From positions 124,001 through 188,000 of the forward strand of contig NZ_LGKP01000015.1 in NCBI RefSeq assembly GCF_001306135.1: a DNA stretch of 64,000 nucleotides, read 5' to 3'. Below the pieces are notes generated by a model. It was not told the origin of the DNA. It did not search any database and saw only the letters and a program-made list of their open reading frames with translations. The position numbers and the translations under genes were made by a program. Positions 1-64,000 of the stretch are shown piece by piece (the first letter of the stretch is position 1; every line of letters starts with the position of its first letter). This stretch comes from Herpetosiphon geysericola (lineage in GTDB: Bacteria > Chloroflexota > Chloroflexia > Chloroflexales > Herpetosiphonaceae).

Positions 1-46
1 GGGAACAGAATCGAATACATCTGGGCTAATCCTAAAAAATAATCAT

Positions 47-125
47 TCGTGCAATTCGTGGCTCAAAACGGAGCCTTCGTGCTCTTCGCGTGCTTCGCGG
101 TTCCATTTTTCGCCCTCTTCGTAGA
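47..125. repeat. CACGAAG/CTTCGTG-type intergenic repeat
   Basis: The stretch carries repeated TTCGTG and TTCGCG words at 6-12 base spacing, ending in a CTTCGTAGATC variant of the CTTCGTGGATC seen elsewhere. Similar words recur near 13,056, 15,688, 26,996, 28,930 and 59,922, always between genes. I see no credible gene in bases 1-125. It belongs to a dispersed intergenic repeat family of unknown role. Confidence 0.55.
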
Positions 126-167
126 TCAAAAAACGCCGATCGCTGGTGCATGCCAACGATCGGCGTT
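125..167 (-). terminator. Rho-independent terminator of the isochorismatase-like gene
   Basis: An 11-bp perfect inverted repeat (AACGCCGATCG at 132-142, CGATCGGCGTT at 157-167) lies directly downstream of the minus-strand stop codon. On the minus strand it is followed by a run of seven T residues (133-127). This is a classical intrinsic terminator. Confidence 0.85.
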
Positions 168-172
168 GCTGG

Positions 173-694
173 TTAAAACTTTATATTGGGGCTTGAATAG
201 ACGCGGGCAAAATTGCGCAAGACACTATTGTGATGGGCAATAATTTGGGCTGCTTTGAGCGCTTCGCCATCGAAGGTGCTGTGCGCATCGGCGGCAAGGC
301 TTACCCGAAAACCTCGCGACCATGCAGCGCGACAAGTGGTGTCGATACATAATTCGGTTTGAAAACCAGCCAACACCAGATGTTTAATCTCGCGTTGGCG
401 TAGCATTTCGGCCAAATCGGTGTGCAAAAAGGCATTGGGGGTTTCTTTTTGCAGCACCAAATCGCCAGCTTGCAATGTGCAAACCTCGTGTAACTGCCAG
501 CCTGGGCTACCTGGCGCATCGGGATCATCGGGGCCGCCATTGTGTTGCACATAGACGATGGCTGCATGATTAGCGCGGGCTGCGTTAATTAATCTTTCGA
601 TTGCTGCCAACACGCGTTCACTTGCATAGACGGTTGCCTCTGGTGTGAACAGATTGAGTTGAACATCCAGCAACACTAAGGCGGTTTGGCTCAT
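173..694 (-). CDS. Isochorismatase-family cysteine hydrolase
   Basis: A 173-residue cytoplasmic protein of the isochorismatase/nicotinamidase-like family, which hydrolyses amides or vinyl ethers through an Asp-Lys-Cys triad. Visible are the N-terminal ALVLLDVQ with the catalytic Asp, the mid-protein LVLQKETPNAF carrying the Lys, and HLVLAGFQTELCIDTTCRAAWSRGF, where Cys in ELCID is the expected nucleophile. The length is normal. ATG at 694 is preferred over an in-frame GTG six bases upstream because GAGGAG sits five bases before it. The gene overlaps the preceding kinase stop as TAATG, so the two are co-transcribed. The natural substrate cannot be told from sequence. Confidence 0.9.
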   Translation of the reverse strand: MSQTALVLLDVQLNLFTPEATVYASERVLAAIERLINAARANHAAIVYVQHNGGPDDPDAPGSPGWQLHEVCTLQAGDLVLQKETPNAFLHTDLAEMLRQREIKHLVLAGFQTELCIDTTCRAAWSRGFRVSLAADAHSTFDGEALKAAQIIAHHNSVLRNFARVYSSPNIKF

Positions 695-2571
695 TACCAC
701 TCCTCGCGTACATCAGCGGCACAACGAAAGCCAACCTCAAAATCGGCATCATTGGCAGCGGCTATATTACGATTCGCACCACGTAAGGCATCTGGCGAAC
801 AAGACCATGAGCCGCCGCGAGTGACACGCAAGCCTGCACTAGTGGGGAAATCACGGCCATCACCTGGGTCATAAGGATAGCGTTTATAGGCTGTATCCGT
901 CCACTCCCAAATATTGCCAGCCATTTCTGCCGCGCCACATGGGCTATCGCCTTGGGGTGAGTAGGCTCCGATTGGCACGGTGCCGCCAGCGCCGCCATCG
1001 CGGGCATTGGCCCGATTCGCGTCCCACTGATCGCCCCACGGATAGACCCGCTTATGGCCGGTTGTTGCATCCCATGTTGCAGCTTTTTCCCATTCTGCTT
1101 CGGTTGGCAAGCGCTTGCCAGCCCACTGCGCATAGGCTCGGGCCTCATCATGGGTCACTTCAACCACCGGATGATCTTCGATAATATGTGGTGGCAATGG
1201 CCCACCCCAGTAGCGTGGCGGGGTTGTGCCAGTTTCTTGTACAAAGCGCGCATAATCGGCACAGGTTACTGGAAAACGGTCGATCAAAAAGGTTTTGAGA
1301 TCAAGCCGATGCACCGGAACCTCATCAGGGTCATTGCCTTCGCTGCCCATCGGCATGACGCCAGCCATCACCCGCACCATTTCGCGGTTATCGCCTTCCC
1401 ACATTATGCCATGCGGCAGGCGTTCGGCCCGCAATTCGCTTGGGACTTGCAATGGGCGACTTGGTTTGCCAGCATTGGTGCTTGAACGAGGCTGCGTACC
1501 AATCCGCGGCTGACTAATCACCGCTGATTCTGCTGCTGATTCTGCTATGGCATGCGCTGCTGCCTGCATGCTGCGGGCACTAGCGAATTGGGCGACCACG
1601 GCAGGTTGGCTGATACTGACCGCCTGATCTTGCTCAAGCACGCGCTCGAAAACCATATGTAAGGCAGCAGCGCTCGGCGGGCGATGCTCTGGCTCAATCG
1701 CCATAGCCCGATCGACGGCGCGAGCCATCAAGACTGGAATATCAGGCCGAGCTTGTTCGACGGTTTGCATCGAAATGCCGCGCAAGCGATTTGGTGCTTC
1801 TGGCGGCATTTTGCCAACCAACAGATGATAGAGTGTCGCACCTAGGGCATACAAATCAGAACGGGGATCGGTTCCTTGACCCAAATATTGCTCAATTGGT
1901 GAGTAGCCGCCAGAATAAGCTTGGGCTGCGCGATTGGTGGCTGTGCCATCGCGATATTCTTTAGCAATCCCCAAATCGATCACCATCAAATCGCCATTGG
2001 GAGTTAAGCGCAAATTGGCTGGCTTAATGTCGCGGTGAATAATTGGTGGGTCTTGGGTGTGCAAATAGGTCAGCACATCACACACAATTTTGCCCCACTC
2101 GGCCACCGTGCGCCATGCAAGCATCGTTTCTGCTTCATCCATCAATTTTTCGAGATCTTTGCCGGGCACAAATTCCATCACCAAAAACTGCGCCCCGCTG
2201 GGATCAGTAAAATAATCGGTGACTTTGGTCATGCTCGGGTGGCGCAATCGGGCTAGCAATTGGGCCTCGGCCAAAAATTGTACATGCGCCGATTGGTCAA
2301 ATTCGTTATTTTCTTTGATCGCGCAGGGAACTTTAAGCCGCAGATCAATTGCGCCATAGACTCTACTGAAGCCACCAGCCCCAATAAAAGTCATAATTTT
2401 ATAGCGCTCTTGAAGAATAGTCCCGCGCCGCAGGGTGCCACTTGCTTCCCGTGGAAGGCTAGCAATCACCGGAGTTGGGGCAAGCGTCCCACAATGCGAG
2501 CAAAATCGTGCGCCTGGCGCAAGCAACATTTGGCAATTTGTACACGCTAATGCGTTCATAACACTACTCAT
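694..2571 (-). CDS. Zinc-ribbon Ser/Thr kinase fused to an FGE/sulfatase-modifying-like domain
   Basis: A 625-residue three-part protein. Residues ~10-30 form a CxxC...CxxC zinc ribbon. Residues ~55-310 are a Hanks-type Ser/Thr kinase: glycine loop GAGGFSRVYG, lysine in CAIKE, catalytic IIHRDIKPAN, and VIDLG where DFG is usual. Residues ~390-620 match the formylglycine-generating-enzyme (SUMF1/FGE-sulfatase) fold: MPMGSEGNDPDEVPVH, RLPTEAEWEKAA, YPWG, GNIWEWT, RGGSW and GFRCA. Bacterial kinase-FGE fusions are known; this fold is also used by binding modules, so oxidase activity is not assured. No membrane segment is evident, so it is probably cytoplasmic. An extended -10 box lies ~30 bases upstream. 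The downstream hydrolase overlaps by one base. Confidence 0.93.
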   Translation of the reverse strand: MSSVMNALACTNCQMLLAPGARFCSHCGTLAPTPVIASLPREASGTLRRGTILQERYKIMTFIGAGGFSRVYGAIDLRLKVPCAIKENNEFDQSAHVQFLAEAQLLARLRHPSMTKVTDYFTDPSGAQFLVMEFVPGKDLEKLMDEAETMLAWRTVAEWGKIVCDVLTYLHTQDPPIIHRDIKPANLRLTPNGDLMVIDLGIAKEYRDGTATNRAAQAYSGGYSPIEQYLGQGTDPRSDLYALGATLYHLLVGKMPPEAPNRLRGISMQTVEQARPDIPVLMARAVDRAMAIEPEHRPPSAAALHMVFERVLEQDQAVSISQPAVVAQFASARSMQAAAHAIAESAAESAVISQPRIGTQPRSSTNAGKPSRPLQVPSELRAERLPHGIMWEGDNREMVRVMAGVMPMGSEGNDPDEVPVHRLDLKTFLIDRFPVTCADYARFVQETGTTPPRYWGGPLPPHIIEDHPVVEVTHDEARAYAQWAGKRLPTEAEWEKAATWDATTGHKRVYPWGDQWDANRANARDGGAGGTVPIGAYSPQGDSPCGAAEMAGNIWEWTDTAYKRYPYDPGDGRDFPTSAGLRVTRGGSWSCSPDALRGANRNIAAANDADFEVGFRCAADVREEW

Positions 2572-2599
2572 CTATGGTTAACAGCTTTGGGTTGGTTTG

Positions 2600-2608
2600 A
2601 TTATAGCA
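2600..2608 (-). promoter_or_regulatory. Extended -10 promoter element for the kinase gene
   Basis: On the minus strand the sequence reads TGCTATAAT, a consensus -10 hexamer with the upstream TG. It lies about 30 bases before the kinase start codon at 2571. No good -35 hexamer is seen, which is typical of extended -10 promoters. Confidence 0.55.
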
Positions 2609-2693
2609 GTTTGCTCTAAAGCAAAGAGTGTACCAAGGTCAAGCTCTCTTGCCACCTGAATGGGGGATAAGGCCTACCCTTGGAAATTACTCA

Positions 2694-3290
2694 TCAGCCT
2701 AGATATTCAGCTATTAGTACTATTCCCAAGCCAATCAATAATCCACTACAGCCGCGCATAACCCACCGATAGGCCGCACCTTGCAAAAACCGCCGCGAAC
2801 GAGCCACAATCTCAGACAGCAGAATTTTGCTGCCCAGCAACAAAAGATAAAATACCAGCAAAAAACTGACAGTCGCGAACCACCCGTATTGGCGTTGAAT
2901 TGTGATTAGCAGTGGCCCGCCGATTGGTAACCAAAACAGCCATGGATGCGGATTAAGCCAATTGGTGATGAGTGCACGGCCTAAACTGCCCCAGGCTGCA
3001 CCGTTGGCCTCAGTTTGGGGCTTGGCTCGCCATGCATCAATCCCCATCCAGATTAAGAATAGCCCACCAGCAAGCCCAAGCCAACGATTAATACTTGCTG
3101 GCAAGGCATTGGCCACAAACAGCGCAATCAATATAATCGGCGCATCGGTGAGCAATGGTGCGCAGGCCACCAAATAGCCTGCGCGGCGGCCATGTTCCAA
3201 GGTTTCGCGAATCACTAAGCCTAACATTGGTCCAGGTAATAAGCCAGCAGCTAAACCCAACCCCAAAGCCTGTAGCCAATATTCAATCAC
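2694..3290 (-). CDS. LysE/RhtB-family amino-acid exporter
   Basis: A 198-residue integral membrane protein with about six hydrophobic segments. The LysE family signature is at the N-terminus (GLAAGLLPGPMLGLVIRETLEHGRR), followed by a membrane segment around TDAPIILIALFVANAL and the conserved NWLNPHPWLFW loop. Family members export basic or other amino acids, or small metabolites, by proton antiport. It is the last gene of a run M50 protease - HD hydrolase - LysE (gaps 8 and 15 bases), suggesting one transcript. The substrate is not predictable. Confidence 0.88.
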   Translation of the reverse strand: MIEYWLQALGLGLAAGLLPGPMLGLVIRETLEHGRRAGYLVACAPLLTDAPIILIALFVANALPASINRWLGLAGGLFLIWMGIDAWRAKPQTEANGAAWGSLGRALITNWLNPHPWLFWLPIGGPLLITIQRQYGWFATVSFLLVFYLLLLGSKILLSEIVARSRRFLQGAAYRWVMRGCSGLLIGLGIVLIAEYLG

Positions 3291-3305
3291 CAGTTTGGCC
3301 CTCGA

Positions 3306-3809
3306 TTAATGCTGATCGTCGGCCCAGCGTAAGCGTGCCGCCAAGCCAGTTGGCGCATCATCGTGATAATGGCGAATTGTGGCGACAATGGTTGGCGAGC
3401 AACCAGCCGCTGCTGCCAAATCGGCTCCCAACGGGCCATGGTGGGCATAGCGATAGATTGAACGACACCACCAACGTGGCTTTTGGGCGGCCCAAGCATA
3501 ACATTGCGGGGCAAGCTGCTTCCAAACTACTGCAATTCCATACCACAGCAACGATACTGGCTGGCCTTGACGATCTACCTTACCAGTGTCGTGATACAAG
3601 GCCAGATGCAGCAATTCTGCATCCTGCTCGCCAGCAGCAACCAAGGTTGCATAGACATCAAGGCAATGGCGTTGATCATAGAGCGGCATCCGTTCAAATA
3701 ATGGATACTCGTTGCTGGCCAGAATTTGGCGCACCAAGGCGCGTTCAGCAGGCGTTACCGTAGCTCGCAAGGCTGCCCAGAGTTGGCCTAAGCGCGTGCG
3801 CGCACTCAT
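3306..3809 (-). CDS. HD-domain hydrolase
   Basis: A 167-residue soluble protein with an HD phosphohydrolase core: RHCLDVYATL provides the first His, LALYHDTGK the HD pair, and later HH (AHHGPLG) and IRHYHDD supply further metal-ligand candidates. The family cleaves phosphomonoesters or phosphodiesters such as nucleotides, but nothing here fixes the substrate. The HD dyad is followed by TGK, as in many small HD proteins of unknown function. It sits 8 bases after the M50 protease stop and 15 bases before lysE, so it is probably co-transcribed with both. Confidence 0.85.
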   Translation of the reverse strand: MSARTRLGQLWAALRATVTPAERALVRQILASNEYPLFERMPLYDQRHCLDVYATLVAAGEQDAELLHLALYHDTGKVDRQGQPVSLLWYGIAVVWKQLAPQCYAWAAQKPRWWCRSIYRYAHHGPLGADLAAAAGCSPTIVATIRHYHDDAPTGLAARLRWADDQH

Positions 3810-3817
3810 GAAAACTC

Positions 3818-4531
3818 CTAGGCTTCAGCGTGCTCGTGGCTATGGCCAACTGCATGGCAACAACCAGACACAGGTAACACGATCCGTTGAAATAATTGGA
3901 AGATCGGCGCAATCATCGCATCCAAAATCCGTGGGTCAAGATTAAGCCGCGTCAGATTGAGCCGACTCAGCATCCATGGCAAGATGATCAAAATCATCAG
4001 CACAATATTGGCTGGGCGGCGCAAACGCTCCATCGGCGTGGCCCAACCTTGCGGCAACAAGCCAGCAAAGGTGTTAAAGCCATCGAGCGGTGGCAAGGGC
4101 AGCATATTAAAGGCTGCCAAGCCAATATTGGTCATAATCACGTAGTAGAGAAAGTTATACAGTTGGGGAGACATCCACGCGCCGCCATCGATGTACAACG
4201 GAATTGCAAAGATTGAGGCCAGCAATAAGTTGCTGGTTGGCCCTGCCAACGACGAAAGCGCAAAGCCTCGTCGCCCCCAGCGAATCCGAAAAACATTGAT
4301 TGGCACTGGTTTGCCCCACGCCATCGGCGCATAACCCAGCATCACAAATAGCATCATAAATGCGCCCAGCGGGTCGAAGTGCACCACCGGATTAAGCGTA
4401 ACCCTGCCTTCTTGGGCAGCAGTTGGGTCGCCCAAACGCAATGCCACAAACGCATGCGAAAATTCATGCACCGTTACGCCTAAAACAATCGCCACCAAGC
4501 GCATCACAAAATCGTTCATATCCATTTGCAT
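3818..4531 (-). CDS. Site-2-protease-family (M50) membrane metalloprotease
   Basis: A 237-residue multi-pass membrane protein of peptidase family M50. The zinc motif is HEFSH (His22, Glu23, His26) in the first membrane segment, and the third ligand lies in LPLPPLDGF, the usual NxxPxxxLDG motif. It lacks PDZ or CBS domains, matching the short rhomboid-sized bacterial group. The family cuts substrates within the membrane. The C-terminus ends in an unusual Cys/His-rich tail (CCHAVGHSHEH) that could bind metal. GGGAGAG lies just upstream of the chosen start. It is the first gene of the M50-HD-lysE run. Confidence 0.9.
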   Translation of the reverse strand: MQMDMNDFVMRLVAIVLGVTVHEFSHAFVALRLGDPTAAQEGRVTLNPVVHFDPLGAFMMLFVMLGYAPMAWGKPVPINVFRIRWGRRGFALSSLAGPTSNLLLASIFAIPLYIDGGAWMSPQLYNFLYYVIMTNIGLAAFNMLPLPPLDGFNTFAGLLPQGWATPMERLRRPANIVLMILIILPWMLSRLNLTRLNLDPRILDAMIAPIFQLFQRIVLPVSGCCHAVGHSHEHAEA

Positions 4532-4724
4532 ACACGGCTCTCCCCACGAGCAACAGCATTATCAGGCTGTATCCTACCACGAAATAGCCGCGCCTAAATT
4601 GCAATGCAACTGCCAAGAATCAGTTGGATTTCGGTTGTTGGAGGTTGAGGGCTGGAACTATGCGAATCCAAAGCAGAAACTGGTACAATTGCTGCCAGCT
4701 GTATTTGAATTGAAGGAATGTGCA

Positions 4725-5504
4725 ATGCCAATTCGTGGATGTTTGATTGATCTTGATGGCACGATTTATAGCGCTGGCACGATTATCGAGGGAGCAGTGG
4801 CGGCAATCGAGCAATTACGGGCTGCTGGCTATCAATTGCTCTTTCTGACCAACACCGATTCACAATTGCCCGCAACTTTGGCTGCCAAACTGCAAGCCCG
4901 CGACATTCCAATCCAAGCTCATGAAATTATGAATCCCTTGCAAGCGATTGCTGAATATTTGAGCCACAGCGAGCCAAATTTATCTATTCTGGCGCCCCAA
5001 AGCGTCAAAACCTGGTTTGAGCAACAATACCCGCCCCAGCCAGATCAGCCAGTCAGCCATGTTGTTTTAGCCCATTGTGGTGAAGTTGATGGCTATAATA
5101 GGCTTAATCTGGCGTTTCGGCAGCTCTTGGATGGTGCAGAATTCCTGGTGAGCCAGCCAGGCCGCAATTATCTGAGCAGCACGGGCCTGAATCTTGATAC
5201 TGGCGCGTTTGCTGCGTTGTTGGAATATGCGAGCCAAACCAAGCCGACGATTCTTGGTAAGCCAACCAAAGCCTTTTTTGAACAGGCGCTGCATGCATTG
5301 GAATTATCAGCTGAGGAAGTGGTGGTGGTTGGCGACGATTTAACCACCGATATTGTGGGAGCTTCCAACAGTGGGATGGCCAGCGTTTGGCTGCGCACTG
5401 GCAAGGGCCAACAGCAACAACTAACCGCTGATCTGCCCCAACCAACCTGGACACTGGCGAGTATTGCCGAGTTACCAGCCCTTTTGGCCGAGGTTAATCG
5501 TTGA
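4725..5504 (+). CDS. HAD-superfamily IIA phosphatase (NagD/PhoE-like)
   Basis: A 259-residue cytoplasmic phosphatase. HAD motif I is LIDLDGTIYS near the N-terminus, motif II is LFLTNTDS, the motif III lysine is in GKPTKAFF and motif IV is VVVGDDLTTDIVGASNSGM. A type IIA cap lies between motifs II and III, as in NagD, 4-nitrophenylphosphatase and phospholysine phosphatase relatives. A reading frame extends 42 codons upstream, but that part has no family similarity; ATG at 4725, preceded by AAGGAA, starts just before motif I as the family requires. It is monocistronic and the substrate is unknown. Confidence 0.88.
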   Translation: MPIRGCLIDLDGTIYSAGTIIEGAVAAIEQLRAAGYQLLFLTNTDSQLPATLAAKLQARDIPIQAHEIMNPLQAIAEYLSHSEPNLSILAPQSVKTWFEQQYPPQPDQPVSHVVLAHCGEVDGYNRLNLAFRQLLDGAEFLVSQPGRNYLSSTGLNLDTGAFAALLEYASQTKPTILGKPTKAFFEQALHALELSAEEVVVVGDDLTTDIVGASNSGMASVWLRTGKGQQQQLTADLPQPTWTLASIAELPALLAEVNR

Positions 5505-5819
5505 ATTGATGTGGGTTTGAGCTCCTTCACCTCTAGCCCTATCTTTCGCGGATCAGTTTGTAACAATCATCAATGATCACCACCCTTCCGTCCGCCTCAA
5601 GGCGGGAAACGCAGGAGGATTAAAGCCCCCTGCACCCCCTCAAGGACAATTGGTGCTGGTCAGTCATCCACCGATGAACCTCAAAATCAGTGGTTCGCAA
5701 CCGAAACTTACTTTTATAAGCCAGCTCCTTCGCCCACTGAACTTGAGGAAGCGCCTGTTTTCACTGCGAATTATGCAAGAAGCACGCGGGCGAGCGGTTG
5801 GAGTGAGGGAATTGGCAGC
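5505..5819. other. Intergenic region between converging genes
   Basis: This stretch lies between the plus-strand HAD gene and the minus-strand thioesterase gene. It holds a short near-perfect palindrome (CCGCCTCAAGGCGG, about 5590-5603) but no convincing terminator with a T-run, and no reading frame with protein-like character. I see nothing else in it. Confidence 0.5.
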
Positions 5820-6236
5820 TTACTCAGCCTCAACGACTGCCACGGTACAGCGCGAGACACAGATCAAACGATCTTGGTCGTCGCTGATGCGAACTTCCCA
5901 AACTTGGGTGCGGCGCCCGCGATGCAATGGCGTGGCCACACCAGTGACTACGCCGCTACGCACTGAACGCAGGTGGTTGGCATTGATTTCGACTCCAACA
6001 ACCAGTTGGTTGTTGTGCATCACATTGGCCCAGCCAGCAACTGAGGCCAGCGATTCGGCCAAAACCACCGATGCGCCGCCATGGAGCAAGCCAAATGGTT
6101 GATGCACTTTGCGCTCAACTGGCATCGTCGCCACAACCCGATCCAAACTGACTTCGGTAAAACTGATGCCCAGCGTGTCTGCAAGCGTGCCCCGTTGAAA
6201 CTCGTTCATGGCGCTTACATCAGGCAAATCGGTCAT
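5820..6236 (-). CDS. PaaI-type hotdog-fold acyl-CoA thioesterase
   Basis: A 138-residue hotdog-fold protein. The family signature QPFGLLHGGASVVLAESLASVAGW is present, where HGG and the following acidic residue form the active site, and VVGVEINANHLR and GRRTQVWEVRI complete the fold. Relatives hydrolyse phenylacetyl-CoA derivatives or 1,4-dihydroxy-2-naphthoyl-CoA (MenI), and the latter is a possible role in a menaquinone user. ATG at 6236 is preferred because AAGGAGG precedes it and it overlaps the stop of the histidine kinase gene as ATGA. It is therefore translationally coupled to the two-component genes, though a functional link is unclear. Confidence 0.88.
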   Translation of the reverse strand: MTDLPDVSAMNEFQRGTLADTLGISFTEVSLDRVVATMPVERKVHQPFGLLHGGASVVLAESLASVAGWANVMHNNQLVVGVEINANHLRSVRSGVVTGVATPLHRGRRTQVWEVRISDDQDRLICVSRCTVAVVEAE

Positions 6237-7612
6237 ACACCCTCCTTGGTGCTGATTGCTCGTAAAGCAACATAGAAACTTGAACCTTGGTTCGGCACAC
6301 TGGTTGCCCAAACCCTGCCACCCATTGCGGTCACGAGGCCTTTGACAATCGCTAAGCCCAAGCCTGTGCCGCCAGTTTCGCGAGCGCGAGCTTTATCGGT
6401 GCGATAAAAGCGCTCGAAAATGGTCGCTGCCTCGCTTGGGTCAAAGCCCGCGCCAGTGTCGTGAACGCCCAAAATAACTTCACCAGCACTTTGGCGAGCA
6501 GTCACGCGAATTTTACCACCTTGTGGCGTGTAGCGAACCGCATTTTGCAAGAGATTAACTAAAACTTGCTGTAAGCGTGATGGATCAGCGTGGACGTAAG
6601 CTAGCTGCTCGGCGCTCTCGTTGGCTAGCTCTAATTGTTTTTCGCGCGCGGCCAATTGCATGCGATTAACCACCCGATTGACTACTTCGTGCGGCTCTAG
6701 CTCAACAGGATTGAGGCTCAATTGGCCTGCATCGGCCAAGGAAAGGGTGCGCAAATCTTCAATCAGATGATTAAGCTGTTGCACTTCCTCGCCCAATGAG
6801 CTAATCACCGCAGGCGTCGGTTTGCTTACGCCATCTTCGATGCTCTCAAGCTCAATTTGCAGTACGCTCAAGGGTGTGCGCAGTTCGTGGGCGATGTCGG
6901 CAACCATTTGGCGGCGCACCTGCTCAGAGCGCTGTAGCTCGTTGCTCATCGAATTAAAGGCTTGGCTTAATTCGGCAATTTCATCGTTGCCCGACTCGTC
7001 GACTTGCACCGAGCGCTCGCCTTGGGCCAATTGATGCACGGCAGTGGTTAAGCCGCGCAAGGGAGCAGCCAAGGTGCGCGCCAAGCGAAAGCCAATCGCC
7101 AAGGCTAGAAGCGCAGTAATTGCCCCCGCCAGCCAGATATTGCGCCGTACCATGCTCAAAAAATAATCTTCATCTGCGCCAAATTGGCCTTCGTTGGGCC
7201 GCACAATCACCGTGCCAATCACCGTGCCATCAGTGGCACTAATTGGCTCGCCGCGCTCAATATCGCGTTGGGTAACGTTGGCTGGCTGTTTGTTGGCTTT
7301 TGGGCCGCGGCCACGGCTATCAAACACCACCTCGCCTGCGATATCGACGACAATAACATGGCGCATTTGCGGCAGCATGAAGGGTCTCGGGCCAAGCTTC
7401 ATACAGCGCTGGCCATTAAAATCCCAGTTGCCAATAATCTCGTAGCAATCGGCTAGAGCAGGGGCGAACTCTTGGGCTGCTTGTTTGGCCTGTTTTGTAG
7501 CAAGATCATTAAAATAGCGATTGACGGTGACATTGGCCACCGCCGTGATTAGCAAAATTGCAACGAGCGCAACTGCAATGTGGGTTAATAATAATTTTCG
7601 TTGCAGTTTCAT
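6233..7612 (-). CDS. Sensor histidine kinase (HAMP, HisKA, HATPase)
   Basis: A 459-residue membrane sensor. The first membrane helix is at residues ~8-30. An extracytoplasmic sensor of ~120 residues follows, with two Cys in LADCYEIIGNWDFNGQRC. A second helix lies at ~158-178, then HAMP. The phospho-acceptor His is in ADIAHELRTPLS, with N box NLLQNAVRYTP, G1 DTGAGFD and G2 GTGLGLAIVKGL. All catalytic motifs are intact. It starts 3 bases after its response regulator stop, so the two form a standard pair. The signal is unknown. Confidence 0.95.
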   Translation of the reverse strand: MKLQRKLLLTHIAVALVAILLITAVANVTVNRYFNDLATKQAKQAAQEFAPALADCYEIIGNWDFNGQRCMKLGPRPFMLPQMRHVIVVDIAGEVVFDSRGRGPKANKQPANVTQRDIERGEPISATDGTVIGTVIVRPNEGQFGADEDYFLSMVRRNIWLAGAITALLALAIGFRLARTLAAPLRGLTTAVHQLAQGERSVQVDESGNDEIAELSQAFNSMSNELQRSEQVRRQMVADIAHELRTPLSVLQIELESIEDGVSKPTPAVISSLGEEVQQLNHLIEDLRTLSLADAGQLSLNPVELEPHEVVNRVVNRMQLAAREKQLELANESAEQLAYVHADPSRLQQVLVNLLQNAVRYTPQGGKIRVTARQSAGEVILGVHDTGAGFDPSEAATIFERFYRTDKARARETGGTGLGLAIVKGLVTAMGGRVWATSVPNQGSSFYVALRAISTKEGV

Positions 7613-7615
7613 GGC

Positions 7616-8299
7616 TTATTCCGCAAATTTATAGCCAATGCCAAAGACGGTCACAATGTAGCGTGGCACGCTGGGATTTGGCTCGATTTTACGCCGCACA
7701 TTTTTGATATGCGCATCGACGGTGCGATCATAGGCCTCGCCTTCTTCGCCCTGCACAGCATCAAGCAATTGGCTACGAGTTAAGGGGCGGCCAGCTGAGC
7801 GCACTAAGGTCACCAATAAATCAAATTCGGTCGGAGTTAGGCTGGTAATTGGCGTTTGCTCAATCAGCACCGTACGGCGTTGAAGATCAATTTCAATCCC
7901 ATTTTTGCGCAGGATCATTGGTGGTTCTAGCTCGCCGTTAACCCGGCGGAGCACTGCTTTGATCCGAGCCACAACTTGGCGCGGCGAAAACGGCTTGGTT
8001 ATATAATCGTCAGCGCCCAATTCCAAGCCAGCCAACGAATCAACTTCTTCTACCCGCGCAGTGAGCATAATAATCGGGACGCTTGATTCGGCGCGCAGGG
8101 TGCGACAGACCGTAAATCCATCAACGACTGGGAGCATCAAATCAAGCAAAATCAAATCGGGCTGCTCACGGCGGGCCATATCTAGCCCAATTTGGCCATC
8201 GCTAGCGGTGAGCGTGCTATAGCCGACGCCTTCTAAATAATTTTGTAAACCGATGGCAATTTTGCGCTCGTCTTCAACAATTAAAATTTTTGCGCTCAT
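7616..8299 (-). CDS. OmpR/PhoB-family response regulator
   Basis: A 227-residue two-domain regulator. The receiver domain has the acidic pair in IVEDERK, phospho-acceptor Asp in LILLDLMLP, Thr in IIMLTAR and Lys in DDYITKPFS. A winged-helix DNA-binding domain follows, with SLTPTEFDLL and DRTVDAHIKNVRRKI. ATG at 8299, with GGAGG five bases upstream, is preferred over an in-frame GTG at 8311 that overlaps the Shine-Dalgarno. It precedes and is co-transcribed with the histidine kinase and thioesterase. Confidence 0.96.
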   Translation of the reverse strand: MSAKILIVEDERKIAIGLQNYLEGVGYSTLTASDGQIGLDMARREQPDLILLDLMLPVVDGFTVCRTLRAESSVPIIMLTARVEEVDSLAGLELGADDYITKPFSPRQVVARIKAVLRRVNGELEPPMILRKNGIEIDLQRRTVLIEQTPITSLTPTEFDLLVTLVRSAGRPLTRSQLLDAVQGEEGEAYDRTVDAHIKNVRRKIEPNPSVPRYIVTVFGIGYKFAE

Positions 8300-8363
8300 A
8301 TAAGCCTCCACTGGGTGATGCTGTTATTGTAGTCCGAACCCGTGAAGAACCTGCGAAGAAGGC

Positions 8364-8786
8364 TTATTTGCGCGTGAAGACTAGCCGTTTGCGCTGCTTG
8401 TTGCTCAACACATTATAGATAAAGACCCCAAAATCAAAATGCTCCTCGTCAAGGCTGGCATTATCATTGGGAATCAAGGGTGCAATCCAAGCTGGCGGCG
8501 TATAGTTCCAGCGCAAGCGCTCATAGACATGTTCATACACAATCAGCGTATTGGTTTCGCCGCGAATGACATCGGCACTGGTTGCATCGCTAATTTGCAA
8601 TTCGCGCCGATTCAAGCGCAAAAAAAGCCCGCGCGGCGTGCGATAAAACACCACAGCACTGCCCGGCCCCATGAAAATCAGGCCATCAATCGCGCGGGGA
8701 TTGGAAATTTTCAACGGGGCTAAGATCGCGTCATCGGGATCAAAAAAATAATGTGAGTGGTAGCGAGCAAACTCTTGCAAAATCAT
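8364..8786 (-). CDS. Hypothetical protein
   Basis: A 140-residue soluble protein that I do not recognise. It has a mixed alpha/beta look, with a Gly/aromatic stretch (GLIFMGPGSAVVFYRTPRG) and a hydrophobic C-terminal third (FDFGVFIYNVL), and ends in basic residues. There is no signal peptide or membrane segment. Codon use matches the neighbours and nearly the whole interval is open, so it is likely real. It lies 65 bases upstream of the response regulator in the same direction and could share its transcript. The Shine-Dalgarno is weak. Confidence 0.6.
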   Translation of the reverse strand: MILQEFARYHSHYFFDPDDAILAPLKISNPRAIDGLIFMGPGSAVVFYRTPRGLFLRLNRRELQISDATSADVIRGETNTLIVYEHVYERLRWNYTPPAWIAPLIPNDNASLDEEHFDFGVFIYNVLSNKQRKRLVFTRK

Positions 8787-8965
8787 AGGCTATCTCGTCC
8801 ATAGCAGCTGGCACAATCAGCGCAGGTTAGCCCAAGCCTTACAGCCTGACGCAACCTTTGACGCGCACATAAAACCCAGTATCTGCCCTACTAAATCCTG
8901 TCGTAATTGTAAAGCAAATGCTGATTTGCGAACAATCGACACAATTAAGTGGATTAACCTAGCAT

Positions 8966-9004
8966 GCTTTAGCAGCCACCCAATGCTTGGATGGCTGCTA
9001 AAGC
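8966..9004 (-). terminator. Long hairpin downstream of the DUF1501 gene
   Basis: An 18-bp inverted repeat (arms 8966-8983 and 8987-9004, loop of 3 bases) contains a single mismatch that becomes a G-U pair in the minus-strand RNA. It lies 37 bases after the stop of the minus-strand DUF1501 gene. No T-run follows, so it may act as an RNA 3'-end stabiliser or a factor-dependent terminator. Confidence 0.6.
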
Positions 9005-9040
9005 AACGGATTATAGAGCTTGTGAAGCGTAACGAAACGG

Positions 9041-10330
9041 CTAGCGGCGGGCCATTGGCAGGTACGAACGGAAGCCCGACGACCAATCGATCGCCATATC
9101 GGTGCCGCGCACTAAGCCCAGCGGTTGATATTGGCTAATTTGTGGAAAGACCAAGCCCAAGCGATTGTTGCGCAAGCGCCGCACCACAATCTCGCTCAAA
9201 ATCGTGCGGTAATCGGTGGTGATTGCTAAGTCTACGTTATGGTCGAGATCTGCATGGGCTAAGCCTGGCCAACGCCCGAAAATTCGCCCGCCATTGACGT
9301 TGCCACCCAAAACCATGGCCAAATTGCCGTGGCCATGGTCGGTGCCAGCGCTGCGATTGGCCTTCAAACGGCGGCCAAATTCGCTCATCACCACGATGGT
9401 CAACTTGCTGTGATAATCAACCAAATCGTTGTAGAAGGCATGCAGCGAACGGGTCAAAACATCAAGTTGATTGCCCAAAATTGGCACTTGCGATTCGTGG
9501 GTATCCCAGCCGCCAAAATCGAGGGTTGCCACTTGCAAACCAACATCAAGTTTGATCATCTGGGCAATTGCTTTGAGCGAATCCGATAGCCCGCCAGCGG
9601 GATAGGTTGTAATTGGCACATAGGGGTTGGCTGGGTTGCGGGCCTTGACCGCCGCAATTGAGCTAAGCAAGCGGGTTGCTGGGGCATCGAGCATGCTCCC
9701 AGTTTTGGTATAAATTTCGTTCAATGCTGCTTGTTGCTGCGCGCCATACGTGCCATAGCCTTGCATGGCGTAGCGCTGCACGTTCGAGATCGTCACGGCA
9801 TTGGGGCTGCCAAGCAACGACGCTGGCAACGCCGAACCTGTTGACATCACGGGTACAACCCCATCGGGGCTCGTGGCGGCCATATGGCGGGTTAGCCAAC
9901 CAGTGCTGGTCGATTTATTGTCGGGCGTGCCGCGTTCCATAAAATCCATGGCATCGAAGTGGCTGCGCGTGCCGTTGGTCAAGCCACTGGCATGAATAAA
10001 GGCCAAATCTTGGCTATCAAATAATTCTTTGAAGGCTGCTGCCTTGGGGTGCAGCCAAAACGGCACAGTACCCATTTGGCCTAGCTCCAGGCCAGCGCCA
10101 GTGCCCGTGCTTGGAAAAGTGATGGTGTTGCGGGCTGCCTGAAAATTAGCATCATCAAGCGGCGAAACAATGCCCAAGCCATCACAGCCACCGCGCAAAA
10201 AGACCACGACCATAATATCGCGTTGAATATCGCCTGGCTCGGCAAACGCCAAACCACCCAAGCGGCCACCAGCCATGGCTGCAATCGCAGTGCTACAGCC
10301 AACCACAAATTGACGACGAGTTATTTCCAT
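9041..10330 (-). CDS. DUF1501 family Tat-exported protein
   Basis: A 429-residue protein beginning with a twin-arginine signal (TRRQFVVGCSTAIAAMAGG...AFA), so it should be exported folded. The body matches DUF1501, a family related to the alkaline-phosphatase/sulfatase fold: VVVFLRGGCDGL near the start, LDFGGWDTH mid-protein, MSEFGRR and the conserved TDHGHGN near the C-terminal third. It follows the DUF1800 gene by 9 bases; this pairing is widespread in bacteria, but the molecular function is not established. Both proteins probably act together outside the membrane. Confidence 0.92.
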   Translation of the reverse strand: MEITRRQFVVGCSTAIAAMAGGRLGGLAFAEPGDIQRDIMVVVFLRGGCDGLGIVSPLDDANFQAARNTITFPSTGTGAGLELGQMGTVPFWLHPKAAAFKELFDSQDLAFIHASGLTNGTRSHFDAMDFMERGTPDNKSTSTGWLTRHMAATSPDGVVPVMSTGSALPASLLGSPNAVTISNVQRYAMQGYGTYGAQQQAALNEIYTKTGSMLDAPATRLLSSIAAVKARNPANPYVPITTYPAGGLSDSLKAIAQMIKLDVGLQVATLDFGGWDTHESQVPILGNQLDVLTRSLHAFYNDLVDYHSKLTIVVMSEFGRRLKANRSAGTDHGHGNLAMVLGGNVNGGRIFGRWPGLAHADLDHNVDLAITTDYRTILSEIVVRRLRNNRLGLVFPQISQYQPLGLVRGTDMAIDWSSGFRSYLPMARR

Positions 10331-10339
10331 TGCAGCCTC

Positions 10340-12007
10340 CTAGCGAGTATAAAATTCAGGGAGCATGCCAATCATGTGCACAAGGCTGCTCAGGCGTAAT
10401 TTCACATCGTTTGCACTACCAACGGGCACGGCATCGAGATTGCCAGCTTGGCCCATCAGGTTAAGCAATTTGGTTTTGACCAAGGCCGAAGGCTGATAGC
10501 CCAACATGCGCATAACCCAGAAATCGACAATCTGGCGCACAGTGGTAACGTTGCTTGGCATTTGGCCCTGCAAATCGAAAGTTGCAGGCGGAAAGTAGCT
10601 TTGCTGCAAGTGGAATAAAAGGTTCCATGTGTTCAATAAGGCGTTACTGCTGCTCCAATAGCCACTTTCGTCGGGGTGGCCAGTTGGGGTTGCCCAGTTG
10701 AACATGCGATAGCCACAGAGCGTAATCCAGCTAAATAATTCAGCAGTTGGCTTGACTTCTGCGCCAGTAGAGCGCAAATAGGCGGCTACAACCTCGTTTG
10801 GGCGGCGAATCTTGCCACCCCAGGTTGCTAGAAATTCTGGGGCCAGCAAAATTGCCCGAATGGTTCGCTTAATTTGGTCGGGAGCATCGTAGTTGGCCGT
10901 CCATACGGCGACCGCTTTATCGACCAAGGATTTTGGAGGATTATCGCTGACCAAACGGCGACAGAGTTTGGTGCAAATATTGCGAATGGTGGCAGGATGT
11001 TTGGCAACGAGATCTAAAACCTTTTGGCCATCTTCTTGATGAGCTGCATTGGCATCTAAGAAATTGGCCAGCACAATTTTTTGGGCATTATCGTGCCATC
11101 CATCAACATAATGAAATACACCTGTATTGGGAATACCGCCAACGCCGTCGGCAACCGTCCAGCCAGTGAAGGCCCGCGCTGCCTCGTACACATCTTGGTC
11201 GATATAGCCAATTGGGCGGCCTTGGTTATCGCGTGGCACTTCTTGCCAATTGTTGTAGATGTTATTGAGATAGTTTTGCGAGCCAAAGGTGTGCAATTCA
11301 AATAGTTCGCGGGCAAAATTCTCATTGGCTGGGCCGTCGCGGCTGGTCGAATTATCAAGGTAGTAGAGCATGGCTGGGCTGGTTGCAACCGCTTCCAAAA
11401 AATCGCGAAAGTTCCCAAAACAATTGGCGCGAATCACGGTTTTATCGTAGTGCGGCCAAAGCGCCGAAATGCGGGTATCGCTATAGGCCCAAACGTTAAA
11501 GTGATTGTGCCAAAAATCGGTCATAATTTCGAACAATTGCCATTTGCTGTAGATGGCGCGAATCCAATTGGCAGCCACGACTTCATCAACCGGACGAATC
11601 CGTTCGGTATTTGAAGGATGTGCTCGTAGCTCCCATAACTCGGGCTGGGTTTTGTTCAGCGTGACTAAATCGCGCATTTCATCGACTGCTGGAAAGCCCG
11701 TGCCTGCTGCATAGACAATTCGCAGCTTGGCATTGGCGATACGAGTGTTGCAATCGGTATCGGCGGCGAAATTTGGGTTGAGTTGCTCATCGACATAGGC
11801 GGTGAGGCCCATCGTGCGCACGCGGGCATAATCTCCCGAACGTGCTCCATAGGCCATACGCGAGAGCGCAATGACCTCGAATGGTGGTTTTGCCATGGCT
11901 TCAGTTGCTGAGGGTTGTAGCGGTGCTGCATCAACATTCTCATGAACGACTGCGCCTGTGGCCCCTACCGCAGCGCCCAACAATAACTGGCGACGCGAAA
12001 GCGACAT
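10340..12007 (-). CDS. DUF1800 family Tat-exported protein
   Basis: A 555-residue protein with a twin-arginine signal (LSRRQLLLGAAVGATGAVV). The DUF1800 body shows typical landmarks: IALSRMAYGARSGDYARV, an aromatic MTDFWHNHFNVWA block, LDNSTSRDGPANENFARELFELHT, AARAFTGWTV and FHYVDGWHDN, followed by a C-terminal helical part with LAPEFLATWGGKIRRPNEVVAAYLRS. It precedes DUF1501 with a 9-base gap. The family is uncharacterised. In the exported pair the two twin-arginine signals suggest cofactor-bearing or pre-folded proteins, but no cofactor motif is evident. Confidence 0.92.
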   Translation of the reverse strand: MSLSRRQLLLGAAVGATGAVVHENVDAAPLQPSATEAMAKPPFEVIALSRMAYGARSGDYARVRTMGLTAYVDEQLNPNFAADTDCNTRIANAKLRIVYAAGTGFPAVDEMRDLVTLNKTQPELWELRAHPSNTERIRPVDEVVAANWIRAIYSKWQLFEIMTDFWHNHFNVWAYSDTRISALWPHYDKTVIRANCFGNFRDFLEAVATSPAMLYYLDNSTSRDGPANENFARELFELHTFGSQNYLNNIYNNWQEVPRDNQGRPIGYIDQDVYEAARAFTGWTVADGVGGIPNTGVFHYVDGWHDNAQKIVLANFLDANAAHQEDGQKVLDLVAKHPATIRNICTKLCRRLVSDNPPKSLVDKAVAVWTANYDAPDQIKRTIRAILLAPEFLATWGGKIRRPNEVVAAYLRSTGAEVKPTAELFSWITLCGYRMFNWATPTGHPDESGYWSSSNALLNTWNLLFHLQQSYFPPATFDLQGQMPSNVTTVRQIVDFWVMRMLGYQPSALVKTKLLNLMGQAGNLDAVPVGSANDVKLRLSSLVHMIGMLPEFYTR

Positions 12008-12246
12008 ACAGACTCCTTAAAAGAGCTAAAAAATAAACCTAGGCCAAATGATAGGCGTTAGTCTAACCAGCTTTAAGCAAGCTTATATTAACCAGATATT
12101 AATTTATTATGAGGATTTAAGAGATCTCGTAAGTGTGAGAAGCGCGTGCTACAATCACCTTTGTGATGCGGCTGCCATGCGCCCTTTTCGCCAGCACTCT
12201 GTCTGGGGCATCGGTTGCGAAATCGTGTGAGAATAAGGAGCCTGCA

Positions 12247-12897
12247 ATGGAAGCAACCTTTTGGATTAACTCGTGGCAACAAGGTGGAAGCGCAACCAGC
12301 TTTCATCGGCGCGATATTCACCCCTATCTTGAGCATTTTGCCACACCCGAATTTTTGCAGGGCAAGCGGGTGCTCGTGCCGCTATGTGGCAAAACTAATG
12401 ATCTGCGCTGGTTTAGCCACCACGCTGCCGAAGTGATTGGGGTTGAACTCGTGACCACGGCAATTGAGCAATTTTTTGCCGAGCAAGAGCTTGATTACGT
12501 GCAACCAAACCCAACCACCTATGTTTCGGGCAATATCACCATTCTCAATCGCGATGTTTTGAGCTTGACCACTGCCGATGTTGGTAAGATCGATTTGGTC
12601 TATGATCGGGCGGCGCTGGTGGCCTTGCCGCATGAGATGCGCACCCACTACCGCGCCACGATCGATCAGATTTTGCCTGTTGGCGGTCAGCAAATGATTA
12701 TTACCTTAGAATATGCGCCGACGATGGCAACGCCGCCGTTTAGCATCACCCCAACCGAGATTGAATTTTATTATGGCGAACGCTATTTTATTAGCCATTT
12801 TGCAGCGCCAAGCCAACCAGAACATCGCATGGTTGCAAAATTTAACTTGCAATTCCTCAAAGAACATGGCTTTTTGATTACGCGCTTTCAGCAGTAA
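12247..12897 (+). CDS. Thiopurine S-methyltransferase-like SAM methyltransferase
   Basis: A 216-residue class I SAM-dependent methyltransferase of the TPMT family. The N-terminal FWINSWQQGG and FHRRDIHPYLEHF blocks match the family's W...RW..G...FH pattern. RVLVPLCGKTNDLRWF is the SAM-binding motif I, and IDLVYDRAALVALP is the conserved YDRAAL block. The family methylates thiopurines or oxyanions such as selenite and tellurite in bacteria. The chosen ATG has AAGGAG upstream; the longer frame upstream lacks similarity. It is divergent from the DUF1800 gene, and a TACAAT-type -10 box lies near 12,150. Confidence 0.9.
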   Translation: MEATFWINSWQQGGSATSFHRRDIHPYLEHFATPEFLQGKRVLVPLCGKTNDLRWFSHHAAEVIGVELVTTAIEQFFAEQELDYVQPNPTTYVSGNITILNRDVLSLTTADVGKIDLVYDRAALVALPHEMRTHYRATIDQILPVGGQQMIITLEYAPTMATPPFSITPTEIEFYYGERYFISHFAAPSQPEHRMVAKFNLQFLKEHGFLITRFQQ

Positions 12898-13108
12898 GAA
12901 CGAGGGGTTGGGGATTGGGGATTGGGGATTGGTTTTTTAACGCGAAGGCGCAGAGGAACGATGGCTATTGTCTATTGGCTTTGGGCTATCGGAGTTTGGT
13001 TTGAAATTCCAAAACGTGTTCCGATAGCCGTTAGCCTGTAGCCAACTCCCCCCTTCATGTTCTTCGTGCTCTTCGTGGATCAAACGCGAGCCAATCCCCA
13101 CCTATGTT
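12898..13108. repeat. Cluster of short intergenic repeats
   Basis: Between the convergent TPMT and beta-mannosidase genes are three low-complexity elements. Tandem GGGGATT units lie at about 12,910-12,932. A CTTCGTGCTCTTCGTGGATC word lies near 13,064-13,083. Tandem TATGTTCTATGCTC units lie at about 13,102-13,131, running into the gene end. A CCGATAGCC word also appears here and again near 29,010. No gene is seen. Confidence 0.6.
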
Positions 13109-15595
13109 CTATGCTCTATGTTCTATGCTCTCGTTCTGGTCCCAATGCAGCCACTTAAGCGCGATTGGTTGCTGGCCTAGGCCGCGAGCTTGGATACGCT
13201 GCGCTTGGTTGGGCAATAGATCAAGCAGATTATCGCTCCAGTGCACTGCATCGCCCGCTTGCAACCAAACCCCTTTGGCTGGCCGTTGGCTGCTGATTTC
13301 AAGCCAATCGTCGGCTAAGCGGGTGATGCTAATCTGTGGGTTATAGGCTGGTAGATATTTGAACGGCTCAGGCCATGAGCTTGCTCGCGCCACCACTGCA
13401 CCATCAATCAGCACTTGCATGCCAACCACCGTCTGATCGGGGTCAGCCAATTCGAAGCTTGTGATTGGGTTGGCTTGATTGGCGGCTAACTCGTGACTAT
13501 AGTTTTGCTCAAATAGCAATCTGCCTTGCAAATCGTAACCTGTAATGCTGATGCTTGCATTGGCTGATTTGAGCGTGCCATTGACCACCCACGCCTCAAT
13601 TTGGGCCTTGCTGCGCTGCAAGCCTGCGCTGATCGGCGCTAGCTCACGGCCAATGCTATAGATGGCGGGCTTATTGCGCAAAGCAGAATCGATAATGGCC
13701 CAGCTAATCACCGGCCAACAATCGTTGAGTTGCCAAACCAAAGCACCTGCGACTGCATAACGGCCTGGGCCAGCCCAGCGCCGCCGCCAACCGCGATATG
13801 CCACAGCCAAGGCTTCTGCTTGCATAAATTGGCTCGCATAAACATACGATTCAAGCGTATTTTCAAAGCGCAAGGTATCGTTGAGATACACCGCCAAGCG
13901 ACGAGCGCCGCCCTCGGATTTGTTGTGGTGCTCGACGACGCGGCTTTGGGGATAGCGCTGATCTGTGGGCAACACGCTCAACAAGGTTTGCAAAGCTGCA
14001 CTTGATTCCATTCCAAACTCGCTGACAAAGCGGCCTTCGTACTTGGGATAGTCTTGGTAGGGAGCCATCGCGCTATGCCAAACATCCCAGGTGTGGCGGT
14101 CGCCACGAGTTTTATCGTAGACATCGGCTCCGCCGTAAGGGCTGCCGGGCCAATAGAGCGTCGTCGGATCGTAGGTGGCGCACACCTTGGGCAACAAGCG
14201 CTCGTAGATTTCGCGTGCTGGAAAGCTAGTTTGGGTAAAATCGCCCTGAAAACTATGATCGTAGGCGTTGAAGGTTTGGGCAATTTGGTAATCTTCGTTG
14301 TTGCCACACCACAGCACAATCGAGGGGTGATGACGCAAGCGCTGAACTTGGGCGCTTGCTTCGGCCTCAACGCTGGCCAAAAATTCCGAATGGGCTGGAT
14401 ACATGCCGCAGGCAAACATAAAATCTTGCCAAACTAGCAAGCCTAGCTCATCGCAGAGATCGTAGAAATGATCAACCTCGTAAATACCGCCACCCCAAAT
14501 CCGAATCATGATCATATGGCTATCAACTGCTGCTTGGAGCAAACGGCGATAGGTTTCGTTGCTTATTCGATTGGTCAGCAGATCGGCTGGAATCCAATTT
14601 GCACCGCCACAGAACATGGGCACATTATTGATTTCAAACAGAAATGTTTCGCCTGCCTCGTCGCGCAATGGTTCTTGCACTAAGCGCACGCGGCGCACGC
14701 CAAGCTGCAATTCGCGCTGATCAAGCTGCGTTTGCCCAGCGAATACGCTCACCATCAAGCGATAACGATTTTGTGCGCCATAGCCATGTGGCCACCACAG
14801 GCTTGGCTGATCGACGCTGATTGTGTGCTGGACGTTGCCAGCGCTGACTGCTTGGTGCTGTTCAGCGATTAGCTCGCCTGCTGGATTCCACAATTGAATT
14901 AAAACCGCTGTATCTGTTGCCGCATCCGCAACGGTTGCAGTTACAACAAAATCGGCAGTTGCACAATCGTCGGCCACTGTGATGGGGCAGGCCAAATCAC
15001 TCAAACGGGTCGCGCCCAGTTCAAGCGTGACTGGCATCCATGGGCCAGCAGTTAATAATGTCGGACCCCAATCCCAGCCATAGTGATATTGGGCTTTACG
15101 CAGGTAGACACGGCTGGGGTCGCCATTCCATACGCCAAGCTGGCCCATTACTGCTTGCAACGTATGACCATGTTTCAAGGCCGAGCGAAATTCGATCAGC
15201 AATTGATTGTTGCCAGCTTGCAATTGGTTGCTGACAACGGCGCGTTGGGGCACAAACATATTGTCGCTACTGAACAATTCTTGGCCATTGAGCCAAACCG
15301 TGGCGATGGTATCCAAGCCTGCGCAGTCCAAGGCTGCTGGTTGGCTGGCTTGTTCAGCGCTTAGCTCAAAATCGCAGCGATAGAGCCAATCGACTTCAGC
15401 AACCCACTGAACATCAAACTCGTTCAGGCCATCGAATGGATCGGGAATTTGGTTGGCGGCAAGTAGTGCTTCGTAAATCGTGCCGGGAACTGGCGCGGCA
15501 ATCCAGCCCTCGCTGCTGGTCGCATCAGCGAGCACGGTGCGTTGAGGGTCACGTTGTTTGGCCTGCCATGCGTGCTGCAATGCGAGCTTTTGCAT
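13109..15595 (-). CDS. Beta-mannosidase (GH2)
   Basis: An 828-residue glycoside hydrolase family 2 enzyme, full length for beta-mannosidase, which releases mannose from the non-reducing end of beta-1,4-manno-oligosaccharides. The order is N-terminal sugar-binding domain, immunoglobulin-like domain (LQLGVRRVRLV), then a TIM barrel with IRIWGGGIYEVDHFYDLCDELGLLVWQDF. The acid/base Glu is in WCGNNED (about residue 432) and the nucleophile Glu in FVSEFGMES (about 525). No signal peptide, so it is cytoplasmic. ATG at 15595 has AGGA just upstream and removes 13 implausible residues. It is the last gene of the mannan operon and acts on imported oligomers. Confidence 0.93.
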   Translation of the reverse strand: MQKLALQHAWQAKQRDPQRTVLADATSSEGWIAAPVPGTIYEALLAANQIPDPFDGLNEFDVQWVAEVDWLYRCDFELSAEQASQPAALDCAGLDTIATVWLNGQELFSSDNMFVPQRAVVSNQLQAGNNQLLIEFRSALKHGHTLQAVMGQLGVWNGDPSRVYLRKAQYHYGWDWGPTLLTAGPWMPVTLELGATRLSDLACPITVADDCATADFVVTATVADAATDTAVLIQLWNPAGELIAEQHQAVSAGNVQHTISVDQPSLWWPHGYGAQNRYRLMVSVFAGQTQLDQRELQLGVRRVRLVQEPLRDEAGETFLFEINNVPMFCGGANWIPADLLTNRISNETYRRLLQAAVDSHMIMIRIWGGGIYEVDHFYDLCDELGLLVWQDFMFACGMYPAHSEFLASVEAEASAQVQRLRHHPSIVLWCGNNEDYQIAQTFNAYDHSFQGDFTQTSFPAREIYERLLPKVCATYDPTTLYWPGSPYGGADVYDKTRGDRHTWDVWHSAMAPYQDYPKYEGRFVSEFGMESSAALQTLLSVLPTDQRYPQSRVVEHHNKSEGGARRLAVYLNDTLRFENTLESYVYASQFMQAEALAVAYRGWRRRWAGPGRYAVAGALVWQLNDCWPVISWAIIDSALRNKPAIYSIGRELAPISAGLQRSKAQIEAWVVNGTLKSANASISITGYDLQGRLLFEQNYSHELAANQANPITSFELADPDQTVVGMQVLIDGAVVARASSWPEPFKYLPAYNPQISITRLADDWLEISSQRPAKGVWLQAGDAVHWSDNLLDLLPNQAQRIQARGLGQQPIALKWLHWDQNESIEHRA

Positions 15596-15766
15596 GAATC
15601 CTGTTTCTTTCTTTGCCCCAAATGCTGGTGGCAAGCTAGATTAATTGGGGATCGGGGCATTGGTTGTTGGGGATCGGGGAGTTTTCAAAGAACACGAAGC
15701 ACATACAGGCTTTCTTGTCTTAGTTTTATCATCCGATCCCCAGCCCCCAGCAACTGATCCCCAGCC
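15596..15766. repeat. G-rich inverted repeat inside the mannan operon
   Basis: The gap between manA and the beta-mannosidase gene contains GGGGATCGGGG words. A 10-bp inverted repeat is present (TGGGGATCGG at 15,668-15,677; CCGATCCCCA at 15,733-15,742), enclosing an AACACGAAGCAC word of the dispersed family. It could form a hairpin that weakens transcription into the last gene. Confidence 0.5.
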
Positions 15767-16747
15767 CTACACATACGCCCGTAACAATTCGGCGCTTGGT
15801 TCGGGATAGAGTTGATACTGGCCCAATTGGGCAGGCACGATGACCGACATGCCATGGCTTAATTCAAGGCTGCCAGCGCTCCAACCAAGGCTACAACTGC
15901 CATTGATCACCGTCCAACAATCAAAACTGGTGACTGAGGTGCTCAACGATTGAATGCTGTTGAGTTGCCAATGCTCCAAGCTGAAGAACGGGCAGCGCAC
16001 CAGCAAGCGTGTATTTGGATTGATCGCGACTGATTCGACCAAGGCTGGCTCGGTTGCTGCAAAATCCAAGACCGCGAAGGCTTGCTCAAGATGCAGTTGG
16101 CGTGGCAAACCTGTGCTTGCATCGCGCCGATCATAATCGTAGACCCGATAGGTCAGGTCGGATTTTTGCTGAATCTCGAACAACACCACGCCTGGGTTGA
16201 TTGCATGAATCGTTTTGGCTGGCACAAAAACCAAATCGCCAGCGTTGACTGGCACTTGGCGCAAAAGCTCTGTCAATGTGCCAGCGGCGAGCGCTGCTTC
16301 ACAGGCTTGGCGGGTGGTAGCCTCGCGAAAGCCATGGATGACCTCGGCCCCATTTTCTGCTTCGAGAATGTACCAAGCCTCGGTTTTGCCGTGAAATCCC
16401 GTTGCGGCCTCGTGGGTGTGGGCGTAGGCATCGTCGGGATGGACTTGCACTGACAGCGGTTGGGCGGCAGCAATGAATTTCAACAACAACGGAAAATCGT
16501 GGCCATAGCGTTGGTTGCTGGTTGTGCCAACCAAGGCTGGGCCAAATTGGCTGGTGACCTCGGCTAAGGTCTGACCAGCCAACGAGCCATTAACGATCAG
16601 ATTTTGATCGTAGACCTGCCAAACTTCGCCGAGCTTGCTTTGCTCTGGGTTGGGCAAATGCAGCCAGCGAGCCAATTGGGGGCCACCCCAAATTGGCTCG
16701 ACATACCGCGCTTGGGTTAGCAACGGATAGAGCTCGATCACGCTCAT
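15767..16747 (-). CDS. manA: Mannose-6-phosphate isomerase (type I)
   Basis: A 326-residue cupin metalloenzyme that converts mannose-6-phosphate to fructose-6-phosphate. Visible are the N-terminal [11 protein letters not shown], the zinc-binding LSVQVHPDD followed by GKTEAWYIL, and [28 protein letters not shown] carrying further active-site residues. The length fits the short bacterial type. The start at 16747 overlaps the upstream esterase stop as ATGA, so it is translationally coupled. In this operon it would feed mannose released by the mannosidase into glycolysis after phosphorylation. Confidence 0.94.
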
Positions 16748-17730
16748 GCAGTGCGTTCCTCGTTGCCCCAAAGCTTGGCTAGGAATTTGAGTTTTTCAAG
16801 GGTTTGGAAGTTTTCGCCGCCTTCGTGCCGATTGAATTGCCAAACTGTGATGTCTTTTGGCCCAGCATAATGGTTGTAAGCAGCAAAAACGGTCGATGGT
16901 GGACAAACATCATCCATCAAGCCAACTGAGAACAAACTTGGGCTGGTGGCGCGGGCCGCAAATTGGATGCCATCGAAATAATCCAAGGTATTGAATACTT
17001 GCTCGATTTTAGTGCGATGGCGGGCACAATATTGGGCAATTTCGGCGTAGGGATAGCTATCGACCATTGTGGTAGCGCGGCGATAGTGGCACAAAAATGG
17101 CACATCGGGCAAGACGGCGGCCACATCTGGTTGCAAGCCTGCTGCCGCAATCGCGATGCCGCCACCTTGGCTGCCACCAGCCAACGCCACTTTGCTGGCA
17201 TCGACCAAGGGATGTGATCGAGCGGCTTCGATCGCTCGCACTGCGTCGGTGAACAAGCGGCGGTAAAAATAGGTTTGGGGGCTGAGTACGCCGCGAGTCA
17301 TAAAGCCAGGAATTTGGGGGTTGCCACCCTCAATTTCGGTGTCGGGCGTGTCGCCAGTGCGCCAGCCAGAGCCTTGGCCGCGATTATCCATCGCAAACAC
17401 GGCATAGCCAGCGCTTGGCCAAAGCAGCCAATCGATCGCCAAACCACGGCCCCCGCCATAGCCAATATATTCGACAATACATGGCAGTGGCTGGGTGGTA
17501 TTGCGCGGCAACAAGAACCAGCCTTTGATTGGCTGACCGCCATAGCCGCTGAAGGTCACATCATAGGCTTCGATTAAGGGCAAGCCCATATCGTATGGCT
17601 CGAAGGTGGCATTTAAGGGATATTGGCGGGCATCAGCTAAGGTATTTTGCCAAAATTGGTCAAAATCTGCTGGCTCAGTGCGTTCGGGCCGATATTCGCG
17701 CAGCTGCTCTAAGGGCATGTCAAATTGCAT
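16744..17730 (-). CDS. Acetyl-xylan/acetyl-mannan esterase (AXE1, CE7-like)
   Basis: A 328-residue alpha/beta hydrolase of the acetyl xylan esterase/cephalosporin-C deacetylase family. The oxyanion region is [10 protein letters not shown], the nucleophile Ser is in [12 protein letters not shown], the catalytic Asp in [11 protein letters not shown] and the His in NRHEGGENF. There is no signal peptide, so it deacetylates imported oligosaccharides in the cytoplasm. The start at 17730 follows the epimerase stop by one base. In the mannan operon the likely substrate is acetylated glucomannan or galactomannan oligomers; this is inference from context. Confidence 0.92.
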
Positions 17731-17731
17731 G

Positions 17732-18982
17732 TTAGCCTCGCATCTGAACACTCACATTGTGTTCAGCTAAACGTTCGATCATTTCAAAACAAACTCGCGC
17801 ATGGTGATAGGGGCATTCCCACGGGCCAACTTTTGGAATCGCTCCCAATGGTTGGTTTTGGGCATCTAAAATCTTGAACCAATCGCCATGATCGTGGTCG
17901 ATAAAATAGCGTTGAATAAAATTCCAACTATCGTAGGCAGCTTGGGCAAACTCTTGGTTGCCGGTTACCTGATAGGCGTTATAGAAGCCAACAACGGCTT
18001 CTGCTTGCGGCCACCAATGGCGTTCGAAGTTGATCGAGCCATCGGCTGCGCGTTCGTGAATAATGCTGCCATCGGCGTGACGGCCATTGCGATAAACTGC
18101 TTCGGCCATGGCAATTGCTAAGGTTTCTGCTTTGGCAATCAAGCAGGCATCGCCCAAGACATGGGCTGCTTCCATCAACAACCAACTGCCTTCAATGTCG
18201 TGGCCATACGAAATGCCATGCTCGCTGTGGTTCCATTGATCATCGAAAAACAGGTGAAAGCGGCCTTGCACGGGATCGATAATGTGCTCGCAGCAGGCTT
18301 CGATTAAGCTGGCCAATTGCTGGCGCACATCGGCCACATCCCAGACCCGTAGCAGGTTGGCGTAGGCTTCCATCATATGCAACATGGTGTTCATAGTTTT
18401 GCGGGCTTCTGGCTCAAGCTTGCTCAGGCGGCTATCGCCAAGCGGCTGCCAAACCCGATCACAACCCTCGATATAGCCACCATAGGTTTGATCGAAGGCA
18501 TGATTTTCGAGCAAATGGAAAATTTCCTGGGCCAATGCCAAGGCGCTCTGATCGCCAGTGGCCCGCACATATTCTGCCAAACCGTAGATCGCAAACGACT
18601 GGGCATAGGTTTGTTTATGCTCGGCCAAAGGCTGGCCGTTGGCATCAATCGACCAATACAATCCGCCGTAGGTTTTATCCCAAAACGCCTGTTTAAGATA
18701 GGCATAGGCATACTCGGCCACTGCCAAATCGCGTGGGTCGCCAAGCATCCGATATGCACATGCAAACGTCCAAAGAATCCGGCCACATAATACTGCTGAG
18801 CGAGGAAACTCATTATGGATTGTCAGATCGTTGGTTAAACCGCCATAAAAGCCACCATGCTCATGATCAAGTGTGTGGTTAGCCCAAAAAGGCAAAATAT
18901 TGCCCAACACTTCGTCGCGAAATTGCGCTTGCCAGATTTCGCGCACGCCCTGATCAAAGCCGCCATCTACGAGATTCGCCAT
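17732..18982 (-). CDS. AGE-family epimerase, probably mannobiose/cellobiose 2-epimerase
   Basis: A 416-residue (alpha/alpha)6-barrel protein of the N-acylglucosamine 2-epimerase superfamily. Motifs are [31 protein letters not shown], the catalytic-His region [24 protein letters not shown], and [16 protein letters not shown]. The family epimerises C2 at the reducing end. Beside a GH130 phosphorylase and beta-mannanases, the best guess is conversion of beta-1,4-mannobiose to mannosyl-glucose; cellobiose 2-epimerase is the alternative and the two cannot be told apart here. Its start overlaps the GH5 stop as TAATG. Confidence 0.88.
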
Positions 18983-19995
18983 TATTGTATTCCTTCTGGC
19001 GCTTCGGGCAGACGAGCAGCGAGGAGCAAATCGAGTAAATCACGGTCAACGGAGTAGCCATCAACAACGTCGTAGCGGGCATGTGGTCGGCCATGATTGA
19101 TAATTCCAAATGCGCCTTCGAACTCCCATAGACCGAAGCCCCAACCAAATTCTTGATAAACGCTGAGCAGATCGCGGAACCAACGTAAGGCCACATCATT
19201 GGGGGTACGGTTGTAGCAGCCAAATTCACCGATATGGATGGCGACGTTCCGCGCTTGTACGTCGCGCCATGGTTGGTAAAACTCGACTAAGCCGGCCCGA
19301 TCCCAATAATGGTTGTACCAGGTTACCGGGTAGGTTGGTTCTGCTAAACCTTCATGCCCATCCCACCAACTCGCTTGATAGTGGCTCACCGCCATTGGCT
19401 GATAGCCGCGCCCGCTGTGGGTTACGCCCAAGTCAGCGAGTTCGGGCATTGCCAAGTGGCCACCACCCAGCCCATCAATCACAATTGCCCGTTGCGGGTC
19501 AACTGCACGAATTGCAGCAACTGTCCGCCGCATGATCGCCGCATGGTTGCGTCGCGTCAAGCCATACTGGTCGATATTCGGCGGTTCGTTGAGCAAATCG
19601 AAGCTTAATTCGCCAGCAGGAATGCCTTGGTAGCGTTGGGCGAAATATTCCCAGAGCCACACAAAGCCATCCTGAGCTTCAGCATCTTGCCATAAATTAT
19701 GCCGTTCGAGATCGTTCCCATTGATACAATATCCGGGTGCTCGATGCAAGTTTAGGCTCACATGCAGGCCATAGTCGCGACATGCGGCGATGTAACGGTC
19801 AATATACTCGATGATCGTCTCATCGGGATTGGTATACTGCCAATCGCGCGTCCAAAACCAATAATTGGTTGGAATCCGAATAAAATTAAAGCCCTGCTTG
19901 GCGATCCAGTTCAAGGCCTTGTGGTCAGGCTCTGCTGGCAACTTGCCCTGAACATAATGATACATCCATTGTAAATTGAAGCCGTAATGTGGCAT
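18982..19995 (-). CDS. Cytoplasmic GH5 glycoside hydrolase
   Basis: A 337-residue TIM-barrel glycosidase of clan GH-A, family 5. The acid/base is in DLLNEPPNI (about residue 135) and the nucleophile in VAIHIGEFGCYN (about residue 256); WNWFW-like aromatic residues (NYWFWTRDW) line the cleft. The reading frame extends 45 codons upstream, but that part does not look like protein. ATG at 19995, with AAGGA seven bases upstream, starts at the barrel. There is no signal peptide, so it would act on imported oligosaccharides. Mannan context suggests beta-mannanase or exo-mannosidase activity; beta-glucanase is possible. Confidence 0.85.
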   Translation of the reverse strand: MPHYGFNLQWMYHYVQGKLPAEPDHKALNWIAKQGFNFIRIPTNYWFWTRDWQYTNPDETIIEYIDRYIAACRDYGLHVSLNLHRAPGYCINGNDLERHNLWQDAEAQDGFVWLWEYFAQRYQGIPAGELSFDLLNEPPNIDQYGLTRRNHAAIMRRTVAAIRAVDPQRAIVIDGLGGGHLAMPELADLGVTHSGRGYQPMAVSHYQASWWDGHEGLAEPTYPVTWYNHYWDRAGLVEFYQPWRDVQARNVAIHIGEFGCYNRTPNDVALRWFRDLLSVYQEFGWGFGLWEFEGAFGIINHGRPHARYDVVDGYSVDRDLLDLLLAARLPEAPEGIQ

Positions 19996-20136
19996 GAACC
20001 CATCCTTGGCAGCTATTTTTGCCAATAAAAAGCCACATAGGCCGCTGAGCGCCCCTATCACCCATGCAAATCGTTGCTCATTTGTGATAGCGGCTACCCA
20101 CGCCCTACATGGCCAACCATTGCCTAGCAATACGCG

Positions 20137-21912
20137 TTATTGCTTGACGAGTTTTAAGGCTAAATCGTAGTTGAAGCTTGGCACTGCAATGGTTGCGGCC
20201 TCTGCTTCAATGGTAACCGTTGTTGAATCCGACCATGTGCCAGTTTGCGGATCGTACCAGGTTGCTTGGTAGGTTCCTGCTTCAAGCCCGCTTAGCTTGA
20301 GGGTCACGTCTGCATAGGTCGGCGGTACATATTCCCAGCTATCGTTGAATTCGCGCTTTTTGAGCGCTTCTTCGTAGGCGTTGGTGAGAGCTTCTGGCTC
20401 GTATTGGTTGCTGCGCACCCACACCAGCGCTTGCGATTTGGTTTGCAAGGCCAGCGCTCGGGCCTTCAACGGCGAAACTTGGGCACTAACTGGGCTAAAG
20501 CTGGTTAAATCTTGGTCTTTGAAAAACTGAGCGAGCTTGGCGTATTCGCTCCACAAGTTATCGGGATCAACCAAGGTGTCCCACCACCAATACATGCCAC
20601 TGCCAGCAAAGCCGCTGAATGGCGCAGCCCACAAGCCTTGATGGAATTGCCAAACATCGCGATTGATTACCTCGTCGCGGCCTGTTGCTGCGTAGCCAAG
20701 CTCGCTCACCAAGGCTGGTTTTTGTGGTGCAGCAGCGTTCAATTCACGCATGACCAACGGGAAGGCTTGGCCTAAATCGCGGCCTGTATAATCGTGATGT
20801 TGGGTGAAATTGATCTCTGGCTGGGTCCACATCGAGGTGGTCGTGTTGCTGGCATAACTCGTTGACACTAAATGTTGATAGGGATCAAACTGAGCCAAAT
20901 GGCGGGTCATTTCGCTCACCCATGGCTGCATCAAGGCATCGTTGATTGGAGTCCAGTTGGCCTCGTTCCACCATTCCCAAGCAAACAAACTTGGCGAATG
21001 TGCCCAACGTGCTGCGATGTAGCGCACCCGATGCTTGAATAATTCACGGGCTTGTAGGTCGGTTGCAAACAACTGTGGCTCGGCAATTGGCCCGCCGTTG
21101 GCCGCGTTGTAGGGATTCTTGGCCCATTCCGAATCGGTGCTCGTGCTGAATGCGCCATGATTGATTAAGGTTAACATAATCGTGATGTTGCGTTGTTCAG
21201 CCAATTTGAAAATTTGGTCGAGCATCCACGCTTGTTGCATGCGCTTGGAATAATCGCCCAAGCCTGTGTCTTGCCATTCGATGCCAAACGACCACGAGGC
21301 CATCCAAATCCGCGCAATGTTGCCACCGTTTTTGCTGAGTTGATCAAACCAATGTTCGTACTCGCGCAAAATGCCTATGCCCTGTTGGGTTGGCCAGCCC
21401 AAGTTAAGGCCGATTGGCAAAAAGAACGAGCCATCTTGGCGAGCGAAATAGCGTGGATTGCTGCTATTGATCCGCACAAAGCCCGCCGATTGTTTATTCG
21501 ACGAAACTTCAATTGTCATAACATCGCTGCTGAGCGCTGGTTTGGTTAGCTCGGCCTTAACTTGCCAAGCGCCTGGCTCGCTAGGCGTAAAGCGCACCCG
21601 CCACTCAGGGTTGCCCTTAGGCTGCAAGGTAATTTGATCAAAATCTTGGTACCAAAAGGCTGGCACGCGATAAATTTGGCCAGTTGCTGAGATAAAACTC
21701 ACCATGAGATCAATTTGATTTGGATCATATGGATTGGCGACTTTGATGCCTGTATCGACGACCAACTCAATGGTGCCAAAGACCGCAGCATTGCCAGTTA
21801 GGGTGCGCAAGCTGAGGGTTTGGTCGCCGCCAGAATCGCTAGCCTGACTACACGCAGCAATCAGCAGCAGCAGAACCAGCCAAACCTGCGAGCGCTTGAA
21901 CATCCGATGCAT
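20137..21912 (-). CDS. Surface lipoprotein with DUF5060-like domain and GH5-type barrel
   Basis: A 591-residue exported protein. The signal peptide ends in a lipobox (LLLIAACSQ), predicting lipid anchoring. Residues ~45-140 form a beta domain resembling DUF5060 (FWYQDF, WRVRFTPSEPGAWQVKAEL). Then comes a GH-A clan barrel with RYFARQDGSFFLPIGLN, acid/base in WWNEANW (about residue 317) and nucleophile in LVSELGYAATG (about 402). A C-terminal beta domain closes the protein (LEAGTYQATWYDPQTG). It probably cuts beta-mannan at the cell surface. ATG at 21912 follows AGGAGGA. It is 44 bases after the solute-binding-protein gene. Confidence 0.86.
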   Translation of the reverse strand: MHRMFKRSQVWLVLLLLIAACSQASDSGGDQTLSLRTLTGNAAVFGTIELVVDTGIKVANPYDPNQIDLMVSFISATGQIYRVPAFWYQDFDQITLQPKGNPEWRVRFTPSEPGAWQVKAELTKPALSSDVMTIEVSSNKQSAGFVRINSSNPRYFARQDGSFFLPIGLNLGWPTQQGIGILREYEHWFDQLSKNGGNIARIWMASWSFGIEWQDTGLGDYSKRMQQAWMLDQIFKLAEQRNITIMLTLINHGAFSTSTDSEWAKNPYNAANGGPIAEPQLFATDLQARELFKHRVRYIAARWAHSPSLFAWEWWNEANWTPINDALMQPWVSEMTRHLAQFDPYQHLVSTSYASNTTTSMWTQPEINFTQHHDYTGRDLGQAFPLVMRELNAAAPQKPALVSELGYAATGRDEVINRDVWQFHQGLWAAPFSGFAGSGMYWWWDTLVDPDNLWSEYAKLAQFFKDQDLTSFSPVSAQVSPLKARALALQTKSQALVWVRSNQYEPEALTNAYEEALKKREFNDSWEYVPPTYADVTLKLSGLEAGTYQATWYDPQTGTWSDSTTVTIEAEAATIAVPSFNYDLALKLVKQ

Positions 21913-21956
21913 AATTCCTCCTGGACGACTTCACATCTCAAAGCGGCGCAATTGCC

Positions 21957-23309
21957 TTATGGTTGCAAATTGCGATTCATGATCTCCGCTGCTTGATCTA
22001 AAGCATCTTGGGGATCAGCATTGTTGTAGACGACTTCTTGCAAGAGCTTTTGGATATCGCTGGTGCTTTCTTCCCAGCCGACGCACTTGGGCGGGCCTGC
22101 CGATTGCTCCAACAAACCACGGAAGCCTGCCTCGATGGTGGATGGCAATTTGGCTGCGCTCAGCAAGGGTAAGCTTGGCGGCACATAGAAGTTATTGGCG
22201 CTTTGGGCATAGGCCGATTGAGCGGCAACCGCTTCTTCACTATACAAAAAGCGAATAAACTCGGCAGCCAGATCTTTGTTTTGCGATGCTTCCATTACGC
22301 CGATGACCCGCCCGCCAAGGAACGAGACGCTTTGGCCTTTGGGGCTTTTGGGCAATGGGGCTACTGCCCATTTACCTGCCAAGCCAGGGCGATTGAATTC
22401 AAGTGCCGCTACCGTCCATGTGCCAGCGTAACTCACCAAATAATCGCCACTTTCAAGGCCGCCCTCAATATCCAAGCTGGTATCGGTGGGAATCTGATAT
22501 TTGGTGTACAGATCGCGGAAGTAGGTCAGGGCTTGCAAGCCAGCAGCCGAATTGATCGTTGCTTTGCTGCAATCGTCGCTATACAAACTGCCGCCAGCTG
22601 AATATAAAAAGGTAAAGTAGCTGATCCAGCCTGCGTTATCCCAGCCAATTGCAAAGCCTTTTTTATTGATTGTTTTGGATTTTTCAAGCACTTTGGTGAG
22701 TTCTGTCCAGTTTTGGGGAGCTTGCTGCATGCCAACCAAATCGCGCAGCAAATCGGTACGATAAAACATCCCCATCAGCGCAACGTCAAGTTGCAAGGCA
22801 TAGACTTCGCCTGTATCCAAGATCAATGAATCTTGGAGTTGGGGCAGCATCTTCTGCTTAACCTCAGTCACGACTGCTGGATAGGATTTTTGCAAATCGA
22901 TCATGCCGCCGAGTTTGCCAAACTCGATGCCCCATGACATGCCACCTGCCATCAAATCGGGGCCGCGATCGGCTGCAATTGCCTCAAGAATTTGGGTGTG
23001 GGCATCACTCCAAGGCAGGGCTTGCACTTTAATCAAGACCCCAGGATTTTTCTGCACAAAAAGATCTGCTGCTGCTTGAATCGAAAGCGCCTCAACATCG
23101 GAGCCAGTTGACCAAATGACCAAGGCTTTATCTGCCGAGTTAGCAAGGGCTGGAACTGCAGTCGGCGGCGTATCGGTGGGTAAACTGGTTGGATTGACTT
23201 GGGTTGGTGGGGTTGCTGCTTGACCACATGCAGCCAAGATCAGCAGCACGATCAAGCTGAATCCAAAACTTCGAACCTTGTGGCGTGATTGTGGGTGCTT
23301 CCAGTGCAT
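21957..23309 (-). CDS. ABC transporter solute-binding lipoprotein (family 1)
   Basis: A 450-residue extracellular sugar-binding protein. The N-terminus is basic and then hydrophobic, with lipobox LLILAACGQ. Family landmarks are DLMAGGMSWGIEFGKLG, QLDVALMGMFYRTDLL, ENWTEL-like QNWTELTKVL, YLVSYAGTWTVAAL and FLGGRVIGVME. ATG at 23309 with GGGAGG upstream is used; the longer frame has 46 unlikely residues. It should capture manno-oligosaccharides released by the surface GH5. No permease or ATPase genes follow, so it must use a transporter encoded elsewhere. Confidence 0.92.
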   Translation of the reverse strand: MHWKHPQSRHKVRSFGFSLIVLLILAACGQAATPPTQVNPTSLPTDTPPTAVPALANSADKALVIWSTGSDVEALSIQAAADLFVQKNPGVLIKVQALPWSDAHTQILEAIAADRGPDLMAGGMSWGIEFGKLGGMIDLQKSYPAVVTEVKQKMLPQLQDSLILDTGEVYALQLDVALMGMFYRTDLLRDLVGMQQAPQNWTELTKVLEKSKTINKKGFAIGWDNAGWISYFTFLYSAGGSLYSDDCSKATINSAAGLQALTYFRDLYTKYQIPTDTSLDIEGGLESGDYLVSYAGTWTVAALEFNRPGLAGKWAVAPLPKSPKGQSVSFLGGRVIGVMEASQNKDLAAEFIRFLYSEEAVAAQSAYAQSANNFYVPPSLPLLSAAKLPSTIEAGFRGLLEQSAGPPKCVGWEESTSDIQKLLQEVVYNNADPQDALDQAAEIMNRNLQP

Positions 23310-23537
23310 AACGCTGACCTCCCTTGGCCAATACATGCATCGATGCAGGCTGTTTGGGCGTTTACTAGCTGTGCAGCGACAACCCTGCCCAAACATGCTA
23401 AGTATATATGGTGTCGCAAGTCCAGCGCTACGCTTGGGCAAGCACAATCTTCCTATTGCAGGGTAGGTAAGCGTGTTGGCATTACCTACCCCTAATGGAA
23501 CGCCGCCCTAGACCCAATGGCCTAGCCCAACCACGTG
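23310..23537 (-). promoter_or_regulatory. Intercistronic region with hairpins between GH130 and the solute-binding protein gene
   Basis: This 228-base gap is the largest in the operon. It contains a 10-bp inverted repeat (GGGTAGGTAA at 23,461-23,470; TTACCTACCC at 23,482-23,491) and a second 9-bp one (TGTTTGGGC at 23,351; GCCCAAACA at 23,387). Neither has a T-run on the minus strand. A TATACT box on the minus strand near 23,405 could serve a secondary promoter. Attenuation or RNA processing that boosts the binding-protein message is a reasonable inference. Confidence 0.45.
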
Positions 23538-24536
23538 CTAGAGTTCTGAATTCGCCTTGAGGAAGCTCAACACTTCGTCAACTTGGGCGAAGGCAATGCC
23601 GGTTACGGTATCGGCGCAGCCATAGTAAATCGCAATCCGGCCTGTGGGTGCATCAGTTAAGGCAGCACACGGGAAGGCCACATTTGGCACATCGCCAACG
23701 CATTCGTACAAGGTTTGGGGCGCAAGCAGATACGGCGCTGTGCGATAGCGCACTTTCCATGGCTGCTCCAAATCAAGCAAGGCAGCCCCAAAGCTATACA
23801 CAAAACCATTGCACGAAGTCAATACGCCGTGATAGAACAACAGCCAGCCTTCGTTAGTTTCGATTGGCGTTGGGCCAGCGCCAATTTTGGTGCTTTGCCA
23901 ACCGCCTTTGGTGCCCATCACAAAGCGATGTTTGCCCCAGTGTTCCATATCGGGGCTTTCGCTATAGTAAATATCGCCAAACGGCGTGTGGCCGTTATCG
24001 CTGGGGCGGCTGACCATGGCATATTTGCCATTGATCTTGCGCGGGAAGAGCACGCCATTGCGATTGAACGGCAAGAACGCATTTTCTAATTGATGGAAGG
24101 TTTCAAAATCGTAGGTGTAGGCCACACCGATGGTTGGGCCATGATAGCCATTACACCAGGTGACATAATAGCGATCTTCAATCCAACAGACCCGTGGATC
24201 ATAGCGATATTCAAAGGCGGTTACTTCGGGATCGCCGGAAAATTGCAATGGCTCAGGATCAATTTCCCAATGAATTGCATCTTTACTAAAGCCACGGTGA
24301 ATATTCATCACGCGGCGTTTATCATCGCAACGAAACACGCCAGCAAAGCCATCGTTAAAGGGCACAACCGCGCTGTTGAAAATACTGTTTGAGGTTGGAA
24401 TGGCATCACGGGGAATAACCGGATTGCCGCTATAGCGCCAGACAACATCTGAATTACCGACTGGGCGTTCTTCCCATGGAATTGATGGGAGCGCACTTCC
24501 AAGCATAGTGGTGGATTGAAGCGTCGCTGCTTCCAT
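23538..24536 (-). CDS. GH130 beta-1,4-mannoside phosphorylase
   Basis: A 332-residue five-bladed beta-propeller enzyme of family GH130, which phosphorolyses beta-mannosides to mannose-1-phosphate. Key motifs: [20 protein letters not shown], the general-acid Asp in [20 protein letters not shown] (Asp113), [13 protein letters not shown]-like GVAYTYDF, and the phosphate-binding [22 protein letters not shown]. The [12 protein letters not shown] block suits mannosylglucose or manno-oligosaccharide phosphorylases; the subfamily cannot be settled here. With the epimerase two genes on, 4-O-mannosyl-glucose is an attractive substrate. It lies 23 bases after lacI. Confidence 0.92.
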
Positions 24537-24559
24537 AGCTGATACTCCTCCAAGGCAAC

Positions 24560-25600
24560 CTATTTGGGCGGTTGCAAGCGTTGAACTGATTGGCGTTCAA
24601 TTAGGCGCGGTCGCAGCGAAACTGTTGCTGGAGCCTGTTCCGGATACTCGGCTCGGTTGGCTAACAGTTGCACGGCAATGCGACCCATGCTGACCTTATC
24701 GATATGCATTGTGGTCAGGGCTGGGGCAACATGCTGCGCCAGATCAATATTATCGAAACCAATAATCGAGACATCGTGGGGAATTTGGCGCTGCAACGCT
24801 CGCGCCGCTTGGGTCGCGCCAATCGCCATCATATCGTTAGCACAAAAAAGGGCGGTAATTTGCGGGTGGCGCTGCAAGAGAATGCTGGTTGTATCGCTCC
24901 CTTCATGCAGGGTTAGTAAGCAATCGCCAAAATACTGCTCATGAATGCCATGATCATTGAGGGCTTGAATATAGCCTTTGCGGCGTTCGGCCAAGCTTGG
25001 GTAGGCCTCTTTGGTCGTGCCAATGATGCCAATATGCCGATGCCCATTGCTAATCAGATAGCTGACTGCATCATAGGCGCCGCGAAAATTATCGGAAACC
25101 ACTGAATCGTAGATGTGTTCGTGCGAATAGCCATCAACTAAGACTGTTGGAATCCCTTCGCGTTGTAAGAGTTTGGTGATGGTTGCATCGGCGAATGCGC
25201 CGACCACAAGCACGCCGTCAAGGTGATCTTCGGAGAGTAAACGTGGCGTTTCTTGGGGATGATTCTCCATATCAACTGGCACGGTGGCGTACATTAAATT
25301 GATATGCATTTTACGGCAAGCAGCCTCGATGCCTGCGACAATCGGCGCATAAAATGGGTTGGTCAGCGGGCTATCATCGCCAAGCGAAGCCTTAACGATC
25401 ACCCCTGCATTATGCAACGATTGTGAAACCAACTTCTCATGGTTCAAGCGTTTGCGATAGCCAAGATCACGGGCAATATCCAACACGCGGCGACGTGTAT
25501 CGTCGTTAATCCCAGGCTTGTCGCGTAATACTAATGAAACTGTTGCCAACGAGACACCGCTTTGGCGCGCAATGTCTTCCATCGTGATCCGCTGCGTCAT
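24560..25600 (-). CDS. LacI-family transcriptional regulator of the mannan operon
   Basis: A 346-residue repressor. The N-terminal helix-turn-helix reads [22 protein letters not shown], and the hinge runs through [16 protein letters not shown] periplasmic-binding-protein-like ligand domain follows ([50 protein letters not shown]-like [20 protein letters not shown]). ATG at 25600, with AGGAGA upstream, starts directly before the HTH. As first gene of the nine-gene run it is probably autoregulated and induced by a manno-oligosaccharide or mannosyl-glucose. Confidence 0.94.
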
Positions 25601-25770
25601 ACATGTTCTCCTAGTCACCTTTGAATAGGCTCTCATGATGCCATACAATGCCGCTTTGATTCGCAAGCGACTTTATTGAAAAATTTAGATCGTTTCAGCA
25701 CATCAATTCAGGTGATGATTTGGCTCAGCGGGAAGTGAGTTTGGGGCATGACCCAACTGTTGCTGGAAAA

Positions 25771-25860
25771 TTCGCTAAATTTTATCTAAAATTTTAGTAG
25801 AATTTCACTAAATATAGCGCATCATAATTGAAATGTCAAGCTTAAATTTTAGTAATTATG
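25771..25860. promoter_or_regulatory. AT-rich operator region upstream of lacI
   Basis: A 20-bp imperfect palindrome, TTTAGT-N8-ACTAAA, lies at 25,793-25,812. Related half-sites are nearby: TCGCTAAATTTTA at 25,772, CTAAAATTTTAG at 25,786-25,797 and TTTTAGTAATT at 25,847. The cluster lies ~200 bases upstream of lacI and between the divergent lacI and lipA genes. It is much richer in A and T than its surroundings. LacI-family operators are palindromes of this size, so this is the best candidate for autoregulation. The rest of 25,601-26,017 shows only a TACAAT-type -10 box near 25,970 for lipA. Confidence 0.4.
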
Positions 25861-26017
25861 CCCACATTTGGCGAGCGTTTTTAAGCTGGTTTGAGGGTTG
25901 GGTTTTAGATTGGCGGGCCATGCGGGGCTTAAACATTGGGTGCATGACAAGCAGCAAAAGCACGTTACAATATGAGCAAGAGCAAATGCTGCTCGTTGCG
26001 TTATCCAAGGGGTTTTC

Positions 26018-26914
26018 ATGGATACAATTACACTCTTTGAAGCGCCCAAAGCTGCGCCAGCGGCTCCCCGCCGCCCTGCTTGGCTTAAGGCTCGCGCTCC
26101 GATAGGGGAAAACTACGAGGATGTGCATAGCCTTATGCGCGAACTCGATTTGCATACGGTCTGCGAAGAAGCCCATTGCCCCAATATTGGCGAATGTTGG
26201 AATCATCGCACAGCTACCTTTTTATTACTCGGCGATACCTGTACCCGCGGTTGTCGCTATTGCGCGATTGGCAAAGGCAAGCCCAAACCAATCGACGAGC
26301 AAGAGCCGCAGCGGATTGCTGCTGCGGTTGCCCACCTCAAACTCAAGCATGTTGTGCTGACCTCAGTCAATCGCGATGATCAAGCTGATGGCGGCGCGCA
26401 TATTTTTGCTGAATCGATCAATTTGATTCGCCAGCAATTGCCCGATTGCAAGGTCGAAGTGCTGATTCCTGATTTCGATGGTAACTGGGATGCGCTGCGG
26501 ATTGTGCTTGATGCCAAGCCCGATGTGCTGAACCACAATATCGAAACTGTGCCGCGTTTGTTCCGCAAGTTCCGGCCACGGGCTAATTTCTATCAAAGCC
26601 TCGAATTGTTGCGTTTGGCCCGCGAGCTTCAGCCATCTATCGTGACCAAAAGTGGCTTGATGGTTGGCGCTGGCGAGACTGACGAAGAAGTGCTGACGGT
26701 GATGGATTCCTTGCGGCGCTCAGATGTTGATGTCATGACAATTGGCCAATATCTCTCGCCATCGGGTGATCACTGGGCGATTGACCGCTATGTGCCACCA
26801 GAAACCTTTACCTGGTTCCGCGAGCAAGGCTTGGCCCGTGGTTTCCGCCACGTCGAATCAGGCCCAATGGTGCGCTCGTCGTATCACGCTCACGAACACG
26901 TCGCCGATTTGTAG
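26018..26914 (+). CDS. lipA: Lipoyl synthase
   Basis: A 298-residue radical-SAM enzyme that inserts two sulfurs into octanoyl groups on carrier proteins such as GcvH and E2 subunits. The auxiliary cluster Cys are in CEEAHCPNIGEC (49, 54, 60) and the radical-SAM triad is CTRGCRYC (75, 79, 82). The C-terminal RSSYHA serine ligand motif is present. The length is normal. The start is preceded by AAGGGG. It is followed by an intrinsic terminator, so it is monocistronic. Together with the LipM-like gene at 54.6 kb it would complete lipoylation of the glycine cleavage H protein. Confidence 0.97.
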   Translation: MDTITLFEAPKAAPAAPRRPAWLKARAPIGENYEDVHSLMRELDLHTVCEEAHCPNIGECWNHRTATFLLLGDTCTRGCRYCAIGKGKPKPIDEQEPQRIAAAVAHLKLKHVVLTSVNRDDQADGGAHIFAESINLIRQQLPDCKVEVLIPDFDGNWDALRIVLDAKPDVLNHNIETVPRLFRKFRPRANFYQSLELLRLARELQPSIVTKSGLMVGAGETDEEVLTVMDSLRRSDVDVMTIGQYLSPSGDHWAIDRYVPPETFTWFREQGLARGFRHVESGPMVRSSYHAHEHVADL

Positions 26915-26941
26915 GCGTTGGGGGTTGGGGAATGGTTGTTG

Positions 26942-26972
26942 GGGATCGGGTTTTGTGCCCGATCCCTTTTTT
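26942..26972 (+). terminator. Rho-independent terminator of lipA
   Basis: A perfect 9-bp stem, GGGATCGGG (26,942-26,950) and CCCGATCCC (26,958-26,966), with a 7-base loop is followed by six T residues. It lies 28 bases after the lipA stop. Confidence 0.9.
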
Positions 26973-26995
26973 GTAGCTCTCTGCGTTAACAATAT

Positions 26996-27060
26996 GATCC
27001 ACGAAGCGCACGAAGGGCACGAAGGATCGGAACCGCGAAGATCGCGAAGGACGCGAAGGC
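26996..27060. repeat. Direct repeats of CACGAAG/CGCGAAG type
   Basis: Starting at GATCCACGAAG, the words CGCACGAAG, GGCACGAAG, CCGCGAAG, TCGCGAAG and GACGCGAAG follow at 8-10 base spacing. The element matches the dispersed intergenic family of this window and lies between the convergent lipA and purE genes. Confidence 0.65.
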
Positions 27061-27154
27061 TGTTTTTTTGCTACGAATTGCACGAAGCATTGATTGCTTA
27101 GGCCTAACCGAGCCCCGACCCCTAATAACCGATCGCCACAACTATGTTCTATGT

Positions 27155-27661
27155 TCATTGCTCTATGTTCTTAGCGCTTGCTTGAAGGCGCTCGTTTTTG
27201 GCCTGTGACTCATCGGCCATGGTCTGTTTGTACTCAATCAATTTGGCTTGCAAGGCGGCATCGGCGGTTGCCAAAATTTGCATTGCCAACAAACCAGCGT
27301 TTTTGGCTTGGCCAATCGCAACCGTAGCAACTGGTACCCCGCCAGGCATTTGCACAATCGACATCAAGGCATCAACACCCTGCAAATGACCAATCGGCAC
27401 CGGCACGCCAATCACTGGCAATGGGGTATAGGCGGCCAGCATTCCGGGCAAGTGGGCCGCGCCGCCAGCACCAGCGATGATCACTTTGAGGCCGCGTTCA
27501 TGGGCGGTTTGGCCATATTCGGCCATCAAGGCAGGCGTGCGATGGGCCGAAACCACCCGCATTTCATACTCAATCCCAAATTCTTGGCAAATGGTGGCTG
27601 CCGCTTGCATCGTGGCCAAATCTGAATCGCTGCCCATCACAATCCCAACTACGGCGCTCAT
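27155..27661 (-). CDS. purE: 5-(carboxyamino)imidazole ribonucleotide mutase
   Basis: A 168-residue class I PurE, which converts N5-CAIR to CAIR in purine synthesis. Motifs: [26 protein letters not shown] and the loop [25 protein letters not shown]. The presence of purK next to it confirms the two-step bacterial route. ATG at 27661 with AAAGGA upstream is used; the longer frame adds 23 residues without similarity. The C-terminal ~20 residues are a charged tail. It is 99 bases downstream of purK on the same strand. Confidence 0.95.
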
Positions 27662-27760
27662 GATTGTCCTTTCGCTTGAAATAAAAATGCCAAGCCTTGA
27701 TCGAGGATGCCGCGCCTTTGCAGCACCCAACTCGTGCCTGACAACGTGAATGTATTCAAA

Positions 27761-28906
27761 TTAAGCTGGTTCGGCCAGCACCTGTTCCAATTGATCCACG
27801 GCTGCTTGCGCTCGCGCCTCAACTTCGCTGAGATCAGCTCCCACAGCGGTGATATGGCCAATTTTACGGCCTGGCTTGGCGCTGCGTTTATCATACCAAT
27901 GCACATGGACTTGGGGTTGCAAGGCGGTTTGAATGAGGCTGCTTTCCAAGGCTCTGCTGGTTGGCGCTAGCACGTTGACCATTACCGCGCTTTGTTGGCG
28001 CAACTGTGGATCGCCCAACGGCCAGCCCAGCGCCGCCCGAATGGTGTTTTCGAACTGCGAGCAATAGCTGCCTTCAATTGAATAATGGCCCGTGTTGTGC
28101 GGGCGAGGCGCAAGCTCGTTGACCAAAATCTGGCCCTTGCTGGTCAGAAACATCTCAACCGCCAAGATGCCTAAGCCGCCGAGCGCGGCTGCGGTTGCTT
28201 GGGCTACCTCGCGGGCTTGTTGCTGAATTGCCGCTGAGAAGGGCGCTGGCGCACGTACCACCCGACAAACCCCGCTTGGCTGATAGGTTTCAATTACTGG
28301 ATAGACACATTGCTCGCCGTTGACCGAGCGAATAATCAAGGTTGCTAGCTCGGCCTCGAAGGGAACCCAAGCCTCGACAAACACCGGATTTTCGGGAAAA
28401 CCCAAGGCTGCGCATGCGCTGGCAATCTCGTCGGCGCTACGAATTTTGGCAGTGCCTCGGCCATCGTAGCCGTTGCGCCGTGTTTTGAGCATCAATGGAA
28501 AGCCATGCTTGGCCCCAAATGCTTCAAGATCGCTCAGCGATTCGATTAAGCCCAAGGCTGGCACGGGCAAGCCTGCTGCTGCCAAGGTCAATTTCTGTTG
28601 GGCCTTATCCTCAATCAAGCCAAGGGTTGCTTGATCAGGCACCAGTTGCACCCCTTTGCTCGCGAGATAAGCTAGCTTTTCCGAGCCAATAAACTCGTTT
28701 TCGAGCACCACTACATCAACCGCTTGCGCAAATTGATCAAGCAAAGTCCGATCATTCCAATTGCCAACCACTGCTTTGCTGACCAGGGCTGCTGGCTCGT
28801 CGTTGCGATTGGCTAAAATAACGGTTTCAATTCCCAAGGGAATCGCCGCTTGCACCAACATGCGAGCTAATTGCCCGCCACCAAGAATGCCTAAACGTTT
28901 TGTCAT
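27761..28906 (-). CDS. purK: N5-carboxyaminoimidazole ribonucleotide synthase
   Basis: A 381-residue ATP-grasp enzyme that carboxylates AIR with bicarbonate and ATP. It starts with KRLGILGGGQLARML. The ATP-grasp core includes PLMLKTRRNGYDGRGTAKI and FVEAWVPFEAELATLIIRS, and the C-terminal active-site region reads VNELAPRPHNTGHYSIEGS with the following SQFENTIRAALGWPLG. The length is normal. It is first of the purK-purE pair. Confidence 0.96.
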   Translation of the reverse strand: MTKRLGILGGGQLARMLVQAAIPLGIETVILANRNDEPAALVSKAVVGNWNDRTLLDQFAQAVDVVVLENEFIGSEKLAYLASKGVQLVPDQATLGLIEDKAQQKLTLAAAGLPVPALGLIESLSDLEAFGAKHGFPLMLKTRRNGYDGRGTAKIRSADEIASACAALGFPENPVFVEAWVPFEAELATLIIRSVNGEQCVYPVIETYQPSGVCRVVRAPAPFSAAIQQQAREVAQATAAALGGLGILAVEMFLTSKGQILVNELAPRPHNTGHYSIEGSYCSQFENTIRAALGWPLGDPQLRQQSAVMVNVLAPTSRALESSLIQTALQPQVHVHWYDKRSAKPGRKIGHITAVGADLSEVEARAQAAVDQLEQVLAEPA

Positions 28907-29030
28907 AATGCCTTATTAGCTATAAGTTAATTTGATCCACGAAGGATGAATGGGCTATGGGCTTTTGGCTATAGGGTTAATTTGATTAAGTGAATGCCAC
29001 CCAGCTTCCGATAGCCAATAGCCTCTATGT

Positions 29031-29059
29031 TCTCTGCTCTCTGCTCTCTGCTCTCTATT
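29031..29059. repeat. TCTCTGC tandem repeat
   Basis: Three and a half copies of the 7-base unit TCTCTGC, followed by TCTCTAT. It lies in the purK-AAA intergenic stretch (28,907-29,101), which also has a GATCCACGAAGGATG word at 28,936 and a CCGATCCCCAGC word near 29,088. No gene is seen there. Confidence 0.6.
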
Positions 29060-29101
29060 CTTCTCCCCGACCCTTGACCAGCAGCCCCCGATCCCCAGCT
29101 T

Positions 29102-30751
29102 CTAATAAAAATCAGCGAAGCCCTCGCGATCGAGGCGTTCGAGCATGGATTGAATTTTGGCCTGCGATTGGGGATAGGCTGCAAGCGCTTGGCTTAAACG
29201 CTGCAAGCCACTGCGAAAGCGTTGGCTGTCGTCGCCGCGCAATTTTGGCAATAATTTTTGCTTAACTTGCAAATCGAGCGCCGTATTGAGTGGCATAATG
29301 CCCTCGGCTCCTTCCAAATAGCGCCCAATTTCTTCGACCGCCCGATAGCCAAATGGATGCCCAAGCCCTGCCAAAATTGGCTGTAATTCGAGCAACAATT
29401 GCCATGCAGTAGCATCAAACGGACGCCGATAACTACTGCGCCACGCCACCAAATCGACTTCGGTTAGCTCGATCACATTCGCCCGATCAAGCAGTTTATC
29501 ACTGAGGCTAAAGGTGCTTTCATCAACATTAACCGTGCCAATAATATGCACATTCAAGGGCAAACGTAGCGGGTTGCGCACGCTTTCGCCATCAACGGTT
29601 TGCGCCACTTCCTGCGGAATACCCAAATCAATGAGATGTTCGGCGGTTTCGAGCGCACTCAAAATTGGCGCTAAATAATATTCTGGCCGCGCCAAATTCA
29701 ACTCATCAAGGCATACAAAATAGGGATAGGCCGGATCGGCGGCTGCGCGCAGCAACAAACGCAAGGTTGGGGTTGGCTGAAAGGTTTGAGTCAGCGCATT
29801 GAAATAGCCCAATAAATCGCGGGCGTTATGCCAATCGGGCTGCACCGCCACCGCCAAATAATAGGGATTATCGCTGTGCGGCGCGATTTGATGCACTGCA
29901 TCAGCATACACTCTGGTCAAACGGGTTTTGCCAGTGCCCGAAATGCCTGGCAAAATCACCAATGGCTTAGTTTGCAGCGCAATGTGATACGAGCGCAACA
30001 CAGCCTCGGGATAGATAAAACCACGTTGCCGAATGTTAGCGCTAATTTCCTCGATGCTTGGGCTGTTGAAGCCTGTGGCGTAACTTGGCCGCGCCTCGCG
30101 CACATGGCTCGGTGGCAATTCCCATTCTTCTTCGGCAATTTCCATAATTGCCTCGTTGAGCGGCAGCAAGGCCAAAATATGGTTAATCAATTGTTGATTA
30201 AACTGCTGGCTATCATCCAGCGCTTGCTGCCAAGGGTAGCTCCAGCCAGCCCACAAATAATTACTGGTACGATTGGCCAGATAATCATCGAGCCAAAGCT
30301 GCTGCTCTGCATGCTCGCCCCGGGTGTAGCGCACATCGGGCAAACTGCTGATTAATGGCTCCCACAGCACCCGCCCGCGATCCCAAACCGCTGCCAGCTC
30401 GCGTTTGCGCTTGTTCCACAGTTGAATGCCAACCAAAATCCGTTCTTCGCTGCCGCTGACCCCAAGGTAAATATGGCAGCCACGTGGAGGCCGATCGATC
30501 ACCACATGATAATCTTCGATTGGATCACGCTGGCGGCCCCGATTGACCGCCCTAACCGATTTGGCGCTGACTTCATACAAGCCCCAAGTGTTGGGAAATT
30601 GGCGCGCAGCAACGGTGGCAAGCTGCTCGGTGATGGCAACGAGAATTGGATGCAACTGCTCTTGCACTGCATTCCAACGCTCGTTGACGCCCTCGACTTG
30701 CAAGCTTTGCAACGCTGCTGCATTCCATTGGATTGGCTCGTTTTGGCTCAC
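29102..30751 (-). CDS. McrB-like AAA+ ATPase with an N-terminal DUF1054-like region
   Basis: A 549-residue cytoplasmic protein. Residues ~250-490 form an AAA+ ATPase of the McrB/MoxR-like branch: Walker A LPGISGTGKTRL, Walker B FVCLDELNLARPEYYL, sensor-1 GTVNVDES and the arginine region KLLDRANVIEL. Residues ~10-125 faintly resemble DUF1054/YktB (LQVEGVNERWNAVQEQLHPIL and a later LWNKRKREL). No McrC or nuclease gene is adjacent, so classical restriction is unlikely. The start is a GTG two bases after the stop of the FHA-ABC gene with AAGGAA upstream, implying a coupled operon. Confidence 0.83.
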   Translation of the reverse strand: MSQNEPIQWNAAALQSLQVEGVNERWNAVQEQLHPILVAITEQLATVAARQFPNTWGLYEVSAKSVRAVNRGRQRDPIEDYHVVIDRPPRGCHIYLGVSGSEERILVGIQLWNKRKRELAAVWDRGRVLWEPLISSLPDVRYTRGEHAEQQLWLDDYLANRTSNYLWAGWSYPWQQALDDSQQFNQQLINHILALLPLNEAIMEIAEEEWELPPSHVREARPSYATGFNSPSIEEISANIRQRGFIYPEAVLRSYHIALQTKPLVILPGISGTGKTRLTRVYADAVHQIAPHSDNPYYLAVAVQPDWHNARDLLGYFNALTQTFQPTPTLRLLLRAAADPAYPYFVCLDELNLARPEYYLAPILSALETAEHLIDLGIPQEVAQTVDGESVRNPLRLPLNVHIIGTVNVDESTFSLSDKLLDRANVIELTEVDLVAWRSSYRRPFDATAWQLLLELQPILAGLGHPFGYRAVEEIGRYLEGAEGIMPLNTALDLQVKQKLLPKLRGDDSQRFRSGLQRLSQALAAYPQSQAKIQSMLERLDREGFADFY

Positions 30752-30753
30752 AA

Positions 30754-33390
30754 CTAGGCTTCCTTATCGCGGCGTTTGAGCAACCACGCCGTCAAGGCAA
30801 AACATGCCAGCGTATAGGCAATCAAAATAAACCAGGTCAAGAAAATAAAGCCAGCGTTATAGGAATAATTGACCGTCGGAAAGACTTCGCAGTTTTGCGG
30901 GAGCGGCGGGCCAACACACTTGCCGGTGTCGTATGGCTCGGTTAAGCCGCCAATCGAGCCATAGGCTTGCATCGCCCAACGACTGCCCACGAAGAACGAA
31001 AGCGGAGCCAAGGCTGAAGGCAATGGGAGCAACGCCAGCGCAAACACAATTTGTGGAATCAAGGCAAACGGAATGATGCTCATGGCTTTATCCGATGAGC
31101 TAACCGAGGCCGAAATTAACAAGCCAACGCCCAAGCCTGTTAGTGATGTAAGGAAGGTGGTGATTAAAAAGCCGCCCCAAACCCCAAACGGCGCATGGGT
31201 CACTCCAATGTCGAAATCGACCTTGAAGTTTAATATCACCATCAAGATCACGCTTTGGATGAGACATAAGCCGGAAAGCACAACGACTTTTGAGGCCAAA
31301 TAGGGCACAATTTTGAGGTTTGCCAAGCGTTCGCGCCGATAAATCGGGCCTTCTTTGGTAATTTCACGCGCTGAGTTCAAAATGCCAAACCACACCGCAA
31401 CCGCGCCCAGCAAGAACGGAATCATGCGCGCATCGGCGTAACGTGGGTCGTGCAAGGCATCGGCTTTGGCAACCAACAGCAAAATTAAGCTAATAATTGG
31501 TGCTTGCAAGAGCAAAATCGCCAAATTCCGCCGATCAGCGGCGATCAAGCGCAAATAGCGGCGGGTTAAAATGCCAAATTGACGCATTGCCGAAACTGGC
31601 GGCGGTTTGGGTCTGCCCGCTGAAGCCGCCGAGGTTGGAATCGACGTGCTTGCTTGATTTGGATAGGCGCCAGGCACTGCTGCTTGGGGAATTGGCGCTT
31701 GTGGCGGGGTCATCACTGGCACTTGGGGCGCCCGTTGCAGCCGTTCCCAAATATATTTACGATAGGCTTCTGAGTTGCGGAAGCGAATTTCCCACAGCTC
31801 AGAGAGCCGTGGCACTTGGCGTACTTGATTATTGTGTTGGCGCCATGTCTCAAATTCTTGCCTTAGCTCAGTCGTAATTAACGGATGGTTCGGGTCGGCA
31901 TCGCCCTCAAGCTTGGTGTAAATATCGGCAAAATCGCCTGAGGTAACATTAAAAAATTGCAGCGCTTCGCTGGGCGGCCCAAACCAAACCATGCGCCCAT
32001 CGGCCATAAACACCACATGATCACATTGGGTGATGTTGGCGGTGGCGTGAGTCACCAAGACAATTGTGCGCCCTGAATCGGCCAATTGGCGCAAGGTGTA
32101 CATCATCTTCTTTTCGAGGCCCGGGTCAAGCCCCGAAGTTGGTTCATCGAGAAAGAACAGGCTGGGGTCGGCCAACAGCTCGGAGCTAATTGAAACCCGT
32201 TTGCGCTGACCACCAGAAAGCTGATTCACCTGCTTGCCACGATGGGCGCTCATCTCAACATCTTTGAGCACCCGATCGATGCGGGTTTCGATTTCGCTGC
32301 TGGCAGTGTCAGCGGGCAGCCGCAACTTAGCGGTGTAGCGCAAGGCCACATCGACTGGCAAGCTGCTATGCAAAATATCGTCTTGCGGCACGTAGCCCAA
32401 AATGGCGCGATAGGCATCGAAGTTGGCATAATAATCATCGCCATTGACCAAAACCGCACCTTTGTTGGCCCGATTGTAGCCCGACAGTGCGCCCATCAAG
32501 GTTGATTTGCCTGCGCCTGAGCCACCAACCAGCGCAATAAACTCGCGTGGCTCGATTACTAGCGACACATTATTAAGGATGACCCGATTGCCGCCGACCA
32601 AGCGCACCAACGAATGGGCATCGATCCGCAAGGCTCCGCGTTGATCGAATTGATCAAGCGACATGCCATCGTAGACCAATTTAAATGGCCCGACTTGAAT
32701 CACATCGCCGCGATTCAAGCGGGTTGCATTGATCCGATTGCCATTAACAAAGGTGCCGTTGGTGCTACCAAGGTCGCGCACCTCGTGGCCACCTTGGATG
32801 GCGCGAATTTCGGCGTGGTTGCGCGAGACTTGAGGATTAGGCAAATTGAGCGCTGAGCCTTCGCGGCCAATCGTGACCGCAGGCTTATTGCTTAAATCAA
32901 AGCGGCTGACATGGCCAACCTCTGCTGGTGGCGTGGCAACCTGCTGATTGCGATAGGTAAGGGTAACAAAGTTGCCAGTTACTGGGTCGCCAATCCGCAC
33001 CGAATCGCCATCATTAAAACTATGGCGCGGCACGCGTTGGCTTTGAAACAGCAGCCCGTTGGTGCTGCCAAGGTCAATAATAACGTGGCGTTGGCCTTCT
33101 GGCTCGATGCGGGCGTGATGCGATGACACAAAGCGCGACGAGGCAATAATATCGTTATCGGGCTTGCGACCAAAGGTTATTGGCTGGTTGGCTAATGGAA
33201 TCTGGCGGGGTGCCTGCCCAGTTTCTTGCACCTCTAAAAAGGCCATTGAGGAATGCAAGATGGTGGTAGCCCCACTGCCGAAGGCTGGGCTGGCTTGGTT
33301 TGGTGCGGCCTGTTGGGCTTTCCCACAACTTGGGCAAAACTTTGTATTAGGCTGAATGGCAGCACCGCAGTGAATACAGCGTGTCATCAT
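30754..33390 (-). CDS. Zinc-ribbon, double-FHA ABCG-type transporter
   Basis: An 878-residue membrane protein. It has a zinc ribbon CIHCGAAI...FCPSCG (5-25) and two forkhead-associated domains (~50-130 with GRKPDNDI...HHARI...DLGSTNG; ~165-245 with GREGSALNL...NHAEI...DLGSTNGTF). An ABC ATPase spans ~260-490: Walker A GGSGAGKST, signature LSGGQRKRVS, Walker B FFLDEPTSGLD, His in VTHAT. A Pro/Ala linker leads to six C-terminal membrane segments (~620-870). FHA domains bind phosphothreonine, so transport is probably controlled by the neighbouring kinase and phosphatase. The substrate is unknown. ATG at 33387, three bases in, has better Shine-Dalgarno spacing. Confidence 0.94.
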   Translation of the reverse strand: MMTRCIHCGAAIQPNTKFCPSCGKAQQAAPNQASPAFGSGATTILHSSMAFLEVQETGQAPRQIPLANQPITFGRKPDNDIIASSRFVSSHHARIEPEGQRHVIIDLGSTNGLLFQSQRVPRHSFNDGDSVRIGDPVTGNFVTLTYRNQQVATPPAEVGHVSRFDLSNKPAVTIGREGSALNLPNPQVSRNHAEIRAIQGGHEVRDLGSTNGTFVNGNRINATRLNRGDVIQVGPFKLVYDGMSLDQFDQRGALRIDAHSLVRLVGGNRVILNNVSLVIEPREFIALVGGSGAGKSTLMGALSGYNRANKGAVLVNGDDYYANFDAYRAILGYVPQDDILHSSLPVDVALRYTAKLRLPADTASSEIETRIDRVLKDVEMSAHRGKQVNQLSGGQRKRVSISSELLADPSLFFLDEPTSGLDPGLEKKMMYTLRQLADSGRTIVLVTHATANITQCDHVVFMADGRMVWFGPPSEALQFFNVTSGDFADIYTKLEGDADPNHPLITTELRQEFETWRQHNNQVRQVPRLSELWEIRFRNSEAYRKYIWERLQRAPQVPVMTPPQAPIPQAAVPGAYPNQASTSIPTSAASAGRPKPPPVSAMRQFGILTRRYLRLIAADRRNLAILLLQAPIISLILLLVAKADALHDPRYADARMIPFLLGAVAVWFGILNSAREITKEGPIYRRERLANLKIVPYLASKVVVLSGLCLIQSVILMVILNFKVDFDIGVTHAPFGVWGGFLITTFLTSLTGLGVGLLISASVSSSDKAMSIIPFALIPQIVFALALLPLPSALAPLSFFVGSRWAMQAYGSIGGLTEPYDTGKCVGPPLPQNCEVFPTVNYSYNAGFIFLTWFILIAYTLACFALTAWLLKRRDKEA

Positions 33391-33455
33391 TCCCCCTTAA
33401 ATGCCAAGCTTCATGCAGCACGATTAACGCTATCTAGTGGCATGGATGAAGGCTG

Positions 33456-33464
33456 TGCTATAAT
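33456..33464 (+). promoter_or_regulatory. Extended -10 promoter element for the PP2C gene
   Basis: TGCTATAAT, a consensus -10 box with the TG extension, lies ~87 bases before the phosphatase start codon. The stretch between it and the divergent FHA-ABC gene is only 65 bases. Confidence 0.5.
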
Positions 33465-33550
33465 CGCAGCATGTGAGCAGACTCAAACACGCGCATTATA
33501 GCACACTGCTCCAGACCACAACCGTTCCTGCCGAATGGGAGGTTGCTCGA

Positions 33551-34876
33551 ATGAGCCTTGCAACGCCTACTGGCGCTCCATGCCCACGCTGTCATCGTCT
33601 GGTTGATGAAACGGCACGTTTCTGTCGTCATTGCGGGTTTCCGTTGCGTTCAGTCGCAACGCCGCTCGCAGCGCCAGAACCAGCCGTGGCCGCCGAGCCG
33701 ATGGATTATGAAGAAGTTGTTTTACCAGCACCACGCCGAATTCAGCTTGAAGGCGAGAAGATTAGCCTGCGAGCGTTGGAACAGATGGTGCATGCTGGCG
33801 TTGAATGGTGGCAGATGCGCCTGCAAACTGGTGAGGCAACCAGAGAAGAAGCCATCACCAGTATTGAAGAGTTGCGCAAAGCCCTTGGGAGCGTTAGTCA
33901 TCAGTTGGCTCAAGGCCGCGAAACAATTCGCATTACCACCACATTAACGCCAGCCCGCCGCTTTCCGCTTGGCTGCTCGCGCTGCGGCAAGGGCAATCGG
34001 GTCAATGCACGCTATTGCATTGCCTGCGGTAATCCGTTGGTGGCCAATGCAGAAAAGGTCCAGCCTATGTCGCAAACACTTCGCTATACTGTTGGCTTGC
34101 TTTCCGATGTTGGTACGCGTCGTTCAGTCAACCAAGATTCTGCCTTGGTCGAGCAGTTTCGCTTGCGTGATGGCACGCCGGTGATCTGCTGTTTGGTGGC
34201 CGATGGCATGGGCGGTGCCCAAGGTGGCGAACGGGCCAGCGCCTTGGCCAGCCAAACGATTGTCAATCATCTGCGCGATTATAGCCGCAACGTCGATCGC
34301 AGTTTTGATGGCTGGCGCGATGTGGTGCGGGCGGCAATTGCTGCGGCCAATAGCACAATCTTTCGCGAAGCAGAAGTTAAATCATCGCTGCGTGGCATGG
34401 GCACGACGGTCGTGGTAGCCTTGGTCGTTGGCGAAAAAGCTTGGATTGGCAGCGTTGGTGATTCGCGGGTCTACCTGATTAACCGCAAAGGGGTCAGCGA
34501 AAAGACCCAACAAATTGCCCAAATTACTGTCGATCACACGATGGTGGCGCGCTTGGTGGATATTGGCGAGCTAACGCCCGAGGAAGCACGCACCCATCCC
34601 CGTCGCCATGTGCTCTACCGCTCGGTTGGAGTCGAAGCCACGGTCGAATCGGACATGACCGAGCAACCGCTTGAGGCTGGCGATTGGCTGTTGCTCTGCT
34701 CCGATGGCTTGATTAACGAGCTTTCGGATGAAGAATTGCGTGATGCAGTCTTTGAAGCGTCATCACCGCAAGCATGTTGTGGCAGCTTGATTGCTATTGC
34801 CAATAGCCGTGGAGCACGCGATAATGTAACGGTGGTGCTGTTATCTGCCGAAGAGCGTACCAACCAGCAGCATTAG
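33551..34876 (+). CDS. Zinc-ribbon PP2C-family Ser/Thr phosphatase
   Basis: A 441-residue protein. Two zinc ribbons are visible: CPRCHRLV...FCRHCG (12-31) and CSRCGKGN...YCIACG (~140-160), with a helical, charged segment between them (~65-125). The PP2C domain (~180-440) retains all metal motifs: NQDS, VADGMGGAQGGERAS, MGTTVVVAL, GSVGDSRVYL, LLCSDGL and RDNVTVVLL. It should dephosphorylate the local kinase and its FHA-bound targets. ATG at 33551 has GGGAGG eight bases upstream. It is divergent from the FHA transporter and followed by the kinase gene. Confidence 0.94.
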   Translation: MSLATPTGAPCPRCHRLVDETARFCRHCGFPLRSVATPLAAPEPAVAAEPMDYEEVVLPAPRRIQLEGEKISLRALEQMVHAGVEWWQMRLQTGEATREEAITSIEELRKALGSVSHQLAQGRETIRITTTLTPARRFPLGCSRCGKGNRVNARYCIACGNPLVANAEKVQPMSQTLRYTVGLLSDVGTRRSVNQDSALVEQFRLRDGTPVICCLVADGMGGAQGGERASALASQTIVNHLRDYSRNVDRSFDGWRDVVRAAIAAANSTIFREAEVKSSLRGMGTTVVVALVVGEKAWIGSVGDSRVYLINRKGVSEKTQQIAQITVDHTMVARLVDIGELTPEEARTHPRRHVLYRSVGVEATVESDMTEQPLEAGDWLLLCSDGLINELSDEELRDAVFEASSPQACCGSLIAIANSRGARDNVTVVLLSAEERTNQQH

Positions 34877-34994
34877 TGGCTTGGGGCTGAAACTAATTAA
34901 AGATTGAACGCGTCTTATGCTGTGACGGCCTTACGCCAGCGATCACATTCTGATCGTTTTGTCACGATTCTGGGCGCTTTTGAGCGCAACATCG

Positions 34995-35003
34995 TGCTAT
35001 AAT
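34995..35003 (+). promoter_or_regulatory. Extended -10 promoter element for the kinase gene
   Basis: TGCTATAAT again, 34 bases before the ATG at 35037. Transcription would begin close to 35,010, giving a short leader with AAGGA. The gene therefore has its own promoter despite following the phosphatase gene. Confidence 0.55.
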
Positions 35004-35036
35004 CGCGCTGAGTTGCTGATACGAAGGATTTTCTCC

Positions 35037-36563
35037 ATGAGCGATTTGTTATCTGAAGAAAACTCAAAAACAGGTGCCTTGCCCCCTGAGTTGATTTTGG
35101 GCTATCGCTATTTGCTCAAACAACGGCTTGGCCAAGGCGGCATGGGGGCTGTGTATTTGGCTTACGATCAGCGCCTTGATATTGATTGCGCGATCAAAGA
35201 GATGAGTACGGGCCTGCTCAAAACAGAAGATGAGCGCGAGCGCGCCCGCAAATCGTTTCATGAAGAAGCAAAATTGCTGGCCCGTTTGAATCATCCCAAT
35301 CTGCCGCGTGTGACCGATCACTTTAGCGATCACGGGCGTGAGTATTTGGTGATGGAGTTTGTGCCAGGCGAAACCTTAGCCAGCATTCTGCGCAATAGTC
35401 CGCCGCCATGGCCAGTCGCTGATGTGGTGGCGTTTGCCGAGCCACTGACCGAGGTGCTGCACTATTTGCACAGCCGCACCCCACCAATTATCTTCCGCGA
35501 TTTGAAGCCTGCCAATATTATGCGTACTCCCGAAGGTCAAGTAAAATTGATCGACTTCGGGATTGCGCGCTTGTTTAAGCCTGGGCAATCGCAAGATACC
35601 CAAGCCTTTGGCACAATGGGCTATTCTGCACCTGAGCAATATGGCACTGGCCAAACTGATGCTCGCTCCGATGTTTATGCCTTGGGCGTGTTGCTGCATC
35701 AACTGATGACTGGCCACGATCCAATTGCCCAGCCTTTCAATGTGCCGCTAGCGCATACGATCAATCCAGCAGTGCCCGAGGCAATCAGTTCGGTGTTGAT
35801 GACGGCTATGAGCCATGATCCGCAAACTCGTTTTGCCTCAATGGTTGCCTTGCGTCGCGCGCTATCGAATGCTTCGCAACACAGTGCTGATGTGTATGTG
35901 GCGCAACGCCCAAGCACCTCGGCTTTGCCCAATGTTGGCTATGCCCAATCAGCCCAAGCACGGCCAGTGTCGCAGCCGTATGGTCAAACTGGCTCGCAGC
36001 CGTATGGCCAAACTGGCTCGCAGCCGTATGGCCAAACTGGCTCACAGCCGTATGGCCAAACTGGCTCACAGCCGTATGGCCAAACTGGCTCACAGCCGTA
36101 TGGCCAAACTAGCTCGCAACCCTATGGGCCGCCAGTGGCGCAACCCTATGCGCAGCCCTATACGCCGCCAGCACCGCCGATCTATGCCCAACCTTTTACG
36201 CCGCCAGCACCGCCGATGCATCCGGCAACTCACCATTTGCAAGCTTCCAGCGTGCCGCAAGCTAAAACCACGGGCGTTGCCCAAACCGCTCAAGTTATGG
36301 GCTTTTTAAGCCTCATTATGGTGATTAGTGGCTTTTTCTATGAAGATATGGGTTATGAAACAGCCTTGTTAATGGCTGGCTTTGGTGGCTTTGCTGGTTT
36401 TGTCTCATTGATTGTGAGTATTGTTGCGGTGAGTTTAAAAGCCACCCGCGATTCGCGCAAAGGTCGTTCGCAGGCAGTTCGCGGCCTAATATTTGCAACC
36501 GTGGCGATGGTCTTAGCGTGTGTGGTGATGGGAATTATAGGTAGTCTCTCAGATAAATATTAA
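35037..36563 (+). CDS. Membrane-anchored Ser/Thr protein kinase with SQPYGQTG repeat linker
   Basis: A 508-residue kinase. The domain (~20-280) has glycine loop LGQGGMGAVYLAY, lysine in CAIKEM, catalytic loop IIFRDLKPANIM (Phe replaces the His of HRD) and LIDFGIARLF, with GTMGYSAPEQY in the activation loop. A Pro/Gln-rich linker includes six SQPYGQTG-type octapeptides (from residue 312). The C-terminus (~425-508) has three hydrophobic segments resembling DUF4190. Unlike most bacterial receptor kinases there is no large external domain. It sits between a PP2C phosphatase and an FHA protein, the likely regulator and reader. Confidence 0.94.
   Translation: MSDLLSEENSKTGALPPELILGYRYLLKQRLGQGGMGAVYLAYDQRLDIDCAIKEMSTGLLKTEDERERARKSFHEEAKLLARLNHPNLPRVTDHFSDHGREYLVMEFVPGETLASILRNSPPPWPVADVVAFAEPLTEVLHYLHSRTPPIIFRDLKPANIMRTPEGQVKLIDFGIARLFKPGQSQDTQAFGTMGYSAPEQYGTGQTDARSDVYALGVLLHQLMTGHDPIAQPFNVPLAHTINPAVPEAISSVLMTAMSHDPQTRFASMVALRRALSNASQHSADVYVAQRPSTSALPNVGYAQSAQARPVSQPYGQTGSQPYGQTGSQPYGQTGSQPYGQTGSQPYGQTGSQPYGQTSSQPYGPPVAQPYAQPYTPPAPPIYAQPFTPPAPPMHPATHHLQASSVPQAKTTGVAQTAQVMGFLSLIMVISGFFYEDMGYETALLMAGFGGFAGFVSLIVSIVAVSLKATRDSRKGRSQAVRGLIFATVAMVLACVVMGIIGSLSDKY
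35970..36137 (+). repeat. 24-bp tandem repeat encoding SQPYGQTG
   Basis: Six near-identical in-frame 24-base units (35,970-36,113) and a degenerate seventh encode the kinase linker. Units differ mainly by synonymous changes (TCG/TCA, GGT/GGC), so copy number may vary between strains. Confidence 0.9.
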
Positions 36564-36609
36564 AGTCCTTTTTTGCGTTCTTGTGTGCTCCCTTGTCGAA
36601 GGAGGAAGT

Positions 36610-38346
36610 ATGAAGTGTCCAAGCTGTGGACATACGAATGATGGTAGCAACCGTTTTTGTGAATATTGTGGCGCCCGGCTTGATCCCGCGATGAATCAAG
36701 AAGCGACCCAAGTTGGGGCAGTTCCCAATTTGCATACTGATCAAAGCTATGATGCCCCAACAATGTTTGTACCAGCCGATCAAGCTCCTCCTGCTCCACC
36801 AGCCCAAGCGGAGCCAGCGGCAAGTTCGCTCAACTGTCGTGAATGTGGCTATATTAATCAACCAGGCGATCGCTATTGCGATCAATGTGGGGCTTCGCTT
36901 GAGGCGCCAGCGGTTGCTGTCGGTGTCGATGTGGCGCCCGTTGCAACGCCTGTGCCAAGTGCTAGCGAAGCGGTTACGCCACCAGATGGTGTGCCAGCAG
37001 TGCAAGTAGCCGAGCCAAGTTTAGCCGAATTAACCAATGTTGCGCCCGATGAGGAGTTGCCAACTGTGCCAATTGAAGACCAACAACCATTTTCAGCGCC
37101 AAGCAACGAGTCCGAGCCAGTTGTGGCTGCAACCGAAGAGCCTGTTGCGGCTCCCATCATCGAAGCCGAAGCTGTGGCGGCTAAAGAAGAGCCATTCGAT
37201 TCGCCAGTTGCTGAGGCTGCGCCTGTGCTGATTGCACCTGAAGAACCACGCTACGAAGACGAGCCAGTGGTTGCTGCCAGCCAAGAACCAGCCGTCGACG
37301 CTGCTCCCGCTATTGACGCGGCTCCGACAGTTGATGCTGAGGCCGTAGCCGCCGAACGAACGGCACTTGAAGCAGCAATTATTGAACAAGAAGATAATTT
37401 GGCGATGTTCGAGCAGATGTCAGCGCGCTATGCTGGCCGCGCCTTGCCTGCCCACATTGCAGCTGGGATTGAAGAAACCAAGACCAGTTTGGCCGAAGCC
37501 CAAGCCGCGCTTGCAGCTTTTGATCAAGCTCAAGCTGCCGCCCAAGCCGCTGCTGAAGCCGCTGCCGAGGCTGCTCAAGCTGCCGCATTGCCCGATCCAG
37601 CAGAGGTCGAGCGCTTAGAAACGGCAATTGCTGAACACCAAGATAACTTGGCGATGTTCGAGCAGATGTCAGCGCGCTATGCTGGCCGCGCCTTGCCTGC
37701 CCACATTGCAGCTGGCTTGGAAGAAAGCAAGCATGCCTTGGCCGAAGCCGAAGCCGAATTGGCCGCCTTGCTCGGTGGTTCGCCTGCTGCTCCGGCTGCT
37801 CCGCCAATTCCAGCGGCTCCAGTGAATACATACGATGCGCCAACGGTTGCAGCGGCTGCTCCCAGCGAACCAGCGCCAGCAGCGGTTGCTCCAGCAGAAC
37901 CGGTGGCCGTGCCTGCTCCAGCGGTTGAAGCAACGCCAGCATGGGCCGCACCAACTCCAGCAGCGCCAGAACCAGCGCCAGCTTGGTCTGCTCCAGCAGC
38001 AGTTGCCCCAGCAACGCCAGTTACGCCGCATTTAGTGGTGGCTGGCAGCCAAGTGGTGCTCAATCTGCCAACCAATAAGCAAGTCTATGTGATTGGCCGC
38101 GAAGATCCAATTAGCGGCATCTATCCTGAGGTCGATTTGACCAACCACGGCGGCGAAGGTGGCGGCGTGAGTCGCCAGCACGCACGCTTGCACAACACTG
38201 GCGGCAATTGGACGTTGGAAGATTTGAATAGCACCAACTATTCAAAAGTTAACGGCCAAAAATTGGCTCCCCATGCGCCCGCCCCGGTCAACCACGGCGA
38301 CCAACTGCAATTTGGCAAAGTTGTTGTAACCTTGCATTTGCATTAA
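36610..38346 (+). CDS. Double zinc-ribbon FHA protein with duplicated helical module
   Basis: A 578-residue protein. Two zinc ribbons lie at the N-terminus (CPSCGHTN...FCEYCG at 3-21 and CRECGYIN...YCDQCG at ~76-95). A long acidic Ala/Pro/Glu-rich region follows, then two copies of an ~80-residue helical module sharing NLAMFEQMSARYAGRALPAH, an Ala/Pro linker, and a C-terminal FHA domain (VIGREDP...SRQHARL...DLNSTNYSKVNG). There is no signal or membrane segment. FHA suggests it reads phosphothreonine made by the upstream kinase. ATG at 36610 has GGAGG upstream. A terminator follows. Confidence 0.9.
   Translation: MKCPSCGHTNDGSNRFCEYCGARLDPAMNQEATQVGAVPNLHTDQSYDAPTMFVPADQAPPAPPAQAEPAASSLNCRECGYINQPGDRYCDQCGASLEAPAVAVGVDVAPVATPVPSASEAVTPPDGVPAVQVAEPSLAELTNVAPDEELPTVPIEDQQPFSAPSNESEPVVAATEEPVAAPIIEAEAVAAKEEPFDSPVAEAAPVLIAPEEPRYEDEPVVAASQEPAVDAAPAIDAAPTVDAEAVAAERTALEAAIIEQEDNLAMFEQMSARYAGRALPAHIAAGIEETKTSLAEAQAALAAFDQAQAAAQAAAEAAAEAAQAAALPDPAEVERLETAIAEHQDNLAMFEQMSARYAGRALPAHIAAGLEESKHALAEAEAELAALLGGSPAAPAAPPIPAAPVNTYDAPTVAAAAPSEPAPAAVAPAEPVAVPAPAVEATPAWAAPTPAAPEPAPAWSAPAAVAPATPVTPHLVVAGSQVVLNLPTNKQVYVIGREDPISGIYPEVDLTNHGGEGGGVSRQHARLHNTGGNWTLEDLNSTNYSKVNGQKLAPHAPAPVNHGDQLQFGKVVVTLHLH
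37399..37715 (+). repeat. Exact 68-bp duplication inside the FHA gene
   Basis: Bases 37,399-37,466 and 37,648-37,715 are identical over 68 positions and lie 249 bases (83 codons) apart, in frame. The flanking sequence of the two modules has diverged at the DNA level, so the identical core points to recent duplication or gene conversion. Confidence 0.9.
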
Positions 38347-38360
38347 TTGTGAATCGACGG

Positions 38361-38396
38361 CCCGCGCTTATCAACACCGATAAGCGCGGGTTTTTT
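38361..38396 (+). terminator. Rho-independent terminator after the FHA gene
   Basis: A perfect 12-bp stem, CCCGCGCTTATC (38,361-38,372) and GATAAGCGCGGG (38,379-38,390), with a 6-base loop and six T residues. It closes the phosphatase-kinase-FHA run. Confidence 0.95.
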
Positions 38397-38413
38397 GTAT
38401 TTGGAGGATGCTG

Positions 38414-39109
38414 ATGTTGAATCCAGCTCAATTTCAGGTGTTAACCTTTGATTGCTATGGCACGTTGATCGATTGGGAAACTGGTTTGTGGGCGGCGCTT
38501 GAGCCAATTTTTGCTCGCTATGGAGTTGATATCGAGCAAGAAGCGGCTTTGCAATTGTATGGCGAGCTTGAAAGTGCGCTCGAAGCAGGGCCGTATTTGG
38601 CCTATAAAACCGTGGTTGCAACCGTGCTAGCGCAACTTGGTCAGCGTTTGGGCTTCACCCCAACTGCTGAAGAATGTCACGAATTTGGCTTGTCGGTCAA
38701 GCAATGGCCAGCCTTCGCCGATTCGCCAGCAGCCCTGCAACGCTTGCAGCAACGCTATAAATTAGCGATCATCTCGAATGTTGATGATGATTTGTTTGCT
38801 GCTTCGGAGCAACGCTTGGGCCTGAAATTCGATTGGATTATCACTGCCCAACAAGTGCAATCGTACAAACCTTCGTTGAATAATTTTCAGCGCGCCTTTG
38901 AACGTTTGGCCCTGCCGCAAAGCGCAATTTTGCATGTGGCTCAAAGCTTGTTCCACGATATTGTGCCCGCCAATCAGCTTGGTCTCAATACGGTTTGGGT
39001 CAATCGTCGCCATTCCAACCCTGGTTTTGGCGCAACCCCTATTGCCGAAGCCCAGCCCGATTTGGTTGTGCCCAGCTTGGCCGCCTTAGCCGATTCCTTA
39101 GGTTGTTAA
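38414..39109 (+). CDS. Haloacid dehalogenase type II-like HAD hydrolase
   Basis: A 231-residue HAD protein of the 2-haloacid dehalogenase group. Motif I is LTFDCYGTLIDWETGLW, motif II is LAIISNVDDDLF, the lysine is in QVQSYKPSLNNF and the last motif is ILHVAQSLFHDIVPANQLGLNTVWVNRR. The DCYGTLIDWE block and QSLFHDI are typical of type II haloacid dehalogenases, but many such proteins are phosphatases. The start at 38414 is chosen because GGAGG sits six bases upstream and abuts the earlier ATG. It is monocistronic. Confidence 0.88.
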   Translation: MLNPAQFQVLTFDCYGTLIDWETGLWAALEPIFARYGVDIEQEAALQLYGELESALEAGPYLAYKTVVATVLAQLGQRLGFTPTAEECHEFGLSVKQWPAFADSPAALQRLQQRYKLAIISNVDDDLFAASEQRLGLKFDWIITAQQVQSYKPSLNNFQRAFERLALPQSAILHVAQSLFHDIVPANQLGLNTVWVNRRHSNPGFGATPIAEAQPDLVVPSLAALADSLGC

Positions 39110-39115
39110 ATCAAG

Positions 39116-39150
39116 TGCCAGCACGCTTGTAAACGTGCTGGCATTGTTTT
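39116..39150 (+). terminator. Rho-independent terminator of the haloacid dehalogenase gene
   Basis: A 10-bp stem, TGCCAGCACG (39,116-39,125) and CGTGCTGGCA (39,134-39,143), is followed by TTGTTTT. It lies just after the plus-strand stop and just after the end of the convergent minus-strand gene, so it may act in both directions. Confidence 0.85.
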
Positions 39151-40024
39151 ATTGAGCTTGAGCTGTTGCTGAAAAGAGCCCTAGTTGAGCACTAAGATCG
39201 TCGCTGATATAGGCATTAATCCGAGGATAGGCAAATTTTTCTGATTCGCTGAGATAAATTGAACGAAAGCCAAAAAATTGGCTAGTAAAATAGGTTAATG
39301 ATGGATCGTATTCTTTATATAAATTAGCCTCAACTTGTTGCCAAATTAGCTTGAAATCATCAAATTGATTGAGATAGTTGATTTTTGCTTGATACCATTC
39401 CTCAAGCTCGAAACCCTTGGTTGCATGCCTAAAATTATAAATATAACTCTGAGCCATTAATTGCCATTGCACAAGGTCAAGGCTGAATAATTTTTTAAAC
39501 CCATAACGTGGATCAAACATTAAATTGAGAATATTGCGATCAGCTACGGGAATACTGTTAAAACTATCCATATAGTGTTGAAACAAACCATCCATAACTT
39601 GATTGACTTCTAAAATATCCCAAACATGATTAACAATAAATGCTGGAATATTAAGCTTGTGCAGAATATTTTGGTAGCGATCAAGGTGTTGCTGTAGGGC
39701 AATGCTAGTCAGAATTTCAGGATCTATTTTATAGCCAGCAGCACTTAAGAGCATATTGCGCTCGCTAATATTACACTCCAAAAGTGCAGCAATACCCCGT
39801 ACAATTGCCTCGGGAACCGTAATTTTGGCCCGCTTTTCAAGCAGCCGCTTATAAACTGGAAACTCACTCCAAATCGCTTGTTGAGAAAATGGCGAGCTAT
39901 TCGTTTTAGGGTGTTTGCCATTACGAATCGCATCCTCTAAAGCGCGTTTATGCCGAATGCGGATTGTTTCGGCAACTTCGATAAAGCTATCGTTGGCGGT
40001 TGCTGCGTTTACTTGTTCGGTCAT
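39149..40024 (-). CDS. MmyB-like transcriptional regulator with MLTR ligand-binding domain
   Basis: A 291-residue protein. Residues ~15-110 resemble an XRE-type helix-turn-helix (FSQQAIWSEFPVYKRLLEKRAKITVPEAIVRGIAALLEC), although divergent. Residues ~125-285 resemble the PAS-like MmyB/MLTR ligand domain (LQQHLDRYQNILHKLNIPAFIVNHVWDILEVNQVMDGLF, then DPRYGFKKLFSLDLVQWQL). MLTR domains bind fatty-acid-like ligands. Its DNA is noticeably richer in A and T than its neighbours, hinting at later acquisition or relaxed codon use. No regulated gene can be named. Confidence 0.72.
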   Translation of the reverse strand: MTEQVNAATANDSFIEVAETIRIRHKRALEDAIRNGKHPKTNSSPFSQQAIWSEFPVYKRLLEKRAKITVPEAIVRGIAALLECNISERNMLLSAAGYKIDPEILTSIALQQHLDRYQNILHKLNIPAFIVNHVWDILEVNQVMDGLFQHYMDSFNSIPVADRNILNLMFDPRYGFKKLFSLDLVQWQLMAQSYIYNFRHATKGFELEEWYQAKINYLNQFDDFKLIWQQVEANLYKEYDPSLTYFTSQFFGFRSIYLSESEKFAYPRINAYISDDLSAQLGLFSATAQAQ

Positions 40025-40344
40025 AATTTTCCTTTTTCAAGGACTCTTACCCTCGGTTTCATGCTGTTACAGCCTGAAATTAATGTTGCTATTATAGCAA
40101 ATTTGGGTATTTTTCATGTTGCTATCTATATCATATTTTCATGTTGACTAGCGATAATTTGGCTTTTTCAAGCCGCTAAAATTTTGTTGGTTATGCTGAT
40201 TTGAGGTTAGAAAATCTGTGCTGAGTTTAAATATATGTTGGGCATAAATCGCCCACATCCATCAGCGTAGAAAAATGGATGCGGACGATTGTTGAATGAG
40301 TGTATTTAGGTTGATTGGATTGTGCTATGCAGACTTGGGGCGAT
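40025..40344. other. AT-rich intergenic region
   Basis: This 320-base stretch is A+T-rich with no coding character. It holds the presumed promoter of the MmyB-like gene. Near 40,252-40,283 is a 10-bp inverted repeat (CCACATCCAT and ATGGATGCGG) with one G-U pair on the minus strand, 60 bases after the minus-strand MBL gene. It lacks a T-run, so it is at best a weak terminator. Confidence 0.45.
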
Positions 40345-41046
40345 TTAGGCATAAAAATCTGGCAGCGTTTTGAGAGCTTGCCATTGCTGATGGTCGTGGC
40401 CGAAAATGACTAGCTTAATTTGCTCTTGCTCAACCAGATCAAGCAACTTGATCGTACTAGCTTGAATCGCTGCTGCATCGGGGTTTTCAGGATCAGCTTT
40501 ATCGCGGATAAAATCGGCGCTGAATGGCACAGCGTCAATTGGCAAGAGCACTGCTCCAGTTTGTGGCAGCCGCACCAACACCGATTGATGACCAGCCACA
40601 TGGCCGCTGGTTTCAATCAGCTCTAGCCCTGGCAGCAGCTCGGTATCGCCATCAACCAGGCGAATTCGTTCGATTGGTTGCTCCCATTGTCCGCGATTGG
40701 CTGCAAAGCGAGGATTGCTTTGGGCATCGAGGTGATGCGCTCGTTGCACGATGTATTGCGCGTTGGGGAAGTGCGCATGTCTGCCAGCATGGTCAATATC
40801 ATAATGGGTCGAAATAATCGTATCAATGTCAGCTGGCTGGAGGCCAATGCGCGACAACTGCGTAATCACATCTTGTCCATTCGCAAAATCGGCTGCCTCT
40901 TCAGGCATAAGCTCGGGCAACCCGGTGTCGATCAGGATATTCTGGCCAGCGCTGGTTTGCACCAGATAGCACACAATTGGAATCTGATATTCGGGCATAT
41001 CCCCAACTTGCATCAGATATAAACGCTGTGGCGTATGTTGGTTCAT
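40345..41046 (-). CDS. MBL-fold hydrolase, N-acyl-homoserine-lactonase-like
   Basis: A 233-residue metallo-beta-lactamase-fold protein. It resembles AHL lactonases in length and layout: ILIDTGLPELM, the metal motif, SGHVAGHQSVLVRL, and a late FGHDHQQW. The metal motif reads STHYDIDHAG, that is HxDxDH (His81, Asp83, Asp85, His86), where AHL lactonases have HxHxDH. The Asp variant occurs in other MBL hydrolases, so lactonase activity is uncertain. ATG at 41046 is preferred over an in-frame GTG six bases earlier. It is monocistronic. Confidence 0.8.
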   Translation of the reverse strand: MNQHTPQRLYLMQVGDMPEYQIPIVCYLVQTSAGQNILIDTGLPELMPEEAADFANGQDVITQLSRIGLQPADIDTIISTHYDIDHAGRHAHFPNAQYIVQRAHHLDAQSNPRFAANRGQWEQPIERIRLVDGDTELLPGLELIETSGHVAGHQSVLVRLPQTGAVLLPIDAVPFSADFIRDKADPENPDAAAIQASTIKLLDLVEQEQIKLVIFGHDHQQWQALKTLPDFYA

Positions 41047-41134
41047 TATCACAGTTCCCTTCGCAAAAAGTGGTCAATAGTAGGCATCACGATGAAGATT
41101 AGACCAAATGTGCTATCTTTTGTCAATGCTTGAA

Positions 41135-41302
41135 TTAACGCATCTGCGTAATTCTCGGTATAGTATTGAGTAGCGCGGCGTTTGCGCTAGCGATTGCAAC
41201 TATGTATTCGCTGTGATCGTCTCGATAATAGACCGAACAGTGATAAACTGCTTGGCGATTGTCGTTGCTTAAAACACTGACATTGGCAATTACTGGGTTG
41301 CC
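41135..41302 (-). pseudogene. Possible gene remnant
   Basis: The minus strand between 41,302 and a TAA at 41,135 reads through 55 protein-like codons (for example SVLSNDNRQAVYHCSVYY) without a start codon, right after a TAG. It may be the decayed end of a lost gene. The rest of 41,047-41,439 shows nothing beyond the expected promoter of the plus-strand response regulator. I do not recognise the fragment. Confidence 0.25.
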
Positions 41303-41439
41303 CTAGGCTGGTTTGACATACTTATTTTTAGATTCAGCAGTTATGACCTGCATGCCGACTGTCGAGCTAGCAAGCATTTGTTGCCCAATGGTGGTTAATC
41401 GTCACTCATTGAAATCGTACATAGCAGAAGGATTTGGCG

Positions 41440-42156
41440 ATGGCTGAGCATGTGCCGACAATTTTGGTAATCGAAGATGCTGTTGATTTGGCAGATGTGT
41501 TGGTGCGCGAACTCACTAATTTGGGCTATCGGGTTTGGCATGCTGCCGATGGCCGCACAGGCCTCAATTTACACCAGCAACATCAACCAGATTTAGTTAT
41601 TTTGGATTGGATGTTGCCGCAGCTTGATGGCCTAGAGGTCTTGCGCACGATTCGCCAAACCAAATCGACCCCAGTGCTGATGTTGACGGCCCGTAGCGAA
41701 GAAACCGATTTAGTGGTGGGTTTGGAGCTTGGCGCTGATGATTATTTGACCAAGCCATTTGGCATGCGCGAGCTGATTGCGCGTGTGCGGGCATTGTTGC
41801 GCCGCGACCAGCGGATTCAACAATTGTTACAGGCCGATGGGCAACCAGCAACCGAAGTCTTGCGCTATGGCGAATTAGTGCTTGACCCACATTTGCATAC
41901 GGTTGCTTTGCGCCAACAAGAGCTCGATTTGACTCCAACTGAGTTTGCGATTCTCGATTTATTGTTGCGCAACCCAGGCCGCGCATTTAGTCGCAACTAC
42001 TTGCTCGATACAATTTGGGGCCAAAGCTATGTTGGCGGCGATCGCTCGGTCGATAATGCAATGCTGCGTTTGCGCAAAAAGCTGGCCGATTTTGGTGATG
42101 CAATCGAAACGGTTTGGGGCCTTGGTTATCGTTTGCAAGCGGAAGCACCACGATGA
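41440..42156 (+). CDS. OmpR/PhoB-family response regulator
   Basis: A 238-residue regulator: receiver with acidic pair in VIEDAVD, phospho-acceptor Asp in LVILDWMLP, VLMLTARS and DDYLTKPFG, then a winged-helix domain with LDLTPTEFAIL, SRNYLLDTIWG and DRSVDNAMLRLRKKL. ATG at 41440 has GAAGGA seven bases upstream. The stop overlaps the histidine kinase start as ATGA. It lies directly upstream of the polyamine-linked cluster and is the obvious candidate regulator of it. Confidence 0.96.
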   Translation: MAEHVPTILVIEDAVDLADVLVRELTNLGYRVWHAADGRTGLNLHQQHQPDLVILDWMLPQLDGLEVLRTIRQTKSTPVLMLTARSEETDLVVGLELGADDYLTKPFGMRELIARVRALLRRDQRIQQLLQADGQPATEVLRYGELVLDPHLHTVALRQQELDLTPTEFAILDLLLRNPGRAFSRNYLLDTIWGQSYVGGDRSVDNAMLRLRKKLADFGDAIETVWGLGYRLQAEAPR

Positions 42157-43760
42157 AGTATTGGCTGCGTTGGTATGCACATGCAGGGCTGTGGCGGGCT
42201 TGGCTCTATATGCTGCTTTTCGACAGCATGTTCTTAGGTAGCTTATTGTTGCTTGTTGAGTGGCTACCGGTTGATGTATATGTCTTGATGAATGGCGGCT
42301 TTTTTATTATTGGCATTGGCGCTGTGGTGTTTGGCTTGAGCTTGGCGTTCGCTGAAGGTGGCTTTTGGCGTACATTGTTGCTTGAGCTTGCTGCATGGGT
42401 GCTTGCGCTGATCAGTTTGACCTTGCTCGGCAGTTTTGTTTCGTGGTATGAACTTTCACGTCCCATGAGCGCATGGCAGGATGAATTTTATATCGCGTTT
42501 CCCGATATGCTGCTCTTTTTTAGCATCCACAATGTGACATTTATTGGAACCCGTTGCTTAATGTGGTTTTGGCGTTGGTGGAATCGCTTGCGCAAACGTT
42601 CGTTGCTCTGGACGTTGACCCATGATCAATTAACCATTGTTTTTATATTGATGGTGATCTTTGGGGTTACCGTGGCCGGGCTTTCGATTTATATGCGTGG
42701 CAATGAGTTGGCGAACTCCGATAATTCAACCACATTCTTGATTGAAAATGTCGTGCAATATTCGTTGCTGGGTTCGATCTATGGCGCGCTGATGATCGTC
42801 GGCCTGTTTATATTTTTGCCCGTGGCGATGATCCTTTCGTATATGTTGATTCGGCGGGTTATTCGGCGCATTGAAGCCTTGGCGATGGCTACCAATGCGT
42901 TGCGTGAGGGCGATTATAGCTCGCGGATTGTGGTATATGGCAACGATGAAATTGCTCAGCTCCAGGCTAATTTTAATGCCATGGCCGAACAACTGGATAC
43001 GACAGTCAATGCCCTCAAAACCGAGCGCGATCGCGTCGCGGGCTTGCTTGATGATCGGCGCGCCTTAGTTGCCAGCGTTTCGCATGAATTGCGCACGCCA
43101 GTTGCGACGATGCGCGGCTACCTTGAATCGAATTTGCAAGCAGAACAACTATTAACGCCCCAAGTCCAGCGCGATTTGCTCGTCATGGAGCGCGAAACGC
43201 TGCGCTTACAACAATTGATTGAAGATTTGTTTTTGCTTTCGGCCAGCGAAGTCAGCCGTTTGACCCTCAACCTTGAAGCGCATGACCTAGCGCCCTTGAT
43301 CAATCGCATTGTCCAAACCGTTCAGCCTTTGGCATGGCGCCAATCGCGAGTTGATGTGTTGGCTGAGTGTGCCGCCGCGCTTGATCAAGCATTGATTGAT
43401 CCTCAACGTTTTGAGCAAATTTTGCGCAACTTGTTGCATAATGCCTTGCGCTACACGCCGCCTGGGGGCTTGGTGGTGGTGCAAGCACTCAATCATGCCA
43501 ACCAGATTGAAATTTATGTCCGTGATACTGGTGTTGGGATCAACCCCACTGAGCTTGATTCAATTTGGCAGCGCTTTTATCGCGCCAACGATCAGGCCAA
43601 CGAACAGCATCAAGGCGCTGGCTTAGGCCTAGCCTTGGTCAAAGAATTAAGCGAAGCTATGGGTGGCTCGGTTAGTGTTGAAAGTCAGCTGGGTGTTGGC
43701 ACCAGCTTTTGCATTCGTTTCCCCAAAGCCGCGAAACCAATGCTTGCAAACGTTTCCTAG
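42153..43760 (+). CDS. Multi-pass sensor histidine kinase
   Basis: A 535-residue membrane kinase. The N-terminal ~150 residues contain four or more hydrophobic segments with only short loops, followed by another membrane pair (~170-240) and a HAMP domain. The HisKA site is VASVSHELRTPVATMRGYLES, with N box NLLHNALRYTPPGG, G1 DTGVGI and G2 GAGLGLALVKEL, all intact. The lack of a large external domain suggests membrane-state or intramembrane sensing. It is coupled to the response regulator and is 126 bases upstream of the spermidine-synthase fusion. Confidence 0.94.
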   Translation: MKYWLRWYAHAGLWRAWLYMLLFDSMFLGSLLLLVEWLPVDVYVLMNGGFFIIGIGAVVFGLSLAFAEGGFWRTLLLELAAWVLALISLTLLGSFVSWYELSRPMSAWQDEFYIAFPDMLLFFSIHNVTFIGTRCLMWFWRWWNRLRKRSLLWTLTHDQLTIVFILMVIFGVTVAGLSIYMRGNELANSDNSTTFLIENVVQYSLLGSIYGALMIVGLFIFLPVAMILSYMLIRRVIRRIEALAMATNALREGDYSSRIVVYGNDEIAQLQANFNAMAEQLDTTVNALKTERDRVAGLLDDRRALVASVSHELRTPVATMRGYLESNLQAEQLLTPQVQRDLLVMERETLRLQQLIEDLFLLSASEVSRLTLNLEAHDLAPLINRIVQTVQPLAWRQSRVDVLAECAAALDQALIDPQRFEQILRNLLHNALRYTPPGGLVVVQALNHANQIEIYVRDTGVGINPTELDSIWQRFYRANDQANEQHQGAGLGLALVKELSEAMGGSVSVESQLGVGTSFCIRFPKAAKPMLANVS

Positions 43761-43803
43761 GCTCCTATATGCCTATAGTTATGGCCAATAGCGGTGGTGT
43801 ATA

Positions 43804-43832
43804 TTGACATGCTGCCTAGAACTCTGTAACCT
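43804..43832 (+). promoter_or_regulatory. Possible promoter of the polyamine-linked cluster
   Basis: A consensus -35 hexamer TTGACA (43,804-43,809) is followed after 17 bases by a poor -10, TAACCT; TATAGT lies a few bases further on. It is 55 bases upstream of the fusion gene start. A perfect -35 with a weak -10 would suit activation by the neighbouring response regulator. Confidence 0.35.
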
Positions 43833-43886
43833 ATAGTGAGCATTCCACGTACCAACCCCAGCAAACCCGTTGTATGGAGAACAACC

Positions 43887-46340
43887 ATGACCATTGTCCT
43901 TGATCAACGCTCCGATCAATCCCTTGCCGTCTATATTGACGGCGATTTGCAGTTTGATAGCCGTGATGAAGGGGTGTACCACGAGCTTTTGGCCTTGCCT
44001 GCGCTCGCATTAGCCCAAGCACGCCGCCCCAAACGCCAACTCCGAGCGTTGATTTGTGGTGGTGGCGATGGTTTTGTTGCCCGCGAATTGCTCAAATCTA
44101 CAGCCATCAAGCAAATCGATTTGGTCGATTATGACCCAACGATCCTTGATTTGGCCCAAAATGAATGGCCTGAGCTGAATCAGCATGCCATGATCAACCC
44201 ACGCTTAAAAGTGCATATCTGCGATGCAGTTCAATTCGTTGATCAGGCGGCACAGGCAGCCGATGAATACGATTTAATTATTTGCGATTTTACCGTGCCC
44301 CGCGATCAGATTGGTGCGCGCTTGCATAGCATCGATTGGTATCAGCAATTGGCCTATATTTTGCATCCTCAGGGTGTTATCGCAGTCAACGCGGCCTCGC
44401 CATCGCAAACGCCAGTTGCCTATTGGATGATTTACAACAGCATTCGAACTGCCAACCTGAATCCTAAGCCGTATCGTTTTTCGTTGCCCTCGTTTACCGA
44501 GGCTGGCTATGGCGATGATTGGGGCTTTTTTGTTGGTAGCCGTAAAGCGTTTCGCCCACGCGAGTTTGATCATTTGGCCTTGGCTGAGCCACGCGAGTTT
44601 TTGCACGATAGCGAGCAGCTTAAACGGGCTTTTGCCTTCCCTGCTGCATTGGCCGAAAAACGCGCCATCGCCCAACCAACCAAACTTGCCAGCGACGCGC
44701 TGTTGCATAGTTTATTCGCGCCAACGTGGGATGCAGCTAGCGGCACCGATTGGACGTCGCTTGATTTTGTGCATGATCCAGCGCCACTGCCCAAGCCGCA
44801 TACCAGCGCAACCTTGATGCCAAATGCAGTTCAGCAAGCGTTGCAGGCCGATCAAGGGCTTGATGAAAGCCAAGTCTTTGAGCAAGTTGTGCAGGTGATG
44901 CCAGCCTTGCGGGCCGAGCAAACTAGGAGCATGGTTGCTGAATTTATCGCCAATCCACTACGCTTTCTGAATTCGCTCGATCTGCGGCGCTTGGTCGAGG
45001 CCTTATTGCGGCGTAGCCGCGAGTTGCCACGCAAATTGGTGGCCGAATTGCGCTTGTTGCGCCGTCATCTTCAGCGCACATGGGAAAACCCGCAATTGCT
45101 GCTTAGTCGGGGCTTGCGCATCGTTTCGGTGATTGCCTTGGTGATTATTTTGGCCAACTTGCTCCACCCAGATACGACCTACGCCAAAGGTGATACCTCG
45201 GCAGGTTCGGGCGCAACCTCCAGCCAATCGATGGTGCGCACAAACTCACCCTACGATGTGGTGCAAGCGCCGCCTTCAACGGTTGAAGGTCGTGGATTTT
45301 CGAGCGGCACCTATGGGCGGGGCAGCGTGATTGACGAATATGGCTCGGCCTATCCAACCCGTCGCTATCGCTACTATGGCTCATATTACGGTGGCAGTTC
45401 GTATCGCAACTACAACCGCAACCAACGCCCAAGCGAAGATCCCAACGAAGGCGATGCGCTCTATCGGCTGACTCCAGAGACCGATATTTTGGCCAATGGT
45501 GAAGTCGTGATTAGCTTGACTGATCAAGCATATTTGTTGCTAGCTGATCAAGTAATGACCGTCGTCGATGCAGAAGATGGCTTGCCAATTGTGTTTTTGC
45601 AACGCGACGAAGCCTTGGTTTGGCGCACCCATCGCGAGCTTGATCGCCAGCGGCGCGGGCTTGATGGCAGTGTCAAAGCCAAACAAGATTGGATCGATTG
45701 GGTCAGTTGGGCTGGCTTTGTGCCATGGCGCAACGATGATCAAGCAGAGCTGAACAATATTGTGCAAACCCGTGGCACGCTTGATCAAGCGATTAAAAGC
45801 TTGGGTTCGATTCCTGCTAATCAGCCAGCGATTCGGGTTGCCCCAACTGCTGGTGGCTTTCAATTATTCTCCAGTGTTTGGATGAATGCTGAAGGCACGT
45901 TGGCAATCTTAGAGCAGCCCGATGGCAGCAAGGCCTATCTTAACAAAACTGGCTGGTTCAGCGATAGCGGCTTAACCCAACCGCTGAGCGAGCCGTATCC
46001 AGAAGAGTTTCGCACCAAAGTTTTGATTCCGTTTTTGACCAAGCAAACAACTGAGTATGCAGCGATCAAGCAGCGGATTGAAGCCGATTTAACCAGCGTT
46101 AAAAGTGATTTGAGCCTGCTCAACTCGGATAAAACCGAGTATACCTCGATTCAAAGCAGTTATGGGCCAAGCGATATTGTCGAGTACGGCACGACCGAAA
46201 TTCGGGTTGACGAAGCGTTACGCCGAACCAACGATGATATTGCGCGAACTGAGCAGTTGATTCAGGTCTTGAACGATCAACTCAGCGCATTGCCAAAACA
46301 AGACAATGCAGCCAAGAAGTTTTTGCAGAGCTTGAAATAA
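43887..46340 (+). CDS. Spermidine-synthase-like domain fused to a membrane-anchored extracytoplasmic region
   Basis: An 817-residue protein. Residues 1-240 resemble spermidine synthase: YHELLALPAL (31-40), dcSAM-binding CGGGDG (57-62), VDYD (80-83) and LIICDFTVP (130-138), where the second Asp of the usual DxxD is Val137. A middle helical region has no known domain. One membrane helix lies at ~409-428, then a Tyr/Arg/Gly/Ser-rich stretch (RYRYYGSYYGG), a novel external domain and a C-terminal coiled coil (~745-815). The aminopropyl-transfer domain would be cytoplasmic. ATG at 43887 follows GGAGA. The stop overlaps the FemAB gene as TAATG. Confidence 0.87.
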   Translation: MTIVLDQRSDQSLAVYIDGDLQFDSRDEGVYHELLALPALALAQARRPKRQLRALICGGGDGFVARELLKSTAIKQIDLVDYDPTILDLAQNEWPELNQHAMINPRLKVHICDAVQFVDQAAQAADEYDLIICDFTVPRDQIGARLHSIDWYQQLAYILHPQGVIAVNAASPSQTPVAYWMIYNSIRTANLNPKPYRFSLPSFTEAGYGDDWGFFVGSRKAFRPREFDHLALAEPREFLHDSEQLKRAFAFPAALAEKRAIAQPTKLASDALLHSLFAPTWDAASGTDWTSLDFVHDPAPLPKPHTSATLMPNAVQQALQADQGLDESQVFEQVVQVMPALRAEQTRSMVAEFIANPLRFLNSLDLRRLVEALLRRSRELPRKLVAELRLLRRHLQRTWENPQLLLSRGLRIVSVIALVIILANLLHPDTTYAKGDTSAGSGATSSQSMVRTNSPYDVVQAPPSTVEGRGFSSGTYGRGSVIDEYGSAYPTRRYRYYGSYYGGSSYRNYNRNQRPSEDPNEGDALYRLTPETDILANGEVVISLTDQAYLLLADQVMTVVDAEDGLPIVFLQRDEALVWRTHRELDRQRRGLDGSVKAKQDWIDWVSWAGFVPWRNDDQAELNNIVQTRGTLDQAIKSLGSIPANQPAIRVAPTAGGFQLFSSVWMNAEGTLAILEQPDGSKAYLNKTGWFSDSGLTQPLSEPYPEEFRTKVLIPFLTKQTTEYAAIKQRIEADLTSVKSDLSLLNSDKTEYTSIQSSYGPSDIVEYGTTEIRVDEALRRTNDDIARTEQLIQVLNDQLSALPKQDNAAKKFLQSLK

Positions 46341-47365
46341 TGCAGGTTGCGATTCTGCCCCAACTAACGATTGCCAGCAAGCTCGGCCAGCAGTGGGAGG
46401 CTTTAGTGCAAGCCAACCCTGCTGGCGGCGTGATGCAAAGCCTTGCCTGGAGCCAATTTAAGCAGCAGCGCGGTTTGCAGGTTGTGCATTTTGGCTTATT
46501 TGAGGCTGAGCAATTAATTGGTGGTATGCTCTGCACGATTCCTGCCCAAAGCGGGGTTGGTAGCAACTTAATCGCTGCTGATGGGCCAATTTTGCCCTGG
46601 CACGATCAAGCATTGGCGCGCCAAGGTTTACGCTTATTGCGCGAAGCTGCGGAAACGCATGCCGCTGAGTATGGGGCAATTGGTTTGCGGATCGAGCCAC
46701 GGCTTGAGCGTCCAGCGCCCAATTTGTTGCGCGATTGGCGGCGTGCTCCGGTCGATATTTTGGCCCGCGAAACGCTGTATTTGGATTTGCAGCCCGATGA
46801 ACAAAGCTTGCTGGCGGCGATGAAGCCCAAAGGCCGCTACAACATTCGCTTGGCGGCACGACGTGGCGTAACAGTCCGCATCTCGCATGATGTGGCTGAT
46901 ATTCCTTTGTTTTATCGCTTGATGGATGAGGCTGGCGAGCGCGACGATTTCTATGTTGAGCCGATTGATCATTTTAACGATCTCTTGGCGACGCTTGCTC
47001 CGCTGGGCCATGCCCATTTGATCTTTGCCGAATATGCTGGCCAAACCTTAGCAACCATGTTGTTGGTTACCTATGGTCAACGGGCAGTCTATCAATATGG
47101 CGGGATTAGCAACCAACGGCGTGAGCAGATGGCAGGCTACGCCTTACAATGGGCTGCAATTCAGCATGCCAAGGCTTTGGGCTGCAGCTGTTACGATTTT
47201 TATGGCTATGAACCAACAGGCGATCCCCATCATCCGTTTGCTGGCTTTTCGCGCTTCAAACGGGCCTTTGGTGGGCAAGCAATCGCTTTGATTGGCGCAT
47301 ATGATTATTATTTCACCGAACAATTAGCCGATGTCATTATTCGCGCAGTGCGCGAATTGGCATAG
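46340..47365 (+). CDS. FemAB/FemX-like peptidyl aminoacyltransferase (GNAT fold)
   Basis: A 341-residue protein with tandem GNAT-like folds of the FemABX family. Landmarks: GGVMQSLAWSQFKQQRGL, the conserved basic loop MKPKGRYNIRLAARRGV, MLLVTYGQRAVYQYGGIS and the C-terminal YDFYGYEPTGDPHHPFAGFSRFKRAFGG. The family adds amino acids to lipid-linked peptidoglycan precursors from aminoacyl-tRNA, or acts as amino-group acyltransferase. Here, in an operon with polyamine-synthesis domains, a polyamine or its derivative as acceptor or donor is conceivable but unproven. Confidence 0.9.
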   Translation: MQVAILPQLTIASKLGQQWEALVQANPAGGVMQSLAWSQFKQQRGLQVVHFGLFEAEQLIGGMLCTIPAQSGVGSNLIAADGPILPWHDQALARQGLRLLREAAETHAAEYGAIGLRIEPRLERPAPNLLRDWRRAPVDILARETLYLDLQPDEQSLLAAMKPKGRYNIRLAARRGVTVRISHDVADIPLFYRLMDEAGERDDFYVEPIDHFNDLLATLAPLGHAHLIFAEYAGQTLATMLLVTYGQRAVYQYGGISNQRREQMAGYALQWAAIQHAKALGCSCYDFYGYEPTGDPHHPFAGFSRFKRAFGGQAIALIGAYDYYFTEQLADVIIRAVRELA

Positions 47366-47409
47366 TTAATTGGTGTGAGGATGCCTTTTAGTGCTTCCGA
47401 GGAGGCTTA

Positions 47410-47784
47410 ATGACTCAACCGCCACGTTTTGGCCGGATTCCGCCAGACACCGCCCAATTGGTTGCGGGCCTAGCCCAAACCGTTGCTGGGCAAGTTGTCA
47501 CTGCATTGCCCAACCATGCTGGCCATGGCACGCGGGCCGCAGCAACCGAAATTATTTTGGGGATTGTGTTGCGCGACTGGCGCGAAAATGAAAACGTCTC
47601 TGGGTTATTGCCCGATGACGTGGCCGATTTACGTTCGTTTGTGCAGCTGGCGGCAACCCTTGCTGGCAACGATCTTGAAAATCAGGGCGCACCGGTGTTT
47701 CGGGCGGTCTTGACTGGATTGATGGAAGATTGGCTCGCCAATTGGAATGCCCCAGGCGATCCAGGCCCACCAGGTAAATACTAA
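47410..47784 (+). CDS. Small soluble protein sharing a novel domain with the gene at 48,055
   Basis: A 124-residue protein of unrecognised family. Its sequence aligns nearly end to end with the last ~115 residues of the membrane protein two genes on: GRIPP, VLRDW..NEN..GL, DV.DL..FVQLA, VFRA.L..LM.DW...WN and a C-terminal G.PG..Y. There is no signal peptide or membrane helix. It starts after a GGAGG, 44 bases downstream of the FemAB gene. The conserved Trp/Asn/Asp pattern suggests a helical binding domain. The function is unknown. Confidence 0.8.
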   Translation: MTQPPRFGRIPPDTAQLVAGLAQTVAGQVVTALPNHAGHGTRAAATEIILGIVLRDWRENENVSGLLPDDVADLRSFVQLAATLAGNDLENQGAPVFRAVLTGLMEDWLANWNAPGDPGPPGKY

Positions 47785-47828
47785 GCACTTATGCGGGATA
47801 AAGCCCTCTTGATAGTTAAGGAGCATGC

Positions 47829-48053
47829 ATGTCCTCTGAAACCATTTTGCCATTGTTGGGCCGGATTGCCGCCTCAATTGGTTGGACACTCGTCAGTGTT
47901 TTGATTTTTTATGGTGGCGCGCGCCTTTACGATTTGCTTGATCCAATTGATTATCGGGAAGAGATTAAACGGGGCAATGTTGCGGCTGCAATTCAAATGG
48001 CTGCGGTAACAATCGCCTTGGCTGCAATCGTTATTATGGCAGTGGCAACCTAA
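47829..48053 (+). CDS. DUF350-like small membrane protein
   Basis: A 74-residue protein with two membrane helices (~12-32 and ~52-72). The connecting loop, YDLLDPIDYREEIKRGNVAAAIQMA, matches the DUF350/UPF0719 repeat, where a polar loop is followed by a GNxAAA helix. It represents one half of the usual four-helix DUF350 protein. AAGGAG precedes the start and the next gene begins one base after its stop. DUF350 is known to neighbour polyamine-type genes, as here; its function is unknown. Confidence 0.75.
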   Translation: MSSETILPLLGRIAASIGWTLVSVLIFYGGARLYDLLDPIDYREEIKRGNVAAAIQMAAVTIALAAIVIMAVAT

Positions 48054-48054
48054 C

Positions 48055-48897
48055 ATGGATACACAAACCCAACCATTTTGGCAACGCTTCGGCATCTATA
48101 CGCTTAGTCTTGGCTTGGGTGGGGCTATTGCCAGTTTTCTTTCGTTGTTGCTAGGCAATCTCATTTTTGGCCGTTCTAGTCGCGTGCTTACTGGTGGTAT
48201 GCCAGTATTTCTTGTGATTATGATGGTTATTGTTGGGATTGCAGCTTATTTTATCATCAAGCGCTGGATGAGTGGCTTTGCTAGCTTTCTAGCAATTGGT
48301 GGCTGGTTTTTGGCGCACTTCATCGTTAATGTCATCGCAGTTGCCTTTTTCGATGCAGATATGTCGATTGTTTCCTATATCGTCACCTGGTTGATTATGG
48401 GAGCGCTTGGCGCACTGATGTTCAGTAATTCTAGCTTTGCCAAATCAATTGGCTTAGCTGGCGCAGGCACAGCAATCGGGGCTGGCATCTATGCTGCATC
48501 ACGCAAAAACGAGGTGCTCAAGGCCTCTGGCTATGGGCGAATTCCGCCATCAACCGTGATTTTGCTGAACCAACATGTGCGCTTTACCAACGATGCGATC
48601 AATCAACTGCCACCGAATACCCCAGCCAATTTTCGCAAGATTGCCGTCGAAATCGTGCTTGATCGCGTGATTCGCGATTGGTGGTCGAACGAAAATACCG
48701 ATGGATTAACCCCAACCGATGTCAATGATTTAGGCGCGTTTGTCCAACTGGCTTGGTTTGCAGCGCGTGGTCAAAGCCATATTCTGCAAGCAGAAGCGGT
48801 TTTTCGGGCCTGTCTGAGTGCATTGATGGATGATTGGTTTAATGCCTGGAATGCTGACGGAGTTGAAGGCGCACCGGGCTGGCAATACAATTCATGA
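48055..48897 (+). CDS. Membrane protein with C-terminal novel domain
   Basis: A 280-residue protein. About five hydrophobic segments occupy residues ~12-150 (for example MPVFLVIMMVIVGIAAYFII). Then a soluble domain of ~115 residues begins at GYGRIPPSTV and matches the small protein at 47,410, with the same VIRDWWSNENTDGLTP, FVQLA, VFRACL, LMDDWFNAWN and GAPGWQY landmarks. It overlaps speD as ATGA and starts one base after the DUF350-like stop. The arrangement gives one soluble and one membrane-tethered version of the domain in the same transcript. Confidence 0.82.
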   Translation: MDTQTQPFWQRFGIYTLSLGLGGAIASFLSLLLGNLIFGRSSRVLTGGMPVFLVIMMVIVGIAAYFIIKRWMSGFASFLAIGGWFLAHFIVNVIAVAFFDADMSIVSYIVTWLIMGALGALMFSNSSFAKSIGLAGAGTAIGAGIYAASRKNEVLKASGYGRIPPSTVILLNQHVRFTNDAINQLPPNTPANFRKIAVEIVLDRVIRDWWSNENTDGLTPTDVNDLGAFVQLAWFAARGQSHILQAEAVFRACLSALMDDWFNAWNADGVEGAPGWQYNS

Positions 48898-49289
48898 GCA
48901 ATTTCATCCAAGATCCAACCTATCCCGCTGCTGGGCGTCACCTACTTGCAAATTTAGGTGGCTGCTCAGCAGCAATCCTCAATGATTGCGCTTTGCTGCA
49001 AACTATTGTGATGCAAGCAGCAGCTGCGACCAACGCCACGGTGCTCGAAATTGTGGCCCATCAATTCACGCCCCACGGTGTTACCATTGTGGCTGTGTTA
49101 GGCGAAAGCCATGCCTCGTTGCACACCTATCCTGAGCACGGAGCGGCCTTTTGGGATTGTTTTACCTGTGGTGATCAATGCCAACCTGAAGCTTCACTAG
49201 CGGTGCTCGTTGCTGCACTGCATGCGACAAATGTCCATTCTCAGCTTATAGACCGTACTATCAGCGAAGTCACCCAAACAGCCCCCTAG
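48894..49289 (+). CDS. speH: S-adenosylmethionine decarboxylase proenzyme, SpeH type
   Basis: A 131-residue pyruvoyl enzyme that makes decarboxylated SAM, the aminopropyl donor. The self-cleavage site is in LGESHASLHTYPEHG: Ser72 becomes the pyruvoyl group, with His77 and Cys92 (in FTCG) at the canonical +5 and +20 positions. The length matches the small bacterial class 1b form. It overlaps the upstream membrane gene by 4 bases. With the spermidine-synthase-like fusion in the same cluster the decarboxylation and transfer steps are both encoded. Confidence 0.95.
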   Translation: MSNFIQDPTYPAAGRHLLANLGGCSAAILNDCALLQTIVMQAAAATNATVLEIVAHQFTPHGVTIVAVLGESHASLHTYPEHGAAFWDCFTCGDQCQPEASLAVLVAALHATNVHSQLIDRTISEVTQTAP

Positions 49290-49364
49290 ACACTGGCTTA
49301 ACGCTATGTCAAGATCATACTATCCCTTATTGCCCAGCGATCTTGATTTTAGCGAGGAGCCGTC

Positions 49365-50624
49365 ATGCGTACTCAATATCCTATCAATGAAGCCCAACGG
49401 CTTGCTGCCCTGCAAAGTTATGGTTTGCTGGCGCGCCCGTATATCCACGAGTTTGATGAATTAGTGCGTTTGGCTGCATTGTTTTGTGCTACGCCAATTG
49501 CAATTATTTCGTTGATCGACCATAAATATCAGTATGTTAAGGCGGCGTTTGGCAGCCAGCTCAAAACCATTCCACGTAAATATTCGTGTTGTGCCCAAAC
49601 GATTCTTGAGCGCGATCTCGTTGTTTATGATCAGGCAAGTTTGGCCCGAAAATTCGGCCATCATCCGTTGGTGCAGCAAGGCTTTCAGTTCTATGCTGGC
49701 ATGCCGATTATTACCCAGCAAGGCTTTGCACTTGGTTGTATTGCTGTGATTGATCATCAAGAGCGCCAGCTGAGCGCCCAACAACGTGAGAGTTTGCAAT
49801 TAATTGCGCGCCAGCTTAGCCATCAATTTGAGTTGTTTCGCCAAGTCCAACAGCTGACAACCTTGCCCCACGATGTCTTTCAATCGAGCCTCACCAACGA
49901 TCCACAGGTGCCGAGCAAAACACCCTTGCTTGCCAAAATGAGCCAACAATTGCACAAGCCAATTCAGGCGATTATGACTGATAGTCAATTATTGGCTGAG
50001 CAGTTGCTTGAGGCTGGGGTTGGCGAATTAGAGCCAACTGCCCAGCACATTCAAGAAACCAGTACCCAGCTTTTAGCTTTAATCGACGATATGATCGATT
50101 TGGCTAAGATTGAGCATGGCCAACTTGCTGTGCATACCGAAGAAGTATGTTTGGGGCCGCTGATTGATCAATTGAATGTGATTGTCGGGCCGCTGATGGT
50201 GCGCAACCACAATTCGTTTCATGTGCAAATTGCCACCCGCCACTGTGTTTTTTGGAGCGATAATCGGCTGGTACGCCAAATTCTCGTCAATGTGGTTGGC
50301 AATGCTGCCAAATTTACCCACGATGGCTCGGTACGGATCGAAGTAACGGAAGAAATACGCAACGAACAGCCATTTTTAGTCTTTCATGTACTCGATACCG
50401 GCATTGGCATGACTCTCGAACAGCAAGCATTATTGTTTCAGGAGCCGTTACCCGCCAGCAAAAGTTTTAGTAATCACCCAAGCACTGGCTTGAGCTTAGC
50501 AATTAGCAAGCGTTTGGCGTTGCTGCTTGGCGGCGATATTACCTTCAGCAGTAATCCTGGCATTGGCAGTCATTTTACCGTCTACCTGCCATTGAAAGTC
50601 AGCGCCGAGCTTCATCAAGCCTAA
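49365..50624 (+). CDS. GAF-domain histidine-kinase-like protein lacking the phospho-acceptor His
   Basis: A 419-residue soluble protein. Residues ~8-165 are a GAF domain (FDELVRLAALFCATPIAIISLID, FYAGMPIITQQGFALGCIAVID). The HisKA-like helix reads KMSQQLHKPIQAI, so Gln194 replaces the phospho-acceptor His of S-H-E-L-R-T-P-L. The ATPase domain keeps NVVGNAAKFTHDG and DTGIGM, but G2 is STGLSLAI instead of GTGLGLAI. It may be a pseudokinase or a partner for another kinase. GAGGAG precedes the ATG, 75 bases after speH. Confidence 0.85.
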   Translation: MRTQYPINEAQRLAALQSYGLLARPYIHEFDELVRLAALFCATPIAIISLIDHKYQYVKAAFGSQLKTIPRKYSCCAQTILERDLVVYDQASLARKFGHHPLVQQGFQFYAGMPIITQQGFALGCIAVIDHQERQLSAQQRESLQLIARQLSHQFELFRQVQQLTTLPHDVFQSSLTNDPQVPSKTPLLAKMSQQLHKPIQAIMTDSQLLAEQLLEAGVGELEPTAQHIQETSTQLLALIDDMIDLAKIEHGQLAVHTEEVCLGPLIDQLNVIVGPLMVRNHNSFHVQIATRHCVFWSDNRLVRQILVNVVGNAAKFTHDGSVRIEVTEEIRNEQPFLVFHVLDTGIGMTLEQQALLFQEPLPASKSFSNHPSTGLSLAISKRLALLLGGDITFSSNPGIGSHFTVYLPLKVSAELHQA

Positions 50625-50994
50625 GCCAAATGTTCTGTAGCAAGTGCTTTGCTGTTGCCAAATCGGTCGTATCCTTCCCTACTGCCGCCAGCGGGAAGGA
50701 TAGCGATTGTTTGCTGACCTCAATATCAGGATTCTGGTACTTCAGGATCTAACCCCAATTTTACTCTCGTGTTCTCGCCTTTCGGGCTGCCTGCTTTCTG
50801 AAGGCTGACCTCTACGTCATCGTTTTTGAATGCTGCCTAATCTCAGTTATTCGGCCAATGATTTATGCTATACTCGCAAGCGCTGCATCGATTTTGTCCC
50901 TCTGTTGCAGAGAAAATCTAGCCCTGGTTAATTGCAAAGAACAGTGTTGTTCATGGATGTTGCTATCAACATCCCCTAGAAAGGAGTGATTTCG
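50625..50994 (+). promoter_or_regulatory. Intergenic region with hairpin and promoter of the sulfite-oxidase-like gene
   Basis: A 9-bp inverted repeat, ATCCTTCCC (50,671-50,679) and GGGAAGGAT (50,693-50,701), may end the GAF-kinase transcript, though no T-run follows. TGCTATACT, an extended -10 element, lies at 50,866-50,874, about 120 bases before the next gene. I see no gene in the interval. Confidence 0.5.
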
Positions 50995-52086
50995 ATGCGA
51001 GATAGTCAGTCTGTGTTTGCTGCTGCCAAAAGTGCCACCATGCAGGTGGTGCAGGCCGAGCCGTTGAATGCTGGAGCGCCCTTGGATGAGCTAGTCAATG
51101 CCTATATTCAGCCAAATAGCCAATTTTTTGTGCGCACTCATGGCACGGTTCCAACACTTGATCCTGAAACAACGAGCATTACAATCCACGGCTTAATTGC
51201 CGAGCCATGGAGCATTAGCGTTGGCGAAATTAAACAGCAATTGCCCTATGTTGAGCAAGTTGCAACCTTGCAGTGCGCTGGTAATCGCCGCCAAGAAATG
51301 CACGCCTACAAAGCGATTTATGGTGAATTGCCGTGGGGTGCGAATGGCCTCAGTACGGCGAGGTGGGGTGGCGCACCCTTGCGGGCTTTGCTTGAGCACT
51401 GCGCTATTCAGCCTGCGGCCAAGCATTTGCTGGGTTTGAGCTACGATCAGGTGGAGCGCCACGGCCAAACCTTTGGCTATGGCGGCTCGATTCCACTCAA
51501 CGAGCCGATGATCGAGCATGCGTTATTGGCCTATACGATGAATGGCGAAGCCTTGCCTGCGCTGCATGGCGGCCCGTTACGTTTGCTTATTCCTGGGATT
51601 GTAGGCGCACGCAGCATCAAATGGTTGCGTTCGCTTGAATTCAGTGCTGAGCCATCGCACAACTATTTTCAGCGCCGGGCCTATCGTTTGGCTCAAAGCA
51701 GCGAGCCTGAAGCATGGCACAAAGCTCCGATGTTGCACGAATTGCCAGTCAATGCGGTGGTTTGCCAACCAGCGCCAGACCAAACCTTGGCTACTGGTGT
51801 CATCACCCTTGCGGGGTATGCAATTACTGGCGGTCAAGCGCTGATTGAGCGGGTGGAAATTTCGCTTGATCAAGGCCAGCATTGGCAAACCGCCAATTTG
51901 ATTGACGAGCCAAAACTTGGCTGCTGGAGTCGCTGGCAAGCTGATTTAGAACTGGTTGCTGGCGAGTATGAATGCTGGGTGCGCGCTACCGATACGCTTG
52001 GCCAGCAACAGCCTGATCAGCCAGCATGGAATGTCAAAGGCTATCATCACAATGCCATCCAACGCCTCCACCTAACAGTTCGCTAA
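50995..52086 (+). CDS. Sulfite-oxidase-family molybdopterin enzyme
   Basis: A 363-residue protein with a Moco-binding SUOX fold (~25-240) and a C-terminal immunoglobulin-like dimerisation domain (~250-360). The Moco-ligating Cys94 is in VATLQCAGNRRQEM, with PWGANGLSTARWGGAPLRALL and IPLNEPMIEHALLAYTMNGEALPALHGGPLRLLIPGIVGARSIKWL following. There is no heme domain and no evident signal peptide. The family oxidises sulfite or similar substrates. ATG at 50995 is eight bases after AAGGAG; an in-frame GTG overlaps that site. Confidence 0.92.
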   Translation: MRDSQSVFAAAKSATMQVVQAEPLNAGAPLDELVNAYIQPNSQFFVRTHGTVPTLDPETTSITIHGLIAEPWSISVGEIKQQLPYVEQVATLQCAGNRRQEMHAYKAIYGELPWGANGLSTARWGGAPLRALLEHCAIQPAAKHLLGLSYDQVERHGQTFGYGGSIPLNEPMIEHALLAYTMNGEALPALHGGPLRLLIPGIVGARSIKWLRSLEFSAEPSHNYFQRRAYRLAQSSEPEAWHKAPMLHELPVNAVVCQPAPDQTLATGVITLAGYAITGGQALIERVEISLDQGQHWQTANLIDEPKLGCWSRWQADLELVAGEYECWVRATDTLGQQQPDQPAWNVKGYHHNAIQRLHLTVR

Positions 52087-52260
52087 GCCAACGATCATCG
52101 CTTGCACGAATGCCAGCGATGATCGCTAAAATTGCTGCTCTAAATGCGGTTAAATCAACCGAATTCCTATCAGCGCGTGGTACTATAGTTGCAGAAGCAA
52201 ATCGAGCGTCATCACGGCTGTGTAGAAGACGCGACACGTAGGGCAACGAGGAAATCTTTC

Positions 52261-53256
52261 ATGCACGAAACAACACTCGTGTCACGCTCGGCGCAAGGAT
52301 TGCGCTGCGAGGTATGTCAATGGCGCTGTCTACTCGCTGATGGTGAATGGGGTCGTTGTGGGGTGCGCCAACGCCAAGATCAGGCAATTATTGCCCATAA
52401 CCATGGTTTAGTTTCAGCAGCAACAATCGGCCCAGTTGAAGATTATGGCTTTCGCCATTTTTTTCCTGGCGCGAGCGTGTTTGCGATTGGTGGTTGGGGC
52501 ACGTCGTTTCCTGCCCACCACGATGCTGCCTATCACGCGCATATTCCCGACGATCCCGCCAAACAACGCTCGATTGATCCTGAGCGCGTGGTGGGCTTTT
52601 CGCAAGAACGCATGACCAGAGGCGTGGTTTGGGCCTATAACGAGCCAACCATGAACTTTGAGCATGTGTTGGAAACTGCCCGCTTGGCGCGTTCGACCAG
52701 CCGTATGACCGGCATGGTGACCAATGGTTTTTGGTCGAAACCAGCGATCGATCAGCTTGCACCCTATATCGATGGCCTGATGTTGACGGTCTATGGCTTG
52801 AGCGATGCCAGTTACAAAGCATTAACTGGGGTTGAGCAATGGCAAGGAATTTTTGCTGGGGCTGAGCATGCAGTCAAACGCTGGGGTTGTCATCTTGAAA
52901 TAACCACGCCCATTGTCACGGGTGTGAATGATAGCACGGTGGAAATCGAAGGCATTGCGCGCTGGATTAAGCGCAAATTCAATGGCCTGATTCCTTGGCG
53001 CATTATTCCGAGCCGCGATGCAGATACCAACGCCGCAACCTCGGTGCGTAAAGTGGCCCAAGGCTTGGGCTTGCCGTTTGTTTATGGCGCGCAACCAACC
53101 GAAACCACGCGCTGCCCCAAATGCGAATGGGCAGTGATTGAGCGTTTCGATGGTCAGCCGCGAGTCGTTGGAGTTAATGAAAGCCATTGCGAAAATTGTG
53201 GCAGCGAAGTCTATATTCGCTCATCGCTCTTCAAACGCAATAAATTAAATGACTAA
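52261..53256 (+). CDS. AmmeMemoRadiSam-type protein lacking the radical-SAM cysteine motif
   Basis: A 331-residue protein clearly related to the AmmeMemoRadiSam (AmrS/PflA-like) family. The N-terminal Cys cluster is CEVCQWRCLLADGEWGRCGVR (16, 19, 23, 33), then PVEDYGFRHFFPGASVFAIGG. The barrel motif WAYNEPTMNFEHVLETARLA and late TPIVTGVND are kept. But where relatives have CxxxCxxC after FSIGT, this protein reads GGWGTSFPAHHDA, with no Cys. A C-terminal zinc ribbon (CPKC...CENCG) is added. It cannot bind the usual iron-sulfur cluster there. It is 20 bases upstream of the AMMECR1 gene. Confidence 0.85.
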   Translation: MHETTLVSRSAQGLRCEVCQWRCLLADGEWGRCGVRQRQDQAIIAHNHGLVSAATIGPVEDYGFRHFFPGASVFAIGGWGTSFPAHHDAAYHAHIPDDPAKQRSIDPERVVGFSQERMTRGVVWAYNEPTMNFEHVLETARLARSTSRMTGMVTNGFWSKPAIDQLAPYIDGLMLTVYGLSDASYKALTGVEQWQGIFAGAEHAVKRWGCHLEITTPIVTGVNDSTVEIEGIARWIKRKFNGLIPWRIIPSRDADTNAATSVRKVAQGLGLPFVYGAQPTETTRCPKCEWAVIERFDGQPRVVGVNESHCENCGSEVYIRSSLFKRNKLND

Positions 53257-53276
53257 ACGAGCTTAGGAGCTTGCCG

Positions 53277-53843
53277 ATGCCCAAACAAGCAGCAGTCAGC
53301 GCCCACGATCCGTTAATTCTTTTGGCTCGCCAAGCAGTGACTTGCTTTATTCGTCAAGCAGAAATTGTGGCTATGCCTGATCCGTTGCCCGTTGAACAGC
53401 GCGAGCCACACGGGCTATATGTGAGCTTGATCAAGGCTGGCCAACTGCGGGGTTGCATTGGCCATGTTCGCCCCAAACAATCGTCGCTGGCCAAAGAAGT
53501 GATTTATACCGCGATTGCTGCCGCTATGCACGACCCACGATTTAGCCCAGTCAGGATCGATGAGCTTGATCAGTTGAACTATATCGTTGATGTGGTTGAG
53601 AATCTAGCGTTGCTTAAAAACATTGATGCTCATGACCCAAACGTTGCTGGTTTGCGCGTCGTGCGCGGGCGCAATCAGGGTGTGGTGCTGCCCAACATCA
53701 GCGGCATTACGACCTTTGAGCAACAACGCCAACTTGCCTATCAACGTGCTCAGCTTGCATTAGATACGCCTGCAACCCTTGAACGCTTTCAGGTTAGGCG
53801 CATTATTGAGTTATCAGGTAACTATCAGCTAACTGTCAGCTAA
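53277..53843 (+). CDS. AMMECR1-domain protein
   Basis: A 188-residue protein of the AMMECR1 family. It has the hallmark LRGCIGH (here QLRGCIGHVRPKQSSLAKEVI), then AIAAAMHDPRFSPVRIDELDQLNYIVDVV and a VRGRNQGVVLPNISGI-like block. The family is widespread and uncharacterised biochemically; in prokaryotes it is tied to Memo and a radical-SAM protein. Here the neighbour is the Cys-less relative, and no Memo gene lies in the window. TAGGAGC precedes the ATG at 53277. Confidence 0.92.
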   Translation: MPKQAAVSAHDPLILLARQAVTCFIRQAEIVAMPDPLPVEQREPHGLYVSLIKAGQLRGCIGHVRPKQSSLAKEVIYTAIAAAMHDPRFSPVRIDELDQLNYIVDVVENLALLKNIDAHDPNVAGLRVVRGRNQGVVLPNISGITTFEQQRQLAYQRAQLALDTPATLERFQVRRIIELSGNYQLTVS

Positions 53844-53860
53844 GCAACGACCACTCTAAT

Positions 53861-53888
53861 TTGCAGATTTGTCAAAGCAGCATATAAT
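53861..53888 (+). promoter_or_regulatory. Promoter with consensus -10 box
   Basis: TTGCAG (53,861-53,866), a 16-base spacer and TATAAT (53,883-53,888). It would start a transcript about 250 bases upstream of the small frame at 54,145. The stretch between holds only short frames (31 and 40 codons) without ribosome-binding sites, so a small RNA or long leader is possible. Confidence 0.5.
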
Positions 53889-54144
53889 CTAGCAGCCATC
53901 ATCGTACTAGGCCGCAGCTAAAACACGTAGTGATCAACCTGCTCGGCAAAGGTCATGGGTCGGCCATGCTTAAACAGCTATTGTGCTGGGCTGCAACAAG
54001 CAGGATACTTGCAACTGCGGCTAGCGAAAAATCGATTTCTAAAACCGTGATTGATGGCATATCACTTGCATTGCACAACGCTGTGTGAAACAAAGCATAA
54101 ACTCACTTGGTATTTGAACTTTCTTATTTGAGGAGCGCCTTGGT

Positions 54145-54273
54145 ATGTTGACTGTCGTGTTCTGGGCATTTATGTTGCTCTGCTGTGCTATAGCTCCAGT
54201 GATCATCGGCTTGCGCAACTTTAGCGAACCAAGCGATGTGCAATTCGACGTAAATCAGGCCTCAAACCAATAA
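54145..54273 (+). CDS. Small single-pass membrane peptide
   Basis: A 42-residue frame starting with ATG nine bases after GAGGAG. Residues ~2-22 are a hydrophobic helix (VVFWAFMLLCCAIAPVIIG), followed by a short polar tail. It lies between a good promoter at 53,861 and the glycine-riboswitch promoter, fully upstream of both. No family is recognised, and proteins this small are often missed. Good ribosome-binding site and a clean membrane helix are the only support. Confidence 0.45.
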   Translation: MLTVVFWAFMLLCCAIAPVIIGLRNFSEPSDVQFDVNQASNQ

Positions 54274-54283
54274 TGTATGTACA

Positions 54284-54312
54284 TTGACCAAATACTCACA
54301 GCGGCGTATACT
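54284..54312 (+). promoter_or_regulatory. Sigma-70-type promoter of the glycine-cleavage operon
   Basis: TTGACC (54,284-54,289), an exact 17-base spacer and TATACT (54,307-54,312). Transcription would start near 54,319, about 23 bases before the riboswitch. Confidence 0.8.
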
Positions 54313-54341
54313 ACTGCTATAACCCAATATCGCTGAATGAA

Positions 54342-54524
54342 GGACGCGGAAGAGTATCCCACTGGGATCGCCGACGAAGCAAATTACGGGTAGCCAACCC
54401 GTTGATGAATCTTTCAGGCTCCAACACCGTGTCTCGACAGCGCTCTGGAGAGCAAGCATTTACTTGCACCGATGGAGTAACTTGCAGCGCAAGGAATCTC
54501 TCAGGTCAATGGACAGAGATCAGG
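54342..54524 (+). ncRNA. Tandem glycine riboswitch
   Basis: Two consecutive glycine aptamers. The first (about 54,342-54,441) has GGAAGAG, GCCGACGAAGCAAA, GAATCTTTCAGGC and a closing GTCTCGACAG. The second (about 54,442-54,523) has TCTGGAGAGCAAG, CACCGATGGAGTAA, GGAATCTCTCAGGT and GGACAGAG. This spacing and the conserved words match the cooperative tandem class that switches on glycine-cleavage genes. It directly precedes lipM-gcvT-gcvH-gcvPA-gcvPB, so glycine should induce its own catabolism. Confidence 0.93.
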
Positions 54525-54552
54525 CATTTTCTATGTCGCGATCTCTTTTTTT
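54515..54552 (+). terminator. Riboswitch expression-platform terminator
   Basis: AGAGATC (54,515-54,521) pairs with GATCTCT (54,540-54,546), followed by TTTTTTT. The 5' arm overlaps the CAGAG (54,514-54,518) that closes the second aptamer by pairing with CTCTG (54,444-54,448). Glycine binding would therefore sequester the arm and prevent termination, an ON switch. Confidence 0.8.
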
Positions 54553-54569
54553 ATTTAAGCGATGTGCTC

Positions 54570-55355
54570 ATGTGGCGTTATATCGTTTCTGCCGCCGCCG
54601 ATGGCGCAACCAATATGGCAATTGATCATGCGTTGGCGCTGCATGCCAATCAATCGGCCTACCCTACCCTGCGCATCTACCGTTGGCAGCCTGCCTGCCT
54701 CTCAATCGGCGCATTTCAGCCCTATAGCGATGTTAATGTAGCGGCCTGCGAGCAAGCCCAGATCGAGATTGTGCGCCGACCTACCGGCGGGCGCGCAATT
54801 TTACACGATGCTGAATTAACCTACTCTGTCACAGCCCCCAACAGCAACCCCTTGCTTGGGGGTCGTGTTTTAAGCACCTATCGTACAATCAGCCATGGCT
54901 TATTGGTTGGTTTGCGTCAATTGGTCAGTAGCGTCGATTGGGCTAGCGGCGCCAGTGATGCGCCAAAATCCGCCGCTTGTTTCGATACCCCAAGCGATTT
55001 TGAGCTGACGGTGGCTGGACGTAAATTGGTTGGCAGCGCCCAAACTCGCACTCGTGGCGCAATCTTGCAACATGGCACGGTGCTGCTCCACGCCGATCAC
55101 CAGCAATTAAGCAAGGTTTTACACCTGCCAGCTGAACTTGATGCGGCGGCGTTGGCCGAGCGCTTGATTGCGCTCGACGAAGCAGCTCAACGGCCCATCA
55201 GCTTTGACGAGGCACAGCAAGCGATTGTTGCAGGCTTCGCTAGTGCTTTCAATATTACATTGCAACCAGACCAACTGACCGACCAAGAGCAGGCTAGTGC
55301 TGAGCGTTTGCGCGCCGAACGCTATAGCAACCCTGCATGGTTACAACGACGCTAA
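54570..55355 (+). CDS. lipM: Octanoyl/lipoyl protein ligase, LipM-type octanoyltransferase
   Basis: A 261-residue protein of the lipoate-protein ligase fold. Motifs: RRPTGGRAILHDAELTYSV (69-87), then CFDTPSDFELTVAGRKLVGSAQ (Cys137, Lys152), the catalytic Cys and Lys arrangement of LipM octanoyltransferases, not of LplA ligases. LipM moves octanoate from acyl carrier protein to GcvH, the substrate for LipA. It is the first gene after the glycine riboswitch, matching GcvH as client. The visible frame extends upstream across the riboswitch, but ATG at 54570 is the sensible start. The ribosome-binding site is weak. Confidence 0.88.
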   Translation: MWRYIVSAAADGATNMAIDHALALHANQSAYPTLRIYRWQPACLSIGAFQPYSDVNVAACEQAQIEIVRRPTGGRAILHDAELTYSVTAPNSNPLLGGRVLSTYRTISHGLLVGLRQLVSSVDWASGASDAPKSAACFDTPSDFELTVAGRKLVGSAQTRTRGAILQHGTVLLHADHQQLSKVLHLPAELDAAALAERLIALDEAAQRPISFDEAQQAIVAGFASAFNITLQPDQLTDQEQASAERLRAERYSNPAWLQRR

Positions 55356-55375
55356 GTGATTTATGAGGTTTTTTG

Positions 55376-56461
55376 ATGAAACAAACACCACTCAACGCTC
55401 GCCATCGCGCCCTTGGAGCCAGAATGGTCGAGTTCGGCGGCTGGGATATGCCCGTGCAATACGCCGGAATTATTGCTGAACATAAGGCGACCCGCGAAGG
55501 CGCTGGGCTGTTTGACATTAGCCATATGGCACGCTTTTGGGTCACTGGCCCCGATAGCGAACGCTTTATTCAGTTGATCGATACCTTTGATATTAGCAAA
55601 ACTGCCATTGGCCAATCCGATTATGGGATTATGTGCTACGAAGATGGTGGGATTGTCGACGATATTTTTACCTACCACCTTGGCCCCGATGAATGGATGG
55701 TGGTGGCCAACGCTGGCAACGCCGAAAAAGATTGGGCTTGGCTCAATCAACATACTGCTGGCTACGATGTGGTGCTGACTGATCGCTCGCAAGAATTGGC
55801 GATGATCGCGCTGCAAGGGCCAAAAGCCGAAAGCTTGTTGGCTGGTTTGACCGACGCTGATGTGGTCAATTTAGCTTTCCACGGCATCACCAAGGCTACG
55901 GTTGATGGGGCTACTGGCTATATTTCGCGCACTGGCTACACTGGTGAAGATGGTTTCGAGTTGTTCTTGCCTGCTAGCGAGATCGAACGGATCTGGGATC
56001 GGTTGCTGGAAGCTGGCGCTACGCCAATTGGCTTAGGCGCACGCGATAGCCTACGTTTTGAGCCAGGTTTGGCGCTGTATGGCCATGAAATCGATCGCGA
56101 TATTAATCCATATGAAGCCAAATTGGGCTGGGTGGTGAAGCTGGATAAAGGCCCGTTTATCGGCTCGGAAGCCTTGCAGGATATTAAGGCTCATGGCGCT
56201 GCTCGCACCTTGATTGGCCTAGAAATGACCGGACGCGGGATTGCCCGCCAAGGCTACCCAGTTGTGGCGCTTGATGGCAGCGAATTGGGCGTGGTGACGA
56301 CAGGCATGCCCAGCCCAAGCTTGGGCAAAAATCTGGCCTATGCCTTGGTCAAAGCTGGCAGCGTTAAAGTTGGCGCTGAAGTCGATGTGCTGATTCGCGA
56401 TAAGCCAGTGCGCGCCAGCGTCGTCAAAATGCCATTCTACAAAGCACGCTACAAAAAATAG
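55376..56461 (+). CDS. gcvT: Glycine cleavage system T protein (aminomethyltransferase)
   Basis: A 361-residue enzyme that transfers the methylene group from the H-protein-bound aminomethyl to tetrahydrofolate, releasing ammonia. Landmarks: MVEFGGWDMPVQY, GLFDISHMARF, the folate-binding DDIFTYHLGPDEWMVVANAGNAEKDWAWL, ISRTGYTGEDGFELF, and LGARDSLRFEPGLALYGHEIDRDINPYEAKLGWVVKL. Full length. ATG at 55376 has GAGG upstream. It is 20 bases after lipM. Confidence 0.97.
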   Translation: MKQTPLNARHRALGARMVEFGGWDMPVQYAGIIAEHKATREGAGLFDISHMARFWVTGPDSERFIQLIDTFDISKTAIGQSDYGIMCYEDGGIVDDIFTYHLGPDEWMVVANAGNAEKDWAWLNQHTAGYDVVLTDRSQELAMIALQGPKAESLLAGLTDADVVNLAFHGITKATVDGATGYISRTGYTGEDGFELFLPASEIERIWDRLLEAGATPIGLGARDSLRFEPGLALYGHEIDRDINPYEAKLGWVVKLDKGPFIGSEALQDIKAHGAARTLIGLEMTGRGIARQGYPVVALDGSELGVVTTGMPSPSLGKNLAYALVKAGSVKVGAEVDVLIRDKPVRASVVKMPFYKARYKK

Positions 56462-56556
56462 CTTGCTCTTGCATAAATAGCCGCTTTGGTTGATAGTAGC
56501 GCCCAACAATCTATACTGATTGTGCTGTTTTGGCGTTATTGAAGGAGGACCACCAC

Positions 56557-56946
56557 ATGTCCAATGTACCAAGTGACTTGCTGTATACCAAAGAACACGA
56601 ATGGGTGCGGATCGATGGCAACACAGCAACCGTTGGCATCAGCCATTTTGCCCAAAGCCAGCTTGGTGATGTGGTATTTGTGGAATTGCCCGATGTTGGC
56701 AAGACGTTTGAAACTGGCGAATCGTTTGGCACGGTTGAGTCAGTCAAGGCGGTTTCGGAAATTTACGCGCCACTTAGTGGTAGCGTTGTCGAGATCAACA
56801 ATGAAGTCATCGATGCGCCAGAATTGGTCAACGAAGATCCATACGGTGATGGCTGGTTGGCTAAATTTGAATTTAGCAGCGAGCCAAGCGGCCTGCTGAG
56901 CGCCGCTGATTACGAACAATTTATCAAAGAAGAAGCGGATAAGTAG
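56557..56946 (+). CDS. gcvH: Glycine cleavage system H protein
   Basis: A 129-residue lipoyl carrier that shuttles the aminomethyl intermediate between P, T and L proteins. The lipoylated Lys64 is in GTVESVKAVSEIY. YTKEHEWVRIDGNTATVGIS and NEDPYGDGWLAKFE complete the family. GAAGGAGG precedes the ATG. The 95-base gap after gcvT and 157-base gap before gcvPA are unusually loose, but all genes are in the same direction. It is the likely client of LipM and LipA. Confidence 0.97.
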   Translation: MSNVPSDLLYTKEHEWVRIDGNTATVGISHFAQSQLGDVVFVELPDVGKTFETGESFGTVESVKAVSEIYAPLSGSVVEINNEVIDAPELVNEDPYGDGWLAKFEFSSEPSGLLSAADYEQFIKEEADK

Positions 56947-57103
56947 AAGTCAGAAGTCAAAGTTCAAAAGTCAAAATAGCCGAAGCTCAACCTCTGCTAT
57001 TTGACCAAAGTATTTAACGCTGAGAAATCAAAAGGCGATTGGAATAACCTCAAGGCATTCTGCCTTTTGCCTTTTGCCTTTTGATTTCACCATAAGGTGA
57101 AAC
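56947..57103. repeat. Low-complexity repeats between gcvH and gcvPA
   Basis: AAGTCAGAAGTCAAAGTTC-type units at 56,948-56,976 and tandem GCCTTTT units at about 57,062-57,082. CAAAAGGC near 57,030 can pair with GCCTTTTG to form a hairpin. No gene is seen. The element resembles the other short intergenic repeats of the window. Confidence 0.55.
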
Positions 57104-58435
57104 ATGAGTCACTACATTTCGATTACCGAAAGCGAACGCGCAGAGATGTTGAAGGCGATTGGCGTTGCCGATGTCGCTGATCTCTTTGTCGACGTTCCCG
57201 CTGATCTTCGGTTTCCAACGCTCGATCTGCCCGCCGCGCTTGCCGAAGGTGAAATGGCCCGCGAATTACGCCGCTTGAGCAGCAAAAACAGCGATGTGCT
57301 GAACTATAGCTGTTTCTTGGGCGCAGGAGCCTACAACCACTTTATCCCAGCCGCAGTCGATTCGTTGTTGCGTCGCTCGGAGTTCTACACCGCCTACACG
57401 CCTTACCAGCCCGAAATTTCTCAAGGTACCTTGCAAGCGATTTTTGAATATCAATCGCTGATGTGTGGCTTGTTGCAAATGGATGCTGCCAACGCTTCGC
57501 ACTACGATGGAGCAACGGCCATGGCTGAAGGCGCAATTATGGCGATCAATGCAACTCGCAATCGGCGCAAAATTGTGGTGGCTCCATCGGTGCATCCGCA
57601 ATATCGCAGCGTGTTACGCAGCTATACCCAAGGTTTGGGCGTAACCATCACTGGCGACGAAAATCCTGCTGCGAGCGTGGCCGAGGCTGCGTCCTTAGTT
57701 GATAACGAAACCGCAGTATTTATTGTGCAATCGCCTGATTTCTTGGGCGTGCTGCACGATTTGAAGCCAGTTGCCGAGCAAATTCACGCCGCTGGCGCAC
57801 TCTTGTTGATGGTTACTAACCCAATTGCGTTGGGCTTGTTCCAAACCCCAGGCATGGTTGGCGCTGATATTGCGGTGATGGAAGGCCAGCCGTTGGGTAT
57901 TCCGCTCAGCTTTGGCGGGCCATATGTTGGCGTATTCAGCTGCACCGAAAAGCTTTTGCGGCGCATGGCTGGCCGCTTGGTTGGCGTAACCACCGACCTT
58001 AACGGCCAATTGGGCTATGTGCTGACCCTACAAACCCGCGAGCAACATATTCGGCGCGAAAAAGCAACCTCGAATATTTGTACCAATCAAGGCTTGATGG
58101 CGCTAGCCGCCACAATTTACACCTCGCTGATGGGCAAAACAGGCTTGCGCAAAGTTGCTGAGCTGTGCTACCAACGCGCTCACTACGCCGCCAAAGCAAT
58201 TGGCCAGCTTGATGGCTACGAAGTGCTTGAGCAAGGGCCATTCTTCCACGAATTTGTGGTGCGCTGCCCTCGGCCTGTGGCGGAAATTACCCAAGCCTTA
58301 CACGCCCAAGGCATTATCGGCGGCTACGATCTGAGCAAGGATTATCCACACTTGGATAATGCGATGCTGATCTGTGTCACCGAGCAAAATACGAAAAACG
58401 ATATCGATCAGCTCGTCGCAGTGTTGGGAGGCTAA
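57104..58435 (+). CDS. gcvPA: Glycine dehydrogenase (decarboxylating) subunit 1
   Basis: A 443-residue half of the two-subunit P protein. Landmarks: [70 protein letters not shown] and [19 protein letters not shown]. It lacks the PLP lysine, which is in the second subunit. The two-gene form is the one common outside proteobacteria. It starts after AAGGTG and ends 4 bases before gcvPB. Confidence 0.96.
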
Positions 58436-58439
58436 GCCA

Positions 58440-59909
58440 ATGCATACCTACGAACCACCAATTTTTGAATTGAGCAGCCCAGGTAAAATTGGCGCAGCCC
58501 TGCCCGATGCTGGCGTGCCCGAAACCGAGTTGCCAGCCCATTTGCTGCGCGACGACGATTTAGCAGGCTTGCCAGAGATTAGCGAAACCGAGGTGGTACG
58601 CCACTTCACCCGCATCTCGCAGCGCAATTTTTGCATCGACACGGGCATGTATCCGCTTGGCTCGTGTACGATGAAATATAATCCCAAAATTCACGAAGAT
58701 GCTGCCCGCATGCCAGGCTTTGCCTTTATTCACCCCTTGCAAGCAGAAGAAACCGTGCAAGGTGCTTTGCAATTGACGTATGAATTGCAAGCGATTTTGG
58801 CCGAAATTTCGGGCTTTGATCAAGTTTGTTTGCAGCCAGCAGCTGGTGCGCAAGGCGAATTTGCGGGCATTTTGGTCTTCCGTGCTTATCACCTTGACCG
58901 TGGCGACGATCAGCGTGACGAAGTGTTGTGCCCCAACTCGGCGCACGGCACTAATCCAGCGACCGCTGCGATGGTTGGTTTCAAAGTGGTCGAAATTGCT
59001 ACCGATAGTCGGGGCAATGTTGATTTGGCTGATCTGCGGGCCAAAGTTGGCCCACGCACCGCTGGCTTGATGTTGACCAACCCGAACACCTTGGGCTTGT
59101 TTGATGAAAACGTGCATGAAGTTGCCAAAATTGTACATGAAGCTGGCGGCTTGATGTATGGTGATGGCGCGAATTTCAACGCGATTTTGGGCATCGTCAA
59201 GCCAGGTGATGTTGGCTTCGACTTTATGCACTACAACTTGCATAAAACCTTCACCACGCCTCACGGCGGTGGTGGCCCTGGCTGTGGGGCGGTTGGCTGT
59301 AAAGAGTTTTTGGCCGATTATCTGCCAGGCCCAATCGTGGCGCTCAAAGATGGCCAATACACCCGCCACACGCCAGCCAAGAGCATTGGCCGCCTGAAAG
59401 CCTTCAAGGGCAACTTCGGCATGTTCGTGCGGGCTTACACCTACATTCGCATGCTCGGCGCTGCTGGCTTGCGCTCGGTCAGCGAGCACGCCGTGTTGAA
59501 CGCCAACTATCTGCGGGTCAACTTGGATAAAATTTATCCTGTGGCCTACGATCGCACCTGTATGCACGAAGTAGTGTTGCAAGGCAAAATCAAAGGTGCG
59601 CCAAGCGTGCATACCTTGGATATTGCCAAGCGCTTGATAGACTTTGGTTTTCACCCACCAACAGTCTATTTCCCAATCAGCGTGGCCGAATCGATTATGA
59701 TCGAGCCAACTGAAACCGAATCGAAGCGCAACTTGGATGCCTTTATTGATGCCATGAAGCAAATTGCGCTTGAGGCGGTCGAAAGCCCTGAGTTATTGCA
59801 CGCAGCGCCAACGACCGCACCAGTCCGTCGGCTCGATGAAGCAACCGCTGCTCGCCGCCCAATTCTGAAATACGATCAAGCGGCAATCGCAGCCTTATTG
59901 AATAAATAG
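58440..59909 (+). CDS. gcvPB: Glycine dehydrogenase (decarboxylating) subunit 2
   Basis: A 489-residue PLP enzyme subunit. [28 protein letters not shown] begins the catalytic domain; the PLP-binding Lys269 is in [21 protein letters not shown]; the late block HEVVLQG and [19 protein letters not shown] is conserved. GGGAGG overlaps the end of gcvPA. A gcvL (dihydrolipoyl dehydrogenase) gene is not in the window, as usual when it is shared with other complexes. Confidence 0.96.
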
Positions 59910-59921
59910 TTCCCTTTTGTT

Positions 59922-59998
59922 GATCCACGAAGGACACGAAGAAACACGAAAAGCTTTTTGATTGCCCTACTTCGTGCCCTTCGTGTCCTTCGTGGATC
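59922..59998. repeat. Perfect inverted repeat of the GATCCACGAAGG family
   Basis: A perfect 20-bp inverted repeat: left arm 59,922-59,941 starting GATCCACGAAGG, right arm 59,979-59,998 ending CCTTCGTGGATC. The 37-base spacer contains further ACACGAA and CTTCGTG words. It is placed between gcvPB and the purH promoter, where a hairpin could end or protect the gcv message. It is the most complete copy of the dispersed family in this window. Confidence 0.75.
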
Positions 59999-60011
59999 TT
60001 ATTGGTTGGCT

Positions 60012-60040
60012 TTGCGCTCCAAGCGGGGCGCGGCTATAAT
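60012..60040 (+). promoter_or_regulatory. Sigma-70-type promoter of purH
   Basis: TTGCGC (60,012-60,017), a 17-base spacer and a perfect TATAAT (60,035-60,040). The transcript would begin near 60,047, at the 5' edge of the ZTP riboswitch. Confidence 0.8.
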
Positions 60041-60048
60041 GGCGCATG

Positions 60049-60126
60049 AATCGGTGACTGGCGACACACAAACGTGGGCAACCACGGGGGAGCCGATTTG
60101 CGCAGATGCCGCTCGCCTGGGCAAAG
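60049..60126 (+). ncRNA. ZTP (pfl) riboswitch
   Basis: The conserved pfl words are present in order: TCGGTGACTGGCGA (60,051-60,064), the stem CGTGG/CCACG (60,073-60,077 and 60,082-60,086), GGGGGAGCCG, and GCCGCTCGCCTGGGCA (60,108-60,123). This class senses ZTP/ZMP, which builds up when 10-formyl-tetrahydrofolate is short, and is often upstream of purH. The expression platform is not resolved: GGGC at 60,119 could pair with GCCC at 60,135. Confidence 0.9.
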
Positions 60127-60167
60127 GGTTTTTCGCCCTATGTACACCGCGAATGGAGCTTTGGTTC

Positions 60168-61688
60168 ATGCGAGCTATTGTTAGTGTTTCAGATAAGTCG
60201 GGGTTGGCGGATTTTGCTCAGGGCTTGAGCGATTTGGGCATCGAATTATTTTCAACTGGCGGCACGAAATCGGCCTTGGTAAGTGCTGGCGTGCCAGTGC
60301 GCAGCGTCAGCGATTTGACTGGCTTTCCAGAAATTTTGGAAGGTCGGGTTAAAACCTTGCATCCCGGCGTGCACGCCGGGATTTTGGCGCGCCGCGATAA
60401 ACCTTCCCACGTTGCCCAATTAAGTGAACACCACATCGGCTTGATCGATTTGGTGGTGGTCAACCTCTATCCGTTTGCCCAAACCATTGCCAAGCCAGAT
60501 GTGAGCTTGGAAGAAGCGATTGAGCAGATTGACATTGGTGGCCCAACCATGGTGCGCGCTTCGGCCAAAAATCATGCTCATGTGCTGATCGTGATCGATC
60601 CTGCCGATTATCCACGGGTGTTAGAGGCCTTGCGCAACCAGCAAATTACCCCCGAACTGCGGCGCCAATTGGCTGCTAAAGCGTTTGCCCACACGGCTGC
60701 CTACGATAGCGCGATCGCCGCGTACCTGACCGACGAAACTTTCCCGCAACAATTGCCCTTAGCCTGGGAATTGGCTCAATCATTGCGCTATGGCGAGAAT
60801 CCGCATCAAGCAGCGGCCTTTTATCGTGCTCCGAATGCTGCCGCCAACACCTTGGCCCAAGCGCTGCAACATCAAGGCAAAGAGCTTTCGTACAACAATT
60901 TGCTCGATGCAGATGCAACTTTGCAAGTTCTGCAAAATTTCGATCAGCCAACCGTGGCGATCATCAAGCATACGAATCCTTGTGGTCTTGCTTCGGCAGA
61001 GGATTTGGTGGCGGCGCACAAAGCGGCACGGGCTGGTGATCCACTTTCGGCCTTTGGCGGCATTGTCGGGGTCAATCGTCCGGTTGATCAGGCCTTGGCC
61101 AATGTGCTGAAAAAATATTTTTACGAAGTGATTATTGCCCCAGCCTTTAGCCCTGAAGCCTTGACGATTTTGGCTGAAAAGCCCAATTTGCGCTTGTTGA
61201 GCGTCGATACCAGCCGCTCGGCCAACAACGATTGGGAATATCGGAGCATTGGCGGCGGTATTTTGGCTCAGCATGTCGATCGGGTTGGCAATGATAATTT
61301 AGAAGCATGGCAGGTTGTCACTGAAACCGTGCCCAGCGACGACCAACTGGCAGCCTTGCAATTTGCTTGGAAAGCGTGTGCCAGCGTCAAATCGAATGCA
61401 ATTGTGCTGGTGCAAGGCGAAGAATTGGTTGGCATGGGCGCAGGCCAGCCATCGCGGGTCGATTCGGTGTTGACCGCAATTCGCAAGGCTGGTGAGCGGG
61501 CCAAGGGCAGTGTGCTGGCTTCCGATGCCTTCTTTCCCAAAGCCGATGGCATTCAGGCGGCGATTGAGGCGGGCGTGAGCGCGATTGTGCAGCCTGGCGG
61601 CTCGCAAGGTGATGCTGAAGTAATTGCTGCTGCCAACGCCGCAGGCATTACGATGATTTTCACTGCTACGCGCCACTTCAAACACTAA
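60168..61688 (+). CDS. purH: Bifunctional AICAR transformylase/IMP cyclohydrolase
   Basis: A 506-residue enzyme for the last two steps of IMP synthesis. The cyclohydrolase domain opens with RAIVSVSDKSGLADFA and LFSTGGTKSAL, then GFPEILEGRVKTLHPGVHAGIL and VNLYPFAQT. The transformylase domain has SLRYGENPHQAAAFY, KQHTNPCG-like IIKHTNPCGLASAED, DPLSAFGGIVGVNR and SVKSNAIVLVQGEELVGMGAGQPSRVDS. The frame continues 70 codons upstream across the ZTP riboswitch, which is not translated; ATG at 60168 with GGAG upstream matches the family start. A terminator follows. Confidence 0.96.
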   Translation: MRAIVSVSDKSGLADFAQGLSDLGIELFSTGGTKSALVSAGVPVRSVSDLTGFPEILEGRVKTLHPGVHAGILARRDKPSHVAQLSEHHIGLIDLVVVNLYPFAQTIAKPDVSLEEAIEQIDIGGPTMVRASAKNHAHVLIVIDPADYPRVLEALRNQQITPELRRQLAAKAFAHTAAYDSAIAAYLTDETFPQQLPLAWELAQSLRYGENPHQAAAFYRAPNAAANTLAQALQHQGKELSYNNLLDADATLQVLQNFDQPTVAIIKHTNPCGLASAEDLVAAHKAARAGDPLSAFGGIVGVNRPVDQALANVLKKYFYEVIIAPAFSPEALTILAEKPNLRLLSVDTSRSANNDWEYRSIGGGILAQHVDRVGNDNLEAWQVVTETVPSDDQLAALQFAWKACASVKSNAIVLVQGEELVGMGAGQPSRVDSVLTAIRKAGERAKGSVLASDAFFPKADGIQAAIEAGVSAIVQPGGSQGDAEVIAAANAAGITMIFTATRHFKH

Positions 61689-61698
61689 AATCAACGAC

Positions 61699-61740
61699 AG
61701 GCCAGCGCTGGTCGGTTTGCGGCCTCGCTGGCCTCTTTTT
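61699..61740 (+). terminator. Rho-independent terminator of purH
   Basis: A 9-bp stem AGGCCAGCG (61,699-61,707) and CGCTGGCCT (61,726-61,734), followed by CTTTTT. It lies 10 bases after the purH stop and separates purH from hisIE. Confidence 0.88.
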
Positions 61741-61760
61741 ATCTGAAAGAAAGTGATGTT

Positions 61761-62399
61761 ATGGTCGAACTAACCTACGATAGCCAAGGCCTGATTCCGG
61801 CTGTGGTGCAGCATGCCCGTAGCGGCGAGGTCTTGATGGTTGGCTATATGAACGCCGAAGCGCTGGCTAAAACCCAAACCAGCGGCTTGGTGACTTTTTG
61901 GAGCCGTTCGCGTCAAGAATTATGGACCAAGGGCGAAACCAGCGGCAATGTATTAAAATTTATCGCGGCCCGCACCGATTGCGATAACGATGCCTTATTG
62001 ATTTTGGCCGAGCCAAGCGGCCCAACCTGTCACACTGGCGAACGCTCGTGCTTTCATACCACACTTGATGGCACCAAACGCGAAGGTAGCGCTGTGCCGT
62101 TAGCCTTCGTCAGCCAATTGTTTGAATTTTTGCGTGAACGCGAGCAAACCCGCCCGATTGGCTCATACACCACCTACTTGCTGGAAAAAGGCGTTGATAA
62201 AATTGGCAAGAAAATCGGTGAGGAATCAGCTGAGGTGATTATTGCGGCCAAAAATGGCAATCCAGATGAGCTGCGCAACGAAGCAAGCGATTTGATCTAT
62301 CACTTGTTTGTGCTCTTGCTCAATCAAGGTGTGTCGCCAGAAGATGTGTGGTTTACCTTGCGCGAACGCCATGGCCGCCAACGCGAGGAAAAACAATAG
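61761..62399 (+). CDS. hisIE: Bifunctional phosphoribosyl-AMP cyclohydrolase/phosphoribosyl-ATP pyrophosphatase
   Basis: A 212-residue fusion for histidine synthesis steps two and three. The HisI domain (~1-115) has VLMVGYMNAEAL, TFWSRSRQELWTKGETSGN, RTDCDNDALLI and the zinc-binding CHTGERSCFH. The HisE domain (~120-205) has SYTTYLLEKGVDKIGKKIGEESAEVIIAAKN and ASDLIYHLFVLL. Both active sites look complete. It stands apart from other his genes and is 2 bases upstream of the glycosyltransferase gene, suggesting co-transcription with it. Confidence 0.96.
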   Translation: MVELTYDSQGLIPAVVQHARSGEVLMVGYMNAEALAKTQTSGLVTFWSRSRQELWTKGETSGNVLKFIAARTDCDNDALLILAEPSGPTCHTGERSCFHTTLDGTKREGSAVPLAFVSQLFEFLREREQTRPIGSYTTYLLEKGVDKIGKKIGEESAEVIIAAKNGNPDELRNEASDLIYHLFVLLLNQGVSPEDVWFTLRERHGRQREEKQ

Positions 62400-62401
62400 C
62401 T

Positions 62402-63169
62402 ATGCCAAGTTTTCAACGTCCAGCAGATGTGGCTTCGATCGATGTTCTTGGGGTGCGGGTTGACGACGTAACCATGGATGAAACGATCGATTTGATTGCG
62501 GCAATGTTGGCTGCTGGCGGCGTGCATCAAATTGCGACGGTTAACCCTGAGTTTGTGATGGCGGCCCAAAATAATGTGGCCTTTCGCGCTACCTTAGCAG
62601 CAACCAGCCTGTCGGTTCCCGATGGCACTGGCTTGCTGCATGCGGCGCGCTGGCAAGGCAAACAGCTGCGGGCCAAAGTAACTGGCATTGATTTGACCGA
62701 GCGCTTGGCTGCCGAAAGCGCCACGCGTGGCTGGAAAATCTTTTTGCTGGGCGCTGCCGATGGCGTTGCCGCCAAAGCAGCAGCGGTGCTTCAAGCGCGC
62801 TATCCTCATTGCCAAATTGTTGGCACCTGGGCTGGCTCGCCGCGCGAACCAGATCAAGCAGCGATTGCTGCTGAAATTCGGCGCACTCAGCCAGAGATTG
62901 TGTTGGTGGCCTATGGTGCGCCAGCCCAAGATTTGTGGATTCGGCGCTATGGCGCTGAATTAGGGATTAAATTGGGAATCGGCGTTGGTGGCACGTTTGA
63001 TGATCTGGCGGGATTGCGTCCGCGTGCGCCGCAATGGATGCGTAAATTTGGGCTAGAATGGTTATGGCGATTAATTCGGCATCCACAGCGGTGGCGGCGC
63101 ATTTTCACTGCGGTGGTGCTTTTTGGTTGGGCGGCTTGGCGCGAAGCTCAACGCATCAAACGAGGCTAA
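62402..63169 (+). CDS. WecG/TagA/CpsF-family glycosyltransferase
   Basis: A 255-residue GT26-family enzyme. Motifs: VTMDETIDLI, ATVNPEFVMAAQ, the catalytic region SVPDGTGLLHAAR followed by KVTGIDLTERLA, IFLLGAADGVAAKAA, GSPRE and the late YGAPAQDLWI plus GVGGTFDDLAG...RAPQWMRKFGLEWLWRLIRHPQRWRR. The family transfers N-acetylmannosamine or other sugars to polyprenyl-linked acceptors for wall polymers. A short hydrophobic helix near the C-terminus would bind the membrane. It is 2 bases after hisIE and 4 bases before the next gene. Confidence 0.94.
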   Translation: MPSFQRPADVASIDVLGVRVDDVTMDETIDLIAAMLAAGGVHQIATVNPEFVMAAQNNVAFRATLAATSLSVPDGTGLLHAARWQGKQLRAKVTGIDLTERLAAESATRGWKIFLLGAADGVAAKAAAVLQARYPHCQIVGTWAGSPREPDQAAIAAEIRRTQPEIVLVAYGAPAQDLWIRRYGAELGIKLGIGVGGTFDDLAGLRPRAPQWMRKFGLEWLWRLIRHPQRWRRIFTAVVLFGWAAWREAQRIKRG

Positions 63170-63173
63170 ATCT

Positions 63174-63764
63174 ATGCAAACAACCGTAGAAGAAGAGTTA
63201 TTTTGTGTTAATCACCCCAAAGAGGCGACGCTCTTACGCTGCTCGAAATGTTTGAACCCAATTTGTGGCCGTTGCGCAGTGCGCACGCCCGTTGGTTGGC
63301 GTTGCCCCGATTGTACTGGCGCAGTCGCTGGCCGTACTGGCTATTATGTGCCAACCTTGCTGAGCCAAGTTACCAGCCAGCAATATTTCAAAGCGATTGC
63401 GGCTATGCTAGGCGTGGCGATTCTTGGTGGGATTGCTTGGGGCCAATTTCGCTTGGTTGGTGGCTGGGGTGATTGGAGTTTTTGGTTTGTGTTTGCAATT
63501 AGCCTCGTGAGCGGCGAAGTGGTTGGCCGAATCTCCAACGAGCGGCGCAATCCGCAACTGATGTGGATTGCAGGCGCAGGCGTGGTGTTGGCGGCAATCG
63601 TCGCGCTGCTTTGGACGTTGGGCGTGAGCAACGACATTAATCCAAGCCAATGGAGCCTCTATCTTGGCGAATCAATTTCGCGGCGGTACCTTGGCCTAAC
63701 CTTGTCGAATGGCTTTTTTGTGGTGTTGGGAGCGCTCTTTGCTGCTCAACGAGTCCGCGAGTAA
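63174..63764 (+). CDS. B-box-type zinc-finger membrane protein
   Basis: A 196-residue protein. The N-terminal ~45 residues form a zinc finger of B-box type (CVNHPKEATLLRCSKCLNPICGRCAVRTPVGWRCPDC). Then come about four hydrophobic segments (~70-88, ~98-118, ~125-145, ~170-190). Such N-terminal fingers often precede rhomboid or DUF membrane domains; no protease motif (GxSG) is visible. The function is unknown. It begins 4 bases after the glycosyltransferase gene stop and is followed after one base by the ACT-domain gene. Confidence 0.82.
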   Translation: MQTTVEEELFCVNHPKEATLLRCSKCLNPICGRCAVRTPVGWRCPDCTGAVAGRTGYYVPTLLSQVTSQQYFKAIAAMLGVAILGGIAWGQFRLVGGWGDWSFWFVFAISLVSGEVVGRISNERRNPQLMWIAGAGVVLAAIVALLWTLGVSNDINPSQWSLYLGESISRRYLGLTLSNGFFVVLGALFAAQRVRE

Positions 63765-63765
63765 C

Positions 63766-64000
63766 ATGCATCAATTATCATTAATAAACTACCCTGAAGT
63801 GCTGGCAGTGGCTCGGTTGGAAGTTGACCAGCCATGGCCTGAATGGGCGATGCAAAGCCCGTTTGTAAGCATAAGCCGCACCAGCGACGAGCTTTCGATC
63901 GTTTGTGAACGCCAGTTTGTGCCAGCAACAGTGCAGGCCGAGCGCAATTGGCGTGGCTTGCGGGTGGCAGGCAGCTTAGATTTTAGCCAAGTCGGGATTT
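63766..64000 (+). CDS. ACT-domain protein (partial, runs off the window)
   Basis: The first 78 residues of a protein that continues beyond the window. The segment TSDELSIVCERQFVP followed by NWRGLRVAGSLDFSQVGI matches the ACT_7/CASTOR-like family of small ligand-binding regulators. It starts 1 base after the preceding stop, so it belongs to the same transcript. The 3' part is missing. Confidence 0.75.
   Translation, partial: MHQLSLINYPEVLAVARLEVDQPWPEWAMQSPFVSISRTSDELSIVCERQFVPATVQAERNWRGLRVAGSLDFSQVGI

Follow-up and report, generated by a model that had tools for sequence, protein, structure and literature searches.

A FemAB-containing branch of the DUF350/SpeE/AdoMet-decarboxylase systems in Chloroflexota and Cyanobacteriota

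What does a spermidine synthase-like protein do next to a FemAB aminoacyltransferase at the cell membrane? Operons combining DUF350, SpeE, and AdoMet decarboxylase are widespread, and the sole proposals for them are membrane stability or the aminopropylation of unnamed substrates. The question is raised by a cluster of six ORFs (Table 1) in a 64,000-nucleotide stretch of the Herpetosiphon geysericola genome (NZ_LGKP01000015.1, positions 124,001 to 188,000), hereafter called the window. ORF calling on the window placed all six at 43887-49289 on the forward strand, in the order described in a first-pass annotation that had been made from the letters alone. The Spermine_synth, FemAB, DUF350, and AdoMet_dc assignments of that annotation were confirmed by Pfam and NCBIfam. 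Its statement that most junctions overlap or touch is true of three of the five junctions (a 1-nt overlap, a 1-nt gap, and a 4-nt overlap) but not of the two 44-nt gaps. The explanation favored here, to which I give slightly less than an even chance, is a membrane-anchored two-enzyme module that would combine the aminopropylation of a non-putrescine amine, dependent on decarboxylated SAM (dcSAM), with a tRNA-dependent aminoacylation.

Table 1. The six genes of the cluster, with positions in the window
Protein	Description	Length (aa)	Position	Strand	Evidence
SpeEf	SpeE-TM fusion	817	43887..46340	+	Pfam PF01564 (Spermine_synth) 1.2e-23
FemAB	double GNAT family	341	46340..47365	+	Pfam PF02388 5.7e-37
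X1	stand-alone four-helix domain, undescribed	124	47410..47784	+	
DUF350	membrane protein, DUF350 at half length, two TM segments predicted	74	47829..48053	+	PF03994 2.8e-11
X2	about 4 TM segments, with the X1 domain repeated at the C-terminus	280	48055..48897	+	domain match, hydropathy
SpeH	class 1b S-adenosylmethionine decarboxylase	131	48894..49289	+	PF02675 (AdoMet_dc) 3.6e-33; TIGR03330

Since an identical gene order recurs in further genera and also in a second phylum, the cluster is not a product of chance. The co-conservation in relatives on which the first-pass annotation had staked its reading was indeed found: the module is present in a sister genus, in another family of the order, in a Chloroflexota MAG, and in Cyanobacteriota/Obscuribacterales MAGs. 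A scan for promoters and terminators gave counts no higher than those of shuffled sequences. The two-component genes lying upstream (41434-43760) were considered as additional members and rejected, since they do not adjoin the cluster in H. aurantiacus.

Which of the genes are constant? The genomes sampled comprised 400 of Chloroflexota and 386 of the Cyanobacteriota phylum. Wherever the two genes were found on one contig, in 19 distinct loci, the SpeE-type gene was directly followed by FemAB. These loci, in the finding of which FemAB played no part, span Chloroflexota, Obscuribacterales/Melainabacteria, and Cyanobacteriota. The constant core is the SpeE-type protein plus FemAB, and SpeH, DUF350, and X1/X2 are variable. 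Loci L109 and L116 have the pair with SpeH only, L108 and L110 have it with no accessory genes close by, and in L062, L063, L064, and L067 it is accompanied by X1-(DUF350)-X2. In eight Cyanobacteriota genomes (L140-L147), the pair occurs with DUF4178 in every case, with an 8TM DUF350 in seven, and usually with a divergent AdoMet decarboxylase alongside. SpeH is missing from several pair loci; an AdoMet decarboxylase was found in all nine genomes tested. The genes do belong together, as the first-pass annotation held and their recurrence indicates, with SpeH, DUF350, and the X proteins as non-constant members. FemAB and spermidine synthase jointly gave no match in the literature searched, a search that most subscription journals lie outside of.

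SpeH has the equivalents of S63, H68, and C83 of the T. maritima enzyme, which serve self-processing and catalysis (PMC10407285), as well as those of F49 and E72; W70 is replaced with Tyr. Neofunctionalized homologs of class 1b AdoMet decarboxylase exist (PMC10407285), and SpeH scores over the TIGR03330 cut-off. The production of dcSAM by SpeH is a well-supported prediction.

The fold of SpeEf matches that of spermidine synthases of known structure (1uir at a Foldseek E of 5.6e-14). Its aminopropyltransferase-type domain (residues 1 to about 230) is followed by a helical linker, one TM segment (about residues 410-430), a Tyr/Gly-rich stretch, and a C-terminal part made of beta and coiled-coil elements. 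Hydropathy gives a single hydrophobic segment, and the charge around it predicts that the C-terminal part lies outside the cytoplasm. No fold is claimed for this part, because six sequences stand behind it and the AlphaFold model (mean pLDDT 69.8) is of low confidence at residues 426-524.

Is SpeEf still an enzyme, and for which amine? In the alignment, the dcSAM side of the FemAB-linked SpeE clade is kept in 19/19 (the GGGD Asp, Tyr, His, and Gln), and so is the catalytic Asp that deprotonates the attacking amine, its role in spermidine synthase (PMC12812037). In contrast, the Asp binding the far, non-reacting amine of putrescine is found in none of the 19 (Val in SpeEf), while it is present in 6/6 7TM-SpeE and in 17 of 20 canonical SpeE sequences, the Chloroflexota exceptions having Ser (one) or Glu (two). 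In a plant enzyme, the Ala mutant of this residue loses 20-fold activity (PMC3725402). Thus, SpeEf resembles canonical SpeE in fold, dcSAM-side residues, and catalytic Asp, and differs in the distal-amine Asp, in a Gln that is Asn in 19/19 of its clade, and in having no N-terminal domain before the core. Since the distal-amine anchor is lost while the donor pocket and the catalytic Asp are kept, I infer that SpeEf would transfer aminopropyl to an amine other than free putrescine, an argument based on the alignment and not on a bound structure.

Alternatively, SpeH and SpeEf could simply make spermidine or N1-aminopropylagmatine for the cell by ordinary synthesis at the membrane, with FemAB and the membrane parts serving placement, or with FemAB aminoacylating the free polyamine. 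In the Herpetosiphon genome, no other strong SpeE accompanies SpeEf and no second AdoMet decarboxylase accompanies SpeH (a single match). An arginine-decarboxylase-like protein of the Orn/Arg-decarboxylase family, which scores under the SpeA cut-off, is also encoded, together with two proteins of the arginase family, and the intact catalytic and donor residues suit such a pathway. However, it does not explain why the distal Asp is absent throughout the clade, why the constant partner is FemAB and not SpeH, or why the sister genus retains the module, SpeEf included, alongside a separate canonical SpeE-SpeH pair. Ordinary polyamine synthesis is an unlikely explanation. The earlier claim that this is no plain polyamine pathway gains from the lost Asp, but the standing of SpeEf as the sole strong SpeE leaves room for a spermidine role in Herpetosiphon.

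What, then, may FemAB act on? It has relatives with solved structures (6snr and 1ne9). In FemX, K36, R211, and Y215 bind UDP-MurNAc-pentapeptide and Phe304-Lys305 is catalytic (PMC4964394). The cluster FemABs share the family profile with the FemX/FemAB peptidoglycan enzymes, as well as the K36 equivalent (Lys41; Lys or Arg in 20/20) and the Phe-Lys pair (F306-K307 in 20/20), which was aligned with that of S. aureus FemX and whose equivalence to Phe304-Lys305 in W. viridescens numbering is by motif. In contrast, the Arg211 site, which is Arg in both W. viridescens and S. aureus FemX, is Glu (Glu207) in 20/20, and the Tyr215 site is Phe or His in 19/20. The Glu speaks against FemAB simply acting on wall precursors as FemX does, and an acidic residue in place of Arg would fit an acceptor that is cationic. 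FemX-like natural-product ligases, Orf11 (BD-12), VlmA, and DhpH-C, act on non-wall amines and may be a model for the reaction type, likened by description and not by sequence; the available part of the source describes no polyamine enzyme partner for them (PMC12945691).

Could FemAB be a peptidoglycan interpeptide-bridge enzyme after all, placed next to SpeE for regulatory convenience and sharing no chemistry with it? Its family membership is clear. Herpetosiphon-type walls need FemX-like enzymes, but a second FemAB encoded elsewhere in the genome (360 aa, 30% identical) could do the wall job. The invariant pairing with SpeE across two phyla and the universal Glu at the Arg211 site also speak against a wall-bridge enzyme, which I regard as highly improbable. 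In the FemAB tree, the cluster FemABs group together against the other FemAB of the genome. Because support for the inner order is weak and paralogous pairs are not resolved, no co-phylogeny is claimed.

How does the cluster relate to known systems? It is a FemAB-containing branch of the DUF350/SpeE/AdoMet-decarboxylase systems. Li et al. in 2019 reportedly described AdoMet decarboxylase in polyamine-independent gene clusters, beside non-standard partners. That work (Biochem J 476:2579) is cited in the available text of PMC11237479, where PSP-linked operons of DUF350, 7TM-SpeE, DUF4178, and AdoMet decarboxylase are described (E. coli yjf-type and Shewanella-type); the link between DUF350 and spermidine-type genes that the first-pass annotation mentioned is a published one. 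The membrane-tied SpeE domain, DUF350, and AdoMet decarboxylase are common to these operons and the cluster, and DUF4178 is also found in its Cyanobacteriota relatives. One locus (L039) has PspA-DUF350-7TM-SpeE. In SpeEf, however, the SpeE domain starts at residue 1 and has a single C-terminal TM, while 7TM-SpeE has an N-terminal 7TM part. FemAB is constant here and does not appear in the available text of PMC11237479 on DUF350 operons, and X1/X2 are new relative to these operons. In the tree, the FemAB-linked SpeE domains form one clade (support 100/99), separate from and adjacent to the 7TM-SpeE group (96/79); the joint split of both from canonical SpeE has support 100/94.

Such kinship brings in a PSP-linked monitor of envelope stress, a role proposed for PspA-co-occurring 7TM-SpeE/DUF350/DUF4178 systems (PMC11237479, available text). 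The SpeE-type domain would sense the dcSAM or polyamine state and adjust the membrane with DUF350 and the X proteins, and FemAB would then alter the wall. The DUF4178 and DUF350 partners in Cyanobacteriota are consistent with this, as is the two-component pair, which adjoins the cluster in some species but is absent from that position in H. aurantiacus. Unlike in a pure sensor, the SpeE catalytic residues are fully conserved, and a profile search of the six genes found no PspA, band-7, or CesT-like protein, nor DUF4178 or an ATP-grasp ligase. A stress monitor seems distinctly unlikely.

In the two-enzyme module favored here, SpeH would supply dcSAM, and the SpeE-type domain, tethered at the inner face of the membrane, would aminopropylate its amine. 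Candidates for the molecule that carries this amine are lipids, peptides, and envelope precursors. The first-pass annotation had proposed that a polyamine-like group is attached to wall precursors, lipids, or an external polymer, a reading that is supported in part. FemAB would draw on aminoacyl-tRNA to attach an amino acid to the molecule that SpeEf modifies, either ahead of the aminopropylation or after it; that the two enzymes share a target is suggested by their constant association and by the retained Phe-Lys pair. More speculatively, DUF350 or X2, together with the C-terminal part of SpeEf, may have the task of positioning, moving, or sensing the product at the membrane, and X1/X2 may be scaffold-like helical domains. 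It is a tentative and somewhat doubtful proposal that one membrane-associated amine receives both an aminopropyl group, donated by dcSAM, and an amino acid, donated by aminoacyl-tRNA, so that Chloroflexota and Cyanobacteriota would carry a polyamine-like decoration that is aminoacylated. The FemAB-paired branch narrows the search by a constant partner of known reaction type and gives a specific residue prediction on what the aminopropyltransferase does not bind; culturable hosts (Herpetosiphon and Cyanobacteriota) allow a product hunt by mass spectrometry.

X1 and X2 matched no curated Pfam or NCBIfam family. The domain said to be common to both was borne out, X1 being about 46% identical to the C-terminal part of X2, and an alignment of 15 rows has 16 invariant columns. 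The X1 model has four helices (mean pLDDT 88.3). Against solved structures, the best Foldseek E was 1.7 and the VIA Z was 6.3 or lower, to a helical bundle; because these scores are within background, no fold relative is claimed, which does not make the fold new. The membrane part of X2 was considered as a diverged DUF350 and rejected (HMM-HMM probability 0.8, E 0.074 over 34 columns). As a family marker, the domain that X1 and X2 share is new and conserved. The DUF350 protein itself is of half length, covering profile positions 4-66 of 133, and is the only DUF350 in the genome.

The six plus-strand genes of the first-pass annotation are all present, and it was found by profile searches that the cluster encodes SpeE-type, FemAB, DUF350, and AdoMet decarboxylase (SpeH) domains, while X1 and X2 matched no curated family. 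The 280-aa X2 carries, in its C-terminal part, a domain that it shares with the 124-aa X1. For X1, a four-helix domain was modeled with confidence (pLDDT 88.3), and no convincing relative was found among solved structures. The model of SpeEf, a SpeE-type domain fused to one C-terminal TM segment and a predicted extracytoplasmic part, is good over the SpeE domain only, which resembles spermidine synthases. H. llansteffanensis (L034) has the regulatory genes listed below at the same place, whereas H. aurantiacus (L033) lacks them there.

Coordinates of the cluster and of related features
Feature	Sequence	Positions	Strand
SpeEf-FemAB-X1-DUF350-X2-SpeH cluster	window	43887-49289	+
Response regulator and histidine kinase, directly upstream of the cluster	window	41434-43760	
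Orn/Arg/DAP-decarboxylase-family protein (580 aa); best match SpeA, far under the SpeA cut-off	L057	1060-2802	
Tandem array, 21-base unit, about TCGTCCAACGAGTTTCRTCTC, in the X2-SpeH gap of G302	L032	6717-7003	
Canonical SpeE-SpeH pair of G070	L118	8094-9294	
X1, then DUF350-like first TM stretch fused to X domain	L065	7992-9084	
X1, then DUF350-like first TM stretch fused to X domain	L066	8004-9083	

Is this cluster common in Chloroflexota? The full-length SpeEf fusion occurs in eight of the 400 sampled genomes, namely six Herpetosiphon, a sister genus of the same family (G070), and a member of another family in the same order (G302), and the same eight carry the X domain. The window's SpeEf and its G034 counterpart share 98% identity. 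In G302, the whole six-gene set is conserved in order, with a repeat-rich gap separating SpeH from the rest. G070 has the first five genes, a terminator-like sequence after X2, and no SpeH there; its canonical SpeE-SpeH pair lies elsewhere, besides the SpeEf module.

An X-domain scan of 84,980 species gave ten loci; one of them belongs to a Chloroflexota MAG and five to MAGs of Cyanobacteriota/Obscuribacterales. L062 and L063 have SpeEf-FemAB-X1-DUF350-X2, L064 lacks the DUF350 gene of this order, and L067 has FemAB-X1-DUF350-X2 with SpeEf on a different contig of the genome. Family searches in the genomes of X-domain loci added SpeEf-FemAB-SpeH (L109 and L116) and SpeEf-FemAB (L108 and L110). 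A profile search of 386 Cyanobacteriota genomes found 11, some already known; G457 has SpeEf-FemAB-X1-X2-like genes. In eight of the 386, a shorter SpeE-TM protein (~490 aa) without the extracytoplasmic part is followed by FemAB, together with DUF4178 (8/8), DUF350 (7/8), and a nearby AdoMet decarboxylase (6/8). The two Obscuribacterales MAG loci with an X-domain fusion (L065 and L066) have no SpeE or FemAB, and an MBOAT-like membrane protein comes next after the fusion.

Wherever the two genes share a contig (19 distinct loci), FemAB is directly downstream of the SpeE-type gene. Since FemAB never served as a query, this adjacency is not a product of the search. A tree of 45 rows places the 19 FemAB-linked SpeE domains in a single group (support 100/99). 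The adjoining group is that of the 7TM-SpeE proteins from DUF350 systems (96/79), and canonical SpeE is separate from the two (100/94). No FemAB neighbor was found at the 7TM-SpeE loci examined, two of whose contigs are short. Combinations of DUF350, 7TM-SpeE, DUF4178, AdoMet decarboxylase, and PspA/CesT are already described, with a suggested role in polyamine monitoring or aminopropylation of other substrates (PMC11237479). FemAB is absent from the descriptions consulted in that paper, and none of the papers searched covers FemAB together with spermidine synthase. Thus, the FemAB-containing form appears to be new, within a kind of DUF350/SpeE/AdoMet decarboxylase system that is already known.

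The donor-side residues (GGGD Asp, Tyr, His, and Gln) and the catalytic Asp, which deprotonates the attacking amine (PMC12812037), are retained in 19/19 FemAB-linked SpeEs. In plant and human enzymes, putrescine's non-reacting amine is bound by the second Asp of DxxDP, and the Ala mutant of this residue shows a 20-fold activity loss (PMC3725402). This Asp is present in 6/6 7TM-SpeEs and 17/20 canonical rows (acidic in 19/20) and in none of the 19, which have Val, Ser, Trp, Leu, Cys, or Tyr instead; the neighboring Gln is Asn in all 19. Thus, use of the donor seems unimpaired, and the change appears to lie in acceptor binding. The cluster FemABs retain Lys41 and Phe306-Lys307, and 20/20 have Glu207 where both FemX enzymes (W. 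viridescens and S. aureus) have a substrate-binding Arg (PMC4964394 for residue roles). Judging from these residues, the acceptor side seems altered in both enzymes. In SpeH, the self-processing and catalytic residues and the F49 and E72 equivalents are retained.

For this conserved gene pair, with donor-side and catalytic residues intact and acceptor residues altered in the alignments, I infer decarboxylated-SAM-dependent transfer of an aminopropyl group, at the inner face of the membrane, to an amine other than putrescine; this would be coupled to aminoacyl-tRNA-dependent aminoacylation. The step order and the acceptor are matters of speculation, as is a role of DUF350, X2, and the SpeEf C-terminal part in export or sensing. 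The leading alternative, a normal spermidine pathway located at the membrane, remains a candidate for Herpetosiphon, since SpeEf is there without any other strong SpeE; in the window's genome, the two weaker matches are in frames of 581 aa and 725 aa. SpeH and the cluster DUF350 are the only members of their families in that genome, and a second FemAB, 30% identical to the cluster FemAB, lies on another contig. A putrescine route is possible there, given an arginine-decarboxylase-like protein (134 bits, well below the SpeA cut-off of 369), a diaminopimelate decarboxylase, and two arginase-family proteins.

A second, diverged AdoMet_dc group, with matches starting MFGPHLILEAYGC, was found at L113, L115, L117, L119, and L121. 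SpeD homologues that have turned into ornithine/arginine decarboxylases are reported from Melainabacteria (PMC10407285), and this group may represent such enzymes.
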